A stretch of 64,000 bases of DNA from Alkalihalobacterium alkalinitrilicum (lineage in GTDB: Bacteria; Bacillota; Bacilli; Bacillales; Bacillaceae_F): the NCBI RefSeq assembly GCF_002019605.1, contig NZ_KV917368.1:155809-219808 (forward strand). Reading direction: 5' to 3'. The notes below the pieces were generated by a model. That model was given only the letters and a program-made list of their open reading frames with translations, was not told the origin of the DNA and searched no databases. Both the position numbers and the translations under genes were made by a program. Positions 1-64,000 of this stretch are shown piece by piece (position 1 is the first letter of the stretch; each line of letters opens with the position of its first letter).

Positions 1-735
1 ATAGCAGGCAGGGATATGAAGCAACCAACCGTTTGCTCTTTGTTTAGGTCTTGCTGAAACAAATTCTAACAAGTGATCTTCACCAATTCTTACATCGTTG
101 AGGATAAGATCATGACTTTCCGTTGCCCTCATGGCAATACTATCCCATGTTTCTTCAATCTGCACACCTAAAGTATCGCGTGGGATTAAAAACTCACCAA
201 CATCCTCAGTTTTGTCTATCGATGCCGACACTAAAAAGTAATCGAGTACAGGAGCCATCGTCGTAAAGGTCTTTCTCCCGCTAATTCGCCACTGATTTCC
301 TTCTTTATAAGCTGTTGTTTGCGGCTTGCCGCCACGAGTAGGTGAACCTGTTTGCGCTTCGCTAGCCGCACGGTTTAATAATGCATTATCATTTACTTTT
401 TTCATGATTTCGGCGTATTTTTCTTTTGACCACGGACGGGTTGTTGCTAAATCTAAAATAATTCCGACATGCCAACCGATCGAAAGGGCAGTTGGTCCAC
501 AGCCTTGAGCTAAACGCTCATGCAATAGGACAAATTCGTAAAGAGAAGCACCCTTGCCACCAAATTCAGTTGGTAGTGTTAAAGTTGTATAGCCGAATTT
601 TTTTAAGTCATTAATATTTTCAACGGGAAAAGAACCTTCTTGATCATATTTTTGGGCTCGTTTTGCAAAAACATCTGCTAATTTAGCAATTTCATTAAAT
701 TGTTGTTTTTGTTCTGTAGTTTTAAAAAATAGCAA
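1..735 (-). CDS. Acyl-CoA dehydrogenase family protein (partial, C-terminus beyond window)
   Basis: The first 245 codons of an acyl-CoA dehydrogenase-type flavoprotein, which would oxidise an acyl-CoA to the enoyl-CoA with FAD. The N-terminal helical domain contains the FGG and LPTEFGGKG-like segments, then the middle beta domain with W-R-I-S-G-R-K-T-F-T, and the fragment ends at the family motif HIPACY. I chose a TTG start at 735 because a GGAGG lies 8 bases upstream; the nearer ATG is in another frame and stops after five codons. The C-terminal helical domain with the catalytic base lies outside the window. It resembles B. subtilis YdbM by general appearance; the substrate cannot be read from this. 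Confidence 0.85.
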   Translation of the reverse strand, partial: MLFFKTTEQKQQFNEIAKLADVFAKRAQKYDQEGSFPVENINDLKKFGYTTLTLPTEFGGKGASLYEFVLLHERLAQGCGPTALSIGWHVGIILDLATTRPWSKEKYAEIMKKVNDNALLNRAASEAQTGSPTRGGKPQTTAYKEGNQWRISGRKTFTTMAPVLDYFLVSASIDKTEDVGEFLIPRDTLGVQIEETWDSIAMRATESHDLILNDVRIGEDHLLEFVSARPKQRANGWLLHIPACY

Positions 736-801
736 TCATACCGCCTCCAGTTCCTTACTTATTAACTACCACGAGATGGGTGAGATTGCAAACTTAAAGG
801 T

Positions 802-1314
802 TCATGAAACAATATTTGTGTTAACATTGTCTTGAATTTTTCCCCTTTTTCCATCTAAATAACGAACCCCTTCAATGAATAACCGAACGATCCAAAACGT
901 ACTAGAAAGGACCAATAGAGTATACAAGCTATTCCAGCCTTTACGGAACCGAACGAGATTAGTGTTTCTTTCAAGCCAGTGCTCAGCGATTGTCATCGGT
1001 ACACTAAATAAAAAGACACTTAACATTGTTTTTACTGGCTTCATTTTGTATGTGAATTGATTATATAGGACACAAGACAAAGGGAAGATAACATAAAGAA
1101 ATACAATATTTGAGTCAAACCAATTATTCATATATCGATTGGGATATTGCAAATATTTTTTCTTAATAACGGGTCCATCAATTAATGTAGAAATTAGCGT
1201 TTTAAATAAGTAAATGAGAAACCAATCCTTCAAGTCACCTTTTCGACGGAAAAAAAAAGCCAAACCACCGATTCCTAACATTGTTATTAAATTTAATATG
1301 TTTCTATCCTTCAT
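802..1314 (-). CDS. CBO0543-type small integral membrane protein
   Basis: A 170-residue hydrophobic protein with about four or five predicted membrane segments. It carries features I associate with the CBO0543 family of Bacillota: a YP-x-R motif near residue 55, FDSN, a FPLSCVLYNQ-like segment and a conserved WLERN region. Family function is unknown. The start has a strong GGAGGTGG ribosome binding site. It is followed on the same strand by the acyl-CoA dehydrogenase, with 66 bases between them and no obvious terminator, so cotranscription is possible. Confidence 0.7.
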   Translation of the reverse strand: MKDRNILNLITMLGIGGLAFFFRRKGDLKDWFLIYLFKTLISTLIDGPVIKKKYLQYPNRYMNNWFDSNIVFLYVIFPLSCVLYNQFTYKMKPVKTMLSVFLFSVPMTIAEHWLERNTNLVRFRKGWNSLYTLLVLSSTFWIVRLFIEGVRYLDGKRGKIQDNVNTNIVS

Positions 1315-1383
1315 ATGATATGACCACCTCCTTAATTATAAAATGTTCTTTTTTTATTAAAATTATGTTATTATCCAGCGCTC

Positions 1384-3093
1384 TCAACTAAAGTATTTCT
1401 TGGCTAATTTTTCTGCAGTACGTGTTGCTAAGGCCTGGGTTGTCAGAGTAGGATTCGGACCGCCGATGCCATTATAATGGACGCTATTATCAGCAATAAA
1501 AAGTCTTTTTACTTGGTAGGCTTCACATATATCATCTACAACAAAACCCATCCGCATCGTCGATTCAATATGGACAAACAAATGAGCAGGCCAATCTGTC
1601 CTATGAATTTGTTTGGCTCCTGCTTTTCGTAAAATATCTGCAGAGATTTTGACTAACTGATCTCTCTTTTTTGCATCTTCCTTACTTGGTGTATAGCGAA
1701 TAACAGGGATCGGACCATGCTCATCCTTCAAATTAAGGTCTAGTGTGACCCCGTTTCTTTTATGGGGCTGGTCATCAGTAAGGATCATGATACTTAACGT
1801 ATTTTGATAGTTTTCCATCCAGTTTTTGAGTTCATTACCGACGACTCGACCACGAACATCCCAAGGTTCAGGCTCTGATGGTCCCTGTTTAAAAGAATAG
1901 CCGCTTTGAGTAAAGCCAAAAGTTAATGATGCGAATAAACCAGGACTTACTCCAGACGGTTGAATACATCCTAGCCCAGGGTAATCTAACCTTGCTCCTG
2001 ATGTTGGTCCGACAAATGGGTTAATATGTTCTTGCCCTAAGATGCGCATGATGTCCTTCTCATCAAACACCCCTGTTACCCAATCCCAATAATGATGTGT
2101 CAATCCACGACCAACCCATGAATTATAGGGTAGATTGGAATTAAGCCAAAGTCTCGGTGATTCAATACAACCAGCTGCCATCACAATAACATTTGCAAAT
2201 AATTCCCCTGTTTCTCCTGTCCAAGTATCTTTGTATTCAACACCAATCGCTTGTCTGTCATCCTTTAATCCACTCGTCGTTAAAATTTTAGTGGTATATG
2301 TATTAGGGCGTATTTCTACATTTCCTGTTCGAAGGGCTAGTGGTACATAGCTAATATTTGTTGGTCGTTTCGCAACTTTATCAACGGAAGGGCCGTGTGG
2401 ACAGCCATTAATACAGTGACCACACAGAGTGCATCCTTCTATTTTTGATAACTCCTCTAAACTAAGGTCCGTGTCCATCAATCGTTCGTTTGGATGTAAA
2501 ATCGCATTCGGTTGAGGCCTGTAACCTGGAGTTGTAGGGTTTAACGTATCTATGAATGACCAACCTGCTTTTTTCGCACCGAAATAAAACATTTCTTCTT
2601 TTGAAGTAGTTGGTGCGGGTCGAACTGGTAATGTTGCCTCCACTTTTTCGTAATAAGGAATTAACTCCCGAAATGAGAGGGGCCAAATGTCGTCAATGGC
2701 TGTTGAATAGCCACGAGGTGAGTTGGCCCAATAATGCTGGGTTGTTCCCCCAACACCAGTTGATTGCCAAAGCTGCCCATGATTGGGGATAATACGCTGC
2801 CATGGAGAGCGACGGCGGTCGGCAGGTCCCCAGCGAAACCGTCCAGATATCGAATCATTCATCGTATGTTCAGTTTTTGTATATTGTTGACGTAACAGGC
2901 TAATATCCAAATCGTCTAGGCTAGAGCTACTAACAGGACCGCGTTCTTGATTTGGCCGACTCCACTTTTTATTTCCGTACCAAGGCCCTGCTTCAAGAAT
3001 AAGCAATTTAATTCCTAACTCACCTAATTCCTTGGCAGCAACAGCCCCGCCGCCACCAGCTCCAATTATAATTACATCTGCATCAAGGCTCAT
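1384..3093 (-). CDS. GMC family FAD oxidoreductase (gluconate dehydrogenase flavoprotein-like)
   Basis: A 569-residue glucose-methanol-choline family oxidoreductase. The N-terminal dinucleotide-binding GAGGGG lies at residues 11-16, with the acidic ribose-binding residue in ILEAGPW. A cysteine cluster CTLCGHCINGC sits in the middle, as in the gluconate 2-dehydrogenase/sorbosone-type branch of the family. The C-terminal FAD-binding GGPNPTLTTQALATR segment is present. It lies downstream of a gluconate 2-dehydrogenase subunit 3-like gene on the same strand, the usual partner of this branch. It probably oxidises an alcohol or sugar and passes electrons to the respiratory chain; the substrate is unknown. 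Confidence 0.88.
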   Translation of the reverse strand: MSLDADVIIIGAGGGGAVAAKELGELGIKLLILEAGPWYGNKKWSRPNQERGPVSSSSLDDLDISLLRQQYTKTEHTMNDSISGRFRWGPADRRRSPWQRIIPNHGQLWQSTGVGGTTQHYWANSPRGYSTAIDDIWPLSFRELIPYYEKVEATLPVRPAPTTSKEEMFYFGAKKAGWSFIDTLNPTTPGYRPQPNAILHPNERLMDTDLSLEELSKIEGCTLCGHCINGCPHGPSVDKVAKRPTNISYVPLALRTGNVEIRPNTYTTKILTTSGLKDDRQAIGVEYKDTWTGETGELFANVIVMAAGCIESPRLWLNSNLPYNSWVGRGLTHHYWDWVTGVFDEKDIMRILGQEHINPFVGPTSGARLDYPGLGCIQPSGVSPGLFASLTFGFTQSGYSFKQGPSEPEPWDVRGRVVGNELKNWMENYQNTLSIMILTDDQPHKRNGVTLDLNLKDEHGPIPVIRYTPSKEDAKKRDQLVKISADILRKAGAKQIHRTDWPAHLFVHIESTMRMGFVVDDICEAYQVKRLFIADNSVHYNGIGGPNPTLTTQALATRTAEKLAKKYFS

Positions 3094-3245
3094 TCTCTCA
3101 CTCCTTTTATCGTTTGATTATGAAAAAGAATATTGTTGATCATTATGATCTGGGCTCACCGTGTGAAAGGCTAGTTTCAATCTCCTTTCAATATACAGAA
3201 GATTAAAAATCTGAGTCCGAAATCAACAGTGAACATTAATAGAGC

Positions 3246-3986
3246 CTAATTTTTAAATTTTTTTACAAGAAATCCACGTAAGTCACGATAACCAAGAGCT
3301 GGACCTGGGTATTGAATCAGTTCCCAAGTAATATATGATCTATCTATTCTTCGCTCCTCTGGAAAAGCTAATCGTGTAGCTCCATAAGAAAACCATTCAG
3401 AATAGTAACCAAGCATTACTAATTGATGTAAGTTCGTAAAAGTAAATTTGACTAAACCAATGTTATTTCGATAGGTAGAAGGAAGGCTTTCTAAATCTAC
3501 TCGGCTATTTTCTAATAAGTGAATAGCTTCAAATCGATCAGCAAATGAAAGAGCCGCAAAGGGTCCGCCTTCTGGGAAATTGGAATAGTTTGGTGCTTCG
3601 CTTATATTACCTGAAAGTATCAACTGCAAAGCCGCTGCATCAAAGGTTTGAGCGGTTACATGAGATAACTGAATGTTTTTCAATCCCCATTCTTTTTGAA
3701 TTGAAAAGTTATGATCTAAAGACCATATGAGGAAATCATCTAGTCTTAAATCCAATGCCCCCAATGTGGATGGAATTACAGCATCCACAAATGCCATAAA
3801 GGTAGCTCGAGTATGAGGAATGCTATCTGTAGACATCATCTGTATCGGTAACTGTACTGTGTTGGTGGTCGATAAAGAAGAATGTTTTTTGGAAAAGGGA
3901 TGAGTCAATGTATGGTTAAATTCGTCAGAAAAGACACTGTTCTTGTGTTGAGTAGAACTCGAATCTTCTTCAGGTTTGTTCATCAT
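3246..3986 (-). CDS. Gluconate 2-dehydrogenase subunit 3 family protein
   Basis: A 246-residue protein whose C-terminal two thirds match the gluconate 2-dehydrogenase small-subunit family (TRATFMAFVDAVIPST start of domain, then the FLIWSLDH, FTNLHQLVMLGYYSEW and PGPALGYRD segments). The first ~50 residues are Ser/Thr/His-rich with no clear Tat or Sec signal. It is the upstream gene of a two-gene unit with the GMC oxidoreductase, 152 bases apart. Members are thought to partner, stabilise or help export the flavoprotein; that role is inferred from context. Confidence 0.85.
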   Translation of the reverse strand: MMNKPEEDSSSTQHKNSVFSDEFNHTLTHPFSKKHSSLSTTNTVQLPIQMMSTDSIPHTRATFMAFVDAVIPSTLGALDLRLDDFLIWSLDHNFSIQKEWGLKNIQLSHVTAQTFDAAALQLILSGNISEAPNYSNFPEGGPFAALSFADRFEAIHLLENSRVDLESLPSTYRNNIGLVKFTFTNLHQLVMLGYYSEWFSYGATRLAFPEERRIDRSYITWELIQYPGPALGYRDLRGFLVKKFKN

Positions 3987-4122
3987 ATTCTTCCTCTCTG
4001 AAAAATTAATTTAGAAAATTTAATTCTTACATAGAGTTCCCTTAATATGGGTTAAATATGAGGTGATCAAGTAAAGAGTCGTAGTAAAATTACTGAAGTA
4101 ATTAAAATATTTAAATGTATTG

Positions 4123-4322
4123 ATAAAGTGAAACTTCATACAGTGGGTGGGGGGCAAACACCCTCCGTAGTATGTTAGTTGGGGCCCTCACGACGTGGGT
4201 CACACAGACGTTGTCACAGGACGTGACGTTATTAGTCTGTGTTCATTTATGCATTTACTTAGTCTTTCTTGTTACCTCAAAGCCTTGAAGTGGGAGTCTT
4301 AGCGCCAGTTAAACGGGATAAA
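4123..4322 (-). repeat. bcr1-like modular hairpin element, copy 5 (inverted orientation)
   Basis: This 200-base stretch, read on the minus strand, follows the same plan as the copies at 20243, 22537, 30837 and 48955. It begins TTTATCCCG, continues through AACTGGC, GACTCCCACTTCAAGG, AATGAACACAGACT and GTGACCCAC blocks, and ends GAAGTTTCACTTTAT. ATAAA (the complement of TTTAT) is present at both ends, 4123-4127 and 4318-4322, which fits a 5-bp target duplication. It is the most diverged full-length copy. It fills most of the 500-base gap between the small-subunit gene and yfmM. Confidence 0.75.
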
Positions 4323-4335
4323 TCGATAATAAAAG

Positions 4336-4376
4336 CAAAAAAATAGGTATCTCAACCGAGTAGTTGAAACACCTAA
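4336..4376 (-). terminator. Intrinsic terminator of yfmM
   Basis: On the minus strand a stem AGGTGTTTCAAC / GTTGAGATACCT (one bulge) is followed by ATTTTTTT. It lies about 100 bases past the yfmM stop. Confidence 0.65.
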
Positions 4377-4472
4377 AGTCTTATATGTTATACACAAAAG
4401 TCGTCATGTAGATTATTATCAAATATTTAATAGTTTTAATTTACTAATTACAATATGAGTGCTTCAAAAAGA

Positions 4473-6029
4473 TTAAATAACCTTTGTTGTCCAAGACTCA
4501 CAATTCCATTTTTCAGTTACGATTTCATTATAAAATTCTGGTTCATGGCTAATGAGGAGAATACTACCTTTATATGCCTTTAAAGCACGTTTCAGTTCTT
4601 CTTTTGCATCCACATCAAGGTGGTTGGTAGGCTCATCGAGTACGAGAAGGTTTGTCTCGTTGTTAATCAATTTACAAAGCCTTACTTTTGCTTTTTCTCC
4701 ACCACTTAAAACCATAATTTTACTTTCGATATGCTTAGTTGTTAACCCGCATTTCGCAAGAGCCCCACGAACTTCTGCTTGGCTATAAGAAGGAAACTCT
4801 TTCCAAATTTCGTCAATACATGAATTTTGGTTAGCATCTTTTGCTTCTTGTTCAAAATAGCCGATATGAAGATAATCTCCACGTTCAACAGAGCCTGAGA
4901 TAGGTTTAATTTCACCTAAGATACTTCGTAATAATGTCGTTTTCCCGATCCCGTTCGCACCGTATAACGCGATTTTTTGACCGCGTTCCATGCGAAGGTT
5001 TAACGGTCTTGATAATGGTTCGTCATACCCGATGACAAGTTCTTTCGTTTCAAAAATTACTTTTCCAGAAGCGCGAGATTCTTTAAAGTTAAACTCTGGT
5101 TTCGGCTTTTCTCTGGCAAGTTCAATCACTTCCATTTTGTCGAGCTTTTTCTGACGAGACATCGCCATATTTCGCGTTGAAACACGAGCTTTATTTCTTG
5201 CGACAAAGTCTTTAAGCTCAGAGATTTCTTGTTGTTGTTTTTTATAAGCCGACTCTAATTGCTGCTTTTTCATTTCATGAACTTCAAGGAAGTGATCATA
5301 ATCACCGACATAACGATTTAACTCTTGGTTTTCCATATGATAGATAAGATTAATGACACTATTTAAAAATGGAATATCATGAGAGATTAAGATAAAAGCA
5401 TTTTCATACTCATTTAGATAGCGCTTTAACCATTCAATGTGTTGTTCATCTAAGTAGTTGGTCGGCTCGTCTAATAGTAAAATATCAGGCTTTTCTAGTA
5501 AAAGCTTGGCAAGCAAGACCTTCGTACGTTGACCACCACTTAAATCATCAACATCACGATCTAAACCAATATCAGTGAGTCCGAGACCACGGGCAATTTC
5601 TTCGACTTTAGCGTCGATCGTATAGAAATCATTATTTGTCAGTATGTCTTGAATCGTTCCTGTTTCTTCTAATAGTTTTTCTAGTTCCTCAGGAGAGACA
5701 TCGCTCATTTTATTAAAAAGGTCGTTCATTTGTGTCTCTAAATCAAACAAATATTGAAACGCACTTTTTAAAACGTCACGCATCGTCATTCCTTTTGAAA
5801 GAACGGTATGTTGATCTAAATAACCGACACGTACTCGTTTTGACCACTCGACTTTTCCTGCATCAGGTTGTAACTTGCCAGTAATAATATTCATAAACGT
5901 CGATTTACCTTCGCCGTTTGCACCAATCAGTCCAATATGTTCTCCCTTTAAAAGTCGGAAAGAAACATCATTAAAGATCGCACGGTCACCAAATCCGTGA
6001 CTTAAGTTTTTCACAGTTAATACACTCAT
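4473..6029 (-). CDS. yfmM: ABC-F family ATPase (ribosome-associated type), YfmM-like
   Basis: A 518-residue soluble ABC-F protein with two ABC domains and no membrane segments. Walker A GANGEGKS is at residues 36-43 with the first LSGGQ and LLLDEPTNYLD. An ABC-F linker rich in Lys, Gln and Arg spans roughly 235-320, followed by a second Walker A GANGIGKT near 355, LSGGEKAK and LVLDEPTNHLD. Length and sequence closely match B. subtilis YfmM as I remember it. ABC-F proteins act on the translating ribosome, some giving antibiotic resistance, but the role of YfmM is not established. Start at 6029 was chosen because AAAGG lies 9 bases upstream; an in-frame TTG three codons earlier overlaps that site. 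Confidence 0.85.
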   Translation of the reverse strand: MSVLTVKNLSHGFGDRAIFNDVSFRLLKGEHIGLIGANGEGKSTFMNIITGKLQPDAGKVEWSKRVRVGYLDQHTVLSKGMTMRDVLKSAFQYLFDLETQMNDLFNKMSDVSPEELEKLLEETGTIQDILTNNDFYTIDAKVEEIARGLGLTDIGLDRDVDDLSGGQRTKVLLAKLLLEKPDILLLDEPTNYLDEQHIEWLKRYLNEYENAFILISHDIPFLNSVINLIYHMENQELNRYVGDYDHFLEVHEMKKQQLESAYKKQQQEISELKDFVARNKARVSTRNMAMSRQKKLDKMEVIELAREKPKPEFNFKESRASGKVIFETKELVIGYDEPLSRPLNLRMERGQKIALYGANGIGKTTLLRSILGEIKPISGSVERGDYLHIGYFEQEAKDANQNSCIDEIWKEFPSYSQAEVRGALAKCGLTTKHIESKIMVLSGGEKAKVRLCKLINNETNLLVLDEPTNHLDVDAKEELKRALKAYKGSILLISHEPEFYNEIVTEKWNCESWTTKVI

Positions 6030-6421
6030 GAATGACAACCTTTCTTTCTATATGAATTATAGATTATGATTGATTTTTTTTTCACACTTTTCCTATTATA
6101 AAACGAATGAAGATATTTTAACATACTTAGTAAATATACATCATTACTTTTTGTAGGTAATATATGTATGGCTTTAAAATAATAACAAAAGTAATTTTTT
6201 TGTAAATGCGCAGGGTTTTTATAAAAAATAGAGAAATTATTAAATTTTATCTCGTGTTCCTCAATTACGCGCGTCTAGCCATCGTCACTAAAAGAGGGAA
6301 AGTGGGGATCTCTCAACTACCTCTCTACTATATTTTTTTTCTATCAATTTTACCTCACCATTTATTAAATTTAAATTTTCCTTTAAAATAAAAAAAGCAG
6401 TCGTATGGAAGGAGTTCGGTT
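6030..6421. other. Intergenic region between divergent yfmM and recQ
   Basis: About 390 bases of very AT-rich DNA separate two divergently transcribed genes. It must hold both promoters; on the minus strand TTTTATAAT near 6095-6105 is a possible -10 for yfmM. A short in-frame stretch at 6206-6391 has no ribosome binding site and looks non-coding. The recQ ribosome binding site GGAAGGAG is at 6407-6414. I see no riboswitch or other element. Confidence 0.4.
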
Positions 6422-8530
6422 ATGCAAACAAAAGCAGTTGAACTTTTAAAGCAGTATTTTGGCTATGAAGCGTTTCGTAAAGGTCAAAATGATATTGTGG
6501 AGAAAGTGTTAGAAGGCCAAAATACACTTGGAATTATGCCAACAGGTGGCGGGAAATCGATTTGTTATCAAGTTCCAGCCCTTATATATACAGGAGTTAC
6601 AATCGTCGTATCACCGCTCATTTCATTAATGAAAGATCAAGTAGACGGATTAAATCAATTAGGAATTTCAAGTACATACATTAATAGCTCCTTATCTACA
6701 AGTGAATTAAATGAACGCTTAGAAAATATGAGAAACGAAGAATATAAACTAATTTACGTTGCGCCAGAGCGTTTAGAGGATGTTCGTTTTTTTCGTCTAT
6801 TAAATGAATTGCCGATTACGCTCGTTGCAATCGATGAAGCTCACTGTCTTTCTCAATGGGGACACGATTTTCGTCCAAGTTATTTAAATATATCTACCCT
6901 CATTAGTAGATTACAAACGAATCCAATCGTTCTAGCATTAACGGCAACGGCAACGCCTCAAGTCAGAGAGGATATTTGTCGGCATTTAAATATTTCAGAT
7001 GAGAATACCATTGTGAATGGTGCACGGAGAGAGAACTTGGCGTTACAAGTGGTGAAAGGGCAAGATAAATTTTCATATGTATCACAGTACTTAAAAAGGA
7101 ATCAGGCTAGTTCTGGAATTATCTATGCTTCAACGAGAAAAGTAGTCGAGCAGTTGTATGAAAAATTAACGGAAAAAGGGATAGCGGTTGGAAAATATCA
7201 TGCGGGATTATCGGACGGGGAAAGAGCTCAGTATCAGGATGATTTTCTTCGTGACAACATCACGGTCATGATCGCAACGAATGCATTTGGCATGGGAATT
7301 GATAAATCAAATGTACGGTTCGTTCTCCATTACAATTTGCCGAGAAATATTGAATCTTACTATCAAGAAGCAGGAAGAGCTGGAAGAGACGGTGAGGAAA
7401 GTGAATGTGTACTTCTGTTTGCTCCTGATGATATACGTATTCAAAAGTTTTTAATTGAACAATCGGATATTGAAGAAACAAGAAAAACGAATGAATACAA
7501 AAAGTTACAGCAAATGGTCGATTATTGCCATACTGAGTCGTGTCTACAACAATATATTGGTGATTACTTTGATGACGAAGAGTTTGAAGCATGTGATAAG
7601 TGTACAAATTGTTTAGATGAAGGAGAAAATACGGATGTAACGAGAGAAGCACAAATGGTCTTTTCAACCATTAAAAGGATGAGAGAGAAGTTTGGGAAAA
7701 CGATCGTTGCTCAAGTATTAGTCGGGTCAGAAAGTAAAAAAGTAAAAGACTTTAAGCTAGATCAACTGACGACCTATGGTCTCCTGAAAACGTGGACAGG
7801 CAAAAGCGTCTCGCAATTTATTGATTACTTGACGGCAGAGCAATATTTAAAGCCATCAGAAGGAAATTTTCCAACGTTACGGTTAACAGAGAAAGCGGTA
7901 TCTGTTTTAAAAGGAGAAATCCAAGTATATCGTAAAGAAAAAATCGAAAGTATAACAATTGAAGCAAATGATGAAGTTTTCGAAAGTTTACGAAAGCTGC
8001 GTAAGGATATCGCTGATGAAGAGAAAGTACCGCCATATTTAATTTTCTCAGATAAAACATTACGTGAAATGAGCCGGACTATTCCGACCAGTACAGAGGA
8101 GTTATTAAAAGTTAATGGTGTCGGTCAACAAAAATTAGAGAAGTATGGGGCACAGTTTTTAGAAACGCTACTTCCTTTTCAAGAAAAAAGGGGAGAAATT
8201 ACTACATCGACGACAAAAAAGGGATCTTCGAAAATACCGAGTCATCATATAACATATGAAATGTATCAAGAAGGGCTTTCTGTAATAGAGTTGGCTGAAG
8301 GACGAGAGTGTTCACCGGAGACAATTCTCACGCATCTAGAAAAATGTCATGATGAGGGAAAAGACATCGACCTTAGGTCATTCGTAAACGCACATCATGA
8401 GCAGTTAATTGAAGAAGCAATTCAGACGATTGGAGCTGAACGGTTAAAACCGATCAAGGAAAGTTTACCAGAAGAAGTAACTTATTTTGAAATTCGTTAT
8501 GTAATTAATAAAAAAGTTATTCAAAATTAG
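6422..8530 (+). CDS. recQ: ATP-dependent DNA helicase RecQ
   Basis: A 702-residue 3'-5' DNA helicase of the RecQ family, acting in recombination and replication-fork repair. Walker A TGGGKS is at 41-46, DEAH at 138-141 with the aromatic-rich loop HCLSQWGHDF, and motif VI is EAGRAGRDG near 318. The RecQ zinc-binding cysteines lie near 370-405, an RQC winged helix follows, the HRDC domain is at about 515-585, and a C-terminal helix-turn-helix extension spans 605-700. The length fits the long RecQ form rather than B. subtilis RecS. The ATG has GGAAGGAG upstream. No terminator is evident downstream. Confidence 0.95.
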   Translation: MQTKAVELLKQYFGYEAFRKGQNDIVEKVLEGQNTLGIMPTGGGKSICYQVPALIYTGVTIVVSPLISLMKDQVDGLNQLGISSTYINSSLSTSELNERLENMRNEEYKLIYVAPERLEDVRFFRLLNELPITLVAIDEAHCLSQWGHDFRPSYLNISTLISRLQTNPIVLALTATATPQVREDICRHLNISDENTIVNGARRENLALQVVKGQDKFSYVSQYLKRNQASSGIIYASTRKVVEQLYEKLTEKGIAVGKYHAGLSDGERAQYQDDFLRDNITVMIATNAFGMGIDKSNVRFVLHYNLPRNIESYYQEAGRAGRDGEESECVLLFAPDDIRIQKFLIEQSDIEETRKTNEYKKLQQMVDYCHTESCLQQYIGDYFDDEEFEACDKCTNCLDEGENTDVTREAQMVFSTIKRMREKFGKTIVAQVLVGSESKKVKDFKLDQLTTYGLLKTWTGKSVSQFIDYLTAEQYLKPSEGNFPTLRLTEKAVSVLKGEIQVYRKEKIESITIEANDEVFESLRKLRKDIADEEKVPPYLIFSDKTLREMSRTIPTSTEELLKVNGVGQQKLEKYGAQFLETLLPFQEKRGEITTSTTKKGSSKIPSHHITYEMYQEGLSVIELAEGRECSPETILTHLEKCHDEGKDIDLRSFVNAHHEQLIEEAIQTIGAERLKPIKESLPEEVTYFEIRYVINKKVIQN

Positions 8531-8664
8531 GTCTAAGAGGGTGCGTAGAGGCTGTTTTTATATGTTTAAGTTTTTATTGTTAAACACCGAAAAATATATA
8601 AGGACTTGTGAGTTATTTTTCTTATATATCGTGTGGTGATGGGATTCTTACGCTTATAAAATAG

Positions 8665-9384
8665 TCTCTAATATATTTAAGTTTATTTTTAATGGTTTTG
8701 TGTGAAGGTATTTCGAGATTAATGCAACTAGATAAAAGTATGGCAGCAACTTTCAAAAATTCAATTGTATTAATTAATAGTGGGAATTTTGGTATTCCAG
8801 TTAGTCAACTTGTTTTTATGGGGAATCCTTTAGGTGTATCCATTCAAATGTTCGTTATGATCTTTCAAAATTTACTTACTTTTACATATGGTTTGTTTAA
8901 TTCGGTGGGAGTCGATCAAAAAAAGTTTAAAGCAATTGTCGAACTTTTTAAATTGCCCATTCTTTATGCTCTATTCATAGGATTGTTGTTAAACCTTTTA
9001 GAAATTAACATTCCTCCTTTTGTTTTTAATCCAATTTCAAATATAGCGAATGCATTTTTGGCGATTGCACTCATAACAATGGGAGCACAAGTAGCTTTAC
9101 TTAAAGTACATCATTTTTCATTTTTATTATTGATCAGTATTTGTGGACGATTAATTGTTTCGCCCATATTAGCATGGTGTGTCATATCTTTTTTAGGAAT
9201 AGAGGTTACCACTGCACAGGCGTTATTTATAGCTAGCTCATTTCCAACTTCAAGAAATAGTGCACTTTTTGCATTAGAATATAATAATCACCCAGATTAT
9301 GCAGCACAAGCGGTACTACTTACTACATTAGCAAGTAGTGTAACAGTTACTCTCGTTGTTTTTTTATCCAGGATCATTTTTTAG
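8665..9384 (+). pseudogene. AEC-family transporter, N-terminal part missing
   Basis: About 240 codons of an auxin-efflux-carrier-type permease. The characteristic GN-x-GIP motif lies early (GNFGIP) and the C-terminal half has five hydrophobic segments ending in a standard short tail. Intact AEC permeases have about 300 residues, and the GN-x-GIP motif normally follows 90-110 residues rather than about 40. The homologous frame opens directly after a TAG at 8662-8664, with no ribosome binding site before the first ATG at 8692. The 130 bases between recQ and this frame do not encode the missing segments in any frame. I infer a 5' deletion; a short expressed product from 8692 is possible but unlikely to transport. 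Confidence 0.7.
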
Positions 9385-9389
9385 ACAAA

Positions 9390-9424
9390 CAAAAAAACCT
9401 CTTCATTCATGAAGAGGTTTTTGT
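9390..9424. terminator. Bidirectional intrinsic terminator between AEC remnant and ydeB
   Basis: An A-tract, a perfect stem AACCTCTTC / GAAGAGGTT with a short loop, then a T-tract. It works in both directions between convergent genes. Confidence 0.85.
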
Positions 9425-9428
9425 TCGA

Positions 9429-9908
9429 TTAACCGTTTACTGCATTGTCTAAAAATTCAATCGCTTGTTCTTCTTCAAATCCTTTAACAAGAATGAGTTC
9501 GCTAATAAAAATGCGTCTGGCATTATCAAGCATGAACTTATCTTCAGTACCAAGCTTTTTATTTTTATTTAAGAACATTAAATCTCTAATGACTTGAGCA
9601 CTTTCACAAATATCACCCGTTTTCATTTTCTTCATGTTTAAATGATAACGTTGGTGACGATTAACCGAATCGTCTGGTTCACCATCGTGAAGAATGGATA
9701 ATGCCTTGTCTAATGTATCGTGATCTACGACTTCACGTATACCGATACTTGATGTTTTCTTCATAGGAACCATTACTTGCATCGTACTATGAGACAAATT
9801 TAAGACATAGTATTGTTGGGTTTCCCCAAGAATTTCTCTTTCTTCAATATCTTCAATCACACCAGCGCCGTGCATTGGATAAACAATCTTGTCTCCAATT
9901 TGAAACAT
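9429..9908 (-). CDS. ydeB: CarD-family transcriptional regulator (YdeB-like)
   Basis: A 159-residue protein with an N-terminal CarD/TRCF RNA-polymerase-interaction domain (FQIGDKIVYPMHGAG at residues 2-16, a hallmark of the family) and a C-terminal helical DNA-binding domain. CarD proteins bind the polymerase beta subunit and affect promoter open-complex stability. The start at 9908 is set by AGGAGG 7 bases upstream; an upstream in-frame ATG at 9935 would include that site in the coding region. It matches B. subtilis YdeB in length and in the first 20 residues as I recall them. It is monocistronic, with its own promoter and terminator. Confidence 0.88.
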   Translation of the reverse strand: MFQIGDKIVYPMHGAGVIEDIEEREILGETQQYYVLNLSHSTMQVMVPMKKTSSIGIREVVDHDTLDKALSILHDGEPDDSVNRHQRYHLNMKKMKTGDICESAQVIRDLMFLNKNKKLGTEDKFMLDNARRIFISELILVKGFEEEQAIEFLDNAVNG

Positions 9909-9938
9909 AGCTCGACCTCCTAAATTTGAGTTCAACTC

Positions 9939-9967
9939 ATTATATCACACTTGTCTGTAAATAGCAA
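9939..9967 (-). promoter_or_regulatory. Sigma-A promoter of ydeB
   Basis: On the minus strand TTGCTA and TATAAT are separated by 17 bases, ending about 30 bases before the ydeB start. Confidence 0.6.
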
Positions 9968-9992
9968 ATTTATAATTTTATCATTCATTAAT

Positions 9993-10020
9993 TTAACTGT
10001 CAATAAAAATATGGTATAGT
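9993..10020 (+). promoter_or_regulatory. Candidate promoter of topB
   Basis: TTAACT, a 16-base spacer and TATAGT, with a TGG extended -10 element directly before the -10 box. It lies 32 bases before the topB ATG. Confidence 0.5.
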
Positions 10021-10051
10021 ATTTTTTAGTTGTTGTTGAAAGGATGTTAAC

Positions 10052-12235
10052 ATGAATAAAACAGTTGTATTAGCAGAAAAACCTTCAGTTGGAAGAGACA
10101 TAGCAAAAGTATTAAAATGTACAAAAAAAGGAAACGGATATTTCGAAGGTGACCGTTATATCGTGACGTGGGCGCTTGGACATCTAATAACGTTAGCTGA
10201 CCCCGAATCTTATGATGAAAAATATAAGTCCTGGAATTTGGATGACCTTCCTATGTTACCCAAAAAATTAAATATTATAGTTATAAAAAAGACAAATAAA
10301 CAATATCAGGTAGTAAAATCGCAAATGCACCGAAAAGATGTAGGACAAATCGTCATCGCTACTGATGCTGGCCGTGAAGGTGAGTTAGTTGCTCGGTGGA
10401 TCATTGAAAAAGCAAATGTGAAAAAGCCAATCAAACGCCTTTGGATATCTTCTGTTACGGATAAAGCAATTAAAGAGGGTTTTCAAACATTACGTCCAGG
10501 TAAAGACTATGAAAACTTATATTCAGCGGCAGTTGCTCGTTCCGAAGCGGATTGGATCGTTGGTTTGAATGGAACGAGGGCACTAACGTCTAAGTACAAC
10601 GCTCAATTATCATGTGGTAGAGTACAAACGCCGACGCTCGCGATTATTCATCAAAGAGAACGAGAAATTGCTGAATTTAAACCGAAAAAGTTTTATGGAG
10701 TTACTGTTGAGGGCGATCATAAGTTGAAGCTAACATGGCAAGACGGAAAGACAAATGATCTAAAAACATTTGATCTAAATCGAGTGAAAAAAGTTCAAGA
10801 AACGATAAAGAATAAATCGATACAAATGGTTAATATAGAGAAAAAGTTAAAAAAGACGTTTTCACCTCAATTATTTGATTTAACAGAGCTCCAACGTGAA
10901 GCGAATCGGTTATTTGGTTTCAGTGCGAAAGAAACGTTAAATACGATGCAAAAATTATATGAACAACATAAAGTATTAACCTATCCACGTACAGATTCGC
11001 GTTATTTATCTGAGGATATTGTTGAAACGTTAAAAGACCGTTTAGAAGCATGTGGAGTAGGACCTTACGCCAAACTGGCATTTAAGTTATTACAACGACC
11101 AATTAAAGCCAATCGCCATTTTGTTGATAATCAAAAAGTTACTGATCACCATGCAATTATTCCGACAGAAGTCGCCCCTATACTATCGTCGTTTAGTGAG
11201 AAAGAACGAAAAATTTACGACTTAGTCGTCAAGCGGTTTTTAGCTGTGCTTTCTCCACCTTATGAATATGAACAAACAACCGTTGTGACGTCCATCAACG
11301 GTGAAACGTTTGTTGCAAAAGGAAACGTCGTACAGTCGTTAGGTTGGAAAGAGATTTATGGAAATGATGAGAATGAAACAAAATCGATTGATAGTGAAGT
11401 TCTCCAATTAAGAGTTGGGGATACTTTAACCATTAAGTCCATCTCGCAAACAGAAGGAGAAACACAACCACCGCACTTTTTTAACGAAGGAACACTACTA
11501 TCTGCGATGGAAAATCCAGCGAAATTTATGTCTGAAACAAATAATGAACTCGCAAAAACGCTTGGGAAGACAGGTGGGCTAGGAACCGTTGCAACGAGAG
11601 CTGATATTATCGATAAACTATTTAATAGTTTTCTAATTGAAAAAAGAGGAAAAGACATCGTTACCACTTCTAAAGGAAGACAGTTACTCGAGCTAGTACC
11701 GAAAGATCTGAAGTCACCAGCGTTAACGGCTGAATGGGAGCAAAAGCTCGAAGCAATTGCCAAAGGGAATTTAGCTAAACAAAATTTTCTCGTTGAAATG
11801 AAAGAATACACAAAAGCTATTGTTGACGAGATTAAGATGAGTGAGCGCAAATATAAGCATGATAATATATCAGGGAGAACCTGCCCTGAATGTGGGAAAC
11901 ATTTGTTACAAGTAAACGGAAAAAAAGGAAAGATACTCGTCTGTGAGGACCGTGAATGCGGCCACAGAAAAGCTGTCGCGAAAAAGACAAATGCACGTTG
12001 CCCAAAATGTTTTAAAAAGTTAGAGCTACGAGGTCAAGGTGAAGGTCAAGTATTTGCTTGTAGTTGTGGCCATAAAGAAAAACTATCAACATTTAATGAA
12101 CGGAAGAAAAAAGAAAAAAATACGAAAGTTTCTAAAAAAGAAGTCAATCAATATCTAAAGAAACAACACAAAGAAGAAGAACCATTTAATCCAGCTCTTG
12201 CAGAAGCGCTAGCAAAGCTAAATTTGAAAAAATAA
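10052..12235 (+). CDS. topB: DNA topoisomerase III
   Basis: A 727-residue type IA topoisomerase, which passes single strands through a transient nick and usually decatenates recombination or replication intermediates, often together with RecQ. The N-terminal Toprim domain contains VLAEKPSVGRDIA and the metal-binding ATDAGREGE. The active-site tyrosine is Y311 in the TYPRTDSRYL motif. The C-terminus has two zinc-ribbon-like modules, CPECGK at about 611 with its CEDRECGH partner, then CPKCFKK with CSCGH, followed by a Lys-rich tail. Length and motifs fit the Bacillus TopB form. recQ lies 1.5 kb upstream on the same strand but is not cotranscribed. Confidence 0.95.
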   Translation: MNKTVVLAEKPSVGRDIAKVLKCTKKGNGYFEGDRYIVTWALGHLITLADPESYDEKYKSWNLDDLPMLPKKLNIIVIKKTNKQYQVVKSQMHRKDVGQIVIATDAGREGELVARWIIEKANVKKPIKRLWISSVTDKAIKEGFQTLRPGKDYENLYSAAVARSEADWIVGLNGTRALTSKYNAQLSCGRVQTPTLAIIHQREREIAEFKPKKFYGVTVEGDHKLKLTWQDGKTNDLKTFDLNRVKKVQETIKNKSIQMVNIEKKLKKTFSPQLFDLTELQREANRLFGFSAKETLNTMQKLYEQHKVLTYPRTDSRYLSEDIVETLKDRLEACGVGPYAKLAFKLLQRPIKANRHFVDNQKVTDHHAIIPTEVAPILSSFSEKERKIYDLVVKRFLAVLSPPYEYEQTTVVTSINGETFVAKGNVVQSLGWKEIYGNDENETKSIDSEVLQLRVGDTLTIKSISQTEGETQPPHFFNEGTLLSAMENPAKFMSETNNELAKTLGKTGGLGTVATRADIIDKLFNSFLIEKRGKDIVTTSKGRQLLELVPKDLKSPALTAEWEQKLEAIAKGNLAKQNFLVEMKEYTKAIVDEIKMSERKYKHDNISGRTCPECGKHLLQVNGKKGKILVCEDRECGHRKAVAKKTNARCPKCFKKLELRGQGEGQVFACSCGHKEKLSTFNERKKKEKNTKVSKKEVNQYLKKQHKEEEPFNPALAEALAKLNLKK

Positions 12236-12240
12236 ATGTG

Positions 12241-12297
12241 AGGTGCCAGGCATCTTTACCACTTTAAATAGGTAAAGGTGCCAGGCACTTTTGTTAC
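12241..12297 (+). terminator. topB terminator built from two GTGCCAGGCAC-type repeats
   Basis: The arms GTGCCAGGCATCTTTACC and GGTAAAGGTGCCAGGCAC pair with few mismatches and are followed by TTTTGTT. Each arm also contains the small palindrome GTGCCAGGCAC (imperfect in the first arm), a motif widely scattered in Bacillus intergenic regions. Confidence 0.7.
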
Positions 12298-12379
12298 TGT
12301 GATGAGAATCACTGAATATTTATTGTTGGGAGAGTAAGATGGCTATGTTATATTCATATTTTTGTGAGGAGGGTCCAAC

Positions 12380-13146
12380 ATGAGTGACTCGCTTATTATA
12401 GCAGGACATGAGTTAAAAAGCCGTCTATTGATTGGAACAGGAAAGTTTGCCAATCATTCCTTTATCCCAGGAGTTTGCCAACTTTCTGCAGCGGAACTAA
12501 TTACGGTTGCGTTGCGCCGCGTTAATTTAGAAGATCAAGAAGATAACATTCTATCTTATATTCCAGAACAGATGCGTTTATTACCTAACACAACAGGGGC
12601 TCGTACAGCTGAGGAAGTAGTTAGAATAGCACAATTAGCTAAAGCGACTGGGATGGGGAATTGGATCAAAATTGAAGTAATTAAGGATCAAAAGTATCTT
12701 TTACCAGATAATTATGAAACGATCAAAGCGACAGAAATGTTAGCCGAAGAAGGTTTTATCGTATTCCTTATATGTCTCCTGATTTAATGGTGGCTAAACA
12801 ATTAAAAGAGGTGGGGGCTTCAGCCATCATGCCTCTAGGTGCTCCTATTGGCTCTAATCGTGGCCTTCAGACTAAGGAATTAATTCAAATATTGATCAAC
12901 GAAATAGACATCCCGATTATTGTTGATGCAGGCCTTGGTAAAACCTCACAGGCCGCTGAGGCGATGGAGATGGGAGCAGATGCAGTATTAGTGAATACAG
13001 CTATCGCTACAGCAGATGACCCCGTTCAAATCGCAGAAGCATTTAAACTAAGTGTGCAGGCGGGGAGAAAAGCATATTTATCAGGAATTCAATCGCCAAG
13101 CACTAAAGCACAGGCGTCTTCTCCATTAACTGGATTTTTATCGTAA
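12380..13146 (+). pseudogene. thiG: Thiazole synthase ThiG, frameshifted
   Basis: ThiG forms the thiazole phosphate of thiamin from deoxyxylulose phosphate, the ThiS thiocarboxylate and dehydroglycine. Codons from 12380 encode a normal N-terminus ([28 protein letters not shown], the lysine of WIKIEVI that forms the Schiff base) up to EEGFIV. The frame then moves by one base near 12762-12770 and continues [54 protein letters not shown] to the normal end SPLTGFL. The expected VLPYMSP sequence requires one more base in the ATTCCTTAT run, so this is a single-base deletion. The first frame stops at 12787. GAGGAGG precedes the start. It heads a three-gene unit with thiH. Confidence 0.85.
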
Positions 13147-13157
13147 GGAGTGATTTT

Positions 13158-14270
13158 ATGAGCTTTTATCATCAGTATGAAGAGATGCAACGTTTTCCCT
13201 TTCAGGAGATTTTCGCATCTGTAACAGAACAAGAAGTTAAACAAGTACTCAAGAAAAACCATTTAAATGAAAAAGATCTACTAATATTACTCTCACCAAC
13301 CGCTGAACATTTTCTTGAAGAAATGGCACAAAAAGCACATCAACTAACGGTTCGTCATAATGGAAAAACAATGTTGTTGTTCACACCAATGTACATATCC
13401 GATTATTGTGTCAATCATTGCACATACTGTAGCTTCAGTATAATGCAACAATTTAATAGAAAAAAACTGAGTCTTTCTGAAATTGAAATAGAATCAAAAA
13501 GTATTGCCGCAACGGGCTTGAAACATATCCTTGTTTTAACAGGGGAAGCCCCAATCCATACTCCAATCTCTTATTTTAAAGAAGTAATTTGCATATTAAA
13601 AAAATATTTTTCTTCAATATCTATTGAAATACATCCATTACAAATAGAAGAGTATAAGGAGTTAGTTCAATCTGGAGTTGATGGGTTAACGATTTACCAA
13701 GAAGTCTATAATGAAAACGTCTATAAGGAAATACATATAAAAGGCCCAAAAAGGAACTATAATTATCGATTAGATGCACCAGAAAGAGGTTGTAAAGCTG
13801 GCATGCAGCAAGTGACGGTCGGCGCTCTATTAGGTATGGATAATTGGCGGAAAGAAACCTTTTTCAGTGCTATGCATGCCAACTATTTGTAAAACAAATA
13901 CTTGGAAACGGCGATTAATCTTTCTTTTCCTAGAATGCGTCCTTATGCGGGGAGCTTTAAACCTAACGATGATGTCGAAGATCGTCATCTAGTTCAAGCG
14001 ATACTAGCCTGTCGCCTTTTTTTACCACATATAGGGATTACTCTTTCCACGAGAGAAAGCTCGTATCTCCGTGATCAATTAATCCCATTAGGTATTACGA
14101 AAATGTCAGCTGGTTCTTCTACCCAAGTCGGCGGATATACGCAGGATGGAGGAATGAATCAATTCGACATTTCGGACGAACGAGATGTTGAAGAGATTTG
14201 TCAACTTCTCTATCAGAAAGGCTATCAACCTGTATTTAAAGATTGGCAGTCTTTGGAAGTCACCTCGTGA
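13158..14270 (+). pseudogene. thiH: 2-iminoacetate synthase ThiH, interrupted by an in-frame TAA
   Basis: ThiH is the anaerobic radical-SAM tyrosine lyase that supplies dehydroglycine to ThiG. The CxxxCxxC cluster-binding cysteines are C84, C88 and C91 (YCVNHCTYC). The family motifs EIHPLQIEEYKELVQSGVDGLTIYQEVYN, APERGCKAGMQQVTVGALLG and FPRMRP are all in place. A TAA at 13890-13892 falls between HANYL and NKYLETAINLSFPRMRP without any frame change, so a single substitution (for example from CAA, GAA or AAA) removes the last 125 codons. Total length matches the family at about 370 codons. A TTG at 13902 lacks a ribosome binding site. AAGGAG precedes the start. Confidence 0.85.
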
Positions 14271-14601
14271 TTTATTACGATGTTAAAAAAATTGAAGAGG
14301 ATTGGTTGCTAGCCGTCTATGGAGGAACCCGCCCCCATATTGGTGCGGTTTGCATAGTGAAGTGGCAAGAAGGTAAAGCTAATCTACTTCATTCTTATCA
14401 ATTACCTCATCATAAGGAACAAGAAATTGCTGAAGAAATCGCTTTAGAATGGTGTTCGAAATTTCAACGTACAGTCGTACAGTCACCGTTACTGTTGGTA
14501 TTCACGTCCCTGAAGCAACTCCAGATATGATTCAAACTTTACTAGTATTAACGAGAAAGCAACTTCATCTAGAGATACAAACTAAATCCAACAACGTCTA
14601 G
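14267..14601 (+). pseudogene. LpdD-like (prenylated-flavin chaperone-like) small protein, frameshifted
   Basis: A GTG start overlaps the thiH stop (GTGA), which implies translational coupling. The first frame reads through AVYGGTRPHIGAV, SYQLPHHKEQEIAEEIA and on to about 14470. The reading then moves by one base and continues TVTVGIHVPEATPDMIQTLLVLTRKQL to a TAG at 14599. The GGxxPHIGAV, PxHKE and GIHVP-x-AT pattern recalls the small LpdD-like chaperone family; that assignment is from memory and tentative. The shift equals one deleted base. Its place behind thiG-thiH suggests a role in the same pathway, but I know of no established one. Confidence 0.5.
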
Positions 14602-14677
14602 TTTTTTTATTCAACCTCTTCTAAATTTACTAGTTTTGAATAGATTAATAGAAAAGAGGATGAAGCGAGGTGTGGGG

Positions 14678-15130
14678 ATGGTTATCGTTCTACCATTTAT
14701 TTTAATTATTTTTGGATTTACTTTTGCTTTTATTGGGGGCTCTATTACTAATAATATGAATCATGTCCCATTTTATCAAGTGGTTGATGAAATTGTGAAC
14801 TACGTTCAATTAATCATCAGTGGGACAGGACAAGCCTATACGGTATTTAGTTTTGATCTCATTCATGATTTTATAATTCCTGGTTTCCTTTACTTCTTAG
14901 CCACCGCTTGCATGATTTCAGCGTGTAAAATGATTTATCTCCAACTTGAAACAGAAAAGCTTGAGGAGTCATTTTTACGAATTGCGATTATGACTGTAGT
15001 AGGGTTAATGACCGTTGTTTTAATTTATAAAGGGGGAGCAACTCTTCTTATTATTTCTGTCAGTTTTGTCTTCTTCATGAATATTTATCAATGGGGTAAA
15101 TATTTATTTATAAAGAGAGTTCATGGATAA
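14678..15130 (+). CDS. Hypothetical integral membrane protein, about four TM segments
   Basis: A 150-residue protein with hydrophobic segments near residues 2-24, 70-90, 107-122 and 123-140, and short polar loops. I do not recognise a family. The ATG at 14678 has GAGG 7 bases upstream; the open frame extends back to a TTG at 14636, but no ribosome binding site supports it. It follows the broken thi operon by about 75 bases and has its own downstream terminator. Confidence 0.6.
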   Translation: MVIVLPFILIIFGFTFAFIGGSITNNMNHVPFYQVVDEIVNYVQLIISGTGQAYTVFSFDLIHDFIIPGFLYFLATACMISACKMIYLQLETEKLEESFLRIAIMTVVGLMTVVLIYKGGATLLIISVSFVFFMNIYQWGKYLFIKRVHG

Positions 15131-15139
15131 TGTATGAAG

Positions 15140-15187
15140 CTGACTTAAGTGTTTAAAGTGTAATAACACTTAAGTCAGTCTCATTTT
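15140..15187 (+). terminator. Intrinsic terminator after the 14678 membrane gene
   Basis: A perfect stem CTGACTTAAGTGTT / AACACTTAAGTCAG with an 11-base loop, followed by TCTCATTTT. Confidence 0.75.
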
Positions 15188-15189
15188 AA

Positions 15190-15377
15190 TTAGCCTTTTT
15201 TATCAAATTGCTCTTCAAACCACTCCAATAAATGGTCTTCATTATGAAATTCAGTTGTGTTTTGAGCGTAATTATTATCTCTCGCTTTCAAACGACCGTC
15301 ATCTATAAAAATTCCCATCCGATATCTTTTGCATCTTGTGTTAATAATACAATTTCCTTTAGTTGTTCATTATTCAT
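15190..15377 (-). pseudogene. Small ORF (~62 aa) with a one-base frameshift
   Basis: The minus strand starts ATG at 15377 (AGAAGG upstream) and reads MNNEQLKEIVLLTQDAKD. Changing frame by one base near 15320, it continues RMGIFIDDGRLKARD, NTTEFHNEDHLLEWFEEQFDKKG to TAA at 15190. Both parts look like real protein, and the total of 188 bases is one short of 63 codons. I do not recognise the family. Either a small broken gene or a sequencing error; it sits just after the 15390 gene in the same direction. Confidence 0.45.
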
Positions 15378-15389
15378 TGAAAGTGCCTT

Positions 15390-15650
15390 CTAGAATATCC
15401 CTTTCACCATTACTTCTTGGATTTCTTTAATTTTTTGTTGAACGTCACTGAGTTGTTCATGCTGATCTGGAAACTTTTTCATTAACTGATCGGATTCTTC
15501 AACGAGTTCATGAAGTTGAAATTGTATGTATGAATAGTCTGACGGGTCATTTTCACGTATCATTTTTGTCTCTAGTAGTTCATCTAGCCCTTGATCAACG
15601 ACAGATTGTACTTTGTTTAAAAAGTGTTCTAACTCATTGTTTGTAACCAT
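15390..15650 (-). CDS. Hypothetical helical protein, 86 aa
   Basis: A charged, mostly helical protein with coiled-coil-like heptads (SDYSYIQFQLHELVEESDQLMKKF, then QLSDVQQKIKEIQEVM). No membrane segment or signal. The ribosome binding site is GGGGGG, 8 bases before the ATG. No family recognised; it is divergent from nrnB. Confidence 0.55.
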   Translation of the reverse strand: MVTNNELEHFLNKVQSVVDQGLDELLETKMIRENDPSDYSYIQFQLHELVEESDQLMKKFPDQHEQLSDVQQKIKEIQEVMVKGIF

Positions 15651-15783
15651 CTAAAAAACCCCCCATGGACTGTTTGTTTTAACATGTGAAAAATTCACCT
15701 TTGTTATTCTTCGAGAATACTGATGGATAAACCATTTTTGTCACATAATAACGTCACACCTAAGATTGAGGAGATGAAACAGG

Positions 15784-17082
15784 ATGTTTAATTTATTTAC
15801 TCATAATGACTTAGATGGAGTCGGATGTGGAATCCTTGCAAAGCTGGCCTTTAGGGATCAAGTAAGGGTTAAATACAATTCTGTGAGTGGGTTAGATTTT
15901 CAAATGGGACGTTTTTTAGAGAGAGCCAAAAATGATGATTTTATTATCGTTACGGACTTATCCGTGAATGAACAAAATACGAAGAAATTAAATGAATTTT
16001 ATAAGAAGAGTAGTAAAGTTAAGTTAATTGACCACCATAAAACTGCTCTTCATTTTAATGATTATGAATGGGGGAGCGTGCAGGTTGAATATGAGGATGG
16101 GAGACTCACAGCTGCTACTTCGTTGCTTTATGATTATTTAGTAAAAAACAAACAATTAAAGCCTACACCACCAATTGATGAGTTTGTTGAACTTGTTCGT
16201 CAATACGATACGTGGGAGTGGGAGAAAAATAAAAATGAAACAGCTAAACGATTGAATGATCTCTTTTTTATGATTTCAATTGATGACTTTGAAGAGCGAA
16301 TGGTTCAAAGACTCCAACAAAGTGAACACTTTTCCTTTGATGAATTTGAAACGAAAATTTTAGATATGGAGGAAGATAAGATTGAACGCTATATACGAAG
16401 AAAGCGGAGGGAAATGGTACAAACTTTCATTGATGGAAAATGCGTAGGAATTGTTCATGCAGAAAACTACCATTCAGAATTAGGAAATGAACTGGGAAAA
16501 GAAAATCTTCATTTAGATTACATAGCTATTTTAAATGTCGGTGGTAAAAAAATTAGTTTGCGGACGACCCACGATGATATGGACGTATCGGAAGTTGCAG
16601 GTCAATTTGGGGGAGGAGGACATGCAAAAGCATCAGGATGTTCGTTAACAGATCAGGCATATCAGTTATTTGTTGCAGAGCCGTTCCGTATTGAACCAAT
16701 GAAGCCAGATGCATTTCGTAATCAATATAATCTTAAAGCAACTGAGAAAGGTTGTTTGTATGAAAACCATTATGACGATCAGTTTTTTGTTTATCCAGTC
16801 AAGGAAGATAAATGGAATATCGAGCGTAATGGAAAGGTAATTGCTCGTCCTTTTCATTCGTTTTCAGAAGCGGAGTTTTATATAAAGAGATATCATGCTG
16901 CATGGTTAGCAAGGGACGAGCAGTATGTAGAGTATTTATCAGATACGTTTATTCGTACGATGAAAGAACAACAAACTCAAGACAATTCAGTAGATGTAAT
17001 CATTGGAAGGGATAACCGTTTAATTTCGTACGAGCCAATTATACATTCGACTACACAAGAAGAACGACCATTTCCTCATTAG
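15784..17082 (+). CDS. nrnB: DHH-family oligoribonuclease / nanoRNase NrnB
   Basis: A 432-residue DHH/DHHA1 phosphoesterase closely matching B. subtilis NrnB (YngD) as remembered; NrnB degrades short RNA oligomers from the 3' end. Motif I HNDLDGVG is at 7-14, the TDLS aspartate near 58, the DHH triad at 83-85 followed by KTALH, and the DHHA1 glycine loop GGGGH near 276-280 in GQFGGGGHAKASGC. The C-terminal ~110 residues form an extra region present in NrnB. The protein is about 30 residues longer than B. subtilis NrnB because of a polar tail. GGAG precedes the ATG by 10 bases. Monocistronic. Confidence 0.88.
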   Translation: MFNLFTHNDLDGVGCGILAKLAFRDQVRVKYNSVSGLDFQMGRFLERAKNDDFIIVTDLSVNEQNTKKLNEFYKKSSKVKLIDHHKTALHFNDYEWGSVQVEYEDGRLTAATSLLYDYLVKNKQLKPTPPIDEFVELVRQYDTWEWEKNKNETAKRLNDLFFMISIDDFEERMVQRLQQSEHFSFDEFETKILDMEEDKIERYIRRKRREMVQTFIDGKCVGIVHAENYHSELGNELGKENLHLDYIAILNVGGKKISLRTTHDDMDVSEVAGQFGGGGHAKASGCSLTDQAYQLFVAEPFRIEPMKPDAFRNQYNLKATEKGCLYENHYDDQFFVYPVKEDKWNIERNGKVIARPFHSFSEAEFYIKRYHAAWLARDEQYVEYLSDTFIRTMKEQQTQDNSVDVIIGRDNRLISYEPIIHSTTQEERPFPH

Positions 17083-17163
17083 AAAAAGCATATAAAATAT
17101 ATTGCTGGGGTTTATTATTTTTAACTCCAAATGGTAGCTAGAATAAATCACTTCAAATCGAGA

Positions 17164-17212
17164 TGTAACTTTTTTGTAGAAATGTTCGTCTATACTAGTA
17201 AAGGTAGACGAA
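17164..17212 (+). promoter_or_regulatory. Candidate ECF-sigma promoter plus inverted repeat for the DUF4349 gene
   Basis: TGTAAC, a 17-base spacer with a T-rich start, then CGTCTA fits the AAC-N17-CGTC pattern of extracytoplasmic-function sigma factors (SigW/SigM class). The same -10 region is one arm of a perfect inverted repeat TTCGTCTA (17185-17192) / TAGACGAA (17205-17212), which could be an operator or a 5' leader hairpin. Confidence 0.45.
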
Positions 17213-17227
17213 TGGAGTGTTGTATAT

Positions 17228-18160
17228 ATGCAAAACTTACGCAAGAGATCATTTATTATAGTAGCAATCATGATATTAGGTTTGTTCCTAACAGCATGTA
17301 GTAGTAATGAACATCGATCGGATGGCAGTGAAGAAGCTAGGGAAATGGGAATGGTTACAGAAGATGCTAGTTACGGTGGCGTCGCTAGCCGTGGTATCGT
17401 AGAAGAAAAAGAGATGGTCAACGAAGTTCCAGTCAGTGATGAACCAGTAAGCGTGGAAACTTCAGAACGAATGGTCATTTATCATGGAAATTTATCGCTT
17501 GAAGTAACTGATTATCACGAATCGGAAGCTGAAATTCAAAAAAGGGTCAACGAGCTCGGTGGTTTTGTTCTGGAATCATCGATTTATCGCTCAGGAGAAC
17601 AGCAAATTCACGGCAATCTTGTTGTGAAAGTTCCGCAAGCCTATTTCCAATCGTTTATGAACGAAGTAGAAACCAATAGTGTAAGAGTTCACGAACGTTA
17701 TGTGAGTGGTAATGATGTAACAGAAGAATACGTGGACCTAGAATCACGCCTTCGTTCAAAACGAGTAGTGGAAAAGCGATTGCTAGGGTTTATGGAAGAA
17801 GCAACAAATACAGAAGATTTATTAAAAATTTCTTCTGATTTAGGGAAAGTACAAGAGGAAATCGAAACCTTCCTTGGCAGAATCAATTATATAGAAAAGA
17901 ATGTAGAGTTTTCGACAATTACGATTCATCTACAAGAAAATAAAGTTAATGTTCCTTCGATCCAAGGAAGCCAGGATTTAAACACTTGGGATAAGTCAAA
18001 AAGTTTATTTATGGCATCGATCAATAATACGATGGCTATATTTTCAGGACTGATCGTTTTATTTATCGGGTTATCTCCAATCATCATACCAATGGCGCTT
18101 ATTGCACTGGTTATAGTATATAAACTTAGAAAAAGAAAAAAAGACATAGAGACATTATAG
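17228..18160 (+). CDS. DUF4349 domain lipoprotein
   Basis: A 310-residue membrane-anchored protein. The N-terminus is a lipoprotein signal peptide with lipobox LTAC (Cys about residue 24), then a ~55-residue acidic linker, the DUF4349 domain (about residues 75-260) containing a coiled-coil hairpin, and a C-terminal membrane segment near 275-295 followed by a short basic tail. DUF4349 proteins are of unknown function and common in the Bacillota cell envelope. The upstream ECF-like promoter fits an envelope role. GGAG lies upstream of the ATG. Confidence 0.8.
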   Translation: MQNLRKRSFIIVAIMILGLFLTACSSNEHRSDGSEEAREMGMVTEDASYGGVASRGIVEEKEMVNEVPVSDEPVSVETSERMVIYHGNLSLEVTDYHESEAEIQKRVNELGGFVLESSIYRSGEQQIHGNLVVKVPQAYFQSFMNEVETNSVRVHERYVSGNDVTEEYVDLESRLRSKRVVEKRLLGFMEEATNTEDLLKISSDLGKVQEEIETFLGRINYIEKNVEFSTITIHLQENKVNVPSIQGSQDLNTWDKSKSLFMASINNTMAIFSGLIVLFIGLSPIIIPMALIALVIVYKLRKRKKDIETL

Positions 18161-18220
18161 ATATGAACTACATCACATTGTATCGTGAAAAATAATTCCT
18201 CATATTCAAAAATAGAAATG

Positions 18221-18262
18221 AGCAGGCGAATTTTTGAAAAAGAATTCAGTCTGCTTTTTTCT
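18221..18262 (+). terminator. Terminator after the DUF4349 gene
   Basis: A stem AGCAG-GAATT / AATTC-CTGCT with an internal bulge, followed by a run of T interrupted by single C residues. Confidence 0.6.
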
Positions 18263-18367
18263 TTTCTTTGGTAACTTTTTCATTTGGTATAGAAGCAAAT
18301 CCAATATTGCAGAAATTAGATACGTTAATAATTTGAAATGTGCTTGAACAAATAAGGAGGAGGTTCA

Positions 18368-18810
18368 TTGTACTTTTACAGAGAAGATTTAATTAATATG
18401 ATCGTGCCTGATAAACCAGACCCAGCAGCAAAAGTCCTTCAAGAAGCGTTAGGTGGGCGTTTTGGTGAAATGAGAACCATGATGCAATTTTCATTTCAAA
18501 GTGCAAACTTTAGAGGAAAGGGTAAGCAATATCGTGATCTAATTAGAGGGATCTTTTTAAAAGAACTCAGTCATAGCGAACTTATCCAAACGACGATCAA
18601 CCAACTATTAAATCGATCTGGTGAAGAGGGAGTTGGAAGTGCAGGAGTCGGTGATGCACCATTAGATGAAGCGATTAAACACGCAAATCCTCATCATTAT
18701 ATTATGGGGGCCAACTTCAAGTCATTCCGCCCCCTCAAGGCCATCCTGTTCCTGAATTACCGGTAATGCCAAATGAACACAGCATTGGTTTGTCGGATTT
18801 GAATCGTTGA
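18368..18810 (+). pseudogene. Manganese catalase with a large internal deletion
   Basis: Mn-catalases dismutate hydrogen peroxide with a di-manganese centre and are often spore-associated in Bacillus. The N-terminal ~117 codons are normal (TTG start behind AGGAGGAGG). Ligand candidates E34, E66 and H69 correspond to Glu35, Glu66 and His69 of the Lactobacillus plantarum enzyme, and HANPHHYIMGA follows. At about 18715 the sequence jumps, in a different frame, to the typical family C-terminus LQVIPPPQGHPVPELP, MPNEHSIGLSDLNR, ending TGA at 18808-18810. Roughly 120-150 codons that should hold the remaining ligands (Glu148 and His181 equivalents) are missing. The first frame stops at 18766, so no functional enzyme is expected. 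Confidence 0.8.
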
Positions 18811-18875
18811 AATAAGCTTTAAATTTCACAAAACTATATTTAAAAATGAAAGTAGCTATGCCCGTATAAATGAGG

Positions 18876-19063
18876 TCATAGCTTTTTATTATGTAAAAAA
18901 GCTTGAATAAAAAAATAAATACTTCCGAGAATAACGGCAGGGAGCATGACGTAGTGAAACCAGTTTGCTTCATTTGAAGTGTAGATAATGGTATCTAAAT
19001 ACTTAAAAGAACTACTTAATAGCAGTAATCCCAAAATGATATAAAATACAATTTTTTCTTAAT
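18876..19063 (-). pseudogene. Small two-TM membrane protein with a one-base frameshift in a poly-A run
   Basis: On the minus strand a ribosome binding site AAGGAGAGG is followed by ATTAAGAAAAAATTG. Adding one A to the run gives a clean 62-residue membrane protein with KKKIVFYIILGLLLLSSS, then NWFHYVMLPAVILGSIYFF and the end HNKKL. As written, the frame stops at once. The start would be ATT, or an ATG that has mutated. Unknown family. It may be intact in the real genome if the homopolymer length is an error. Confidence 0.4.
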
Positions 19064-19153
19064 GTTTTTTCCTCTCCTTATTGGCGACTTAAAGGTAATA
19101 TTCTTTATTTTAGTAGGGTAACTCTATGAAATAAAGAAAAAGCACTTATTCAA

Positions 19154-19184
19154 TTGTATGCATGCTCGATTCTTTTGGTATAAT
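19154..19184 (+). promoter_or_regulatory. Promoter of cvfB
   Basis: A TATAAT -10 box with an extended TGG just before it; the -35 (TTGTAT) is weakly placed with a 19-base spacer. It lies 67 bases before the cvfB ATG. Confidence 0.5.
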
Positions 19185-19250
19185 AGGTAAGGCATTGGTC
19201 AAATATGTCATTAATGTAATTAAGAACGTTAGATAATAAGGGGTTTTAAT

Positions 19251-20114
19251 ATGAAAAAATTACAAGCAGGTTCCGTTGCCGAATTACGTGTCGAGAGAAA
19301 AGCAGAATTCGGTTATTTTTTATCAGATGGTGAACAAGATTTCTTACTACATACAAATGAAATTTCAGGTGAAATAACAGAAGGCGATACTGTCAAAGTG
19401 TTTTTATATAATGATAAAGAAGGACGTCTAACCGCAACGATGACAATTCCAAAAATTCAAATTGGAGAGTATGATTGGGTAGAGGTCGTTGACATTAATC
19501 CACGTTTAGGCGTATTTGTTAATATTGGTATTCAAAAGGATATTCTTGTTTCAGTTGATGATTTGCCAGCTTTTAAAACAGTTTGGCCGAAAGTAGGAGA
19601 TCAATTACTCATTACCCTTAAACTTGATTATAAAGGCAGATTACTCGGGCAGCTTATAACCGAAGAAGTGGTTGAAGAGATTGAGAAAGCGGCCAGCTTT
19701 GATATGGATAAGCAACAAATTTCAGGACGTATCTACCGCGCACTGAAAGTAGGGTCATTTATGCTGTCAGATGACGGGTATCGATGCTTTATACACGAAA
19801 GTCAAAGACGGAAAGAGCCGCGCCTCGGAGAACTAGTAACAGGACGTGTAATTGATGTGAAAGAGGACGGCAGTTTGAATGTATCATTACTTCCGTTAAA
19901 GCAAGAGAGTCTAGGTGAAGATGCGGAAACGATATATGCTTATTTAGAGCGAAATGGTGGAAAGATGCCGTATACCGATAAAAGTGAGCCAGGAGATATT
20001 CGTTTAGATTTCGGAATGAGTAAGGCTGCTTTTAAACGAGCGTTAGGTAGATTGATGAAAGAAAAAAAAGTAGAACAAAAAGGCAACTGGACTCACCTTT
20101 TAAAAGGGGAGTAA
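19251..20114 (+). CDS. cvfB: CvfB/YitL-type S1 RNA-binding protein
   Basis: A 287-residue RNA-binding protein built from consecutive S1/OB-type beta-barrel modules (about residues 5-65, 75-140 and 155-215) and a C-terminal winged-helix of the CvfB family (DAETIYAYLERNGGKMPYTDKS, KAAFKRALGRLMKEKKV). Staphylococcal CvfB affects virulence-factor expression post-transcriptionally; the Bacillus homologue is YitL. Its exact RNA targets are not known. Preceded by a plausible extended -10 promoter and followed by a good terminator. Confidence 0.88.
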   Translation: MKKLQAGSVAELRVERKAEFGYFLSDGEQDFLLHTNEISGEITEGDTVKVFLYNDKEGRLTATMTIPKIQIGEYDWVEVVDINPRLGVFVNIGIQKDILVSVDDLPAFKTVWPKVGDQLLITLKLDYKGRLLGQLITEEVVEEIEKAASFDMDKQQISGRIYRALKVGSFMLSDDGYRCFIHESQRRKEPRLGELVTGRVIDVKEDGSLNVSLLPLKQESLGEDAETIYAYLERNGGKMPYTDKSEPGDIRLDFGMSKAAFKRALGRLMKEKKVEQKGNWTHLLKGE

Positions 20115-20195
20115 AAAGTAGCCTGGTCTCACCCTTTACAATAGGTTTAAGATTATAAACTAGTGTGTTAGGACTATAAATTGTAAATATAAAAG

Positions 20196-20242
20196 ACACC
20201 TCCTATCTCGTTATTGTCAAACGAATGAGGAGGTGTTTTTTG
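20196..20242 (+). terminator. cvfB terminator
   Basis: A stem ACACCTCCT / AGGAGGTGT with a loop of about 20 bases, followed by TTTTTTG. The bcr1-like element begins directly afterwards. Confidence 0.8.
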
Positions 20243-20399
20243 TTTATCCTGCAACAACGGGCAATAATACCCCCACTTCAAGACTTTTGAGGAATCAGGG
20301 AAGGATAAATGGGGATAAACTGCCAGTAAGTGCCCGATTGGTTCAACTAACGATCAGTGGGGAAGAGGTAACCCTTCACTGATGGAAGGTTCACTTTAT
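20243..20399 (+). repeat. bcr1-like modular hairpin element, copy 1
   Basis: Begins and ends with TTTAT (20243-20247 and 20395-20399). Module A has a long stem formed by GGGCAATAATACCCCCACTT and its partner near 20310-20335, with the conserved core GACTTTTGAGG. Module B follows, CCGATTGGTTCAACTAACGA, then a CATCAGTG-type stem closing at CACTGATGG and the terminal AAGGTTCACTTTAT. It lies between convergent cvfB and the MFS gene. Confidence 0.85.
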
Positions 20400-20429
20400 G
20401 TAGTTGCCATTAGCTTTAAAAGGGAATCC

Positions 20430-21656
20430 TTAACCGTTCATCTCGTCTAATTTTTGATCTGCTGGTAAGAAGAAGCTTAAAATCCCGATGAGTGGGAGAG
20501 CAACAGTGAATAACATCGTGTTCGTTAACCCGAAGTGGTCAGCAAACCATCCTAAGGCAACGGATCCGATCGCTCCCATCCCAAAGGCAAGACCGATGAT
20601 CAGACCAGAGACTGTACCAATTTTTCCAGGAATTAAAACTTGAGCATAAACAACGGTTACGGAAAAACTCGATAAAATAATGAAACCGATGACGCCAAGT
20701 AAAAAGTAAGTTGCTATTGGACTTGCATAAGGTAATACAAGGGCAAGTGGCGCAGATGCAAGCATCGATAACATGATCATATTTCGTTTTCCAAATCGAT
20801 CAGCAAGTGGTCCACCTGCAAACGTACCAATCGCACCAGCCAAAAGAAAGACAAAAATGTAGCCTTGTGCTTGTGCAATCGTTAAACTGAATTTTTCAAT
20901 AATGTAGAACGCAAAAAAGTTTGTAATACCTGCATGGAACCACGATCTTGCAAAAACTAAAAAGATTAATAGACAAATAGCAAATACCACCATTTTTCGA
21001 TGCGCTGGACTCAATTTGACCGCTGCTTTATTTGTTTGTGGTCTTTTAGCAATTGCGATAATTTGAGCAGAATACCACCTAGCTATGTAGACAAGTAATC
21101 CGATAGCGAGGGCAGCAATAATTGTAAACCATATCGCACCAAATTGACCTAGCGGAACTAAGATTAATGCAGTAATGAGTGGTGCCATTGCTTGACCTGC
21201 ATTTCCACCTACTTGATATATCGATTGAGCCATTCCACGGCGTTTTCCTGCAGCCATATAAGCGACTCGTGACCCTTCGGGATGAAAGGTCGCTGAGCCT
21301 AATCCTATAAAGATGACCGATAAAACGACATACCAAAATGATGGAGCGAAAGCGAGCCCGAGTACACCAAAGAATGTAAAACAAAGCCCAATCGGTAAAG
21401 CGTATGGCGAAGGCTTTTTATCGGTGTATAACCCAATGACAGGCTGAATAAGTGAAGATGTAATATTAAGAGCAAAAGCGATAATTCCGAGTTGAGTAAA
21501 TGATAAGCCCATCGATTGTTCTAGTATAGGAAACATAGCGGGAACTAAAGCCTGTATAGCATCGTTAAGTAAATGAACAAACCCAATAATGAGTAAAATA
21601 CGGTACAATGTTTTTTCTTGAGTTTGGACATTTTGTTGTTTAGCATGTGCTTGCAT
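20430..21656 (-). CDS. MFS transporter, fosmidomycin-resistance (Fsr)-like
   Basis: A 408-residue major facilitator with 12 predicted membrane segments. Family marks of the Fsr branch are GFVHLLNDAIQALVPAMFP in segment 1, QPVIGLYTDKKP in the first cytoplasmic loop and GLGSATFHPEGSRVA in segment 4. Fsr-like proteins export small drugs such as fosmidomycin; the actual substrate here is unknown. The start has AAAGGGG 7 bases upstream. Monocistronic, convergent with cvfB. Confidence 0.88.
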   Translation of the reverse strand: MQAHAKQQNVQTQEKTLYRILLIIGFVHLLNDAIQALVPAMFPILEQSMGLSFTQLGIIAFALNITSSLIQPVIGLYTDKKPSPYALPIGLCFTFFGVLGLAFAPSFWYVVLSVIFIGLGSATFHPEGSRVAYMAAGKRRGMAQSIYQVGGNAGQAMAPLITALILVPLGQFGAIWFTIIAALAIGLLVYIARWYSAQIIAIAKRPQTNKAAVKLSPAHRKMVVFAICLLIFLVFARSWFHAGITNFFAFYIIEKFSLTIAQAQGYIFVFLLAGAIGTFAGGPLADRFGKRNMIMLSMLASAPLALVLPYASPIATYFLLGVIGFIILSSFSVTVVYAQVLIPGKIGTVSGLIIGLAFGMGAIGSVALGWFADHFGLTNTMLFTVALPLIGILSFFLPADQKLDEMNG

Positions 21657-21812
21657 GGCAATTCCCCTTTCGCGTTACGAAATAATAATATCACCAAAAT
21701 ATAAAATTTGTTAGAGGTAATCGAGACTATTTTTTCTAACGGAATGTAAAATCTCCTTAAAAGTGCTGAAACTATTTTTTAAGATTAACGTATAGTAGAT
21801 GAGGTGATGGGT

Positions 21813-22324
21813 ATGTTTACGGAACTTAATGATAGATTGTACGAAGTGAAAGAAAAGAAACGAAAAAAATTAAAGTATGAGGAACATATTCTACATTATC
21901 TGCGCAACAACGCGCTATTCGTTCACTTGATAAAGCGAAAAATTGGTCAACATGGGATATGTTTGGGGGCGGAATGGTTACGACAGCGATTAAACATAGT
22001 CATTTAGATGAAGCGAGAAACCATGTTCATGATGCACAAAGCAAACTTCGCTTGTTTCAAGAAGAGCTACTTGACATTGAAAACCACTTTCAAATAAACA
22101 TGGAAATTGGAACCTTTCTAACATTTGCGGATTATTTTTTCGATGGAATAATTGCCGACTGGTTAGTCCATGGCAAAATCAGTGATTCACATAAACAAGC
22201 AGAAGAAGCGTCAACAAAAGTCTGTGAAATTCTCACCATACTAGAGGATTATAAAAGTGAACTAACAGATGGGTATACAAGGGTTGGTAAAAAGCGAAAG
22301 GAGATGCTAGAGGCTGCAATGTAA
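21813..22324 (+). pseudogene. Helical hypothetical protein, frameshifted
   Basis: An ATG at 21813 (GAGG 8 bases upstream) reads a Lys-rich helical start FTELNDRLYEVKEKKRKKLK. Near 21900 the frame shifts by one base and continues QQRAIRSLDKAKNWSTWDMFGGGMVTTAIKHSHLDEA, then RLFQEELLDIENHFQINMEIGTF to a stop at 22322-22324. The NWxTWDMxGGG and TAIKHSxxDEA motifs are ones I have seen in an uncharacterised Bacillota coiled-coil family whose members run continuously through this region. The total length of 512 bases is one short of 171 codons, so a single base is missing. Confidence 0.65.
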
Positions 22325-22430
22325 TTATTATTCTAATAAATCAACGTTTGTTTGTAATAAAACCTTACTACAAATCACTTTGAATCAAGATTTTAAATTA
22401 TAATGAAACAAAGAATGAAGGAGTGGTTCA

Positions 22431-22529
22431 ATGGAGACAAATAAATTTGACTTTTATACGGAAGAAGAATTACATTGGGCAATATTTCAAGAGGAGCAAA
22501 TAGAACAAAAGCATGGGAATGAAATTTAA
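22431..22529 (+). CDS. Small acidic ORF, 32 aa
   Basis: An ATG 8 bases after AAGGAG opens a 32-codon frame rich in Glu (METNKFDFYTEEELHWAIF, then Q-E-E-Q-I-E-Q-K-H). TATAAT at 22400-22405 could be part of its promoter. No family recognised. The bcr1-like element at 22537 begins 7 bases after the stop. Confidence 0.4.
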   Translation: METNKFDFYTEEELHWAIFQEEQIEQKHGNEI

Positions 22530-22536
22530 TATAATT

Positions 22537-22689
22537 TTTATCCCGCAACAACTGGCAGTAATAGCTAAATGAACGAGACAAAATGCGCCACGTCGTGGGC
22601 GCATTTTGTCTGTGAGACCCACATCGTGTGGGTCTCAACCAACCATCAGTGGGGAAGAGAAAAATCTCACTGATGGAAGTTCACTTTAT
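22537..22689 (+). repeat. bcr1-like modular hairpin element, copy 2 (module-swapped)
   Basis: TTTAT lies at both ends (22537-22541, 22685-22689). It opens with the common CCCGCAACAACTGGCAGTAAT and closes with the common module B stem (CCATCAGTG / CACTGATGG). The second half of module A is replaced by module C, two strong hairpins: GACAAAATGCGCC / GGCGCATTTTGTC and GAGACCCACA / TGTGGGTCTC. Module C also occurs in copies 4 and 5. Confidence 0.85.
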
Positions 22690-22754
22690 TGTTAACGTAT
22701 TAATAATCTTATATCACAGGTCGGGGCAATGGTTTGTAATGGACGGAACTAATC

Positions 22755-22793
22755 AAGAGGGAGTGACAAATACTGGTCACTCCCTCTTTTCCC
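22755..22793. terminator. Strong intrinsic terminator upstream of ypcP
   Basis: A perfect stem AAGAGGGAGTGAC / GTCACTCCCTCTT with a short loop and TTTT. It probably ends transcription coming through the 32-aa ORF and repeat. Confidence 0.75.
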
Positions 22794-22858
22794 TATTCAA
22801 TTTGCCAAAGGTTTGATAGTATAGATAAGTACGTTTTATTAAGTCAGGAGTGAATCCT

Positions 22859-23728
22859 TTGGAAAATAAAAAATTAATGCTTGTTGATGGAATGGCCTTA
22901 TTATTTAGAGGTTACTACGCGACAGCATATAGAGGTTATATAATGAAAACAAGCTCAGGCGTTCCGACGAATGGAATTTATGGGTTTGTTAAATATATGT
23001 GGGATGCAATAAAGACATTTGAGCCAAGTCATGTGATTTGTTGTTGGGATATGGGCAGCAAAACGTTTCGTACCGAAATGTACCCTGAATATAAAGCCAA
23101 CAGAGGAGAGCCACCTGAGGAATTGATCCCTCAATTTGATCTTGTTAAAGAAGTTGTAGCTAGTTTTGATATTCCGAATATCGGTATTGAGCAATTCGAG
23201 GCAGATGATTGTATCGGTTCGTTAGCTAAGCGATATAGCAATGATATGCATGTTCAAATTTTAACAGGTGACCATGACAGCTTACAGTTAGTCAATGAAC
23301 GAGTTCACTCTATCATCATGAAAAAAGGAATGTCAAACTATGCAGTATATACGCCAGAAAAGCTTTTAGAAGAAAAAGGGTTAACTGCTGCACAAATGGT
23401 AGATTTAAAAGGATTAATGGGTGATACGAGCGATAATTTTCCTGGTGTCAAAGGTATTGGCGAAAAAACAGCAATTAAGCTACTAAAAGAATACGAAACA
23501 ATCGAAGCGATTATTGAAAATTTAGCCAATCTGCCAAAAGGTATGAGAACAAAGATTGAAAATGAGTTAGAGATGCTTCACCTATCGCGAAAACTAGCAG
23601 AAATTCGCTGTGATGTTGAGATTGAGTTTGATTTTGAAAATGCTTTACTAACGATAGATGAAGAGAAAGTTCGTCAACAATTTGAAACACTAGAATTTAC
23701 ACGGCTATTAAAAGAAATGGGAATTTAA
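22859..23728 (+). CDS. ypcP: 5'-3' exonuclease / flap endonuclease YpcP
   Basis: A 289-residue stand-alone PolI-type 5'-3' exonuclease with the N-terminal PIN/FEN domain (LMLVDGMALLFRGYY, CCWDMGSKTFR, EADDCIG, LTGDHDSLQL) and the helix-hairpin-helix LMGDTSDNFPGVKGIGEKTA. The metal-binding acidic residues are in place. It matches B. subtilis YpcP, which removes RNA primers and overlaps functionally with the PolA 5' nuclease domain. The start is TTG at 22859 with AGGAG 8 bases upstream; the GTG at 22850 overlaps that ribosome binding site and is not usable. Confidence 0.9.
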   Translation: MENKKLMLVDGMALLFRGYYATAYRGYIMKTSSGVPTNGIYGFVKYMWDAIKTFEPSHVICCWDMGSKTFRTEMYPEYKANRGEPPEELIPQFDLVKEVVASFDIPNIGIEQFEADDCIGSLAKRYSNDMHVQILTGDHDSLQLVNERVHSIIMKKGMSNYAVYTPEKLLEEKGLTAAQMVDLKGLMGDTSDNFPGVKGIGEKTAIKLLKEYETIEAIIENLANLPKGMRTKIENELEMLHLSRKLAEIRCDVEIEFDFENALLTIDEEKVRQQFETLEFTRLLKEMGI

Positions 23729-23758
23729 AGAAACGTATAGTATACGTATAGTAAAAGA

Positions 23759-23800
23759 TGACTACTTAATCACTATGATTGAGTAGTTATTTCTTTTTTT
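23759..23800 (+). terminator. ypcP terminator
   Basis: A stem ACTACTTAATCA / TGATTGAGTAGT with a small loop, followed by ATTTCTTTTTTTT. Confidence 0.8.
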
Positions 23801-23919
23801 TAAAAAGGCTTTATGAATATACCATTGATCTAATTTGTATAATTAATTATTTGAAATTTCTGAAATTAAGACTTATGCTATTACTAGTGTCGTCTAGTTG
23901 AAAGGAAAAGGAGTGATAA

Positions 23920-24966
23920 ATGATGAAAGCAGTGAAATGGTATGGAAAACAAGATATAAGAATAGAAGAAATTGAGGAACCAATCCTTCGACCTGGCCAG
24001 GTAAAGGTAAAAGTGGAGTGGTGCGGTATTTGTGGAAGTGACTTGCACGCATATCAACACGGGGTTGGAGTTCAAGAGAATAAATTGCATCCACTGACTG
24101 GACAAAAGGCACCTCTCATTCTTGGTCATGAGTTCTCTGGTACGATTATCGAGGTCGAAAACTGTAACCGAAATGTTAAAGTTGGAGACCGAGTAGCCAT
24201 TGAACCATTGTTATTCTGTCGTAACTGTCGTTATTGTCATCAAGGGAAATATAATTTATGTGATAGTTATGGATTTCTTGGCCTTCATGGAAATGGAGGA
24301 TTTGCAGATTTTGTTGTCGTTTCTGAGGAGATGATACATAAATTACCTGATAATGTATCGTTAGAAGAAGGGGCTCTCATTGAGCCGACGGCGGTTGTTT
24401 TACAAGCCGTAAAAGAAAGTAGTATCAAATTAGGAGATCTAATTGCCATTTTTGGAGTAGGACCGATTGGACTATTAACGGTTATAGCAGCTAAGGCCGC
24501 TGGTGCCTCTACTATTATTGCTATAGATATTTCAGAAGAACGGCTTGAGCTAGCTAAAGGAATGGGAGCAGACTTTGTTATTAACGCGTCAGAGGAAAAT
24601 GTCGTTAAAACGATTTTATCAACTTACGGCAGAGTCGATGTCGTCTATGAAGCTTCTGGGGTACAAGAATCATTTTTCAATGCAATAACCGTATTAAAAA
24701 AGGGTGGAGAAATGATGGTCGTTTCACTTTCTGCTGAACCAATTCAAGTCAATATGCTGCAATTTTTAACAAAGGAAATAAATTTAAAGGGATCACTAGC
24801 ATATCGTCATATTTTTCCTCATGTCATCGCACTAATTAGTTCTGGTCAGTTGGATGTGAAAAAAATTATTACGAAAAAAATACCGATAGAAGCAATTGTG
24901 GAGGATGGGTTTAACCAATTACTAAGTGATAAAAGTCAAGCAAAAATATTAGTTAAGATGAATTGA
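23920..24966 (+). CDS. Zinc-dependent 2,3-butanediol dehydrogenase-like (BdhA family)
   Basis: A 348-residue medium-chain zinc alcohol dehydrogenase. Catalytic-zinc ligands are C38 (CGICGSD), H70 and E71 (GHEFSG). The structural-zinc cysteines lie near 100-115 (C-x2-C-x2-C-x7-C in FCRNCRYCHQGKYNLC). The NAD-binding GVGPIG is near 182. The GICGSDLHxY, LTGQKAPLILGHEFSG and FLGLHGNGGF pattern is closest to the BdhA/acetoin reductase branch, interconverting acetoin and 2,3-butanediol; L-threonine or sorbitol dehydrogenases are alternatives. AAGGAG precedes two adjacent ATG codons; either could be used. Confidence 0.75.
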   Translation: MMKAVKWYGKQDIRIEEIEEPILRPGQVKVKVEWCGICGSDLHAYQHGVGVQENKLHPLTGQKAPLILGHEFSGTIIEVENCNRNVKVGDRVAIEPLLFCRNCRYCHQGKYNLCDSYGFLGLHGNGGFADFVVVSEEMIHKLPDNVSLEEGALIEPTAVVLQAVKESSIKLGDLIAIFGVGPIGLLTVIAAKAAGASTIIAIDISEERLELAKGMGADFVINASEENVVKTILSTYGRVDVVYEASGVQESFFNAITVLKKGGEMMVVSLSAEPIQVNMLQFLTKEINLKGSLAYRHIFPHVIALISSGQLDVKKIITKKIPIEAIVEDGFNQLLSDKSQAKILVKMN

Positions 24967-25135
24967 GCGGTAGTAATAGAACTACTTGTTACAAGTGTAA
25001 ATATTAAAGATACTAATTCATAGTAGTTGAGATTGTACAGATACGAGCTTTCACAAATCTTCTATTGGCCAGGCAATTAATTCAATCATTTGAATAAAGT
25101 GTTAGGGTAAATACTGGGCATTAGGAGGAGAAATT

Positions 25136-26425
25136 GTGCAAATACATCTTGTTTCACCAGGAGAGTCACTATTCGGGATTGCTCAAGCCTATAATACAAC
25201 GGCAAATGCAATCGCTCAAGCGAATCAGTTACCTAATCCTGATCAACTCGTAGGCGGCCAAGCGTTAATTATACCGATTGTCGGTAGGTTTCATTGGATT
25301 CAACCTGGGGAAAGCTTATGGCAAATTAGTCAACTTTATGGAATTCCAGTGGAAACTTTACTTGAAGTCAACCAAATACAAGACACTCAAAACCTGTCCG
25401 TCGGATTTAGGTTATATATCCCAACTCAGTTTCTGGAAAAGCCGACCGTTGATGTTGGTGCATATGTAGATTTACAAATAACGGGTGAGGATTCTCCAGC
25501 TGTTGTCGATGCGGTAGGTGAGTACTTAACATTTGTTCAAATTTTTAGTTACGAGTTAAATGCGGATGGTACATTGACATCAATAGATGACCAAGCAATT
25601 ATTAATACGGCTTATGAAAATAGAGTTGTTCCATTAATGGTTATTACAAATATTAAGGACGGTGCTTTTGATACTGAACTCGTAACAACGGTGTTACAAA
25701 GTGAACAATTACAAAATCGTTTATTAGATGAAGCGATTGCTATTATGGAGCAAAAAGGATATTTAGGACTAGATTTTGACTTAGAATATTTAGGTGCAGA
25801 AAATCGTGAACCTTATAATGAACTCATGCGTAAAGCAAAAGTTAGGTTAGATGAGAGAGGATATTTTCTTTCGAGTGCACTGGCACCACAAGTGGAGCCT
25901 GGCATGGTAGGGGTTTTGTACGAAGGTCATGACTATGCTGCCCATGGTGAGATTGCAGATTTTGTGTTTTTAATGACCTACGAATGGGGTTGGACAGGTG
26001 GACCACCAATGGCGGTTGCACCGATTGATCAAGTGAGACGCGTCATTGAATATGCAGCATCCGTGATGCCAAACGACAAAATTATGATGGGGATCCCGCT
26101 TTATGGATATGACTGGACATTACCGTTTGTCGAAGGTGAGACGAGAGCGCGTGCGATCGATCATCAAGAAGCAATCGAGTTAGCAACAACGTATAATGCA
26201 GTAATTGAGTATGACCCAGTGGCCCAATCGCCTTTTTTTAATTATATCGATGAAAACGGGTTAGAGCATGAAGTCTGGTTTGAAGACGCCAGAAGCATGC
26301 AAGCTAAATTCGATTTGGTAAAAGAGTTGGGTTTAGGAGGGTTTTATTATTGGGTATTAGGCTGGGATTTCCCACAAAACTGGTTACTGATTGACGAAAA
26401 CTTCGAGGTAAGAAAACGAGTATAA
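25136..26425 (+). CDS. Spore cortex/peptidoglycan N-acetylglucosaminidase: two LysM + GH18 (YaaH/SleL type)
   Basis: A 429-residue protein with two N-terminal LysM domains (about 2-46 and 50-96) that bind peptidoglycan, then a glycoside hydrolase family 18 barrel. The catalytic DxDxE motif is D213-F-D215-L-E217 in GLDFDLEYL, and the substrate loop contains LMTYEWGWTGGPPMAVAPIDQV. It has no signal peptide, as in YaaH and SleL, which are placed in the spore coat by the mother cell. SleL cuts cortex fragments at N-acetylglucosamine during germination. GTG start with GGAGGAG 5 bases upstream. It fits the germination function of the ger operon at 43.3 kb. Confidence 0.88.
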   Translation: MQIHLVSPGESLFGIAQAYNTTANAIAQANQLPNPDQLVGGQALIIPIVGRFHWIQPGESLWQISQLYGIPVETLLEVNQIQDTQNLSVGFRLYIPTQFLEKPTVDVGAYVDLQITGEDSPAVVDAVGEYLTFVQIFSYELNADGTLTSIDDQAIINTAYENRVVPLMVITNIKDGAFDTELVTTVLQSEQLQNRLLDEAIAIMEQKGYLGLDFDLEYLGAENREPYNELMRKAKVRLDERGYFLSSALAPQVEPGMVGVLYEGHDYAAHGEIADFVFLMTYEWGWTGGPPMAVAPIDQVRRVIEYAASVMPNDKIMMGIPLYGYDWTLPFVEGETRARAIDHQEAIELATTYNAVIEYDPVAQSPFFNYIDENGLEHEVWFEDARSMQAKFDLVKELGLGGFYYWVLGWDFPQNWLLIDENFEVRKRV

Positions 26426-26433
26426 CATCACGA

Positions 26434-26496
26434 GGCTGACTATGTGGAAATCCTAAATAGTGAAATACTGTTGGATATCCTATGTCAGCCCTTTTA
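26434..26496 (+). terminator. Terminator after the GH18 gene
   Basis: A long stem with outer arms GGCTGAC (26434-26440) / GTCAGCC (26484-26490) and an inner GGAAATCC / GGATATCC pairing, followed by CTTTTAG. Confidence 0.65.
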
Positions 26497-26534
26497 GTTG
26501 ATACCTAAACTAGGCGTAAAGGAAATTAAATTGG

Positions 26535-27383
26535 CTATGATTTATTTTGCCAGATCACAGCCAATGTTCCTTCACCAGCGTGAGCTGCAATCGTTGAACT
26601 TATTTCACCGATTACGATATTCATATCTGGAAACTTGCTTTTAATGTCTTTTTCAAAAGCAACTGCTTTTTCCTCGATATTGCCATGCATAATTTGAACC
26701 TCACGTAGAGGCTGTTTATCATGTGCAAGTTGTATCATTTCTAATAATCTACGAATTGCTTTTTTCTCTGAACGAACTTTTTCAAAGACCTCGAACTCGC
26801 CATTTTGGTTTATGCGAATAATTGGTTTGATTTGTAGTAAGTTTCCTAATAAATACTGTGTTCCCGACATTCTTCCCCCTTTATAAAACTGTTCCAAGCT
26901 CCCTAAAAGAATATAGTTTTCTCCTTTATCTGCATCTTCACGAAGCTGTTGGGCGATCGTTTTTACATCCATTCCTTGTTCGCATAACGCAATTCCTGTT
27001 TTTAATAATGACGTTATCGCATAGGACATTGATTTTGAATCGATGAATTCAACAGGAAATTCAGCCATGTTACTTGCAGACATACTGCTATCTAACGTTC
27101 CACTTAGTTTGCTGGATATATGGACAGCAATGGCATGTTCATATTCGCCTTTTAGTTTTTCATAGAGCTCTACAAATCTACCTACAGCAGGTTGGGAAGT
27201 TTTAGGTACAGTTTTCGATTGATTGATTTTTTTGTATAATTCTTCGGTTGTTAAACTAATACCATCTTCGAATACGTCATCCCAAAAAATAATGGCAAGA
27301 GGAACTACATATACATCAGGATTGTTCTTTAAGTCTTCTGTTATATAGGCAGTGCTATCAGTAATCCAAGCAATTTTTTTCAT
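26535..27383 (-). CDS. DegV family fatty-acid-binding protein
   Basis: A 282-residue DegV protein. The N-terminal KKIAWITDSTAYI, then PLAIIFWDDVFEDG, the TSQPAVGRF loop that contacts the lipid, VHISSKLSGT, and the C-terminal STIAAHAGEGTLAVIW are family signatures. DegV/FakB proteins bind fatty acids and some present them to FakA kinase for phosphorylation; which fatty acid is unknown. Start at 27383 because AAAGGG lies 7 bases upstream; the ATG two codons earlier abuts the ribosome binding site. Confidence 0.9.
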   Translation of the reverse strand: MKKIAWITDSTAYITEDLKNNPDVYVVPLAIIFWDDVFEDGISLTTEELYKKINQSKTVPKTSQPAVGRFVELYEKLKGEYEHAIAVHISSKLSGTLDSSMSASNMAEFPVEFIDSKSMSYAITSLLKTGIALCEQGMDVKTIAQQLREDADKGENYILLGSLEQFYKGGRMSGTQYLLGNLLQIKPIIRINQNGEFEVFEKVRSEKKAIRRLLEMIQLAHDKQPLREVQIMHGNIEEKAVAFEKDIKSKFPDMNIVIGEISSTIAAHAGEGTLAVIWQNKS

Positions 27384-27686
27384 ACACATTCCCTTTCCTA
27401 ATCTTAGTATTTGTATGTAAATGTTCGTGATCTAGGCTATAAAGTTTGGAGGAAATAAGAAAACAAAGAACATGTCAGTTCATAGCTTTTGTCTTTTTAA
27501 ATATTACATTCACTTTTACCTACAGAATTAATATTTTCGATGAACTGGGCAATCGGAAAAGCGAATAAGTTTGTGTAATATGATGAGGGGATATTGTGGA
27601 GTTTCTTTTTTAGCTATGGAAAAAATTAGGGGCGATCCATCCTTAACGAACGAATTTGTGGAATAAGATGGATCTAATGTCGTCAA
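27384..27686. other. Intergenic region with a minus-strand hairpin
   Basis: About 300 bases between two minus-strand genes. An inverted repeat GATCCATC (about 27634) / GATGGATC (about 27666), read on the minus strand, is followed after a few bases by AATTTTTT and is probably the terminator of the 27687 gene. The remainder upstream of degV must hold its promoter; I see nothing else. Confidence 0.4.
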
Positions 27687-28205
27687 CTATTTATAGTCTT
27701 CTAAAAACCGAAGAGATTGTAAGGTGAAGTGGAGAACTTGTTCAAAGTCATTGATTTGATCTTCATTAATTTTTCGTCCGAAGTTTATGTTAATTTTGTT
27801 TTTTAAAATATGATTCGTTGAATATGTATAAGAAATCTCTTGTGAAATAGTAGGGCGATTTTGCCAAATTTCATTTAACATTTTTTCAATTTCAAAGCAA
27901 TCCTTCGTTGTGTCTTGAATATTTGTAAAAAAATTAACCTCAAGCACACATCCAGCTGTTTTATCATCACCATTAATTTTTTCTGTTGCAAAGTCTTGAA
28001 GTGTGGACCTTAGACGAACTTCAGCAATCGGGTATTGGCTTTTAGTTGTTGATGTTTGAAATTGCATCACAAACTCTCTTGCCATTTTAGCAAGATCCGT
28101 TACATCAGATCGATCGGTCACGATAATTTCGTTCGCAAAATCAAGATCATAGATAGCTCCTTCTAAAACCACTTTTAAATTTTCGTAAATAGTGGGATCA
28201 AACAT
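27687..28205 (-). CDS. Hypothetical protein, 172 aa
   Basis: A soluble mixed alpha/beta protein without signal or membrane segment. Notable stretches are FDPTIYENLKVVLEGAIYDLD, VTDLAKMAREFVMQF and GCVLEVNFFTNIQDTTKDCFE. I do not recognise the family. The ATG has AGAGGAG upstream. Monocistronic. Confidence 0.6.
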   Translation of the reverse strand: MFDPTIYENLKVVLEGAIYDLDFANEIIVTDRSDVTDLAKMAREFVMQFQTSTTKSQYPIAEVRLRSTLQDFATEKINGDDKTAGCVLEVNFFTNIQDTTKDCFEIEKMLNEIWQNRPTISQEISYTYSTNHILKNKININFGRKINEDQINDFEQVLHFTLQSLRFLEDYK

Positions 28206-28383
28206 TGGACCACTCCTCTTAGCAATAAACTACTAATAGTTTAACACTTAGTCTGCATTAGCTTAAAATAAGTTTGAAAATAGGAATGGTTTTAATTGAT
28301 ACTATGAGTAGGTGAAGTTGTGACTAAAACGAAGTGCATCTAAAAATAGGATAGTATTCATAATGTAAAAAAAGAGACCTAAA

Positions 28384-28735
28384 ATCAGAATAGGTCATAA
28401 TATTACCATTATAAGGAAGGAGTAGTGCTAAAAATCAGGATAGGCCATGATATTACCAGTATAAGGAAGTGATGAGTGCTAAAAGTTAGGATAGGCTAAT
28501 ATATTACCAATATAAGGAAGCGAAGAGTGCTAAAAGTCAGGATAGCTCATGATATTACCAGTATAAGGAAGGTATGAGTGCTAAAAGTCAGGATAGGCCA
28601 ATATATTACTCAGTATAAGGAAGTGATGAGTGCTAAAAGTCAGGATAGCTCATGGTATTACCAGTATAAGGAAGTGATTAATGTTAAAACTCAAGATAGC
28701 TCCTGTTATATCCAATATCAGGAAGAATTAAGTTC
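28384..28735 (+). repeat. Tandem array of seven 51-bp units (array 1)
   Basis: The landmark TATTACC recurs at 28401, 28451, 28502, 28553, 28604, 28656 and 28707 (TATATCC in the last), so the period is 51 bases (range 50-52). The consensus unit combines AAGGAAGTGATGAGTGCTAA, AAGTCAGGATAGCTCATGA and TATTACCAGTAT. Most units contain stop codons, some in all three plus-strand frames. The last two units join an open frame (28578-28805) ending in a hydrophobic stretch, but without a convincing ribosome binding site. It ends about 110 bases before the patatin gene. It is related to the array at 56033. Confidence 0.9.
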
Positions 28736-28847
28736 AATAAAAAAAGTATTCGTATTTCTACTATTAGTAATAGACAAGCTCTCTAAGAGCTTAAGAGCTA
28801 TTTAAAAAAGAAATAAGTCACGTATATTATAGTATCGAGGTTATGTT

Positions 28848-29696
28848 ATGGAAACAACGGGATTAGTTTTAGAAGGTGGAGGTATGCGCGGTCTGTATAC
28901 AGCTGGTGTTTTAGAGTTTTTCTTAGAACAGAAGCTGTTTTTCCCTTATGTTATTGGGGTATCAGCGGGAGCGTGTATGGGGGCGTCATATGTATCCAAG
29001 CAAAAGGGACGTAATAAGAAAGTTAATATTGGACTTGCCAGGGATCCCCGTTTTCTTTCGTTTCGTAATTTGCTTTTTAAAAGGCAATTGTTTGGTATGG
29101 ATTTTCTTTTTGACGAAATTCCTAACAAAATTGTTCCTTTTGATTATGAAACGTTCAAAAAAGGGCCCGAACAATTTGTAGTGGGGGCGACGGACTGTGA
29201 AACGGGGGAACCACTTTATTTTAACAAACAGCAATATAACAATGATATTTTGACTATCATACGTGCATCAAGTTCTTTACCGTTTGTTGCACCTACTGTA
29301 GCTTATCGGGGGAAAACCTTATTAGATGGTGGCATCATCGATCCGATTCCGATTAGAAAAGCACAGGGAGATGGCTTTAAGAAAAACGTAGTCATTATGA
29401 CAAAAGCCGAAGATTTTAAAAGGAAACCTAGCAGATCTGGGCAGGTCGCAAAACTTCTTTATCGTCGTTATCCTAAGATTAGTGAGCTCCTTGATAAACG
29501 GCATTTAATTTATAATGAAACAGTAGCTTTACTTGAATCACAAGAACAAGAGGGGACCGTTTTTGTTATAAAACCGAGTATAGAAGTTCCTGTCAGTCGA
29601 ATTGAACGGAAGCCAGAGCGGCTATTGGCTTTATATGAGCTAGGATATGAAGATGCAAAAAAACAATATATTAAACTTTTCAATTGGTTGAGTTAA
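28848..29696 (+). CDS. Patatin-like phospholipase family protein
   Basis: A 282-residue patatin-type lipid acyl hydrolase. The oxyanion loop GGGMRG is at about residues 10-15, the nucleophile serine is in GVSAG near 38-42, and the catalytic aspartate is in LLDGGIID near 162. It has no signal peptide and is presumably cytoplasmic or peripherally membrane-bound, hydrolysing phospholipid or lysophospholipid; the substrate is unknown. The ATG has GAGG 7 bases upstream. Confidence 0.88.
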   Translation: METTGLVLEGGGMRGLYTAGVLEFFLEQKLFFPYVIGVSAGACMGASYVSKQKGRNKKVNIGLARDPRFLSFRNLLFKRQLFGMDFLFDEIPNKIVPFDYETFKKGPEQFVVGATDCETGEPLYFNKQQYNNDILTIIRASSSLPFVAPTVAYRGKTLLDGGIIDPIPIRKAQGDGFKKNVVIMTKAEDFKRKPSRSGQVAKLLYRRYPKISELLDKRHLIYNETVALLESQEQEGTVFVIKPSIEVPVSRIERKPERLLALYELGYEDAKKQYIKLFNWLS

Positions 29697-29795
29697 CTTC
29701 TGCTAACTAGTGATGATTGGAAAAAAGTTCCACGAACAAAAAATGGCATGAAAGGGATAATAATAAGGAGAACTCAAGAAGGGAAGTGTTTCTTC

Positions 29796-30461
29796 ATGTC
29801 ATTAGAGTGGTTTGATCGAGTATGTGGAGAGTTACAAGACTATATGGAGTCTATTTGTGAAGAATATGATGAGATGGGGCATATTACCGTTGATCGAGCT
29901 GCTAAGCACCCAAGGATCGAATGTTTTGTTGAAATGGAAGATGATGAGCGAGAGTTTTTTTGCACACTTTTTTTTGACCCGCATAATGAAGAATTTTACA
30001 TTGAAGAGTTTGATATCGATGCGGAACAAACGTCTAGAACTCTCCTTCCTGATATCGAGGACATCATTGAAGCTGTTCACGAATCATTCCATGACTATTT
30101 AGATGAATTTGAATTCGTTGAGGAAATAGATGAGGCAGAAGAAGATGATACCGTACTTCTTGAAGAAGCTGGTGAGCTCATTGATGATGAAGATGATTAT
30201 GATGAAATTGTTGTCGACGTAGAGTGGACGACACCTGAGGTTATGGCTTATACGTACATGGATGAAGTAGAAGTATCCTATCAATTTGGTGTGATCCATG
30301 ATACAGGGGACGGAATTCTCCGACGCGTAAACAGAATTAAAACAGAAGACAACGAGCTTTTAGAGGATGAAAGTAACTTTATTTTTAGTAAAGAAGAAGC
30401 TGGAACGATTATTGAACTCATTGAAGATAATATGGAAGCGTTGGATGGCTTCGATATGTAG
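29796..30461 (+). CDS. Hypothetical highly acidic protein, 221 aa
   Basis: A soluble, very Asp/Glu-rich protein, with a run of acidic residues near 110-140 (FEFVEEIDEAEEDDTVLLEE). The reading frame starts at 29748, but no ribosome binding site supports that ATG; the ATG at 29796 follows AGGGAAG by about 10 bases. No family recognised. A good terminator follows. Confidence 0.6.
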   Translation: MSLEWFDRVCGELQDYMESICEEYDEMGHITVDRAAKHPRIECFVEMEDDEREFFCTLFFDPHNEEFYIEEFDIDAEQTSRTLLPDIEDIIEAVHESFHDYLDEFEFVEEIDEAEEDDTVLLEEAGELIDDEDDYDEIVVDVEWTTPEVMAYTYMDEVEVSYQFGVIHDTGDGILRRVNRIKTEDNELLEDESNFIFSKEEAGTIIELIEDNMEALDGFDM

Positions 30462-30471
30462 TTGGTTACAT

Positions 30472-30513
30472 AGCACTTTCTCTAGACTAGAAGTTCAGAG
30501 AAGGTGCTTTTTT
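30472..30513 (+). terminator. Terminator after the acidic protein gene
   Basis: A stem AGCACTTTCTCT / AGAGAAGGTGCT with one G-T pair and a loop of about 15 bases, followed by TTTTTTG. Confidence 0.8.
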
Positions 30514-30592
30514 GATGTCAATGGGAGAAAACTTATCCGCTGAATATCCTCTTATAAAATAGTACCTTTAAAAAAATAAGGAGGCTAACTAC

Positions 30593-31171
30593 TTGGATAA
30601 AAAAATCGTAGAACTCGTAAGTGACGAACTAAAAGAACGTACAAATATTGAAATAGATAATGTAACGTTTACAAAAAAATTCCGTTCAGCAACGGCAGAA
30701 GCATGGTATGTTTTACTGAAAAATTACAAAGATCCTAAAACTGGAGGTGCGACTGGGAAAGCGATCATTCACTATGACCTTCAGGGTAATCGTGATATAT
30801 TTATAAATACTACGATTATTTTTGATGATCCAAGACTTTATCCCGCAACAACTGGCAGTAATACCCCCACTTCAAGACTTCGAGGAATCAAAGAAAAATA
30901 AGTGGGGGATAAACTGCCAGTAAGTGCCCGATTGGTTCAACTAACCACCAGTGGGGGATAGGAAAACCCAGCACTGATGGAAGTTTCACTTGATCAAAAT
31001 GAACTTCAACCTCTTGTCTATGCTATTTGTGATGAAATAGTCAACGGAATTGTTGGCTATGCGAACACATTATTAGCTGTACATGCAGGTGTAAATTCTT
31101 ATGAAGCACAGAATACGTCAGATAGAAAATTTTTGTTGGAGATGATCCTATGGAGAAGCATGAACAGATAA
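30593..31171 (+). pseudogene. Hypothetical ~141-aa protein gene split by a bcr1-like insertion
   Basis: A TTG start behind AAGGAGG reads a globular protein (IVELVSDELKERTNIEID, TFTKKFRSATAEAWYVLLKN, FINTTIIFDDPRLY). At 30837 the bcr1-like element begins and the frame runs into its stop at 30899. Deleting 30842-30994 (element plus one 5-bp duplication, 153 bases) joins PRLY directly and in frame to QNELQPLVYAICDEIVNGI through LEMILWRSMNR, TAA at 31169. The restored gene would overlap the start of the HD gene by 22 bases, as in a tight operon. Family not recognised. The inserted copy keeps the same phase but carries internal stops. Confidence 0.8.
30837..30994 (+). repeat. bcr1-like modular hairpin element, copy 3 (inside a gene)
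   Basis: TTTAT at 30837-30841 and a one-base variant TTGAT at 30990-30994. Module A has a stem ACTGGCAGT-AAT-ACCCCCACTT paired with AAGTGGGGGAT-AA-ACTGCCAGT; module B has a stem from ACCACCAGTG to CACTGATGG. It is the copy closest to the consensus together with copy 1. Confidence 0.85.
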
Positions 31172-31797
31172 AACAAACTGAAAACTTTGTACATAATGAA
31201 TTAACTGGTGAGGCGAGTGGACATGACTGGTGGCATATTTATCGAGTCACAAAGCTTGCCAAAAAGATGGCAGTAGTAGAAGAAGCAGACCTCTTTATTT
31301 GCGAAATGGCCGCACTTCTTCATGATATTGCAGATGAAAAGTTGAATGATAGCGAAGAAGCAGGATTAAAAAAAGTAGAGGATTGGTTAAACGAAATAAA
31401 TGTAGAAGAAAAGGATATAACACATATTATGGAAATCATCGCTTCGATGTCTTTTAAAGGGGGCGGACAACCTCCAGTAAGGACGTTAGAAGGGAAAGTT
31501 GTTCAAGATGCCGACCGACTTGATGCCCTCGGAGCGATTGGGATTGCAAGAACGTTCACTTTTGGAGGGGCAAAGGGGAATATTATTTATGACCCTTCTG
31601 TTAAACCTAGAGAAGGTATGAGTAAAGAAGAATATCAAAAAAGAGATAATACGGCTGTAAATCATTTTTATGAGAAGTTATTAAAGTTAAAAGATTTAAT
31701 GAATACTTCCTACGGTAAACAACTAGCAGAAGCTCGCCATCATTTCATGGAACAATTTCTAGACCATTTTTATAAAGAGTGGGAAGGCGAGCGTTAG
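31150..31797 (+). CDS. HD-domain phosphohydrolase
   Basis: A 215-residue HD-superfamily protein. Metal ligands are the His of GHDWWHIYRV near residue 25-30, the HD pair in ALLHDIADEK near 56-57, and the distal D in VQDADRLDALGAIG near 118. It resembles the bacterial YedJ/YpgQ group of small HD phosphohydrolases, some of which hydrolyse nucleotides; the substrate is not known. GGAG is 9 bases before the ATG. It was probably coupled to the now-broken upstream gene. Its stop overlaps the stop of the convergent gene by 3 bases. Confidence 0.85.
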   Translation: MEKHEQIKQTENFVHNELTGEASGHDWWHIYRVTKLAKKMAVVEEADLFICEMAALLHDIADEKLNDSEEAGLKKVEDWLNEINVEEKDITHIMEIIASMSFKGGGQPPVRTLEGKVVQDADRLDALGAIGIARTFTFGGAKGNIIYDPSVKPREGMSKEEYQKRDNTAVNHFYEKLLKLKDLMNTSYGKQLAEARHHFMEQFLDHFYKEWEGER

Positions 31798-31810
31798 TTT
31801 TGACGCTCGC
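31787..31810. other. Hairpin spanning two overlapping convergent stop codons
   Basis: The arms GCGAGCG (31787-31793) and CGCTCGC (31804-31810) flank a 10-base loop that holds both stop codons (TAG at 31795-31797 on plus; TTA, read as TAA on minus, at 31794-31796). No T-tract follows, so it is not a typical terminator. Confidence 0.5.
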
Positions 31811-32795
31811 GACGACCTTCGTACTCAACTAACAAATGATAGATAGCTAGGATTTCATAAGCAACGGTTGTGCTTTTGGACAAAATTTCCTCTTTATCTC
31901 GATGATCATAAATGAGTGAATAAAGTAGTGACCTTACATTGGACTCAATATGATGATCCATAATTCTTTTTTCATACGCTTCTTTAATATGTAACCATGC
32001 TTTTTGTAGAATAGCTTTATCTTCTTTTGGCATGGATTGCTGTTCAGAAACGGATAAAATATCTCCAATATGGAAAGAAACTTTATGTAATAAATCAATT
32101 TGTAGTTCTAGGTCGTAAAGAGTTTTAGCATTTGCGACATTTCGTTTACGGTACCTTAAGTCTTCACGCTGTAGTCGTATTGTTTCATTCGTCCGTTCAA
32201 TCCCTTTACTTAAACGTTCAAAACGGATTTTCAGAACTTGCCGATTGCGATCTTTCGTTAATTGATATTGCAAGGTATCTTCAATTAGCTCAATGGTTTC
32301 AGTAAACAGTTTGTGGCAATCCGCTGTTATTTCCTTCATAAAATTAGGAGGCCAAATAATTAAATTAACAAGAGTCGAAACGACAATTCCTATTGAAGTT
32401 GTTGCAATTCGTATTAAAAAAGCAATGAAAAAACTTTCAGAAGTCATCGGGATCATGGCAATGGCCGTTAATGTCGCAACTAAAATGGCATCATCCCAAC
32501 GTAGTTTGTGGCAAATGTAAATAGTGAAAAAAGCTGATAGGGCAAATGTTAGTGGTACATTTCCAAATAAAAAATCAAAGCTCATCGCAATAGCAGCACC
32601 TATCGCAGCTGCAGGAAGTCGAATTTTTCCCTTTTGAATTGAAGCATGAACAGTCGGTTCAACAGTAACAATCGCTGCGATGACAGCAAAAACAACCGGC
32701 CAATCAAGCCACTGGCAAATTAAAGCTGTTAAAAAAACAGCGATTCCTGTTTTTAATAGGCGTTTTCCAAGAAATGATTGAATCCAACTAGTCAT
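31794..32795 (-). CDS. Aromatic acid exporter family (FUSC-like) membrane protein
   Basis: A 333-residue protein. The N-terminal half has about six hydrophobic segments beginning GIAVFLTALICQWLDWPVVFAVIAAIVTVEPTV, a signature of the ArAE/FUSC family. The C-terminal half is a soluble helical domain of the DUF939 C-terminal type (TVELIEDTL, ERTNETIRLQREDLRYRKRN). It is presumed to export small aromatic acids; unproven. Convergent with the HD gene. Confidence 0.85.
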   Translation of the reverse strand: MTSWIQSFLGKRLLKTGIAVFLTALICQWLDWPVVFAVIAAIVTVEPTVHASIQKGKIRLPAAAIGAAIAMSFDFLFGNVPLTFALSAFFTIYICHKLRWDDAILVATLTAIAMIPMTSESFFIAFLIRIATTSIGIVVSTLVNLIIWPPNFMKEITADCHKLFTETIELIEDTLQYQLTKDRNRQVLKIRFERLSKGIERTNETIRLQREDLRYRKRNVANAKTLYDLELQIDLLHKVSFHIGDILSVSEQQSMPKEDKAILQKAWLHIKEAYEKRIMDHHIESNVRSLLYSLIYDHRDKEEILSKSTTVAYEILAIYHLLVEYEGRRERQN

Positions 32796-32839
32796 AACAA
32801 TTCTCCGAATTATTTGTCTTTATATCATTGTAGTCCTAT

Positions 32840-33685
32840 TCAATCTTTTTTTACAGTGCTTATCCACTTTTTAATGAATTGAATTTCGTTTTCATGAATG
32901 TTTGGTTCATCATTAGGTGTCTCAAGAATAAGAGGGATTTCTTTTATGAAAGGTGTGGAAAGGAAATCCTGCCACTGCTCTTTGGTTATATGACCATTAA
33001 TAATGCTGGCGTGACGGTCTTTTCTTGAGGCATAGGGATATTTAGAGTTGTTAAAATGAATGGCTTTTAAATGAGCAAAATAATCCAATTCCATACCTCT
33101 CACTAATAAATCTTTCCAGTTATCCCCATCCCATAAACCACTCGCAAAAGCATGACAAGTATCAAAGCAAAAACCAATTTTTTCTGGGTAGTCTGAAAGA
33201 TTGCGGATTTGCACCATTTCTTCAAACGTAAGACCCATTTCAGTACCAGCACCAGCGTTATTTTCGATGAGTAGTAATGTACTTCCCTCCCAATTGATTA
33301 GGATCTGATCTAGCATTTTAATCATTTTTTGGTATCCTTCTAAAGGTTCAAGTTTTTTTGTGGTCCCAAAGTGTACAACGATGCCAACCGAATTACATGC
33401 TTCGGCAATTTCTAAGTCGTTTTTTACAGAAGCTACTATTAACTCTTCTTCGTCTTTGGTTTCTGGTATCAGCTTAGTAGGATAAGGAGTGTGAGCAATT
33501 GACCTTATATCGTGTTTCATACAAAATTGGGCACATTGCTTCGCATCATCGATATCAAAATTTTTTACTTTAAGACTACGAGGGTTTTTCGGGAAGTATT
33601 GAAAGGCAGAAGCTCCAATGCTATGGGCTGTTTTGGCAGCTGAAAAATACCCGTTCCGTATACTAATATGACTCCCAACATACAT
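32840..33685 (-). CDS. nfo: Endonuclease IV (deoxyribonuclease IV)
   Basis: A 281-residue apurinic/apyrimidinic endonuclease of the Nfo TIM-barrel family. The zinc-ligand motifs are visible in order: GSHISIRNGY, AHTPYP, VVHFGTTK, LLIENNAGAGTEMG, GFCFDTCHAFASG, AIHFNNSK, KDRHASIINGHI and LILETPND. It incises DNA 5' to abasic sites. The start at 33685 follows AGGTGA by 5 bases; the upstream open frame lacks a site. It is 14 bases downstream of a Fpg/Nei-type glycosylase gene, so both base-excision steps are in one transcript. Confidence 0.9.
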   Translation of the reverse strand: MYVGSHISIRNGYFSAAKTAHSIGASAFQYFPKNPRSLKVKNFDIDDAKQCAQFCMKHDIRSIAHTPYPTKLIPETKDEEELIVASVKNDLEIAEACNSVGIVVHFGTTKKLEPLEGYQKMIKMLDQILINWEGSTLLLIENNAGAGTEMGLTFEEMVQIRNLSDYPEKIGFCFDTCHAFASGLWDGDNWKDLLVRGMELDYFAHLKAIHFNNSKYPYASRKDRHASIINGHITKEQWQDFLSTPFIKEIPLILETPNDEPNIHENEIQFIKKWISTVKKD

Positions 33686-33699
33686 AAAAATCACCTGCT

Positions 33700-34503
33700 T
33701 TATAATTGGCAAATTCGACAGTAAAACGTCTTTTTTGAAGACACGTGTTCTAATATGATAGGGGTATTACATCTTGGGCAAGGTTGACCTTCTTTATCGT
33801 AGACAAGTGTTCTGTAACCCCCAGTTAATGGATCGTTATTTGTGAATGGAGAATCCATATAACCTCCTTGCTGAATTCCTGATTGAAGGATTGTAATTAT
33901 AGAATGATACAAATTTTTAGTTTGCAATTCATTTAAATCGTTAAATTTATTAGTTGGTTTAAGCTTTGCTTGAAAGCAAATTTCATCAGAATAGCAATTG
34001 CCGATTCCTGCAAGAAATGACTGATTAATTAATGTTGTTTTTAACATTCCCCTACGAGAAGCGATAAGCTGTAAAAATGAGTCGTAAGTAAAGTTTGGAT
34101 CTAATGGCTCTTGACCAATTTCGCTTAACTTTCCTTGTAATTGTTGCGGATTTAATAAATGCAAATAGCCAAGTCGAAGTCCAATGAAATAAAGATTTCC
34201 TTCTGGAAATGACAGGATGACTTGTTTGGTCCGATCTGGTTCATCTTGTTCGTTACCGAAGTAAATCCAACCTCCTAACATTAAATGAAGGAGCAAATTC
34301 ATTCCTGAATCGAGTTCAAATATTAAGTGTTTTGCCCTTCGTTTCACTTGAAGTACTTTCTTATTTAGAAGCTGTTGCTGAAAAGGTTCTACGTTGATAT
34401 TAATTGTTTTTTCACGATTGACAATAACATGGGATATGACATTTCCACTTATTTTTTCGTTGAGTAACTTTTTATATGTTTCCATTTCAGGTAATTCTGG
34501 CAT
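33700..34503 (-). CDS. Fpg/Nei-type DNA glycosylase/AP lyase
   Basis: A 267-residue formamidopyrimidine-DNA glycosylase family member. After Met it begins PELPEMETY, giving the catalytic N-terminal proline and Glu3. The conserved lysine is in RRAKHLIFEL near residue 57, the H2TH motif includes FLAGIGNCYSDEICF, and the C-terminal zinc finger is CPRCN with FYCRICQL. The finger has Lys where the standard R of G-R-x-T-F appears, so it may be a second, Nei-like paralogue rather than MutM itself. Start at 34503 because GGAG lies 7 bases upstream and the Pro must be residue 2. Likely operon with nfo. Confidence 0.85.
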   Translation of the reverse strand: MPELPEMETYKKLLNEKISGNVISHVIVNREKTININVEPFQQQLLNKKVLQVKRRAKHLIFELDSGMNLLLHLMLGGWIYFGNEQDEPDRTKQVILSFPEGNLYFIGLRLGYLHLLNPQQLQGKLSEIGQEPLDPNFTYDSFLQLIASRRGMLKTTLINQSFLAGIGNCYSDEICFQAKLKPTNKFNDLNELQTKNLYHSIITILQSGIQQGGYMDSPFTNNDPLTGGYRTLVYDKEGQPCPRCNTPIILEHVSSKKTFYCRICQL

Positions 34504-34774
34504 AAGTAAACTCCTTTCGCTTGCCTCTATAGTATTTGAAAGGGGTTCACTTTTTATAAAAAAGGATGGAAAGAGAAATCGTACTTTAAAATGATGTTTA
34601 TTGGTGAAATCCGACAAAATTTGTAGAAAATTAATGAAAAATATTACTTGAATAATCAGAAAAGTCTATATATAGTTAACAATTGACAGACTTTTCGGTT
34701 TGCCGACTTTTTATTTAAAAGAATTTACGTAAAATGACCAAAATTAACGGAGTTTATGGAAGGGAGATACGGAT

Positions 34775-35542
34775 ATGAGTTTATTTGATTTAAGTGGAAA
34801 AACAGCAATCATAACTGGTGCAGGCAGAGGAATTGGGAGGAGTATTGCTTTAGGTTTAGCGGATGCTGGTAGCCAAGTAGTGATTTGTAGTAGAACAACA
34901 GAAGAGTTAGAAGAAGTAGCTGAAGAAATCAAAAGGAAAAATCGCGAAGTAGAAATTGTACCATGCGATATTACGATTCCAAGTGATATTGATCGAGTAG
35001 TAGAACGGGCAAAAGAACGTTTCGGAAAAATAGATATCCTTATTAATAATGCTGGAATTACTGTCAAAAAGCCTGCTGAAGAGTATACAATAGACGATTG
35101 GAACAAAATTATTGCAGTTAATTTAACTGGCGTTTTTCTTTTTGCTCAAAAGGTAGGAATCGAAATGCTAGCTCAGCAGCAAGGTACAATTATTAATATC
35201 TCTTCAATTGCTTCAAAAACTGCTATTACTAATTCTATTGCGTATGGAGCTAGTAAAGGTGGGGTGAATATGATTACGAAAACACTCGCATCAGAATGGG
35301 CTACAAGAGGAGTACGTGTTAATGGAATTGCCCCAGCATATATTGAAACTCCATTAGTGAAAAATATAAAAGATACTAAACCAGAATTTGTAGAAAATAT
35401 TGAGCAAAGAACCCCGATGAACCGCTTAGGAAAGCCAGACGAAATTGTAGGAGCTGCCGTATTTCTAGCGTCAGAAGCTTCATCTTATATGACTGGTGAA
35501 ACTATTTTTCTAGATGGTGGTTGGACGGCTATTGGAATGTAA
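34775..35542 (+). CDS. SDR family oxidoreductase
   Basis: A 255-residue classical short-chain dehydrogenase. Cofactor motif TGAGRGIG is at 14-21, NNAG at 91-94, the catalytic Ser is in NISSIAS (143-144), and Tyr157 and Lys161 are in AYGASKGG. A C-terminal DGGW motif is present. It is similar in style to gluconate 5-dehydrogenase, KduD and FabG groups; the substrate cannot be assigned. AAGGGAG precedes the ATG by 8 bases. Monocistronic with a terminator. Confidence 0.85.
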   Translation: MSLFDLSGKTAIITGAGRGIGRSIALGLADAGSQVVICSRTTEELEEVAEEIKRKNREVEIVPCDITIPSDIDRVVERAKERFGKIDILINNAGITVKKPAEEYTIDDWNKIIAVNLTGVFLFAQKVGIEMLAQQQGTIINISSIASKTAITNSIAYGASKGGVNMITKTLASEWATRGVRVNGIAPAYIETPLVKNIKDTKPEFVENIEQRTPMNRLGKPDEIVGAAVFLASEASSYMTGETIFLDGGWTAIGM

Positions 35543-35648
35543 TAAATAAAATAGGAAAGTATAAGATATTTCCTAAACGTAGTGTTCCTTGCCGTAAATT
35601 TTCTAAATGGGCTCTAATTATAACGTTTTTTAAAGGTGGATATTTATT

Positions 35649-35690
35649 AGATGTCTGACGCTAAGACGTTATAGTCAGGCATCTTTCCTG
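35649..35690 (+). terminator. Terminator after the SDR gene
   Basis: A stem AGATGTCTGAC / GTCAGGCATCT with a loop of about 14 bases, followed by TTCCTG. The T-tract is short. Confidence 0.55.
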
Positions 35691-35816
35691 ATAACTATGG
35701 ATAGTTGTCTCTTTTATAAACCGCTTTTAAACAGGGATCGTTTATATTCTTTCATTAAGATAAAAAAACATCCAAGGGTAATTATCGAGGCCACTGAAAA
35801 AGTACCTGAAATAATA

Positions 35817-35862
35817 AAAGATATAGCACCTCAATTATTTGAGAGTGCTATATCTTTTTTGC
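35817..35862 (+). terminator. Internal terminator at the left end of the IS
   Basis: A stem AAAAGATATAGCAC / GTGCTATATCTTTT with a loop of about 15 bases. It lies between the left repeat and the transposase start and would block read-through transcription from outside. A downstream TGTATAAT may provide the transposase -10. Confidence 0.75.
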
Positions 35863-35891
35863 TGTATAATTAAAATATCAAATTTGAGTGG

Positions 35892-37349
35892 GTGGATACG
35901 ATGATTCAACATCAACAAGTAAACTTAAGTCCTTATATGGCGATTTATGACATAGTAGTACCGAAGGATAATGTTTTAAGAAAAATCAATGACTTAGTCG
36001 ATTTTTCTTTTGTATATGAAGAATTAGTAGATAAATATTGCCTAGATAATGGACGTAATGCGATCCATCCTATTCGCATGTTCAAATACTTATTATTAAA
36101 ATGTATCCACAACGTATCAGATATTGATATTGTCGAACGCTCAAAATATGATATGTCATTCAAATATTTTTTAGATATGGCGCCAGAAGATCCAGTGATT
36201 GATCCAAGTTCCTTAACGAAGTTTCGAAAACTGCGATTAAAGGATGTAAATTTATTAGACATGCTAATCAATAAAACTGTTGAGATCGCAATCGAAAAAG
36301 AAATTATAAAAAGTAAATCTATCATTGTAGATGCTACCCATACTAAGTCTCGTTACAACCAAAAATCAGCTAAAGAAGTGCTGATTGATCGCTCTAAAAA
36401 TCTAAGAAAGACCATTTATCAAATAGATGAAACAATGAAAAGTAAATTCCCAACCAAAACAACATCAGATGTATTAGAAGATCAAATTGAGTATTGTGAA
36501 AAGCTAATTAAAGTCATTGAAAAAGAAGAGACTATCTGTGAATTCCCCAAGGTGAAAGAAACATTAAACCTACTTAAAGAAACGATAGCTGATGATATTG
36601 AACATCTACAATTATCCAAAGATGAAGATGCTAAAACAGGACATAAAACATCGGACTCAGCATTTTTTGGTTATAAAACACACATTTCCTTAAGTGAAGA
36701 AAGAATTATTACTGCAGCAGTTATCACAACAGGAGAAAAGAATGACGGAAAGCAACTAGAAACCTTAATTGAAAAAAGTATGGAAGCAGGTATGGAAGTT
36801 GATACTGTGATTGGTGATGCAGCTTATTCGGAAAAAGGAAATATTGAATATACAAAAACAAACGAAATGAAGTTAGTAGCTAAACTCAACCCTGTTGTCA
36901 CTCAAGGTAATCGAAAAAAAGAAGATGAATTTGAGTTTAATAAAGATGCTGGTATGTATGTTTGTAAGGCTGGACACATGGCTATCAGGAAAGCACGAAC
37001 TGGAAAAAAAGGTGTAGCGAAAAACCAAAAACACACATATTACTTTGATATAGAAAAATGTAAGGTGTGTCCATTAAAAGATGGCTGTTATAAGGAAGGA
37101 GCAAAAGCCAAAACATATTCTGTTACAATTAAATCGGATGTACACACAGAACAAATAGCTTTTCAAGAAAGTGATTACTTTAAAGAAAAATCCTCAGAGC
37201 GTTATAAAATAGAAGCAAAAAATAGTGAATTAAAACACCGGCACGGGTATGATGTAGCGTCATCTTCGGGTCTCGTTGGCATGGAGATTCAGGGAGCCAT
37301 GGCTATGTTTACGGTGAATTTGAAAAGAATTCTGAAGTTAATTGGATAA
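35892..37349 (+). CDS. IS1182-family DDE transposase
   Basis: A 485-residue transposase. The N-terminal DUF772-like domain (PLHMFKYLLLK-like IRMFKYLLLKCIHNVSD, PASSLTKFR-like DPSSLTKFRKLR) is followed by a DDE core with catalytic aspartates in IIVDATHTKSRYN and VIGDAAYSEKGN and a glutamate in RYKIEAKNSELKHRHG. A cysteine-containing insertion (MYVCKAGHM, CKVCPLKDGCY) fits the family's zinc-ribbon-like region. The frame is complete, so it is probably active. The ribosome binding site is weak (GGGTGG). Confidence 0.92.
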   Translation: MDTMIQHQQVNLSPYMAIYDIVVPKDNVLRKINDLVDFSFVYEELVDKYCLDNGRNAIHPIRMFKYLLLKCIHNVSDIDIVERSKYDMSFKYFLDMAPEDPVIDPSSLTKFRKLRLKDVNLLDMLINKTVEIAIEKEIIKSKSIIVDATHTKSRYNQKSAKEVLIDRSKNLRKTIYQIDETMKSKFPTKTTSDVLEDQIEYCEKLIKVIEKEETICEFPKVKETLNLLKETIADDIEHLQLSKDEDAKTGHKTSDSAFFGYKTHISLSEERIITAAVITTGEKNDGKQLETLIEKSMEAGMEVDTVIGDAAYSEKGNIEYTKTNEMKLVAKLNPVVTQGNRKKEDEFEFNKDAGMYVCKAGHMAIRKARTGKKGVAKNQKHTYYFDIEKCKVCPLKDGCYKEGAKAKTYSVTIKSDVHTEQIAFQESDYFKEKSSERYKIEAKNSELKHRHGYDVASSSGLVGMEIQGAMAMFTVNLKRILKLIG

Positions 37350-37382
37350 CTATAGTATGGGATTGACTTAAATTATAAGCAA

Positions 37383-37430
37383 AAAGAGACACCCTTATCC
37401 ATTTAATGGATATAGGAACGTCTCTTTTTT
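37383..37430 (+). terminator. Transposase terminator
   Basis: An A-tract, a stem AAGAGAC / GTCTCTT with a nested CCTTATCCATT / AATGGATATAGG hairpin, then TTTTTT. Probably bidirectional. Confidence 0.7.
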
Positions 37431-37506
37431 GTGTGTTTATTCTTTCATCTTGAAAAACGGAAGTTTTTCAGTGGCCTCGTAATTATCCCGTGAATGTTTT
37501 TCATTA

Positions 37507-38469
37507 TTATCTAGAGCCTTTTTCATAGGGTTTTCCGATTGCTTTTGGAGAGTCTGCTCTACCTACAAGTCCAGCAAGAGCTAGAATCGTTAATACATAA
37601 GGTGCAATGAGTAAGAAGACTTGAGGAATGTCTTGTAACAGTGGAATTTGCTGTCCAACAATACTAATAGACTGAGCAAGACCAAAGAAAAGGGCAGCAC
37701 CTAATGCACCTAGTGGGTGCCATTTTCCAAAAATTAATGCGGCTAGGGCCATAAATCCTTGTCCTGCAATGGTACCCCCTGCAAAGTTGCCTGAAATCGT
37801 TAAAGCAAACACAGCACCACCCATTGCTGCAAACGCACCACTAAGCATAACTCCAATATAACGCATTTTAATTACGTTAATTCCCATCGTATCTGCAGCC
37901 ATCGGATGCTCACCAACTGAACGAAGGCGAAGTCCAAAAGGGGTATAAAAAACGATATACCATACGATGAATGCCATAAGGATTGCAATATAAGAAGTAA
38001 CATAAGCATTGGAAAAGAATAACCTTCCTATTATTGGAATATCGCTCAATATCGGAACATTGATACGATAGATTAAGTTTTGAACAAAATCGGTTTGTCC
38101 TTTTTGATAGATGTTCTTAACTAAAAATACAGCCAATCCGAGTGCTAAAAAGTTAAGTGCCACTCCACTGACAATTTGGTCTGCCTTTAACGTAATAGAG
38201 GCAAATGCATGAAACAAGGAGAACAAAACACCTGCAACAATGGCAAATAAAAAGGCAATCCATGGGGAGGCAGCTCCTAAACCCATCCCTTCAAGAGTTA
38301 GGGTTGCAACAATTCCAACAAAGGCACCAATTACCATTAAGCCCTCTAATCCAATATTAACAACACCTGAACGTTCACTAAACAAACCACCGATTGCTGT
38401 AAATATGAGAGGAGCAGCAGAGAAAATCGCAGCTGGAATAATTAACGCTAGTATTTGAAGAAAATCCAT
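37507..38469 (-). CDS. nupQ: Nucleoside ABC transporter permease NupQ
   Basis: A 320-residue inner-membrane permease of the BPD_transp_2 (ribose/nucleoside) class with about nine hydrophobic segments. ERSGVVNIGLEGLMVIGAF, ASITLKADQIVSGVALNFLALGLAVF and LRSVGEHPMAADTMGINV are family signatures. It is the last gene of the nupN-O-P-Q unit and abuts nupP with no gap. In B. subtilis the system imports guanosine and other nucleosides and is CodY-regulated (established there, inferred here). Confidence 0.9.
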   Translation of the reverse strand: MDFLQILALIIPAAIFSAAPLIFTAIGGLFSERSGVVNIGLEGLMVIGAFVGIVATLTLEGMGLGAASPWIAFLFAIVAGVLFSLFHAFASITLKADQIVSGVALNFLALGLAVFLVKNIYQKGQTDFVQNLIYRINVPILSDIPIIGRLFFSNAYVTSYIAILMAFIVWYIVFYTPFGLRLRSVGEHPMAADTMGINVIKMRYIGVMLSGAFAAMGGAVFALTISGNFAGGTIAGQGFMALAALIFGKWHPLGALGAALFFGLAQSISIVGQQIPLLQDIPQVFLLIAPYVLTILALAGLVGRADSPKAIGKPYEKGSR

Positions 38470-39525
38470 TTAAATGTCCTCCTTTTTCAACCGGCTAATA
38501 ATCCAACGAACTAAGTAGTTTGATGCAACAAAGAAAATAATAAGTGCGATGACAATATCAACGAGTTCGGTAGGTACGCCTGCTTGGGACTGCATATTTA
38601 AGGCACCGATTTTTAAGCCACCAAACAATCCTGCAGCTAATAGAACGCCGATCGCCGTATTTGCACCTAAAAGGGCCACCGCGATACCATCAAATCCAAC
38701 CCCTGTAAATCCAGACATGACCGTCATATATTGATATGTACCTAATCCTTCCATCGCTCCACCGACACCTGCGAAGCCACCTGAGATAACCATAGATAGA
38801 ACGATGTTCGTCTTAACATTCATTCCTGCGTATTCAGAAGCATGCTGGTTAAATCCAACCGATCTCAATTCAAAACCTTTTGTCGTTTTCCAAAGAACGA
38901 ACCAAAGAACAAAACAAGCGGCAACGGCAATAATAAAACCATAATGTAATCTTGAAAAATCAGTTAGCGTTTGTAAAAAAGGTGAAGCTAATGATGCAGA
39001 TGGGTTAATAGTACTCGTACGTTCGCCTGGTACTAGTAAGAAGTTTCGAATGATATAGTTAACGACATGAAGAGCAATATAGTTCATCATTATCGTTACG
39101 ATAACCTCATGGACGTGAAATCGAGCTTTTAATAATCCTGGGATTAACCCCCATAACGCTCCCGCGATCGCCCCTGCACCTATCGCTAAAGGAAGATGGA
39201 TGATTGCGGGTAAATCAAATGCAATTCCAACATAAACGGAAGCTAGCCATCCGACGATAAGCTGACCTTCAACCCCGATATTAAATAAACCAGTTCGAAA
39301 GGCAAAAGCTACTGCTAAGCCTGCGAGGATGAGAGGGGTCATCGTTCTCAATGTCTCACCGATATAATAAGTGTCACCGAAAATTCCACGAATTAAAGCG
39401 GAATAACCCGTAAAAGGATTATGCCCACTTAGAAGCATGATAATAGCTCCAATCAATATTCCAAAAAAGACAGCAATGAGTGGGAAGAGTATAGGTGAAA
39501 TTTTTGAACTTAGCCCTTTTTTCAT
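38470..39525 (-). CDS. nupP: Nucleoside ABC transporter permease NupP
   Basis: A 351-residue permease of the same class as NupQ, with about nine membrane segments, the GLFNIGVEGQLIVG motif, and FHVHEVIVTIMMNYIALHVVNYIIRN. Its ATG overlaps the nupO stop by 4 bases (ATGA), showing translational coupling. It forms the membrane heterodimer with NupQ. Confidence 0.9.
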   Translation of the reverse strand: MKKGLSSKISPILFPLIAVFFGILIGAIIMLLSGHNPFTGYSALIRGIFGDTYYIGETLRTMTPLILAGLAVAFAFRTGLFNIGVEGQLIVGWLASVYVGIAFDLPAIIHLPLAIGAGAIAGALWGLIPGLLKARFHVHEVIVTIMMNYIALHVVNYIIRNFLLVPGERTSTINPSASLASPFLQTLTDFSRLHYGFIIAVAACFVLWFVLWKTTKGFELRSVGFNQHASEYAGMNVKTNIVLSMVISGGFAGVGGAMEGLGTYQYMTVMSGFTGVGFDGIAVALLGANTAIGVLLAAGLFGGLKIGALNMQSQAGVPTELVDIVIALIIFFVASNYLVRWIISRLKKEDI

Positions 39526-41051
39526 GTTGTTTCACCTTCCTTTTTTGCTGAACCACCTGCCATTAATAATCCAAGTTCATTCTCATTTGTTTTATCAGCA
39601 TCGACAATGGCTACAATTTTCCCTTCATATATAACGGCAATGCGGTCACTAACATTTAATACTTCATCTAATTCTAAAGAAATAAGTAATACTGCTTTGC
39701 CTTTATCCCGTTCTTTAACGAGTCGATGGTGAATTGATTCAATTGCGCCAACATCAAGACCGCGAGTTGGTTGAGCTGCGATCAGTAAATCAGGGGAGCG
39801 GTCCACTTCACGGGCGATAATCGCTTTTTGTTGATTACCACCAGAAAGTGCTCTAGCTAATGTATGCTCACTAGGTGTACGAACATCGTAGTCTTCGATT
39901 AGTTCATTTGCTTTTTTATAAATTTCATTAAAATTTAATACACCTGACGTAGAATAAGGCTTTTGATAATAAGTTTGAAGAACGATATTTTCGCCGACAG
40001 TAAAGTCAAGGACGAGTCCGTGCTTATGGCGATCTTGAGGAATATGGCCAACACCAGCTCCCGTTATTTTGCGCGGAGTAAGTCCCGTGATATCCTGTCC
40101 ATTGAGTTGAATATTTCCGCCAGTTGGTTTTCTTAATCCAGTAATAGCTTCAATGAGTTCCGTTTGACCGTTCCCATCAACTCCAGCGACTCCTAGAATT
40201 TCCCCAGCGTGAACTTCTAAATGCAAGTCGTTAACAGCAGTTATATCTCTCGAATCTTTTACAACTAAATCTTTAATTTGAAGGACAGCATCTTTAGGTT
40301 GTGCTGGATCTTTTTCAACAGAGAAATTAACTTCTCGACCGACCATCATTGCTGCAAGACTATCGGGAGTTGATTCTGATATATCTACCGTTCCAATTCC
40401 TCGACCACGACGAATAACAGTACAGCGATCGCAAACTTCCATTATTTCTTTTAACTTATGTGTAATTAAAATGATGGATTTTCCTTCAGATACTAGCTTT
40501 TTCATAATTTGGATCAGTTCAGTTATTTCTTGTGGTGTTAAAGCTGCTGTTGGTTCATCAAAAATCAAAATTTCTGCACCACGATAAAGTGTTTTTAGGA
40601 TCTCAACCCTTTGTTGCATGCCAACAGAAATATCTTGAATTTTTGCATAAGGGTCAACAGCGAGACCATATTGTTTTGAAATGGTTTCAACAGCTTTCGC
40701 AGCTTTTTTTATATTAATTTTGCCGCCTGCAGTAGGTTCTTTTCCTAAAATAATATTTTCAGTTACCGTGAATTTTTCCACGAGCATGAAATGTTGGTGA
40801 ACCATCCCTATACCTAAGCGGTTAGCGACATTTGGATCTGTTATTTTAACGGGTTTTCCTTTCACAAGGATTTCACCTTTTTCAGGTTGATACAAGCCAA
40901 ATAGAACATTCATTAAGGTCGATTTTCCTGCACCATTCTCACCTAAAAGCGCATGAATTTCTCCTTGTTTGACTTGAAGAGTTACATTATCATTCGCAAC
41001 GATTCCAGGGAATTCTTTGCGAATATCTTTCATTTCAATGACGTAACTCAA
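39522..41051 (-). CDS. nupO: Nucleoside ABC transporter ATPase NupO (two ABC domains)
   Basis: A 509-residue fused tandem ATPase. The first domain has GENGAGKST, a QRVEILKTLYRGAEILIFDEPT segment and the LITHKL switch. The second has the divergent loop GVDGNGQTE at the Walker A position and LSGGNQQKAIIAREVDR, and is probably non-hydrolytic at that site, as is typical for sugar/nucleoside importers. Start is TTG at 41051, where GGAGGTGA lies 5 bases upstream; the frame's earlier ATG overlaps no usable site. A hairpin separates it from nupN. Confidence 0.9.
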   Translation of the reverse strand: MSYVIEMKDIRKEFPGIVANDNVTLQVKQGEIHALLGENGAGKSTLMNVLFGLYQPEKGEILVKGKPVKITDPNVANRLGIGMVHQHFMLVEKFTVTENIILGKEPTAGGKINIKKAAKAVETISKQYGLAVDPYAKIQDISVGMQQRVEILKTLYRGAEILIFDEPTAALTPQEITELIQIMKKLVSEGKSIILITHKLKEIMEVCDRCTVIRRGRGIGTVDISESTPDSLAAMMVGREVNFSVEKDPAQPKDAVLQIKDLVVKDSRDITAVNDLHLEVHAGEILGVAGVDGNGQTELIEAITGLRKPTGGNIQLNGQDITGLTPRKITGAGVGHIPQDRHKHGLVLDFTVGENIVLQTYYQKPYSTSGVLNFNEIYKKANELIEDYDVRTPSEHTLARALSGGNQQKAIIAREVDRSPDLLIAAQPTRGLDVGAIESIHHRLVKERDKGKAVLLISLELDEVLNVSDRIAVIYEGKIVAIVDADKTNENELGLLMAGGSAKKEGETT

Positions 41052-41117
41052 AATAATCACCTCCAACAAAATGCTACTAAAACTAAAAAAGAGAAGGATG
41101 CATGTTCATAGCTAAAG

Positions 41118-41150
41118 AAAGGCTAGTTACGCTTTAACTAGCCTTTTCCC
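41118..41150 (-). terminator. Attenuating hairpin between nupN and nupO
   Basis: A stem AAGGCTAGTTA / TAACTAGCCTT followed on the minus strand by TCTTTAG. With only a weak T-tract it probably reduces, rather than stops, transcription into nupOPQ, so that the binding protein is made in excess. Confidence 0.6.
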
Positions 41151-41164
41151 TAGGTCAATTGTGT

Positions 41165-42280
41165 CTATAGATTTGTAAGAAATTCTTCATACTCTTCATC
41201 TGTTTGTGGTACGTCAATGTCTGCTGCTTGAATTTGTTGGATATACTCTTCGACAGTTGAAAGTGCTTCTTCAGAAACATTCTCAGTTGTAGGCGCAATA
41301 CCAACGGCCTCTTCTTCAAGTCCGAATTCTAGAACTTCACCACCAGGAAAATCTCCGTTCATCGTTTGTTCATTTACAAGGTATAATGCGGTATCTACAC
41401 GTTTAATCATTGAAGTTAACGTTACATTTTCAGGAAGACCTTCTTCGTGCTGGTCGCGGTCAACACCAATCGCCCAAACATTTTCGTTATTTCGCTTACG
41501 ATTTTTCGCTTCTGTAAACAATCCGTTACCCGTACCGCCTGCAGCATGATAAATAATGTCAGCACCTTGTGCATACATACCATTTGCAATTTGTTGTCCT
41601 CGAGAAGCGTCATTAAATGATTCTGCGTATTGGACAATAATTTCAGCATCTGGATTTACGGATTTAACACCAGCTTTGAAACCATTTTCAAATTTCTTAA
41701 TTAATGATCCTTCAACGCCACCGATAAAGCCTACTTTATTACTTTCTGTTTGCATGCCCGCAACGACACCAACTAAGAAAGAACCTTGGTGTTCTTTGAA
41801 CGTAACATTTGCAACGTTAGGAATAAGTTGTTCATCATCATCAGTAACGACCATATCAACAATTGCAAATTGTGCTTCAGGACGTTGGGTAGCTACTGTT
41901 TTAATGTCACTAGCCATTAGGAAACCGATTCCCCAAATAAGATCATAGTCTTCACGTACAAGAGAATTTAAGTTTGGTGCATAATCAGCATCAGTTGATG
42001 ATTGAAGATACTTGAAATCAGTTCCTTCATTTAATCCAAAACTTTGTCCAAATTCTATCATACCTTCCCAAGCGGATTGGTTAAATGATTTGTCATCAAT
42101 ACCACCAACGTCTGTAACCATTGCTACTGTGAAATCTTCTGTAGCTTCTTCTGCGGGAGCACCAGTTAGCCCGTCTGTTTCTGGAGCAGGTTCGGCAGTG
42201 TCACCGCCAGTACCACAAGCTCCTAATAAAGTTCCGCCTGCTAAAATGATTGATAATAGTAATGATTTGCTTTTTTTCAT
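41165..42280 (-). CDS. nupN: BMP-family nucleoside-binding lipoprotein NupN
   Basis: A 371-residue extracellular solute-binding lipoprotein. The signal peptide MKKSKSLLLSIILAGGTLLG ends at lipobox LGAC (Cys about 22). A Thr/Glu/Ala-rich linker follows, then the basic membrane protein (BMP/PnrA) domain with VTDVGGIDDKSFNQSAWEGM, the hallmark of purine-nucleoside binding proteins, and the YHAAGGTGNGLF hinge. Start at 42280 because GGGGG is 7 bases upstream; the longer frame upstream is untranslated leader. First gene of nupNOPQ. Confidence 0.92.
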   Translation of the reverse strand: MKKSKSLLLSIILAGGTLLGACGTGGDTAEPAPETDGLTGAPAEEATEDFTVAMVTDVGGIDDKSFNQSAWEGMIEFGQSFGLNEGTDFKYLQSSTDADYAPNLNSLVREDYDLIWGIGFLMASDIKTVATQRPEAQFAIVDMVVTDDDEQLIPNVANVTFKEHQGSFLVGVVAGMQTESNKVGFIGGVEGSLIKKFENGFKAGVKSVNPDAEIIVQYAESFNDASRGQQIANGMYAQGADIIYHAAGGTGNGLFTEAKNRKRNNENVWAIGVDRDQHEEGLPENVTLTSMIKRVDTALYLVNEQTMNGDFPGGEVLEFGLEEEAVGIAPTTENVSEEALSTVEEYIQQIQAADIDVPQTDEEYEEFLTNL

Positions 42281-42437
42281 TTCTTTACCCCCTAAATAAA
42301 ATGAGTTAAAAATTGTCGGACTTGAGGAACCAGATTTATAAACCTTTATATGTATGTAAATGCTTACATATTTGTTTTTAAAATAAATTACTAATAAATG
42401 ACATCTGTCCTCTGACGTTCGACGTGTTTCGAGTGAT

Positions 42438-42466
42438 AATATACCATTTAACTTTAAAATAGACAA
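42438..42466 (-). promoter_or_regulatory. Sigma-A promoter of nupNOPQ
   Basis: On the minus strand TTGTCT, a 17-base spacer and TATATT with TGG extended -10. It gives a leader of about 150 bases before the nupN start. I could not find a convincing CodY box or purine riboswitch in that leader. Confidence 0.65.
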
Positions 42467-42712
42467 TAAGTTTTCTTTACTTTTTCTTCGTTCAATATTA
42501 TTTAAATTTCACAAAAATAACATAGAGTATACAGTCTAATTTTAATCCTTCATTTAGATGATCATCTTGGCGGTTATGGTCACTCCAATGCATTCACTAA
42601 AATTAACTTCGTAAAGTGTTGTGAAAAATATACGTTTTGATATAACATATTTCTAGTGCTTTAATGTAAAATTAATGGTGGTTGGTTTTACTTGAGAGAA
42701 GGAGATGAGGCA

Positions 42713-43120
42713 ATGAGATGGCAAAAGGACTTATTAATTATTCTATCTAAGCGTGAAGATAAAAAGATAGCACTGGCAGTGGATACATCAACGACGGATT
42801 ATCCGACGGAAACAATTTCAAATATTGTAAAATTGGTTCAAGAACTAAGACCTGGGACACCTTTAATCCAGGCCGATTATAAAATACGTGAAACAGCAAC
42901 AACGGCCAATCATGACATTCAGTACTACACTCATGGCAAGTCCTCTTACACAGAAGTATTAGAGTGGGCAAACGAAAATGAAATTGAAACTCTTTTTTAC
43001 ATAACCGATGTGACGGGTTATGTCCTTGAAGAAATGGAAATTAATTATGAGCTTTTTTGGTTAATTCCTGGAGGTTTTTCTCCTAAAGTTCCATTTGGTA
43101 AAAAGCTATTGATAAAATAA
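42713..43120 (+). CDS. Small VWA-like protein (resembles DUF2201 C-terminal domain)
   Basis: A 135-residue soluble protein. A von Willebrand-A-like strand IALAVDTSTTDYP has the metal-site aspartate and serine. The later HGKSSYTEVLEWANENEIETLFYITDVTGY and YELFWLIPGG segments resemble the C-terminal VWA-like domain of DUF2201 metallopeptidase-associated proteins, but the N-terminal part of that family is absent. Start at 42713 with AAGGAG 8 bases upstream. Function unknown. Confidence 0.6.
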   Translation: MRWQKDLLIILSKREDKKIALAVDTSTTDYPTETISNIVKLVQELRPGTPLIQADYKIRETATTANHDIQYYTHGKSSYTEVLEWANENEIETLFYITDVTGYVLEEMEINYELFWLIPGGFSPKVPFGKKLLIK

Positions 43121-43130
43121 TGTGAGATGA

Positions 43131-43166
43131 GAGTGTGAATCCGAGAGATTCACACTCCTTTTTTTT
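43131..43166 (+). terminator. Terminator after the VWA-like gene
   Basis: A perfect stem GAGTGTGAATC / GATTCACACTC with a short loop and eight T. Confidence 0.9.
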
Positions 43167-43209
43167 GCTAAGTTAAATCACAAGTCAATTTTAAGGCTTA
43201 CCATGAGGT

Positions 43210-43241
43210 TGAAATACAAATGTTTCCAAAAGTACATAAAA
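43210..43241 (+). promoter_or_regulatory. Candidate forespore sigma-G promoter of the ger operon
   Basis: TGAAATA, an 18-base spacer and CATAAAA resemble the sigma-G consensus (TGAATA-like -35, CATA-x-TA-like -10). It lies about 50 bases before the first ger gene; B. subtilis ger operons use sigma-G. Confidence 0.45.
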
Positions 43242-43291
43242 GCATGTAGTAATGAAAATAATAGAAAAAATAGAAACAAACAGGTGGGTAA

Positions 43292-43528
43292 ATGGTAACT
43301 TTAGCTTATTTTCTTGTACTTATATCTATTATTTTGTTAATGACGGTTCTAAACATGTATACCTATAGTTCTTCTTTTATCGAAAGTATCTTACTTTTAG
43401 TCTGGTTAGAAGTTGGTTCACGAAGAAGTATTGTTGTCGTTGCGGCGTCTATTGGTTTATTCGTTGCAATTGCTCATGATTTGCACGTTAGAAAAAAGAC
43501 TACTCAACATAAAAAAGTGAGGCAGTAA
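43292..43528 (+). CDS. Germinant receptor D-type subunit (two-TM small protein)
   Basis: A 78-residue protein with two hydrophobic segments (about 3-25 and 44-62) and a basic tail. Its stop overlaps the start of the B subunit by one base (TAATG). Some Bacillus germinant-receptor operons encode a D subunit of 55-80 residues with exactly this layout that modulates germination rate; the call rests on size, topology and position, not on sequence motifs. CAGGTGGG lies upstream. Confidence 0.7.
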   Translation: MVTLAYFLVLISIILLMTVLNMYTYSSSFIESILLLVWLEVGSRRSIVVVAASIGLFVAIAHDLHVRKKTTQHKKVRQ

Positions 43529-44640
43529 TGAAAGAGAGAATATCGCTTTGGCAATTATTAATGGTCTTAACTATTTTTTTAACAGGTAGTGCAGTTGTTG
43601 TAGGTGCTGGTGAAGAAGCGAAACAAAATTATTGGATTGCTGAAATCATAGCGACGGCAATAGGTGTTTTAATTTTGTTTGGTTATTTTTTTCTTATGAG
43701 TCGAGATCGAGAAAAAACTATCTTTGAATTAATCGAAAAAGGTTTCGGTAAATATGTTGGAAGATTAATTATCTTCTTATATGTGATCTACTTCATTTAT
43801 ATTGCAGCGCGAGTTCAAAGAGATTTTGCAGAATTAATTTTAACAACGATTTTACCGTTAACTCCACTTGAAGTCATACCATTAGTGATGAGCTTATTGA
43901 TAGCATACGGACTTTACCTTGGTATTGAAGTATTTGCAAGGATGACAGAGGTTATCGGGCCTGTAGTTATTTTAGCTTTATTTTCCTTAGGGGTATTTTT
44001 ATTTATTGGCGAGGATCTTCATATTACGTTTCTCTTACCTGTCTTGGATGAAGGTTTTGGACCGATCGTGAACGCTATTTTTCCAACATTGCTGACATTT
44101 CCTTATGGAGAACTCATTGTTTGTACGGTTTTAATGAGTCAAACGAATCACTTTAAGTATGTAGGAAAAGTAGGAGCTACTGCTGTTGTTTTAAGTGGCT
44201 TGTTAATCACGTATTCTAATATGGTACAAATCGCTACGTTAGGAGTAGATATAAAAAACCGCTCAAACTTTCCCCTTTTAGTTGCCGCTCGAGAAATAGA
44301 AGTTTTTGATTTTTTTGAACGGGTCGATATTCTCGTCGTGTTCATTTTAATGTTTGGAATAATAGTAAAAGTAGGTATTTTTTTGTATGGAGGGTTAAAA
44401 GGTTTAGAACATTTATTTGAAATTTCGTATCGGTCTTTTTTATTTCCTACTGCCATGTTACTGTCTTTCTTTGCGGTCATTCTTGCTAACAATATAGTAG
44501 AGCATTATGAAGAGGGCTTAGAGCTAGTGCCGTACTTACTCCATTTACCGTTACAATTTGGGATTCCATTCGTACTGTATTTACTTCTTCTCATTAAACA
44601 GAGACGAAACCAATCAAGTACTGGGGGGATCGAAGCATGA
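43528..44640 (+). CDS. Spore germination receptor B subunit (GerAB/GerKB family permease)
   Basis: A 370-residue amino-acid-permease-like protein with about ten membrane segments (QLLMVLTIFLTGSAVVVGAGEEAKQ start, the GYFFLMSRD and FARMTEVIGPVVI segments). B subunits sit in the spore inner membrane and bind the germinant. Which germinant is not predictable from sequence alone. Coupled at both ends by overlapping start and stop codons. Confidence 0.92.
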   Translation: MKERISLWQLLMVLTIFLTGSAVVVGAGEEAKQNYWIAEIIATAIGVLILFGYFFLMSRDREKTIFELIEKGFGKYVGRLIIFLYVIYFIYIAARVQRDFAELILTTILPLTPLEVIPLVMSLLIAYGLYLGIEVFARMTEVIGPVVILALFSLGVFLFIGEDLHITFLLPVLDEGFGPIVNAIFPTLLTFPYGELIVCTVLMSQTNHFKYVGKVGATAVVLSGLLITYSNMVQIATLGVDIKNRSNFPLLVAAREIEVFDFFERVDILVVFILMFGIIVKVGIFLYGGLKGLEHLFEISYRSFLFPTAMLLSFFAVILANNIVEHYEEGLELVPYLLHLPLQFGIPFVLYLLLLIKQRRNQSSTGGIEA

Positions 44641-46211
44641 GTTTGCTTAGAAATTTAGGGGTAGGAAAGCATCGTGTGAAAAGGACGGAAGCTCATAATC
44701 TACAATCACCTGATGAACTTATTGAAAACGACCAGGAACAAAAAGAGATATCAACGTATTTAAAATTTAATAAAAAACAAGTGCAAAACACTTTTGAAGG
44801 GAACTTTGACTTTCTTCAAGAAGAAATCACATTTGGTGAACAAACCGGTGTCATCATATATTTGAAAACGATGGTTGATTTAGCGATGATGACTAAACAA
44901 GTGAAAGAAACATTACTCGCGATTAAGGACGATACGGTTCTTCGAACAACCGACCAATTCAATTCTTTTTTTAAAGTGTATTTTTCTAATCATGAATGTT
45001 ATGTCATTAAGTATGAACATGAAGTCACTTGGTATGTGTTATCTGGTTTTGCTGTTATTTTGCTAGAAGGTATTCATCAAGGGATAGCAGTTAATGTTGC
45101 GACTACAAACGATCGTGATATTACAGTTTCAGAAACACAAACGATCGTTCGTGGGCCACAACATAGTTTTACTGAGGCGATTAATACAAATGTCAGCTTA
45201 ATTCGTCGTAAGGTAAAAAATCCACATCTAAAATTTGAAAGTTGTACTATTGGCACCGAAACGAAAACAGATGTTTATATTGGGTATATAAATAACATTT
45301 CAAACTCAGATATAGTGAACGAAGTGAGAAAGAGAGTAACACAAGTTAAAATTAATGCTATATATGATTCAGGAAATCTTGAAGAGTTAATAACTGATCA
45401 AACATTAACTCCTTTTCCACTTACGTATCATACCGATCGGCCCGATACTATTGCCTCTCATTTAATTGACGGCAAGGTCATTATTTTAGTAGATGGGAGT
45501 CCTTTTGTAATTAGTGCTCCCGTCGTATTTGTCGATTTTTTTCAAGTAAGTGAAGATGCTTATCAAAGATTTATGTTAAGTACGTTCATTCGTTTGATAA
45601 GATATTTAGCCTTTTTCCTTGCCCTTGCTTTACCAGCTATTTATGTTGCCTTGACAACTTTTCATCATGGATTAGTTCCGACCGATCTTTTAATAAGCAT
45701 TCAAGCGCAACGAGAAGGTTTGCCATTTCCTGCTGTTTTAGAATTACTATTAATGGAAATTACGTTTGAAATCTTAAGGGAAGCAGGGGTTCGTATGCCT
45801 AGAGTGGTCGGGCAAACGGTATCAATTGTTGGGGCACTCGTTATCGGACAAGCCGCTGTAGAAGCTGGAATTGTTTCTAATTTTTTAATCATTATCGTTG
45901 CACTTACAGCAATGGCCAGCTTCGTATCACCGATTTATAGCTTTGCTAATTCAGTCCGATTAGTTAGGTTTGGTTTAATATTGATTACGGCAGCATTAGG
46001 AATGTTTGGAACATTGGTTGGTCTTATAGCACTTCTCCTTCATCTAATTAGTTTACGTTCGTTCGGTGTACCTTACTTTGCTCCATTGGGTCCGTTTATC
46101 ATCGAAGACCAAAAAGATGTGTTTATACGACTTCCATTTCAAAAAACAAACCGTCGTCCAAGCTATATAAACCCGCAGACTATGGATAATAGTAAGGAAA
46201 GTGGGGGATAA
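44637..46211 (+). CDS. Spore germination receptor A subunit (GerAA/GerKA family)
   Basis: A 524-residue protein with a large soluble N-terminal region (about 1-310), five or six membrane segments (about 315-475) and a short cytoplasmic tail. The ETQTIVRGPQHSFTEAINTNVSLIRRKVKNP and QREGLPFPAVLELLLMEITFEILREAGVRMP segments are strongly diagnostic. The ATG overlaps the B stop by 4 bases. A subunits are thought to form a membrane channel on germinant binding. Confidence 0.95.
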   Translation: MSLLRNLGVGKHRVKRTEAHNLQSPDELIENDQEQKEISTYLKFNKKQVQNTFEGNFDFLQEEITFGEQTGVIIYLKTMVDLAMMTKQVKETLLAIKDDTVLRTTDQFNSFFKVYFSNHECYVIKYEHEVTWYVLSGFAVILLEGIHQGIAVNVATTNDRDITVSETQTIVRGPQHSFTEAINTNVSLIRRKVKNPHLKFESCTIGTETKTDVYIGYINNISNSDIVNEVRKRVTQVKINAIYDSGNLEELITDQTLTPFPLTYHTDRPDTIASHLIDGKVIILVDGSPFVISAPVVFVDFFQVSEDAYQRFMLSTFIRLIRYLAFFLALALPAIYVALTTFHHGLVPTDLLISIQAQREGLPFPAVLELLLMEITFEILREAGVRMPRVVGQTVSIVGALVIGQAAVEAGIVSNFLIIIVALTAMASFVSPIYSFANSVRLVRFGLILITAALGMFGTLVGLIALLLHLISLRSFGVPYFAPLGPFIIEDQKDVFIRLPFQKTNRRPSYINPQTMDNSKESGG

Positions 46212-46212
46212 C

Positions 46213-47418
46213 ATGAGATTAATTCCAAGGAAAAATGCCCTCCTATTCTTATCGTTAATAATGTTATTAACGGGATGTTGGGACCGCTTTGAAATGAATG
46301 ATGTAACAATCGTTAGTGGGATTGCCCTACAAAAAGGAGAAAAAGAAAAGTATCGTATTTCTATAGAAGGCATTAACGCTAGACAAATTTATCAAGGGGA
46401 GAGTGGAGGAGGAGTTCCTGCTATTATTTATAGTATAGAAGGAAATACGATTTCAGAATTAGTCGACCGTATAAATGTAGGGGTTACGAGAAGAACAATT
46501 TTTTCTCATCTCCAAACATTTGTTATAGACGAAGAGTTGGCTCGAGAAGGTGTAGGTGAATTTCTTCAATACTTAGAGCGGAATAGTGAGTTTCGAAACG
46601 ACTTCAACATCATTGTCGCACATGGAGTAAGTGCAAAAGATATTATCACTACTACATACCCATTGCAGAAAGTACCGTCGTTCAAAATAAGTACTCAAAT
46701 AGATACATTTCTAGACGAATGGGGAGGGGAGCCTAAAGTTCGTTTAACAGATTATATCCGCGCATTAACATCAGATGGTCGTCATCCTGTAAGTGCATCA
46801 ATGTCGATTGAAGGGCATCCTAAAAAAGGACACAACTTAGCTCACAACGAAGAGTTACAGCCTGAAGCGATGGTTGTCATGGATGGAATGGCTGTGTTTG
46901 AAGAAGATCAACTCATAGGTTTTTTATCGGTTGAAGATACTAGAAATTATTTATGGACGCAAGATATTCATTTGACAACTGTAAGTGTTCCGTGTGGTGA
47001 GGACAAATATTTAGGGGTAAGAGTAAAAAATTCTAGAACAAAAATTAACACTTCTTACATAAATGAAAAACCTCACATTACCGTTGATATTTTACTTGAA
47101 ACTGAACTTCAATCGTCCCATTGCCGTAATGATTTAACATTGGTTGAAACTTATAAACATTATGAGAAATTAATTGATCAATATGTATCCGAAAAAATCG
47201 CAGATACAATTAGCAAGGTTCAAGACGAATTTGGTGTTGATATTTTTGGTTTTGGTGATGATTTTTATCGACAACATCCAAAGAAATTTAAAGAATTAAA
47301 ACAAGATTGGGATGCTGAATTTGCTAAAGCAGAAATTAATGTAGAAACGAGTGTGTACATTCGTAGAGCAGGAATTAGGACGAAAGGGTTTTTACAAGAT
47401 ATGAAGGAAGGAGAATAA
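46213..47418 (+). CDS. Spore germination receptor C subunit (Ger(x)C lipoprotein)
   Basis: A 401-residue lipoprotein. The signal peptide ends at lipobox LTGC followed by WDRFEMNDVTIVSGIALQ, the classic Ger(x)C start, and the three-domain body ends with the WDAEFAKAEINVETSVYIRRAGI segment. Start at 46213 because GGGGG lies 5 bases upstream; the GTG at 46201 overlaps the end of A. Order D-B-A-C differs from the A-B-C order of gerA in B. subtilis. Confidence 0.93.
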   Translation: MRLIPRKNALLFLSLIMLLTGCWDRFEMNDVTIVSGIALQKGEKEKYRISIEGINARQIYQGESGGGVPAIIYSIEGNTISELVDRINVGVTRRTIFSHLQTFVIDEELAREGVGEFLQYLERNSEFRNDFNIIVAHGVSAKDIITTTYPLQKVPSFKISTQIDTFLDEWGGEPKVRLTDYIRALTSDGRHPVSASMSIEGHPKKGHNLAHNEELQPEAMVVMDGMAVFEEDQLIGFLSVEDTRNYLWTQDIHLTTVSVPCGEDKYLGVRVKNSRTKINTSYINEKPHITVDILLETELQSSHCRNDLTLVETYKHYEKLIDQYVSEKIADTISKVQDEFGVDIFGFGDDFYRQHPKKFKELKQDWDAEFAKAEINVETSVYIRRAGIRTKGFLQDMKEGE

Positions 47419-47423
47419 TGTCA

Positions 47424-47470
47424 TTATTTTCAGAGTTGGAGAAATTTTCTTTCTCCAACTCTGAAAATAA
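47424..47470. repeat. Perfect 21-bp inverted repeat after the ger operon
   Basis: Arms 47424-47444 and 47450-47470 are perfect complements around a 5-base loop TTTTC (arm core TTTTCAGAGTTGGAGAAA). An A/T-rich sequence without a T-tract follows on the plus strand. It may be a processing or stability hairpin, or an inefficient terminator. Confidence 0.8.
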
Positions 47471-47490
47471 ATAAATAATGCGTGAAATAG

Positions 47491-47519
47491 TTGACATTAG
47501 AAAAAGCAAGGTATATAAT
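47491..47519 (+). promoter_or_regulatory. Consensus sigma-A promoter of the mhqR-like gene
   Basis: Perfect TTGACA and TATAAT boxes with a 17-base spacer. The operator palindrome begins at the last base of the -10 box, which suits steric repression of the polymerase. Confidence 0.9.
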
Positions 47520-47540
47520 ATATCTTGAATTCAAGATATA
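47519..47540. promoter_or_regulatory. MarR-type operator, perfect 22-bp palindrome
   Basis: Half-sites TATATCTTGAA and TTCAAGATATA meet at 47529/47530. The ATCTTGAATTC core resembles the B. subtilis MhqR box (TATCTCGAATTC type) as I recall it. Position over the -10/+1 region suggests autorepression. Confidence 0.75.
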
Positions 47541-47559
47541 GTTGAAGGATATGGTCAAT

Positions 47560-48006
47560 ATGAATAACGAACAAATTAAAGAACAAGATCAAGAGCTATC
47601 GCTCAAATCATTTATCGTATTATCCCGAGCACATCGTGCGGTTTCCGATCGTGTCGAGGAAGACATTCGACGCTATGGTTTAAATCCGACTGAATTTGCT
47701 GTCCTAGAACTCTTGTATCATAAAGGAGATCAACCAATACAACAAATCGGGAAAAAGGTATTATTAGCAAGTGGGAGTATTACGTATGTTGTAGATAAAT
47801 TAGAAAAAAAGAACTTACTCGTGCGTAGATCGTGTCCGAAAGATCGGCGTGTGACTCATGCTGCTATAACTGAGGATGGTATCGATTTAATGAACAAAAT
47901 CTTCCCAACTCATAAAGAAGCAATTGAAAAGATATTTTCGAGCTTAAGTAGCGATGAAAAATTGACAATGATTAACTTACTAAAGAAATTAGGGACGAAT
48001 GCTTAA
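47560..48006 (+). CDS. mhqR: MarR-family regulator, MhqR-like
   Basis: A 148-residue winged-helix regulator. The segment NPTEFAVLELLYHKGDQPIQQIGKKVLLASGSITYVVDKLEKKNLL contains the recognition helix, followed by the wing CPKDRRVTHAAIT. In B. subtilis MhqR represses quinone-detoxification genes (azoR2, mhqNOP) and is released by catechol and hydroquinone stress. The adjacent quinone reductase and MhqR-like operator support the same role here. The start at 47560 has GAAGGA about 10 bases upstream; a TTG and an ATG earlier in the frame overlap that site. Confidence 0.8.
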   Translation: MNNEQIKEQDQELSLKSFIVLSRAHRAVSDRVEEDIRRYGLNPTEFAVLELLYHKGDQPIQQIGKKVLLASGSITYVVDKLEKKNLLVRRSCPKDRRVTHAAITEDGIDLMNKIFPTHKEAIEKIFSSLSSDEKLTMINLLKKLGTNA

Positions 48007-48265
48007 AGAGCTCTAATTTTTTTGGATTAATATCCTTAATTCGAGAAAAATATTATAAAAATATTTTAAATAAGAATAAAAAGTGGTTTAATGTATCTTC
48101 TGTTTGATACAACAGTTCTTAGGGTATTACTTTCTATGAATATCTGTTAAAGCTAAACATTCGTTCAGATTAGTTGTTCGCTTAAATATCTTGGAATTAC
48201 AGTATATGATTTCAAGGTTTAAGATAAAATATTTTGTCAAATCAAAAGGAGTGTGCCATTTAATT

Positions 48266-48877
48266 ATGTCAAACATTAATTTAGCGATTATTTATTACAG
48301 CTCTACAGGTACGAACTATCAATTAGCAAAGTGGGCTGAAGAAGCTGCACAAGAAAATGGTGCAAATGTAAAATTGCTAAAAGTTCCTGAGTTAGCTCCA
48401 CAAGAAGCAATTGAATCAAACCCTGCTTGGAAAGCTCACGTAGAAGCCACAAAAGATGTAGCTGAAGTCACTCTTGAGGATTTAGAATGGGCAGATTCAA
48501 TTATCTTCAGTGTCCCAACACGATTTGGTAATATGCCAGCACAAATGAAACAATTCCTAGATACAACAGGTGGTCTTTGGTTCCATGGTAAACTTGTGAA
48601 TAAAGTAGTTAGCGCAATGAGTTCTGCACAAAATTCGCACGGTGGTCAAGAAGCTACAATTTTATCTCTTTACACAACAATGTACCATTGGGGTGCCATT
48701 GTTGCGGCACCTGGTTACACAGACCCAGTTCTCTTTACAACGGGCGGTAATCCTTATGGAGCTAGTGTAACAGTTGACCAAGAAGGTAATATGGTTGAAA
48801 ATGTGCAACCAGCAGTTCAACATCAAGTTAAACGTACATTACAAATTGCACAAATGGTAAAACAGGGAAATGAATAA
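48266..48877 (+). CDS. NAD(P)H:quinone oxidoreductase, WrbA type
   Basis: A 203-residue flavodoxin-like FMN protein of the WrbA family, reducing quinones by two electrons. The FMN-binding segments are YYSSTGTNYQLA near 10-21 and PTRFGNMPAQMKQFLDTTGGLW near 75-96; the C-terminal GGNPYGAS is a WrbA hallmark. A half-site resembling the MhqR operator (ATATCTTGGAATT) lies at about 48187-48199. AAAGGAG is 14 bases before the ATG, which is long. Likely function: protection against electrophilic quinones. Confidence 0.88.
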   Translation: MSNINLAIIYYSSTGTNYQLAKWAEEAAQENGANVKLLKVPELAPQEAIESNPAWKAHVEATKDVAEVTLEDLEWADSIIFSVPTRFGNMPAQMKQFLDTTGGLWFHGKLVNKVVSAMSSAQNSHGGQEATILSLYTTMYHWGAIVAAPGYTDPVLFTTGGNPYGASVTVDQEGNMVENVQPAVQHQVKRTLQIAQMVKQGNE

Positions 48878-48887
48878 TTAGAAACGA

Positions 48888-48919
48888 AGAAGCTGACGAA
48901 AAAGTTAGCTTCTTTTTTT
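48888..48919 (+). terminator. Terminator after wrbA
   Basis: A stem GAAGCTGAC / GTTAGCTTC with an A-rich loop, then TTTTTTT. Confidence 0.85.
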
Positions 48920-48954
48920 GACGTTTTCACTAAGCTGGACTTTCATATTTGGGG

Positions 48955-49136
48955 TTTATCCCGCAATAACTGGCAGTAATACCCCTACTTCAAGACTTCG
49001 AGGAACCAAAGAAGGATAAGTAGGGGATAAACTGCCAGTAAGTGCTTAATGAACACAGACTAAATGCGCCACGTCCTTTGGCCACATCAGTGTGACCCAC
49101 ATCGTATGGACCTCACTTATGGAAGTTTTACTTTAT
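48955..49136 (+). repeat. bcr1-like modular hairpin element, copy 4
   Basis: TTTAT at both ends (48955-48959, 49132-49136). It has complete module A (stem ACTGGCAGT-ACCCCTACTT with AAGTAGGGG-ACTGCCAGT), then module C sequence (AATGAACACAGACTAAATGCG and the GTGTGACCCACAT region) and a shortened 3' end, TTATGGAAGTTTTACTTTAT. At 182 bases it shows that modules A and C can coexist. Confidence 0.85.
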
Positions 49137-49239
49137 TAAAAAAGTTAGTAGGGATACCAAAAAGGAAAATGTTAATTTTTCAGTATATTTTTGTAAAAGT
49201 GAAGAATAATAAGCTGGAATATTTAGAAAGGGTGGTTTT

Positions 49240-49566
49240 TTGAAAAAATTAACAATTGGGGTACTTTCGGCACTTTTTTTATCAATGACAGCATTTGGCC
49301 CGTTACCAGCTCAAGCGGAATTTAACGATAAACAAGCCGAAATTCAAGAAGTGAAATTAACGAAAGAACAGAAAGAAGAGTTATCCGTTCTACATAGGGA
49401 TGTGCTTGAAAAGAAAAAAGAAGTGATTTCTAAGTATGTAGAATTCGGTGTGTTTTCTGAAGAGAAGGGAACTGAAATTATTGAAAAATTCGAGAAGCAC
49501 TACGCTAAACTCGAAGAAAATGAGTTCATCCCTAAATGGGATCACCACAAACATAAAAGAAATTAA
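49240..49566 (+). CDS. YckD-like secreted protein (DUF2680)
   Basis: A 108-residue exported protein with a signal peptide (cleavage after AQA near residue 27). The helical body LTKEQKEELSVLHRDVLEKKKEVISKYVEFGV and the tail NEFIPKWDHHKHKR are diagnostic for DUF2680. The family includes B. subtilis YckD; function unknown, and the His-rich tail may bind metal. TTG start, AAAGGGTGG 5 bases upstream. Confidence 0.85.
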   Translation: MKKLTIGVLSALFLSMTAFGPLPAQAEFNDKQAEIQEVKLTKEQKEELSVLHRDVLEKKKEVISKYVEFGVFSEEKGTEIIEKFEKHYAKLEENEFIPKWDHHKHKRN

Positions 49567-49582
49567 AAAAATCGAATGAATA

Positions 49583-49621
49583 GGGACATTTCAACTTTTT
49601 GTGTTGAAGTGTCTTTTTTTA
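49583..49621 (+). terminator. Terminator after the YckD-like gene
   Basis: A stem GGACATTTCAAC / GTTGAAGTGTC with a T-rich loop, then TTTTTTT. Confidence 0.85.
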
Positions 49622-49696
49622 TTAAAAATGTATATCTAAATATAAATTTAATAGTATTAATATAATAATTCAATGAATTAAGCAATAGAGGTATTC

Positions 49697-51086
49697 GATG
49701 ACGTACAATAGTTTGTGTAAATGATTTGAAACAAAAAAAGAGGTAGGGTACCCTCTAGTTAACCGCTAAACCAACTGAGAGGAGATGCCCTACCTATGAG
49801 TACTAGTATAGGACAAAACACACTTGAAAATCAATTAGATTCTATGGTTCGTGAGTTTGTGAAAGAAAAACTTGAGACTATGATGAAAGAAGAAATGAAT
49901 AGTTTTTTTGAACATGAACATCCAGAGTTAAAAAACCAGAAGAACGGCTTCTATCAAAGGCAACTAGATACCAAGTATGGAAGGTTAGAAGATCTACAAG
50001 TGCCTCGCGATCGTGAAAATGCCTTTCAAACAGAGATCTTTTCTCCTTATCAACGACGTGAGCAGTGGCTTGGTGAAACCATTATCACAATGTATCAAAA
50101 AGGTGTAAGCACTCGTGAAATTGGTCAGTTTATTGAGCGTATTTTAGGTCATTCTTACTCGGCTGCAACGATTAGTCAAATCACCGACGTCGTGGCAGAG
50201 GATATTGAGTCTTGGCAACAACGTCCACTGAAAAAGCGCTACTCTGTCCTTTATTTAGATGGGACTTATCTCAAACTGCGTCGTGATGATGTTGCTAATG
50301 AAGTCGTCTATCTCGTTGTCGGCGTCACGGAAGATGGCTTCAGAGAAATTCTGGGTTTCTATGTTGGTGGCCAAGAAAGTGCGCTAGGTTGGAAGACGAT
50401 TCTTAACGACCTTTATCACCGTGGCCTTGAAGAAGTTCTTCTAGGTGTATTCGACGGGCTTCCAGGTCTTGAGGAAGCTATGAAAGCCGTTTATCCAAAA
50501 GCGGATGTCCAGCGCTGTGTTGTTCATAAGGTTCGTAATGCTCTCAATGCCGTCAGAAAGAAGGATCAGTCCGCTGTAGCTGAAGATCTTAAACCTATTT
50601 ATAAAGCCAATACTCAAGAGGAAGCCAAGGGAAAGTTCCGTGCTTTCAAGGACACATGGCAAAAAAAATATCCAAAAGTCGTTAAAAGCTGGGAACAAGA
50701 CCTTGATGTTCTGCTGACCTTTTTAACCTATCCCTCCTCCATTCAACCGATGATTACACGACAAATATCATCGAGCGAACGATCAAGGAGATCAAGAAAC
50801 GCACCAAAACCATGAACAGTCTCCCCACTGAAAAAGCGGCTGAAAAAATCGTTTATCTTCAATCGATGGACTATAATCAACGCTGGGCAGAAAGAAAGTT
50901 AAGAGGCTTTAGTAATGCCTACTCTACTTTGCAGGAGATGTTCAAACAGCGATACGGAACCGAGCGCGAATAGGGATGTGGAAATTTTTTCTGGTATGGC
51001 CCCCGAGGGGGCCATACCAGAAACTCCCTCCCCTAAGACCTGAGGAAGTACCCTATTGATTTTTACACAAACTTATTGACACTACC
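49697..51086 (+). mobile_element. IS256-family insertion sequence (~1.39 kb), frameshifted transposase
   Basis: Imperfect terminal inverted repeats share AGTTTGTGTAAA (left end GATGACGTACAATAGTTTG; right end, complement, GGTAGTGTCAATAAGTTTG). The 8-bp AGGTATTC is directly repeated outside both ends, 49689-49696 and 51087-51094, as expected of IS256-type transposition. One transposase gene fills the interior. Confidence 0.88.
49796..50973 (+). pseudogene. IS256-family (mutator-type) transposase, frameshifted
   Basis: A mutator-type DDE transposase of about 392 codons. Intact parts include PRDRENAFQTEIFSPYQRRE, the first catalytic Asp in YLDGTYLKLR, the second in GVFDGLPGLEEAM, and CVVHKVRNA. 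After FLTYPSSIQ (about 50745) the frame moves by one base and resumes TTNIIERTIKEIKKRTKTMNS, containing the catalytic Glu, through LRGFSNAYSTLQEMFKQRYG to a TAG at 50971-50973. The first frame stops at 50815, losing the third catalytic residue. Length is one base short of 393 codons. Confidence 0.85.
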
Positions 51087-51239
51087 AGGTATTCCGACAT
51101 GTATATATATAAACAAATGGTATTCTCTCTACATAAAGAACATTGATCTTCTTTTGAGCTTCAAGCTGTTGAACGATCAGAAAAGTAAGTAATCTGATAA
51201 TATCTCGTAGAAGTGGGTGGTTGTTTGGAGCATCTCGAT

Positions 51240-52796
51240 ATGAGGAAAAAAACAACAATTATGATAGCTGTCATGGCAGTAATGTTATTTGCTGCTTTAA
51301 ATATGACCATTGTTGGTACATCATTACCAAAAATCGTCGCTGATATAGGTGGGATGGAATTTTTTAATTGGGCCTTTATGATTTATATGCTTTGTTCTAG
51401 TATAACTGCTATTTTAGTAGGAAAGCTCTCCGATATATATGGACGAAAGGTGTTTATTTTAACAGGGATTTGTTTTTTCATAGTCGGGTCTGTTTTATGC
51501 GGATTTTCTACTTCGATCATTCAACTAATCATTTTCCGTGGGATTCAAGGGTTTGGTGGTGGGATGATTATGTCATCAGCCTTTACAACGGTTGGTGATT
51601 TATTTTCAGCGAGAGAAAGAGGGCGTTGGCAAGGTTTAATGGGTGGTGTATTTGGTGTATCTAGTTTATTTGGACCAACACTAGGTGGCTTTATTGTTGA
51701 TAATATGGATTGGTCATGGGTATTTTGGATTTTCATTCCAGTTGGAGTGATTAGTTTTTTTATGATTTTAAAGTTGTATCCTCAATCTGAACGGAAAGAA
51801 AAAGAAAAAATTGATTTTTTAGGTTCTTTTGTCTTGTCTATTGTCATTATTTCATTACTTTTGGCGTTTAGTTGGGCTGGTAGACAATATGCTTGGACCT
51901 CTCTAGAAATTATGGGCTTATTTAGTATTTCGGCTTTAGCTTTCCTGCTATTTATCTATATTGAAAGTAAAGTCAAAAGTCCAGTAGTCCCTCTTTATTT
52001 ATTTAAAAACAAAGTTGTTTCAATTTCAACTATTGTTTCGTTCTTATCTGGGGTTGGAATGTTTGGAGTCATTATGTATGTACCATTTTATGTTCAAGGT
52101 GTATTAGGACGTACGGCAACCACTTCAGGGTTAGTCGAGATGGTCATGACGATTTCAATGGTTTCATTTAGTGCGCTTTCTGGGCAAATCATTACGAAAA
52201 CAGGTAAATATAAAAAATTAGCCTTAGTTGGCTTTTGCATTATGGCCATCGGTTTTATGCTCAATGCAACGTTAACTCCAGATGCTTCGATAACAAAGCT
52301 GCTTATTCATTTAATTATTACTGGGGTTGGTTTAGGTTTGACTATGCCCATTTTCACGTTAACGGTTCAAAATGCAGTTGAACATAAATATTTAGGCGTA
52401 GCTACTGCAACATCTCAATTATGCCGTCAACTTGGTGGAACAGTCGGTGTTGCGGTCATGGGGTATATTATGAGTACGAAAATGACTCGACAAATTAAAG
52501 CAGAACAAGAATTCCAACAGAACCAAGGCCAGTTTGGAACTGAGTTGCAAAATCCTGAACTATTAATGGATCCATACGCTATTCAAAATATTAGAATGGA
52601 TATGCCAGAACAAATGCAACCGATGTTTGATCAATTTGTTATAGCATTAAGGGAAGCACTAAATTTTGGATTGACACAAGTGTTTTTATTTAGTGGGATC
52701 GTAATATTGTCTGCTTTTGTTGTAACTTTATTTCTAAAAGAAATTCCGCTACGTACATCAAATGAACCGACAGAAAAACAGAAAGATTTGGCTTAA
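51240..52796 (+). CDS. MFS multidrug transporter, DHA2 (14-TM) family
   Basis: A 518-residue drug:proton antiporter with about 14 membrane segments. Motif A is LVGKLSDIYGRK, and the family's segment 1 motif NMTIVGTSLPKIVADIGG and antiporter motif C GPTLGGFIVD are clear. It is similar to the LmrB/EmrB group; substrate unknown. Start at 51240 because GGAG lies 9 bases upstream; the GTG at 51213 lacks a site. It begins 153 bases after the IS256 end, so the IS may have separated it from an upstream regulator or promoter. Confidence 0.88.
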   Translation: MRKKTTIMIAVMAVMLFAALNMTIVGTSLPKIVADIGGMEFFNWAFMIYMLCSSITAILVGKLSDIYGRKVFILTGICFFIVGSVLCGFSTSIIQLIIFRGIQGFGGGMIMSSAFTTVGDLFSARERGRWQGLMGGVFGVSSLFGPTLGGFIVDNMDWSWVFWIFIPVGVISFFMILKLYPQSERKEKEKIDFLGSFVLSIVIISLLLAFSWAGRQYAWTSLEIMGLFSISALAFLLFIYIESKVKSPVVPLYLFKNKVVSISTIVSFLSGVGMFGVIMYVPFYVQGVLGRTATTSGLVEMVMTISMVSFSALSGQIITKTGKYKKLALVGFCIMAIGFMLNATLTPDASITKLLIHLIITGVGLGLTMPIFTLTVQNAVEHKYLGVATATSQLCRQLGGTVGVAVMGYIMSTKMTRQIKAEQEFQQNQGQFGTELQNPELLMDPYAIQNIRMDMPEQMQPMFDQFVIALREALNFGLTQVFLFSGIVILSAFVVTLFLKEIPLRTSNEPTEKQKDLA

Positions 52797-52848
52797 AGGA
52801 AACTTCACTCAGTTGGAGTCTTAGCACTGGTTAAACTGGTTAAGTAAG
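52797..52848 (-). repeat. Degenerate remnant of the bcr1-like element
   Basis: Read on the minus strand, GTTTAACCAGTGCTAAGACT and CCCAACT-like bases match the start of copy 5, followed directly by GAGTGAAGTTT, the 3' end of the family. It appears internally deleted; the TTTAT ends are not preserved. Confidence 0.45.
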
Positions 52849-52858
52849 ATAGATTTTT

Positions 52859-52896
52859 AAGTGTCTGCACTCCTAGTTTGGAATGCAGACACTTTG
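52859..52896. terminator. Terminator between convergent MFS and LysM genes
   Basis: A stem AAGTGTCTGCA / TGCAGACACTT with a 14-base loop. The flanking T-tract on the plus side is short, while the minus side has AAAAATC complement runs. Confidence 0.65.
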
Positions 52897-52913
52897 ATTC
52901 AGTGTAGAAGGAA

Positions 52914-53714
52914 TTAAAACTTAATGGTTTGTAGCTGATTTAATAAATTTGGTGTAATATCTTCAGCTTCTTCTTTGTCAGGGAGATGAAGCGTAAATTT
53001 GATGAGTTGACCATTAATTTTTTTTATAACAATGCTTTGTCGAACTTTTGAGTTAGAGCTAATCATATAGAGTTCGGCTCCTTTATAAAAAGGGTGAATA
53101 TTTTTAAAGTCGGTAACTTGACGAACATTTCCTGTAGTCTTTAAATAATCTTGTGCATTTTTCTTCAATTCAGCGATTTTGGCTTGAGGGTCAACAAGTT
53201 CAACTCTTGCAAAAAATCCGGGTTCTTTTTTTGAAAAGAGTTGATATTTTCCTGGTTCCTCTTTCACAAACTGGTAACCGTTTTGTACGGTTAACTTCAC
53301 TTCTTTATTCATTGTTGATTTAGAGTGATCGGTAACAGGTTTCCCTGTAACGATTAGTTTTTGACCTGGAAATATTGTATTAGATTTTAGATTGTTTAAT
53401 TTTTTTATATCATTGACTTTCATATTAAATTTCTTAGAAATGCTGTAAAGTGTATCACCTTTTTTCGCTTGATACGCCGTTGATGCAGAGTCTTTAATTT
53501 GAAGCTTTTGACCTGGAATTATAATGGTGCTCTTTAAATTATTCATTTGTTTCAACTCTGTCACGGTCATTTTGTTTTCTTGAGCAATCCGAAATAATGT
53601 GTCTCCTCTTTTTACTTCGTACATTGCCGCATCGGCCCCGTGAGCAAAGCCAAGTATTGCTGAAACCCCAACCGATAAAGCCATCATTTTTAATCCATTT
53701 TTTTTATTAAACAT
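52914..53714 (-). CDS. Secreted two-LysM protein with unknown C-terminal domain
   Basis: A 266-residue protein with a signal peptide (GLKMMALSVGVSAILGFAHG, cleavage near AHGADA). Two LysM domains, YEVKRGDTLFRIAQEN at about 33-76 and YQAKKGDTLYSISKKF at about 82-124, bind cell-wall glycan. The C-terminal ~125 residues form an unrecognised domain (NGYQFVKEEPGKYQLFSKKEPGFFARVE) without known catalytic motifs. Probably a cell-wall-associated protein; ATG with GAGGTG upstream. Confidence 0.8.
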   Translation of the reverse strand: MFNKKNGLKMMALSVGVSAILGFAHGADAAMYEVKRGDTLFRIAQENKMTVTELKQMNNLKSTIIIPGQKLQIKDSASTAYQAKKGDTLYSISKKFNMKVNDIKKLNNLKSNTIFPGQKLIVTGKPVTDHSKSTMNKEVKLTVQNGYQFVKEEPGKYQLFSKKEPGFFARVELVDPQAKIAELKKNAQDYLKTTGNVRQVTDFKNIHPFYKGAELYMISSNSKVRQSIVIKKINGQLIKFTLHLPDKEEAEDITPNLLNQLQTIKF

Positions 53715-54161
53715 TTATATGCACCTCTTCGTTTTATGTTTTTATTACATAATTGGAATTAAATTTTCCACTTTTCGTGGAACCAACTTTGCACTTAGCG
53801 GGGGCCCACCACTTAGTATGAGTTCACTTTAATGTGAATGTCTGTTTCCACAACATTAGACGGAGGGTGATGAAATAAAGTTACAAAGAAACCAAGCCTA
53901 AAAACTAATTTTTTTCTCTTTCAATAAAAACGACAAACTGAAACAAGGTTTAAATTCATTGTTCTCCATAACACGGTTGGGAAGAAATAGATTTTTATTA
54001 CTTTAGGACAGTTTCACATCTTTAGTGAGTTCAAGTAGAGTAAAAACAACACTAAAATATTTCGTTTAGCTTAATTCCTTGTTTCGAGATATAAGCCTAC
54101 ACGCCTCCACTACAAACGCAATAGTATATATGGACTTTGCAAATGTAGGGAGGCTTAAAAA
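53715..54161. other. Intergenic region between divergent LysM and DUF1906 genes
   Basis: About 450 bases. At roughly 53797-53838, GGGCCCACCACTTAGTATGA followed by GTTCACTTTAA resembles a shortened 3' end of copy 5 of the bcr1-like family and may be another remnant. The rest must hold two divergent promoters; no ORF with a ribosome binding site was found. Confidence 0.35.
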
Positions 54162-55112
54162 GTGCGTCAGTATCTCGTAATAGCAGCTGTTTATATTTTA
54201 GCCTTTGCTTCCTTTTACTTTTTTATAGTAAATGACGGTTATGAACAAACTCTATTATGCGAAAATGGTCAAATTGAAGAGAGAGAAGAAAATGGGAATG
54301 GGAGCAACGGAGAAGAAGAGAACGGTGAAGCTGGAGAGAGCAACGGGGAAGATACAAATGGAGACAATGGTGAAAGTAACGGAGAAGAAGCTAATGGTGA
54401 AAACGGTGGGAGTCATGGAGAAGACGGTTCGATAAATGGTAACAGTCAGGAAGACGTTGAGATTATTTGGGGTGTTGATTCCGCAAGTTTAACAACAGAA
54501 GAGCTATATAGTTGTGTTACGTCAAATTTTGGTGACCCTAAAATTTGGGGGAGATATTTAGAAGATAAGGAAGGCGTATCATATGGTTTAACGACAGATG
54601 AAGTTGAATACTTGCACGAACAAGGCGTATCTATTCTCGTAATCTATAATCATTTCACCGATGGAACAACGTATGATAAAGGGGTTGCTGAAGCAGAGCA
54701 GGCAATTGCATATGCAGAAGAGATTGGAGTCCCTGAGGAAGTAGCGTTATTTGCAAATGTTGAACCAGAGTACCCGATTGACTCAGCGTTTATTCAAGGT
54801 TGGTATGATACGATACAACCTTCGATCTATAACGCTGCGATCTATGGGTTGTTTGATGAAGAAAGTGATGTTTGGGTTGCTTTTGAAGGAGCTGTTAACG
54901 AAAATTCAGAAATCGCTGAAAATATGATCGTCTGGGCAAATCAACCTCAAATAGGTATAACAACAGAAGCAAATGCACCAGATTACGGACCTGCCCCACC
55001 GAATGATTGGCTGAACTGGGCATGGCAGTATGGTATTGATGCTGAAACGTGTAACATCGATACTAACTTATTCCAATCTTACATTTTAGACTATGTCTGG
55101 CAACCAGAATAA
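54162..55112 (+). CDS. Membrane-anchored DUF1906 (GH25-like) protein with an NGE-rich linker
   Basis: A 316-residue protein. One N-terminal membrane anchor (about 5-23), then a ~65-residue low-complexity linker of repeated N-G-E/D triplets (about 38-98), then a DUF1906-type glycoside-hydrolase-like TIM barrel starting IWGVDSASLT. The strands WGRYLED, VSILVIYNHFTDG, ALFANVEPEYP and the end WLNWAWQYGI fit the Rv2525c-like family. Such domains are linked to cell-wall or glycan binding; catalysis is unproven. GTG start, GGGAGG 8 bases upstream. Confidence 0.75.
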   Translation: MRQYLVIAAVYILAFASFYFFIVNDGYEQTLLCENGQIEEREENGNGSNGEEENGEAGESNGEDTNGDNGESNGEEANGENGGSHGEDGSINGNSQEDVEIIWGVDSASLTTEELYSCVTSNFGDPKIWGRYLEDKEGVSYGLTTDEVEYLHEQGVSILVIYNHFTDGTTYDKGVAEAEQAIAYAEEIGVPEEVALFANVEPEYPIDSAFIQGWYDTIQPSIYNAAIYGLFDEESDVWVAFEGAVNENSEIAENMIVWANQPQIGITTEANAPDYGPAPPNDWLNWAWQYGIDAETCNIDTNLFQSYILDYVWQPE

Positions 55113-55186
55113 GAGTTTCTTAGAGAAACTTATGCCTAGATAAAAGTACGTTCGCAGTGCTCCAACAGTCATTAGATAATAGATAT

Positions 55187-55226
55187 AAAGAACGAGGTTG
55201 TTTGTTGTAGGTCAGCCTCGTTCTTT
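55187..55226 (+). terminator. Terminator after the DUF1906 gene
   Basis: A perfect stem AAAGAACGAGG / CCTCGTTCTTT with a loop of about 18 bases; the T-tract is contained in the stem end. Confidence 0.6.
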
Positions 55227-55405
55227 ACGTGATTAATGATTTAATATGTACGAATGATGTAAGTCGGATTTAGTAAGGGCAAGATATTTCGGTTAGTTTC
55301 GCGGGTTGAACAATCAATTTTTCTACCTATTCCTTTTAGGCACTTATCTACCTTAAACCCATAGGATGTATAGTGAACGTTATTCTTAAATGGGGGAAAG
55401 AATTT

Positions 55406-55933
55406 ATGTATGAAGATAACAAATATTTTGAGTATCGTAGTCAAATAAATAATCAGCTGCACCCAATTCCATCATTCAATTTAAATAGAGAAGCAGCAAC
55501 GCAAATTTTATTAACGGCGAAAAAGACCCTTCAGTTAAGTTTTGAGCAAATCGCTGATCAAATTGGAGGAAGTAAAGAATGGATTGCTGCAGTAATACTT
55601 GGCCAGGAATCGATGACACGTGAGGATGCCGTACTTTTAACAAACTTTTTAAGAGTCAATCCTGAAATAGCAACTATTTTACAAGAACCACCAATGCGGG
55701 GTTCATTAAACCGAACACTTCCAGTCGATCCATTAATCTACCGTTTCTATGAAATTACCCAAGTATATGGAACTACATTAAAAGCCTTGATCAATGAAAT
55801 GTTTGGCGATGGTATTATGAGCGCTATCGACCTAGAAATTCACGTAGATAAGCGGCCTGACCCCGAAGACCCTGATGGGGAACGAGTTGTACTTACATTG
55901 GATGGTAAGTTTTTGCCGTATAAAAAGTGGTAG
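55406..55933 (+). CDS. cynS: Cyanase (cyanate hydratase)
   Basis: A 175-residue cyanase, converting cyanate and bicarbonate to ammonia and CO2. The N-terminal helical bundle (LTAKKTLQLSFEQIADQIGGSKEWIAAVILGQ) is followed by the catalytic domain PVDPLIYRFYEITQVYGTTLKALINEMFGDGIMSAID. R113, E116 and S139 correspond to the Arg96, Glu99 and Ser122 triad of the E. coli enzyme. The N-terminus is about 18 residues longer than E. coli CynS. Start at 55406 because a G-rich site (GGGGGAAAG) precedes it. No carbonic anhydrase (cynT) or cyanate transporter lies nearby. Confidence 0.93.
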   Translation: MYEDNKYFEYRSQINNQLHPIPSFNLNREAATQILLTAKKTLQLSFEQIADQIGGSKEWIAAVILGQESMTREDAVLLTNFLRVNPEIATILQEPPMRGSLNRTLPVDPLIYRFYEITQVYGTTLKALINEMFGDGIMSAIDLEIHVDKRPDPEDPDGERVVLTLDGKFLPYKKW

Positions 55934-55977
55934 AAAATATTTTGAAGAACAGGAAAAATAATCCTTTAAGCGGAATT

Positions 55978-56010
55978 ACCTCCTAATATAATTTATTAGG
56001 AGGAACTTTA
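55978..56010 (+). promoter_or_regulatory. Hairpin that buries the ribosome binding site of the 56011 ORF
   Basis: CCTCCTAATA and TATTAGGAGG are perfect complements around a 5-base loop. The 3' arm contains the AGGAGG that would serve the ATG at 56011, so the site would be closed in the folded RNA. Confidence 0.6.
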
Positions 56011-56163
56011 ATGAATAATAAAAGTAAGGAAATTACCATAAAAATTAATCGAAAAAAAGAGCGCAATGGTACCAGAAAGAGGAAGAGAAAAGCACTAAAC
56101 GAAAAAATAGAGCATGACATTACCGAGGAAGAAATGAGAGCTAACCGAAAAGATAGAGTATAA
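56011..56163 (+). CDS. Small very basic ORF, 50 aa, leading into tandem array 2
   Basis: An ATG 7 bases after AGGAGG opens a 50-codon frame rich in Lys and Arg (MNNKSKEITIKINRKKER, then KRKRKALNEKIEHDITEEE) and ends at TAA inside the first regular repeat unit. The coding part is itself built from diverged copies of the same 51-bp unit. It may be the last intact piece of a former 17-residue-repeat protein; no family recognised. Confidence 0.4.
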   Translation: MNNKSKEITIKINRKKERNGTRKRKRKALNEKIEHDITEEEMRANRKDRV

Positions 56164-56470
56164 TACTACTAGAAAAAGGAAGAAATGAGAGCTAACCGAA
56201 AAGATAGAGCATAATATTACCAGAAAAAGGGACAATTAAGCGCTAAACGAAAAGATAGAGCGTGATATTACCAGAAAAAGGTAGAATTAAGCGCTAAATA
56301 AAAAGATAGAGCGTAATACTACCAGAAAAAGGAAGTAATGAGAGCTAAACGAAAAGATAGAGCATAATATTACCAGAAAAAGGGACAATTAAGCGCTAAA
56401 CGAAAAGATAGAACGCAATATTGTCAGAAAATGGAATTGATAAGTACTTATCAAAAGATAGAGTGTACAA
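56033..56470 (+). repeat. Tandem array of 51-bp units (array 2)
   Basis: The landmark TATTACC (or TACTACC/TATTGTC) recurs at 56164, 56215, 56266, 56317, 56368 and 56419, an exact 51-base period; more diverged units extend upstream to about 56033. The consensus combines AAGGAAG-x-AATGAGAGCTAA, ACGAAAAGATAGAGCATAA and TATTACCAGAAAA. It is clearly related to array 1 at 28384 (shared GAG-x-GCTAAA, GATAG, TATTACCAG and AAGGAAG). It lies between cynS and the ABC exporter operon. Confidence 0.92.
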
Positions 56471-56639
56471 CCCACTCATGGTAAAGCCCTAACACCTAAT
56501 TGTGCAAATCGCACGTACCTAAACAAAAGTCAAAATAATGCTACATCTTTGAGCTTTCGTGTAGTATTAATTTTACAGAAGAAGTAAAATACATATATTA
56601 TTACGAAGCGTGCGAATGGTAGTTTGGGGGATTTTTTAG

Positions 56640-58382
56640 ATGGCTGTGTTATTTTCATACTTAAAACGATATCGGCTTTTTATGTTCATTGCAATTACTT
56701 TAACATTAGTTGAATTAGCTGTTGAACTTTTGCAGCCATTAATTATGGCAAAAATCATTAATGATGGGATCTTACAGGAAGACCTTACCGTTGTTATCTA
56801 TTGGGGGAGCATCATGATTGGCTTGTCCATTGTTGCTTTTGCTGCAGGGATTACTAATTCATTTTATGCGGCACATAGTAGCCAAGGATTTGGTCATGAC
56901 ATCCGCAAAGGCTTATTTGAAAAAATTCAATCTTTTTCATTTACAAACTTAAATCGATTTTCAACATCATCCTTAATTACCAGGATGACAAATGATGTAA
57001 ACATACTTCAAATGACATTGTTTACGGGGTTGCGCATTATGTTACGCGCCCCTCTATTAGTCATTGGAGGATTAATTATGGCACTCATTGTAAATGTGAA
57101 ACTTGCTCTCGTCTTAGCGATGGCGGTTCCACTGAGCCTCCTTATATTAGTCTGGATATTTAAAAAGGGACGTCCAATGTTTAATATCGTCCAGCAAAAA
57201 CTTGATGGTGTAAATCGTGTCATGCGTGAGAACTTATTAGGGATTAAATTAATACGAGCGCTACTCAGAAAAAACACGGAAGTTAACCGTTTTACAAAAT
57301 CGAATCAAGAACTTATGGGAACGACGGTTTCAGCGTTACGTTTTATGGAAATTACGATGCCAATCATCTTGTTGTTAATGAACTTTAGTATTTTAGGGGT
57401 TCTGTGGTTTGGTAGTTTTCAGGTGAATGCAGGTGGTGCAAATGTTGGTGAAGTCGTAGCTGTTATCAACTATGCCACTCGAATTAGTGGTGCTTTTTCT
57501 GTGTTTTCCATGATTATCATCTTTTTTTCTCGTGCAAAGGCGTCGTCTGAGCGAATTGTCGAAGTTCTAGATACTGAAGTGGATTTAGTTGATACAGAAC
57601 AATCGGCGACCGAATCAAGAACATTTAAAGGCCACATTAGATTTAGAGGTGTTTCGTTTCGATACCCAGAAACAGAAACCGAAGTTTTAAAAGGTATTTC
57701 ATTCGAGGTGAAAGCTGGAAGTACAGTTGCTATTATCGGGTCAACAGGTTCGGGTAAATCGTCTCTATTTCATCTTATTCCGCGTTTGTATGACGTGACC
57801 AAAGGTGAAGTTCAGGTCGATTACAAGGATATTCGTGAAATAAAACTAGAACATTTGCGTAGACAAATCGGTTATGTTCCTCAAGAGACATTGTTATTTA
57901 CTGGGACAATTAAAGAGAATATTGCTTGGGGTAAAGAAGATTCTTCGATCGAAGAAATAATCGAAGCGGCTAAAAAAGCACAAATCCATGAAACGATTTC
58001 TAAGTTTACAAACGGGTATCAAACAGTACTCGGTCAGAAAGGTGTAAATTTATCTGGAGGGCAAAAACAACGACTCGCCATTGCGCGAGCGCTCGTTCGG
58101 AAACCAAAAATTTTATTGCTTGATGATAGTACAAGTGCTTTAGATTTAAAAACGGAAGCGAACATTTTAGAGAGTCTACAAGAATTTTATTGTACGACGT
58201 TGATTATTACTCAAAAAATTAGTACTGCTGCTCAAGCGAATAAAATCCTGATTTTCGATGATGGTGAACTAATAGCTGAAGGGACACACGAATCGTTGTT
58301 AGCGAGTAGTCCCCTGTATCAAAAAATATATGTGTCTCAGTTTGGAGAGGAGGCGTTATACGTTGCTAAGGGAAATCAGTAA
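56640..58382 (+). CDS. yfiB: Heterodimeric ABC exporter subunit, degenerate-site partner (YfiB-like)
   Basis: A 580-residue half-transporter: six membrane segments (about 10-300) then an ABC domain. Walker A is GSTGSGKSS near 367 and the signature LSGGQ is canonical near 471. Walker B is LLLDDSTS, with Asp where the catalytic Glu belongs, and the switch region has Gln (ITQKIS) instead of His. This is the usual degenerate subunit of heterodimeric multidrug exporters such as YfiBC or BmrCD. It overlaps the next gene by 20 bases. Confidence 0.85.
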   Translation: MAVLFSYLKRYRLFMFIAITLTLVELAVELLQPLIMAKIINDGILQEDLTVVIYWGSIMIGLSIVAFAAGITNSFYAAHSSQGFGHDIRKGLFEKIQSFSFTNLNRFSTSSLITRMTNDVNILQMTLFTGLRIMLRAPLLVIGGLIMALIVNVKLALVLAMAVPLSLLILVWIFKKGRPMFNIVQQKLDGVNRVMRENLLGIKLIRALLRKNTEVNRFTKSNQELMGTTVSALRFMEITMPIILLLMNFSILGVLWFGSFQVNAGGANVGEVVAVINYATRISGAFSVFSMIIIFFSRAKASSERIVEVLDTEVDLVDTEQSATESRTFKGHIRFRGVSFRYPETETEVLKGISFEVKAGSTVAIIGSTGSGKSSLFHLIPRLYDVTKGEVQVDYKDIREIKLEHLRRQIGYVPQETLLFTGTIKENIAWGKEDSSIEEIIEAAKKAQIHETISKFTNGYQTVLGQKGVNLSGGQKQRLAIARALVRKPKILLLDDSTSALDLKTEANILESLQEFYCTTLIITQKISTAAQANKILIFDDGELIAEGTHESLLASSPLYQKIYVSQFGEEALYVAKGNQ

Positions 58383-60186
58383 GCCTTTCCAACATAAAAA
58401 AATAGTCATTCAATCCTTAGAAGAAGACTATCAAGGAACAAAAAAGAAAGCAAAAAATTGGTCGGGAACGTTAAAAAGAATATGGGGATATTTAGCTCAA
58501 AATAAAAATTCATTACGGATTGTCTTATTGTTGGTTACCATTAGTTCTATTTTTGCTTTATTAGGACCATTTATAGTTGGTATGACAATCGATAAATATA
58601 TTGTCAAATTGAATTTTGATCAATTAATCTATGTGATCTTTGGTTTAGTTGCAATCTATGTTATCCATTCCGCATCGGTTTGGGGTCAAAATTTTGTCAT
58701 GATTAAAATTGCTCAAAAAACTGTTTTTTCAATGCGTACCGACTTATTTAAGCGGCTTCATCAGCTGCCTATCTCATTTTTTCAAAAAAGGCAGCATGGT
58801 GAGTTAATGAGCCGTGTGACAAATGATATTGAGAATGTCAGTTCCACGCTAAACAGTTCAGTTATTCAACTAATATCAAGTGTTCTGACCCTCATCGGTA
58901 TACTCGTTGTTATGCTTTACCTAAGTCCTTTATTAACATTAATCACTCTTATTATTGTGCCATTAATGGTTTTCGGAATGAAGTGGATTACCAAACGAAC
59001 TGGGAAGTTATTCAAAGAACAACAACGAAATTTAGGAGAAGTGAATGGCTTTATCGAAGAGACGCTTTCAGGACAGTCCATTATTAAAACATTTTCGCAA
59101 GAAGAAAAAGTGATGGCTGAATTCATGACGAAAAATCAGCGTCTTCGTGAAGCTGGCTTTTGGGCTCAAACGATTTCAGGGTTTATTCCAAAGCTGATGA
59201 ACGTTCTAAACAATTTGAGCTTTGCGATTATAGCACTTGTTGGGGGAATATTTGTAATTAACGGGATGGTATCAATTGGGGTAATCGTCATTTTCGCTGA
59301 ATATGCAAGACAGTTTACACGCCCCCTAAATGATTTAGCCAATCAATTTAATACAATACTCTCAGCAATTGCTGGTGCTGAACGTGTGTTTGAAGTGATT
59401 GATGAAAAAGCAGAAAGTGCAGATGAAACTCATGCTATAGAGTTGACCGATGTCAAAGGTGAAGTCGAATTTCAAACGGTTTCTTTTGCTTATGAAAGTG
59501 ATGACATTACGTTAAAAGATGTTAGTTTTTCTGTATCTGCAGGAGCAATTGTAGCATTAGTAGGTCCTACAGGAGCTGGAAAAACAACGATTATAAATTT
59601 ACTTTCTCGCTTTTATGATGCCAATCAAGGTAAGATCCTGATTGATGGATATGAAATGACAAACATCAAAAGGGAAAGTTTACGCCAACACATGGGGTTT
59701 GTATTCCAAGACTCTTTCTTATTTGAAGATACAATCCGAGAGAACTTACGTTACGGAAGGTTAAATGCGAGTGACGGTGAAGTAGAAGAAGCGGCCATAC
59801 TTGCAAATGCGCATTCTTTCATCATGAAGTTGCCAGATCAATATGATACGGTATTAAAACAAGATGGTAGTGGAATCAGTCAAGGACAACGGCAGTTATT
59901 ATCCATTGCTAGAGCCATACTAGCTGATCCAAAAATCTTAATTTTGGATGAAGCAACGAGTAATATCGATACGATTACTGAAGTGAAGATTCAAGAAGCT
60001 CTGCAGAGATTAATGAAGGGGCGAACGAGCTTTGTTATTGCCCATCGATTAAATACGATTCAAAGAGCTGACCAAATTATCGTGTTACAAGACGGTGAAG
60101 TAATTGAAAAAGGGAATCACGAAACTCTAATAAAAAAACAAGGGTTTTATTATGAATTAAACGAGAGTCAATTTAGCAAAATTTGA
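58363..60186 (+). CDS. yfiC: Heterodimeric ABC exporter subunit, catalytic partner (YfiC-like)
   Basis: A 607-residue half-transporter with six membrane segments and an ABC domain. Walker A is GPTGAGKTT near 402, Walker B LILDEATS has the catalytic Glu, and the switch His is in IAHRL. The signature is altered to ISQGQ. Together with the upstream subunit this leaves one consensus and one degenerate ATP site. Start is TTG at 58363 because GGAGAGGAGG lies 9 bases upstream. Likely a multidrug or lipid exporter. Confidence 0.87.
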   Translation: MLREISKPFQHKKIVIQSLEEDYQGTKKKAKNWSGTLKRIWGYLAQNKNSLRIVLLLVTISSIFALLGPFIVGMTIDKYIVKLNFDQLIYVIFGLVAIYVIHSASVWGQNFVMIKIAQKTVFSMRTDLFKRLHQLPISFFQKRQHGELMSRVTNDIENVSSTLNSSVIQLISSVLTLIGILVVMLYLSPLLTLITLIIVPLMVFGMKWITKRTGKLFKEQQRNLGEVNGFIEETLSGQSIIKTFSQEEKVMAEFMTKNQRLREAGFWAQTISGFIPKLMNVLNNLSFAIIALVGGIFVINGMVSIGVIVIFAEYARQFTRPLNDLANQFNTILSAIAGAERVFEVIDEKAESADETHAIELTDVKGEVEFQTVSFAYESDDITLKDVSFSVSAGAIVALVGPTGAGKTTIINLLSRFYDANQGKILIDGYEMTNIKRESLRQHMGFVFQDSFLFEDTIRENLRYGRLNASDGEVEEAAILANAHSFIMKLPDQYDTVLKQDGSGISQGQRQLLSIARAILADPKILILDEATSNIDTITEVKIQEALQRLMKGRTSFVIAHRLNTIQRADQIIVLQDGEVIEKGNHETLIKKQGFYYELNESQFSKI

Positions 60187-60266
60187 GAAAATCATTCATA
60201 ATAGAACTAGCTTTAAAAAGTGCTTTTAACTTATACAATTATTAAAAAATTGGGGAGGGTTACAAT

Positions 60267-61097
60267 ATGGCGAAACATATTCAAGACACTACGACATTAC
60301 ATAACGGAGTTAAAATGCCTTGGTTAGGTCTAGGTGTTTGGAAAGTAGAAGACGGCTCACAAGTGATTGACTCAGTAAAATCAGCGGTTCAATCAGGCTA
60401 TCATAGCATTGATACGGCGGCTGTTTATAAAAATGAAGAAGGCGTAGGGCAAGGCATTAAGGAATGCGGTGTTCCACGAGAAGAGTTATTCATTACAACA
60501 AAAGTCTGGAACTCGAACCAAGGCTATGAAACAACACTCCAAGTTTTCGATGAAAGTATGAAAAAGTTAGGGTTGGATTATTTAGACTTATATTTAATTC
60601 ACTGGCCAGTAGCAGGGAAATATAAAGACACTTGGCGTGCTTTAGAAAAATTATATGCAGATAAGAAAGTTCGTGCTATTGGGGTAAGTAACTTTCATGT
60701 ACACCATTTAGAAGACTTGCTAGAAACGGCGGAAATTAAGCCGATGGTCAATCAAGTTGAGTTCCACCCACAATTAGCTCAACAAGAATTACGCGCATTT
60801 TGTAAAAAGCATCAAATACAATTAGAAGCTTGGTCGCCATTAGCGCAAGGAAAATTGTTAGATGATCCAACATTAAAGGCAATTGGTCAAAAGTACGGTA
60901 AATCAACAGCACAAGTTATTTTACGCTGGGATCTACAATGTGGTGTAGTGACCATTCCGAAGTCGGTAAACGCTGAGCGAATTGCTACGAATGGAGATAT
61001 TTTCGACTTTGAGTTAACTATTGAAGATATGGATAAAATCAATGCTTTGAACAAAGACGAGAGAGTCGGTCCAGATCCAGATAACTTTGATTTTTAA
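60267..61097 (+). CDS. yvgN: Aldo/keto reductase, YvgN-like (methylglyoxal/glyoxal reductase)
   Basis: A 276-residue NADPH-dependent aldo/keto reductase. The catalytic tetrad is D49, Y54, K79 and H112 ([29 protein letters not shown]). [16 protein letters not shown] and the C-terminal [13 protein letters not shown] cofactor-binding segments are present. It follows B. subtilis YvgN closely along its length as I remember it; YvgN reduces glyoxal and methylglyoxal. GGGGAGGG is 7 bases before the ATG. Monocistronic. Confidence 0.88.
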
Positions 61098-61110
61098 AAA
61101 TATAGTTAGA

Positions 61111-61152
61111 AAAAGCCAAAAGCTAAGTATTACTCAGCTTTTGGCTTTTTTC
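61111..61152. terminator. Bidirectional terminator between yvgN-like and thioesterase genes
   Basis: A stem AAAAAGCCAAAAGCT / AGCTTTTGGCTTTTT with a loop of about 12 bases; A-tract on one side and T-tract on the other. It overlaps the last codons of the minus-strand gene. Confidence 0.85.
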
Positions 61153-61531
61153 GGATAGCGACGGTACAGCGAGAAATACATACCAAATTCTCGGTTTCGT
61201 CCATTATTTTAATATCCCAAACCATTGTCGTTCGTCCTTTATGTAATGGAGTAGCTATGGCTGTCACAATACCATCTGTTTTCGAGCGAAGGTGATTGGC
61301 GTTAATCTCTAAACCAACAGCAATTTCATTTTCTTGGTCAACAAGGTTCCAAGTTCCCATACTAGCGACTGTTTCAGCTAAGACAACTGATGCTCCTCCA
61401 TGAAGCAATCCAAAAGGTTGGTGAGTTGGAGAATGCACAGGCATTGTCGCAACAACTTTTTCTTCTGAAACCTCAGTTACTTCTATTCCTAGTGCACCTA
61501 GTATTGTTTCTTCTACAGGTTTAATATTCAC
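61130..61531 (-). CDS. menI: Hotdog-fold acyl-CoA thioesterase, MenI/YuxO-like
   Basis: A 133-residue PaaI-type hotdog thioesterase. The motif VVATMPVHSPTHQPFGLLHGGASVVLAETVAS contains the catalytic region, followed by GLEINANHLRS and LVCISRCTVAI. It strongly resembles B. subtilis YuxO (MenI), which releases dihydroxynaphthoate from its CoA ester in menaquinone synthesis; other hotdog thioesterases share these motifs, so the substrate is likely but not certain. Start is GTG at 61531, 10 bases after AAGGAG; the frame's earlier GTG would contain the site. Confidence 0.8.
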   Translation of the reverse strand: MNIKPVEETILGALGIEVTEVSEEKVVATMPVHSPTHQPFGLLHGGASVVLAETVASMGTWNLVDQENEIAVGLEINANHLRSKTDGIVTAIATPLHKGRTTMVWDIKIMDETENLVCISRCTVAIRKKPKAE

Positions 61532-61652
61532 TTGACGAGCACTCCTTTTCACTTCTATATCTAATAATATCTAATAATTAGAACTATTCTCTATAAATTG
61601 AAAAAGTCCTCTAAAAAATATAGAAGTTTAGCGAAAAAAGGAATAATTTGTA

Positions 61653-62387
61653 TTACTTTCCGAAAGGACTCGTGCCGTCTTGAATGACTGTTTTCATAAC
61701 GTCCAAGTTAGGATAGTCGATCTTTTCATATTGAGCAATAACGGTTTTAGTATCATAAGGGACTCGCTGAATGGCAACACTAAATTGATCTCCTTTTTCT
61801 TCCACAATTACATAGGAGGAGAGTGGTTGGCCATCAAAGGGTAAACCAACACTGCCTAAGTTTGCAATGCATTTACTATTAAAATAACGAACGTATGGAA
61901 GGTGGATATGAGCATAAATGTATAAGTTAGCATTTGTAGATGTTATTAATTTTTCAGATAGAATAGACGTGTCAGTATCAGGTAAAACAACATCAAACAA
62001 ACTTGTCGGTGTCGCGTGAAACGCGTATATATTTGTTCCATTCGGTAAGGTAATTTCTAAGTCGGTTGGTAGCTGCTCTAAATAAGATATGTCTTGATCA
62101 TCCAATTGAGAAATACACCAATCTCTCTCTTTGTTCATCATTTCAAGTAAGTGATCAGGGACTTCGCCTTCATTAATTCCGCGAACAACCCACTCATCGG
62201 CATTTCCTTTAATTACTTTTGCATTTAAAGCTTGAACAAGTTGAAGTGCGCGTTTTGGCTCTGGACCACGATAACAAAGATCTCCTAAGACAAAGATTTC
62301 ATCAACATCTTGCATTTGAATATCGTGTAAAACAGATTCAAGTGCTACTGCATTGCCATGGATATCAGAAAGGAAAGCATACTTCAC
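61653..62387 (-). CDS. Metallophosphoesterase family protein (calcineurin-like)
   Basis: A 244-residue binuclear metallophosphatase. Metal-binding motifs in order are FLSDIHGNAVALE, VLGDLCYRGP, KGNADEW, YAFHATP and YIYAHIHLPY followed by NLGSVGLP. The layout is that of the YfcE/MJ0936-like branch. The substrate (nucleotide, phosphodiester or protein) is not determinable. GTG start with GAGGTGAG upstream. Confidence 0.85.
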   Translation of the reverse strand: MKYAFLSDIHGNAVALESVLHDIQMQDVDEIFVLGDLCYRGPEPKRALQLVQALNAKVIKGNADEWVVRGINEGEVPDHLLEMMNKERDWCISQLDDQDISYLEQLPTDLEITLPNGTNIYAFHATPTSLFDVVLPDTDTSILSEKLITSTNANLYIYAHIHLPYVRYFNSKCIANLGSVGLPFDGQPLSSYVIVEEKGDQFSVAIQRVPYDTKTVIAQYEKIDYPNLDVMKTVIQDGTSPFGK

Positions 62388-62515
62388 GTTTTTCTCACCT
62401 CGAATTAGTCTATTACCAAAAGTATAGCAATCGTATCTTGGTTTGGCAAAAATAGGGGATAGACATTTTTTAATGAGGAATTTAGTTTAATTACGCTAAA
62501 ACGATAGAGCAATAA

Positions 62516-62555
62516 GAAAGCCCTCAATTACTGTTATATCGTAATCGAGGGTTTC
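62516..62555. terminator. Terminator between ykgA and the phosphoesterase gene
   Basis: A stem GAAAGCCCTC-ATTAC / GTAAT-GAGGGTTTC with single-base bulges. Its T-tract is weak on both strands. Confidence 0.55.
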
Positions 62556-62569
62556 ATAAAATGGGATTT

Positions 62570-63424
62570 TTATTGACGTAAAACTGGGAGTGTACAGCAG
62601 CGGAAAGACCCTCCAGATTTAATAATTTCAGATATATCCACTTCAATGATGTCAAAGCCACGTTCACGAAGCTTTCCATTAATTTGCTTATTAACAGGTA
62701 AGCTTAGGATTTTTTTATTTCCAATCGATAAGACATTTGTTCCCAAAGTAAACTGCTCTTCCTTTGATACTTCTATTAATTCATATCGAGAAGCCAGAAT
62801 ATCAATTTCTTTTTGTTCGAGTGCTTCAGGAAAGATTAACGCTTCATTTGGAGAAATGACGTTAAAAACACAGTCAAGATGAAGAAATTTTTCAACAAAT
62901 GGAACAGTAATAACCTCAAATTGCGGTAGTAAGTTTCGTAAATGTTCAATTGATGCTTCATTTGTTCGATTACTTAATCCTATATATATTGTAGATCGAT
63001 CAATCAGGACATCTCCACCTTCAATTTGATCACCAACCAGGTTATAATAGGAAATCTTTTCATTTTTTAACCACGTTTTTAAAATTTCTTCTTCTCCCTT
63101 TCTCACGTCATGGGCCATTTCAGCAACAAATATCGTTTGTCCTAGAGTAAAGCCAATATCTCTTGTGAACACTTGCTCTGGGAATTTAGCATGAGGTGAG
63201 AGTAAAACTACGTCAATACCGTGCTTCAACAATGTTTCAACGAATTGCTTGTGTTGTTGTAAAGAACGTTCAATATGAATTCCTTCATCTTTGAAATGTT
63301 TTTGGGTATCATTAATCACTTCACGAATGGTCATATGTTGTGGTTCACACAATATCACTTTTCGTAATGTGTCATATTCACTCATACAAAATGTATTTTG
63401 TTTGGCTTTAGCTTCTGTAGACAT
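62570..63424 (-). CDS. ykgA: Amidinotransferase-family hydrolase (DDAH/arginine deiminase-like), YkgA-like
   Basis: A 284-residue guanidino-group-modifying enzyme. Visible active-site residues are D89 (FTRDIGF), E135/D138 (EGGDVL), H182 (FLHLDCVFN) and nucleophile C276 in GGSFRCCTLP. These fit dimethylarginine dimethylaminohydrolase-like hydrolases; B. subtilis YkgA is the close relative. The physiological substrate is unknown. GGGAGG is 6 bases before the ATG. Confidence 0.85.
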   Translation of the reverse strand: MSTEAKAKQNTFCMSEYDTLRKVILCEPQHMTIREVINDTQKHFKDEGIHIERSLQQHKQFVETLLKHGIDVVLLSPHAKFPEQVFTRDIGFTLGQTIFVAEMAHDVRKGEEEILKTWLKNEKISYYNLVGDQIEGGDVLIDRSTIYIGLSNRTNEASIEHLRNLLPQFEVITVPFVEKFLHLDCVFNVISPNEALIFPEALEQKEIDILASRYELIEVSKEEQFTLGTNVLSIGNKKILSLPVNKQINGKLRERGFDIIEVDISEIIKSGGSFRCCTLPVLRQ

Positions 63425-63607
63425 ATAAATCCTCCCAGTTGTATCATTTCTTATAGTATTGCCTTTAACCAGCTCTGTATGTGTGAAAGGTACAGATGAC
63501 TAATTGATTCATGATTTATGTCGACTTATGAGGTGGACTTGTATTATTATGTAAAATAAACTAATAAATAAAATATAGGGGTGGATTAGTTTGACTAGTG
63601 GTACTGA

Positions 63608-64000
63608 TTGATCATTTTTGTAAATGTAGTATTGCCTGCACTATTAATATTTATGGTAGGTTTTCTTGTTCAAAGATGGAAAAGGATGGATTTAAGATCG
63701 ATCTCAACACTTGCTGTCTATATTTTAACGCCAGCTTTAGTGTTTAATACATTTTATGATGTTCAATTAGATCAACAATATTTATTAATAACCGTATTTT
63801 CTCTTATTCTACTATTTGTGATTATTATTATTAATAAAGTTTATTCAAAATTTCGGAAGTATCCGCGGGATGTTGAGAGTGGACTTATCTTGTCAACTGC
63901 GTTTATGAACTCAGGTAATTATGGCGCACCTATCATTTTGTTTGCTTACGGTGAAACGGGATTTGCGTATGCTGTTTCATTTATGGTTTTACAGTCCGTT
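63608..64000 (+). CDS. AEC-family transporter (partial, 3' end beyond window)
   Basis: The first ~131 residues of an auxin-efflux-carrier-type permease: VNVVLPALLIFMVGFLVQRWKR, then VYILTPALVFNTFYD and the conserved GNYGAPI. Unlike the copy at 8665 it has the N-terminal half. The start is unclear: TTG at 63608 follows a TGA and has no ribosome binding site, whereas a TTG at 63591 has GGGGTGG 6 bases upstream but is one base out of frame. A one-base deletion between them, as in other genes here, is a possible explanation. Confidence 0.7.
   Translation, partial: MIIFVNVVLPALLIFMVGFLVQRWKRMDLRSISTLAVYILTPALVFNTFYDVQLDQQYLLITVFSLILLFVIIIINKVYSKFRKYPRDVESGLILSTAFMNSGNYGAPIILFAYGETGFAYAVSFMVLQSV

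Follow-up and report, generated by a model that had tools for sequence, protein, structure and literature searches.

Dispersed 51-bp tandem arrays with two conserved boxes in Alkalihalobacterium alkalinitrilicum and two congeners

Introduction

The window analysed here is a stretch of 64,000 nucleotides of the Alkalihalobacterium alkalinitrilicum genome (contig NZ_KV917368.1) that holds two tandem arrays with a period of 51 bp, array 1 and array 2. Their presence raises the question of whether both belong to one dispersed repeat family and, if so, what spreads and maintains such a family.

Tandem repeats of 51–53 nt were reported as the most abundant tandem-repeat class in Bacillus (Subirana & Messeguer 2021, PMC8161180). 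The sections of that article cited here describe a class of constant length and lineage-specific, variable sequence with short conserved signals, located outside genes, and state neither an obvious function nor an obvious explanation of the fixed length. The original prediction had suggested an undescribed repeat class; that suggestion fails, since the class already appears in these sections of PMC8161180.

Results and Discussion

Relatedness of Arrays 1 and 2

TRF assigned a period of 51 to each of the two arrays, and both are read on the same strand (Table 1). Compared in register, their consensuses have 38 of 51 positions in common, against 21 for the next best rotation. Base shuffling never equalled this value: with the best rotation chosen for every shuffle, the highest of 2000 reached 31. 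The original prediction of two homologous arrays, built from one ordered unit with a common period and equal orientation, is thus confirmed, including its shuffle check. Matches to the family profile R1, described below, cover 28378–28725 in array 1 and place it in the same family and orientation as array 2. The interval 56033–56470, given originally for array 2, comprises the TRF array together with degenerate edge sequence.

Table 1. Arrays 1 and 2 and neighbouring features in the window
Feature	Position	Strand	Description
172-aa ORF across array 1 from the patatin gene	27687–28205	−	Divergently oriented to the patatin gene; without Pfam match at E ≤ 1e-3
Array 1	28379–28725	+	7 units of ~51 bp; TRF period 51, 6.8 copies, score 431
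Patatin-like phospholipase gene downstream of array 1	28848–29696	+	PF01734
cynS, cyanate hydratase gene upstream of array 2	55373–55933	+	PF02560, PF21291
Gene remnant before array 2	55977–56045	+	G000/G001/G002 alignment; resembles the start of a YtfJ-like gene in two congeners
Contents of the remnant	55977–56045	+	Predicted hairpin with TATTAGGAGGAA ribosome-binding site, ATG at 56011, first codons
Array 2	56046–56436	+	~8 units of 51 bp; TRF period 51, 7.8 copies, score 425
Clean units of array 2	56132–56436	+	Degenerate units precede; R1 model matches between 56047 and 56436
ABC transporter gene downstream of array 2	56640–58382	+	PF00664, PF00005

Distribution of the Family

The whole genome (G000; 5.52 Mb, two contigs) was searched, and a DNA search gave further arrays. 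Profile R1, a sequence-only model made from 39 units of six arrays, produced 89 matches in this genome at E ≤ 10, which we grouped into at least 14 arrays. The family is therefore dispersed, as had been predicted; the contrary outcome, a profile matching only two loci, was looked for in this search and did not occur. Outside arrays, we counted 12 matches at E ≤ 10, which is about chance level (150 of 4877 candidates were scored). Arrays 1–6 contain 6–11 anchors each, spaced by 50–54 bp with a single 47-bp spacing at an edge, and TRF gave a period of 51 for these six main arrays. Several weaker arrays consist of merely 2–3 units. Twenty 20-kb stretches spread over the genome contained no array with a period of 50–53, so such arrays are few.

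Among 61 genomes (the A. alkalinitrilicum genome and 60 relatives), R1 matched three at E ≤ 1e-3: the own genome with 48 matches, G002 with 13 and G001 with 2. There was no match in the other 58 genomes at this threshold, under strict filters by which weak matches are lost. A looser search of three congeners, its matches again grouped by us, yielded 16 arrays in G002, 8 in G001 and single weak matches only in G003. The resulting set comprises 38 arrays, 14 from the own genome, 16 from G002 and 8 from G001. R1 matches without a second unit nearby were left out (e.g., G001:C11:423965, G001:C23:3766 and the G003 matches), and two weak matches at 2382k (~10 bits each) were taken together as a single array. 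TRF reports 27 of the 38, all with period 51; the remaining 11 rest on at least two R1 matches ~51 bp apart.

Unit Structure and Conservation of the Boxes

The consensus of the 51-bp unit is AAATGAGnGCTAAAGnnAAAGATAGAGCnTnnTATTACCAGTATAAGGAAG. It contains two boxes, CTAAA-N8-TAG and TnCCAnTAnnAGGAAG, which varied less inside arrays than the remaining positions in 16 of 16 tested, that is, in the fetched arrays with at least four aligned units. Across these 16 arrays, the conservation of a column between arrays tracks its low variation within arrays (Spearman 0.78, p = 2e-11). When the core columns were set from the other arrays only, within-array diversity was lower in the core than in the rest in all 16 arrays (each p < 0.05; Wilcoxon across arrays, 3e-5).

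Units found by the profile may favour intact boxes. A blind cut every 51 bp, which makes no use of the motif and is free of that limit, gave lower core diversity in seven of seven arrays, with p < 0.05 in five, the core columns still being those from the analysis of profile-found units. This set consisted of the seven arrays reported without indels; a 2.2-copy array at 4926k was left out. Mean diversity in the blind cut was 0.113 in the core and 0.236 in the rest, a smaller contrast than the 0.062 and 0.281 obtained for profile-found units.

Array consensuses disagree in more than 0.3 of array pairs at 25 columns, and at 23 of these the difference within arrays is lower. Copies within an array are accordingly more alike than copies from different arrays, as originally claimed, and the comparison of consensuses together with column diversity supports the proposed homogenisation within arrays. 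TRF also reported higher-order periods of 102 and 153 bp, and the edge units of arrays are degenerate. An AGGA-type RNA-binding motif, presumably that of CsrA, was considered for the unit and set aside, as eight of nine clean units of array 4 read AAGTAAG.

Relation to Known Repeats

REP/BIME elements with RAYT transposases are repeats dispersed among intergenic regions, and they carry no gene themselves. The 51-bp family shares these traits, and its genome carries RAYT-like genes; it differs in forming long head-to-tail arrays of fixed period, and no link to the RAYT-like genes was found. Among the genomes and Y1 loci scanned, the arrays neither adjoin a RAYT gene nor are co-distributed with one. 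G003, G004 and G006, none of which has an R1 match at E ≤ 1e-3, carry RAYT-type genes as well, and at the Y1 loci scanned R1 gave no strong match (best score 4.4 bits). RAYT or IS200 as a mobiliser was therefore rejected on co-distribution and the scan of Y1 loci. The family match of the own-genome genes is Y1_Tnp, and we assume that the name RAYT applies to them. Two of these RAYT-like Y1 transposase genes lie ~9 kb apart, at L183 3027–3566 and from 12450 onward (G000:C1:4113026 and 4122461), with a fragment at 4114443.

The 51-bp family is a member of the known 51–53-nt Bacillus class, within which its sequence is new. It has a length within 51–53 nt, at least four regularly spaced repeats, non-coding placement and several lineage-specific families per genome. 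According to the cited sections of PMC8161180, the 52-nt Bacillus repeats likewise have periods of 51–53 and several arrays and families per genome; their arrays mostly have 4–10 copies and are lineage-specific, with short signals, and not in genes. The 51-bp family is distinguished by its sequence, found in the own genome and two of three congeners, and by a period divisible by three, whereas the same sections stress 52. Box conservation inside arrays, orientation relative to replication strands and matched empty sites were measured here and go beyond what those sections report. The transcribed satellites of Bacillus coagulans fall in the same repeat-length class, as described in the cited part of PMC8625621. 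The STAR elements of Staphylococcus, as characterised in the portion of PMC3532100 used here, are also intergenic direct repeats; the likeness lies in this description.

Orientation Relative to Replication and Genes

The leading strand was called from the sign of the GC skew over 10–64 kb around each array. The motif lies on the leading strand in 32 of 38 arrays (p = 2.4e-5): 12 of 14 in the own genome, 13 of 16 in G002 and 7 of 8 in G001. The proportion was 27/32 after weak cases were dropped, 23/27 among TRF-reported arrays (p = 3e-4) and 31/37 when the pair shared by G001 and G002 was counted once (p = 4e-5). A chromosomal role, also proposed originally, is compatible with this bias. However, 77% of ORF bases in the array loci are on the leading strand as well, and against this gene-based null the 32/38 is not significant (p = 0.34), which counts against a fork-coupled reading.

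Three observations speak against array orientation being mere co-orientation with genes. The neighbours predict it less well than replication does, the upstream gene being co-oriented with the array in 28 of 38 cases and the downstream gene in 21. Where at least one flanking gene is on the lagging strand, the array is on the leading strand in 12 of 12 cases, and all six lagging arrays lie between leading-strand genes. Both neighbours are lagging in three cases, of which C44 and C33 rest on weak skew (−0.043 and −0.030). The published 52-nt family of H. coagulans 36D1 showed no significant strand bias, with 7/23 by tile (p = 0.09) and 8/22 by region (p = 0.29). The tendency is therefore shown for the 51-bp family only.

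If every plain ORF of 110 aa or more is counted as a gene, 29 of the 38 arrays lie between co-directional genes, eight between convergent genes and one, array 1, between divergent genes; the difference between convergent and divergent placement has p = 0.039. Array 1 ends ~120 bp before the ORF at 28848, and array 2 ends ~200 bp (TRF end) or 170 bp (end given originally) before the ORF at 56640. The association with gene starts in the original prediction thus holds for both window arrays, which end 120–205 bp ahead of a + strand gene; it does not extend to the family, in which the downstream gene is co-oriented in just over half of the cases.

Sites of the Arrays in Congeners

Arrays are gained and lost among the congeners. 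The site of array 1 is empty in all three: the gap between flanking matches is 16 bp in G003, 31 bp in G001 and 49 bp in G002, compared with 584–590 bp in the own genome. The array 5 site is shorter in 3/3 congeners and the array 3 site in 2/2 comparable ones, in each case with no 51-bp array reported by TRF. One array is common to G001 and G002 at a matching site; some arrays therefore persist. In G001, a 226-bp block made of array and flank occurs at two places with 90% identity; array DNA can thus be copied to another site.

At the site of array 2, G001 and G002 carry a 130-aa YtfJ-like gene instead. The G002 copy has a Spore_YtfJ domain, which fits a spore-forming Bacillota host, and that of G001 shares 79% identity with it. 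What the own genome keeps is the leader, including its AGGAGG site, together with the ATG and the initial codons, after which the array follows; the frame from 56011 extends for 50 codons, enters array 2 and then meets a stop. The best match to the lost YtfJ-like gene elsewhere in the own genome was a 31% paralog, of a kind also found in the six relatives searched. G003 has neither the YtfJ-like gene nor a cynS match, so the gene may have been lost before array 2 arose. The downstream ABC transporter gene has a counterpart in G001–G003 at 77–78% nucleotide identity.

A hairpin enclosing the ribosome-binding site is predicted at 55977–56013; G001 has a similar predicted hairpin, and that of G002 is weak. 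The hairpin in front of array 2 may have controlled translation of the lost gene.

Origin and Maintenance of the Arrays

The reading that we favour, tentatively and at rather less than even probability, treats the arrays as non-autonomous intergenic repeats that are seeded, grow locally and have their two boxes read as DNA by a fork-linked host factor. A short seed would enter a new intergenic place, either inserted there or replacing local DNA, and the array would grow and homogenise by copying its own units through slippage or unequal recombination. A host factor working with the replication fork would read CTAAA-N8-TAG and the second box as DNA, and units with intact boxes would persist or be copied. 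This reading starts from the observed dispersal, the 51-bp register, the conservation of the boxes inside arrays, the strand bias and the presence or absence of arrays in congeners at matched sites. From these we infer protein recognition at the boxes, a coupling of the process to replication and persistence mainly by propagation rather than for one fixed host function. No propagating enzyme was identified, RAYT-type genes not being co-distributed with the family. An unsystematic look gave no target-site duplications or defined ends, which counts against this reading.

Two rivals of this propagation reading remain serious. The arrays may serve the host as binding arrays, each unit being a site for a sequence-specific DNA-binding protein that needs many evenly spaced sites, such as a polar-acting nucleoid or chromosome-organising factor. 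Box conservation within arrays, the near-constant spacing of 51 bp and the strand polarity agree with this, as does the protein polymerising on 52-nt repeats that is proposed in the cited sections of PMC8161180. We nevertheless consider it rather unlikely, because the tested positions are not conserved between congeners, with one exception (G001/G002), G003 has single weak matches only, and the matches outside arrays in the own genome are near chance.

According to the second rival, the arrays are neutral minisatellites produced by slippage in tolerant intergenic DNA; the boxes would reflect ancestry and uneven mutation, and the strand bias the co-orientation of genes. The periods of 102 and 153 bp, the degenerate edge units, the absence of arrays at matched congener sites and a strand bias equal to that of genes would all follow. 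Against it stand the box columns, which vary less than others inside single arrays, and the orientation data, in which local genes (28/38 upstream, 21/38 downstream) are poorer predictors than replication (32/38). On balance we hold it for unlikely, with a little less weight than the binding array.

A bolder form of the propagation reading assumes an undescribed replication-coupled, strand-polar system in which a host factor at the fork would read the paired boxes on one strand and be responsible for the spread of 51–52-bp units as well as for their amplification at fixed length. We regard this form as improbable; if true, it would explain the constant repeat length across the Bacillus class. 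The 51-bp family itself offers a handle on that unexplained length through its two-box motif, its orientation tendency, its empty sites and an array standing where congeners have a gene.

RNA, Coding and Other Identities

A repeat RNA transcribed from the arrays and serving as a sponge or regulator via repeated hairpins has about as little probability as that bolder form. In its favour, 52-nt satellites of B. coagulans are transcribed according to the RNA-seq described in the cited part of PMC8625621, the upstream gene is co-oriented with most arrays (28/38), and array 2 folds better than most shuffles (z −2.7). However, the other three folded arrays gave z of +2.7 (array 1), −1.2 and −1.2, and two possible short stems showed no covariation beyond shuffles among 114 distinct units. 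The stem hypothesis was rejected, since the folding of four arrays and the pair counts lent it no consistent support. Around array 2, no Rfam match reached the gathering score of its family. Excess dyad symmetry, a point in favour of the RNA reading, is present in the published 52-nt consensuses, with 10 of 26 at p < 0.05 (26 of the 27 in Table 1 of that publication were used; sp. m3-13 was left out), whereas the six consensuses of the 51-bp family have none (p from 0.42 to 0.90). The 52-nt class may thus differ from the 51-bp family in its excess of inverted repeats. By a cruder dyad measure, 9 of 33 units had p < 0.05, including array 5 (p = 0.022).

A cis-regulatory element for the downstream gene, as the distance of 120–205 bp from the end of each window array to a + strand gene might suggest, is highly improbable, given that the downstream gene is co-oriented in just 21/38, convergent placement exceeds divergent by 8 to 1, and congeners have the patatin and ABC transporter genes without an array.

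Other identities were rejected. No ORF of at least 80 aa overlaps array 1 or array 2. Open frames of that size occur in 5 of the 14 own-genome arrays because 51 is divisible by three, and a shared protein repeat was dismissed, as these frames fall on either strand relative to the motif and are read as chance. A CRISPR array was excluded on repeat structure: the whole unit repeats, and the spacers are alike inside an array. The single sub-threshold CRISPR-DR22 match in Rfam (56635–56667) is outside array 2. Array 2 had no match at E ≤ 1e-3 in either the plasmid or the phage collection, and an origin from these elements was set aside.

Other Repeats in the Same Genomes

The same genome also contains a family of 52-bp arrays whose arms read GTGACCG/CGGTCAC and whose sequence is unlike that of the 51-bp family. 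One array, with 16 copies, is located at L079 14597–15438 (G000:C1:3984596–3985437) and another at L071 2686–2921. Three period-53 arrays with similar units were observed in G002 (L173 17567, L174 1460 and L175 3161).

Two weak 51-bp arrays are adjoined by a dispersed repeat of ~150 bp, whose copies at L067 8770–8922 and L070 8491–8641 are 88% identical; a further match with 70% identity lies at L070 3861–4079. Tandem arrays with a 123-bp unit occur in the own genome at L122 2772–3026 and L128 16156–16604 and have in common a stretch around CCAGAACATTTG.
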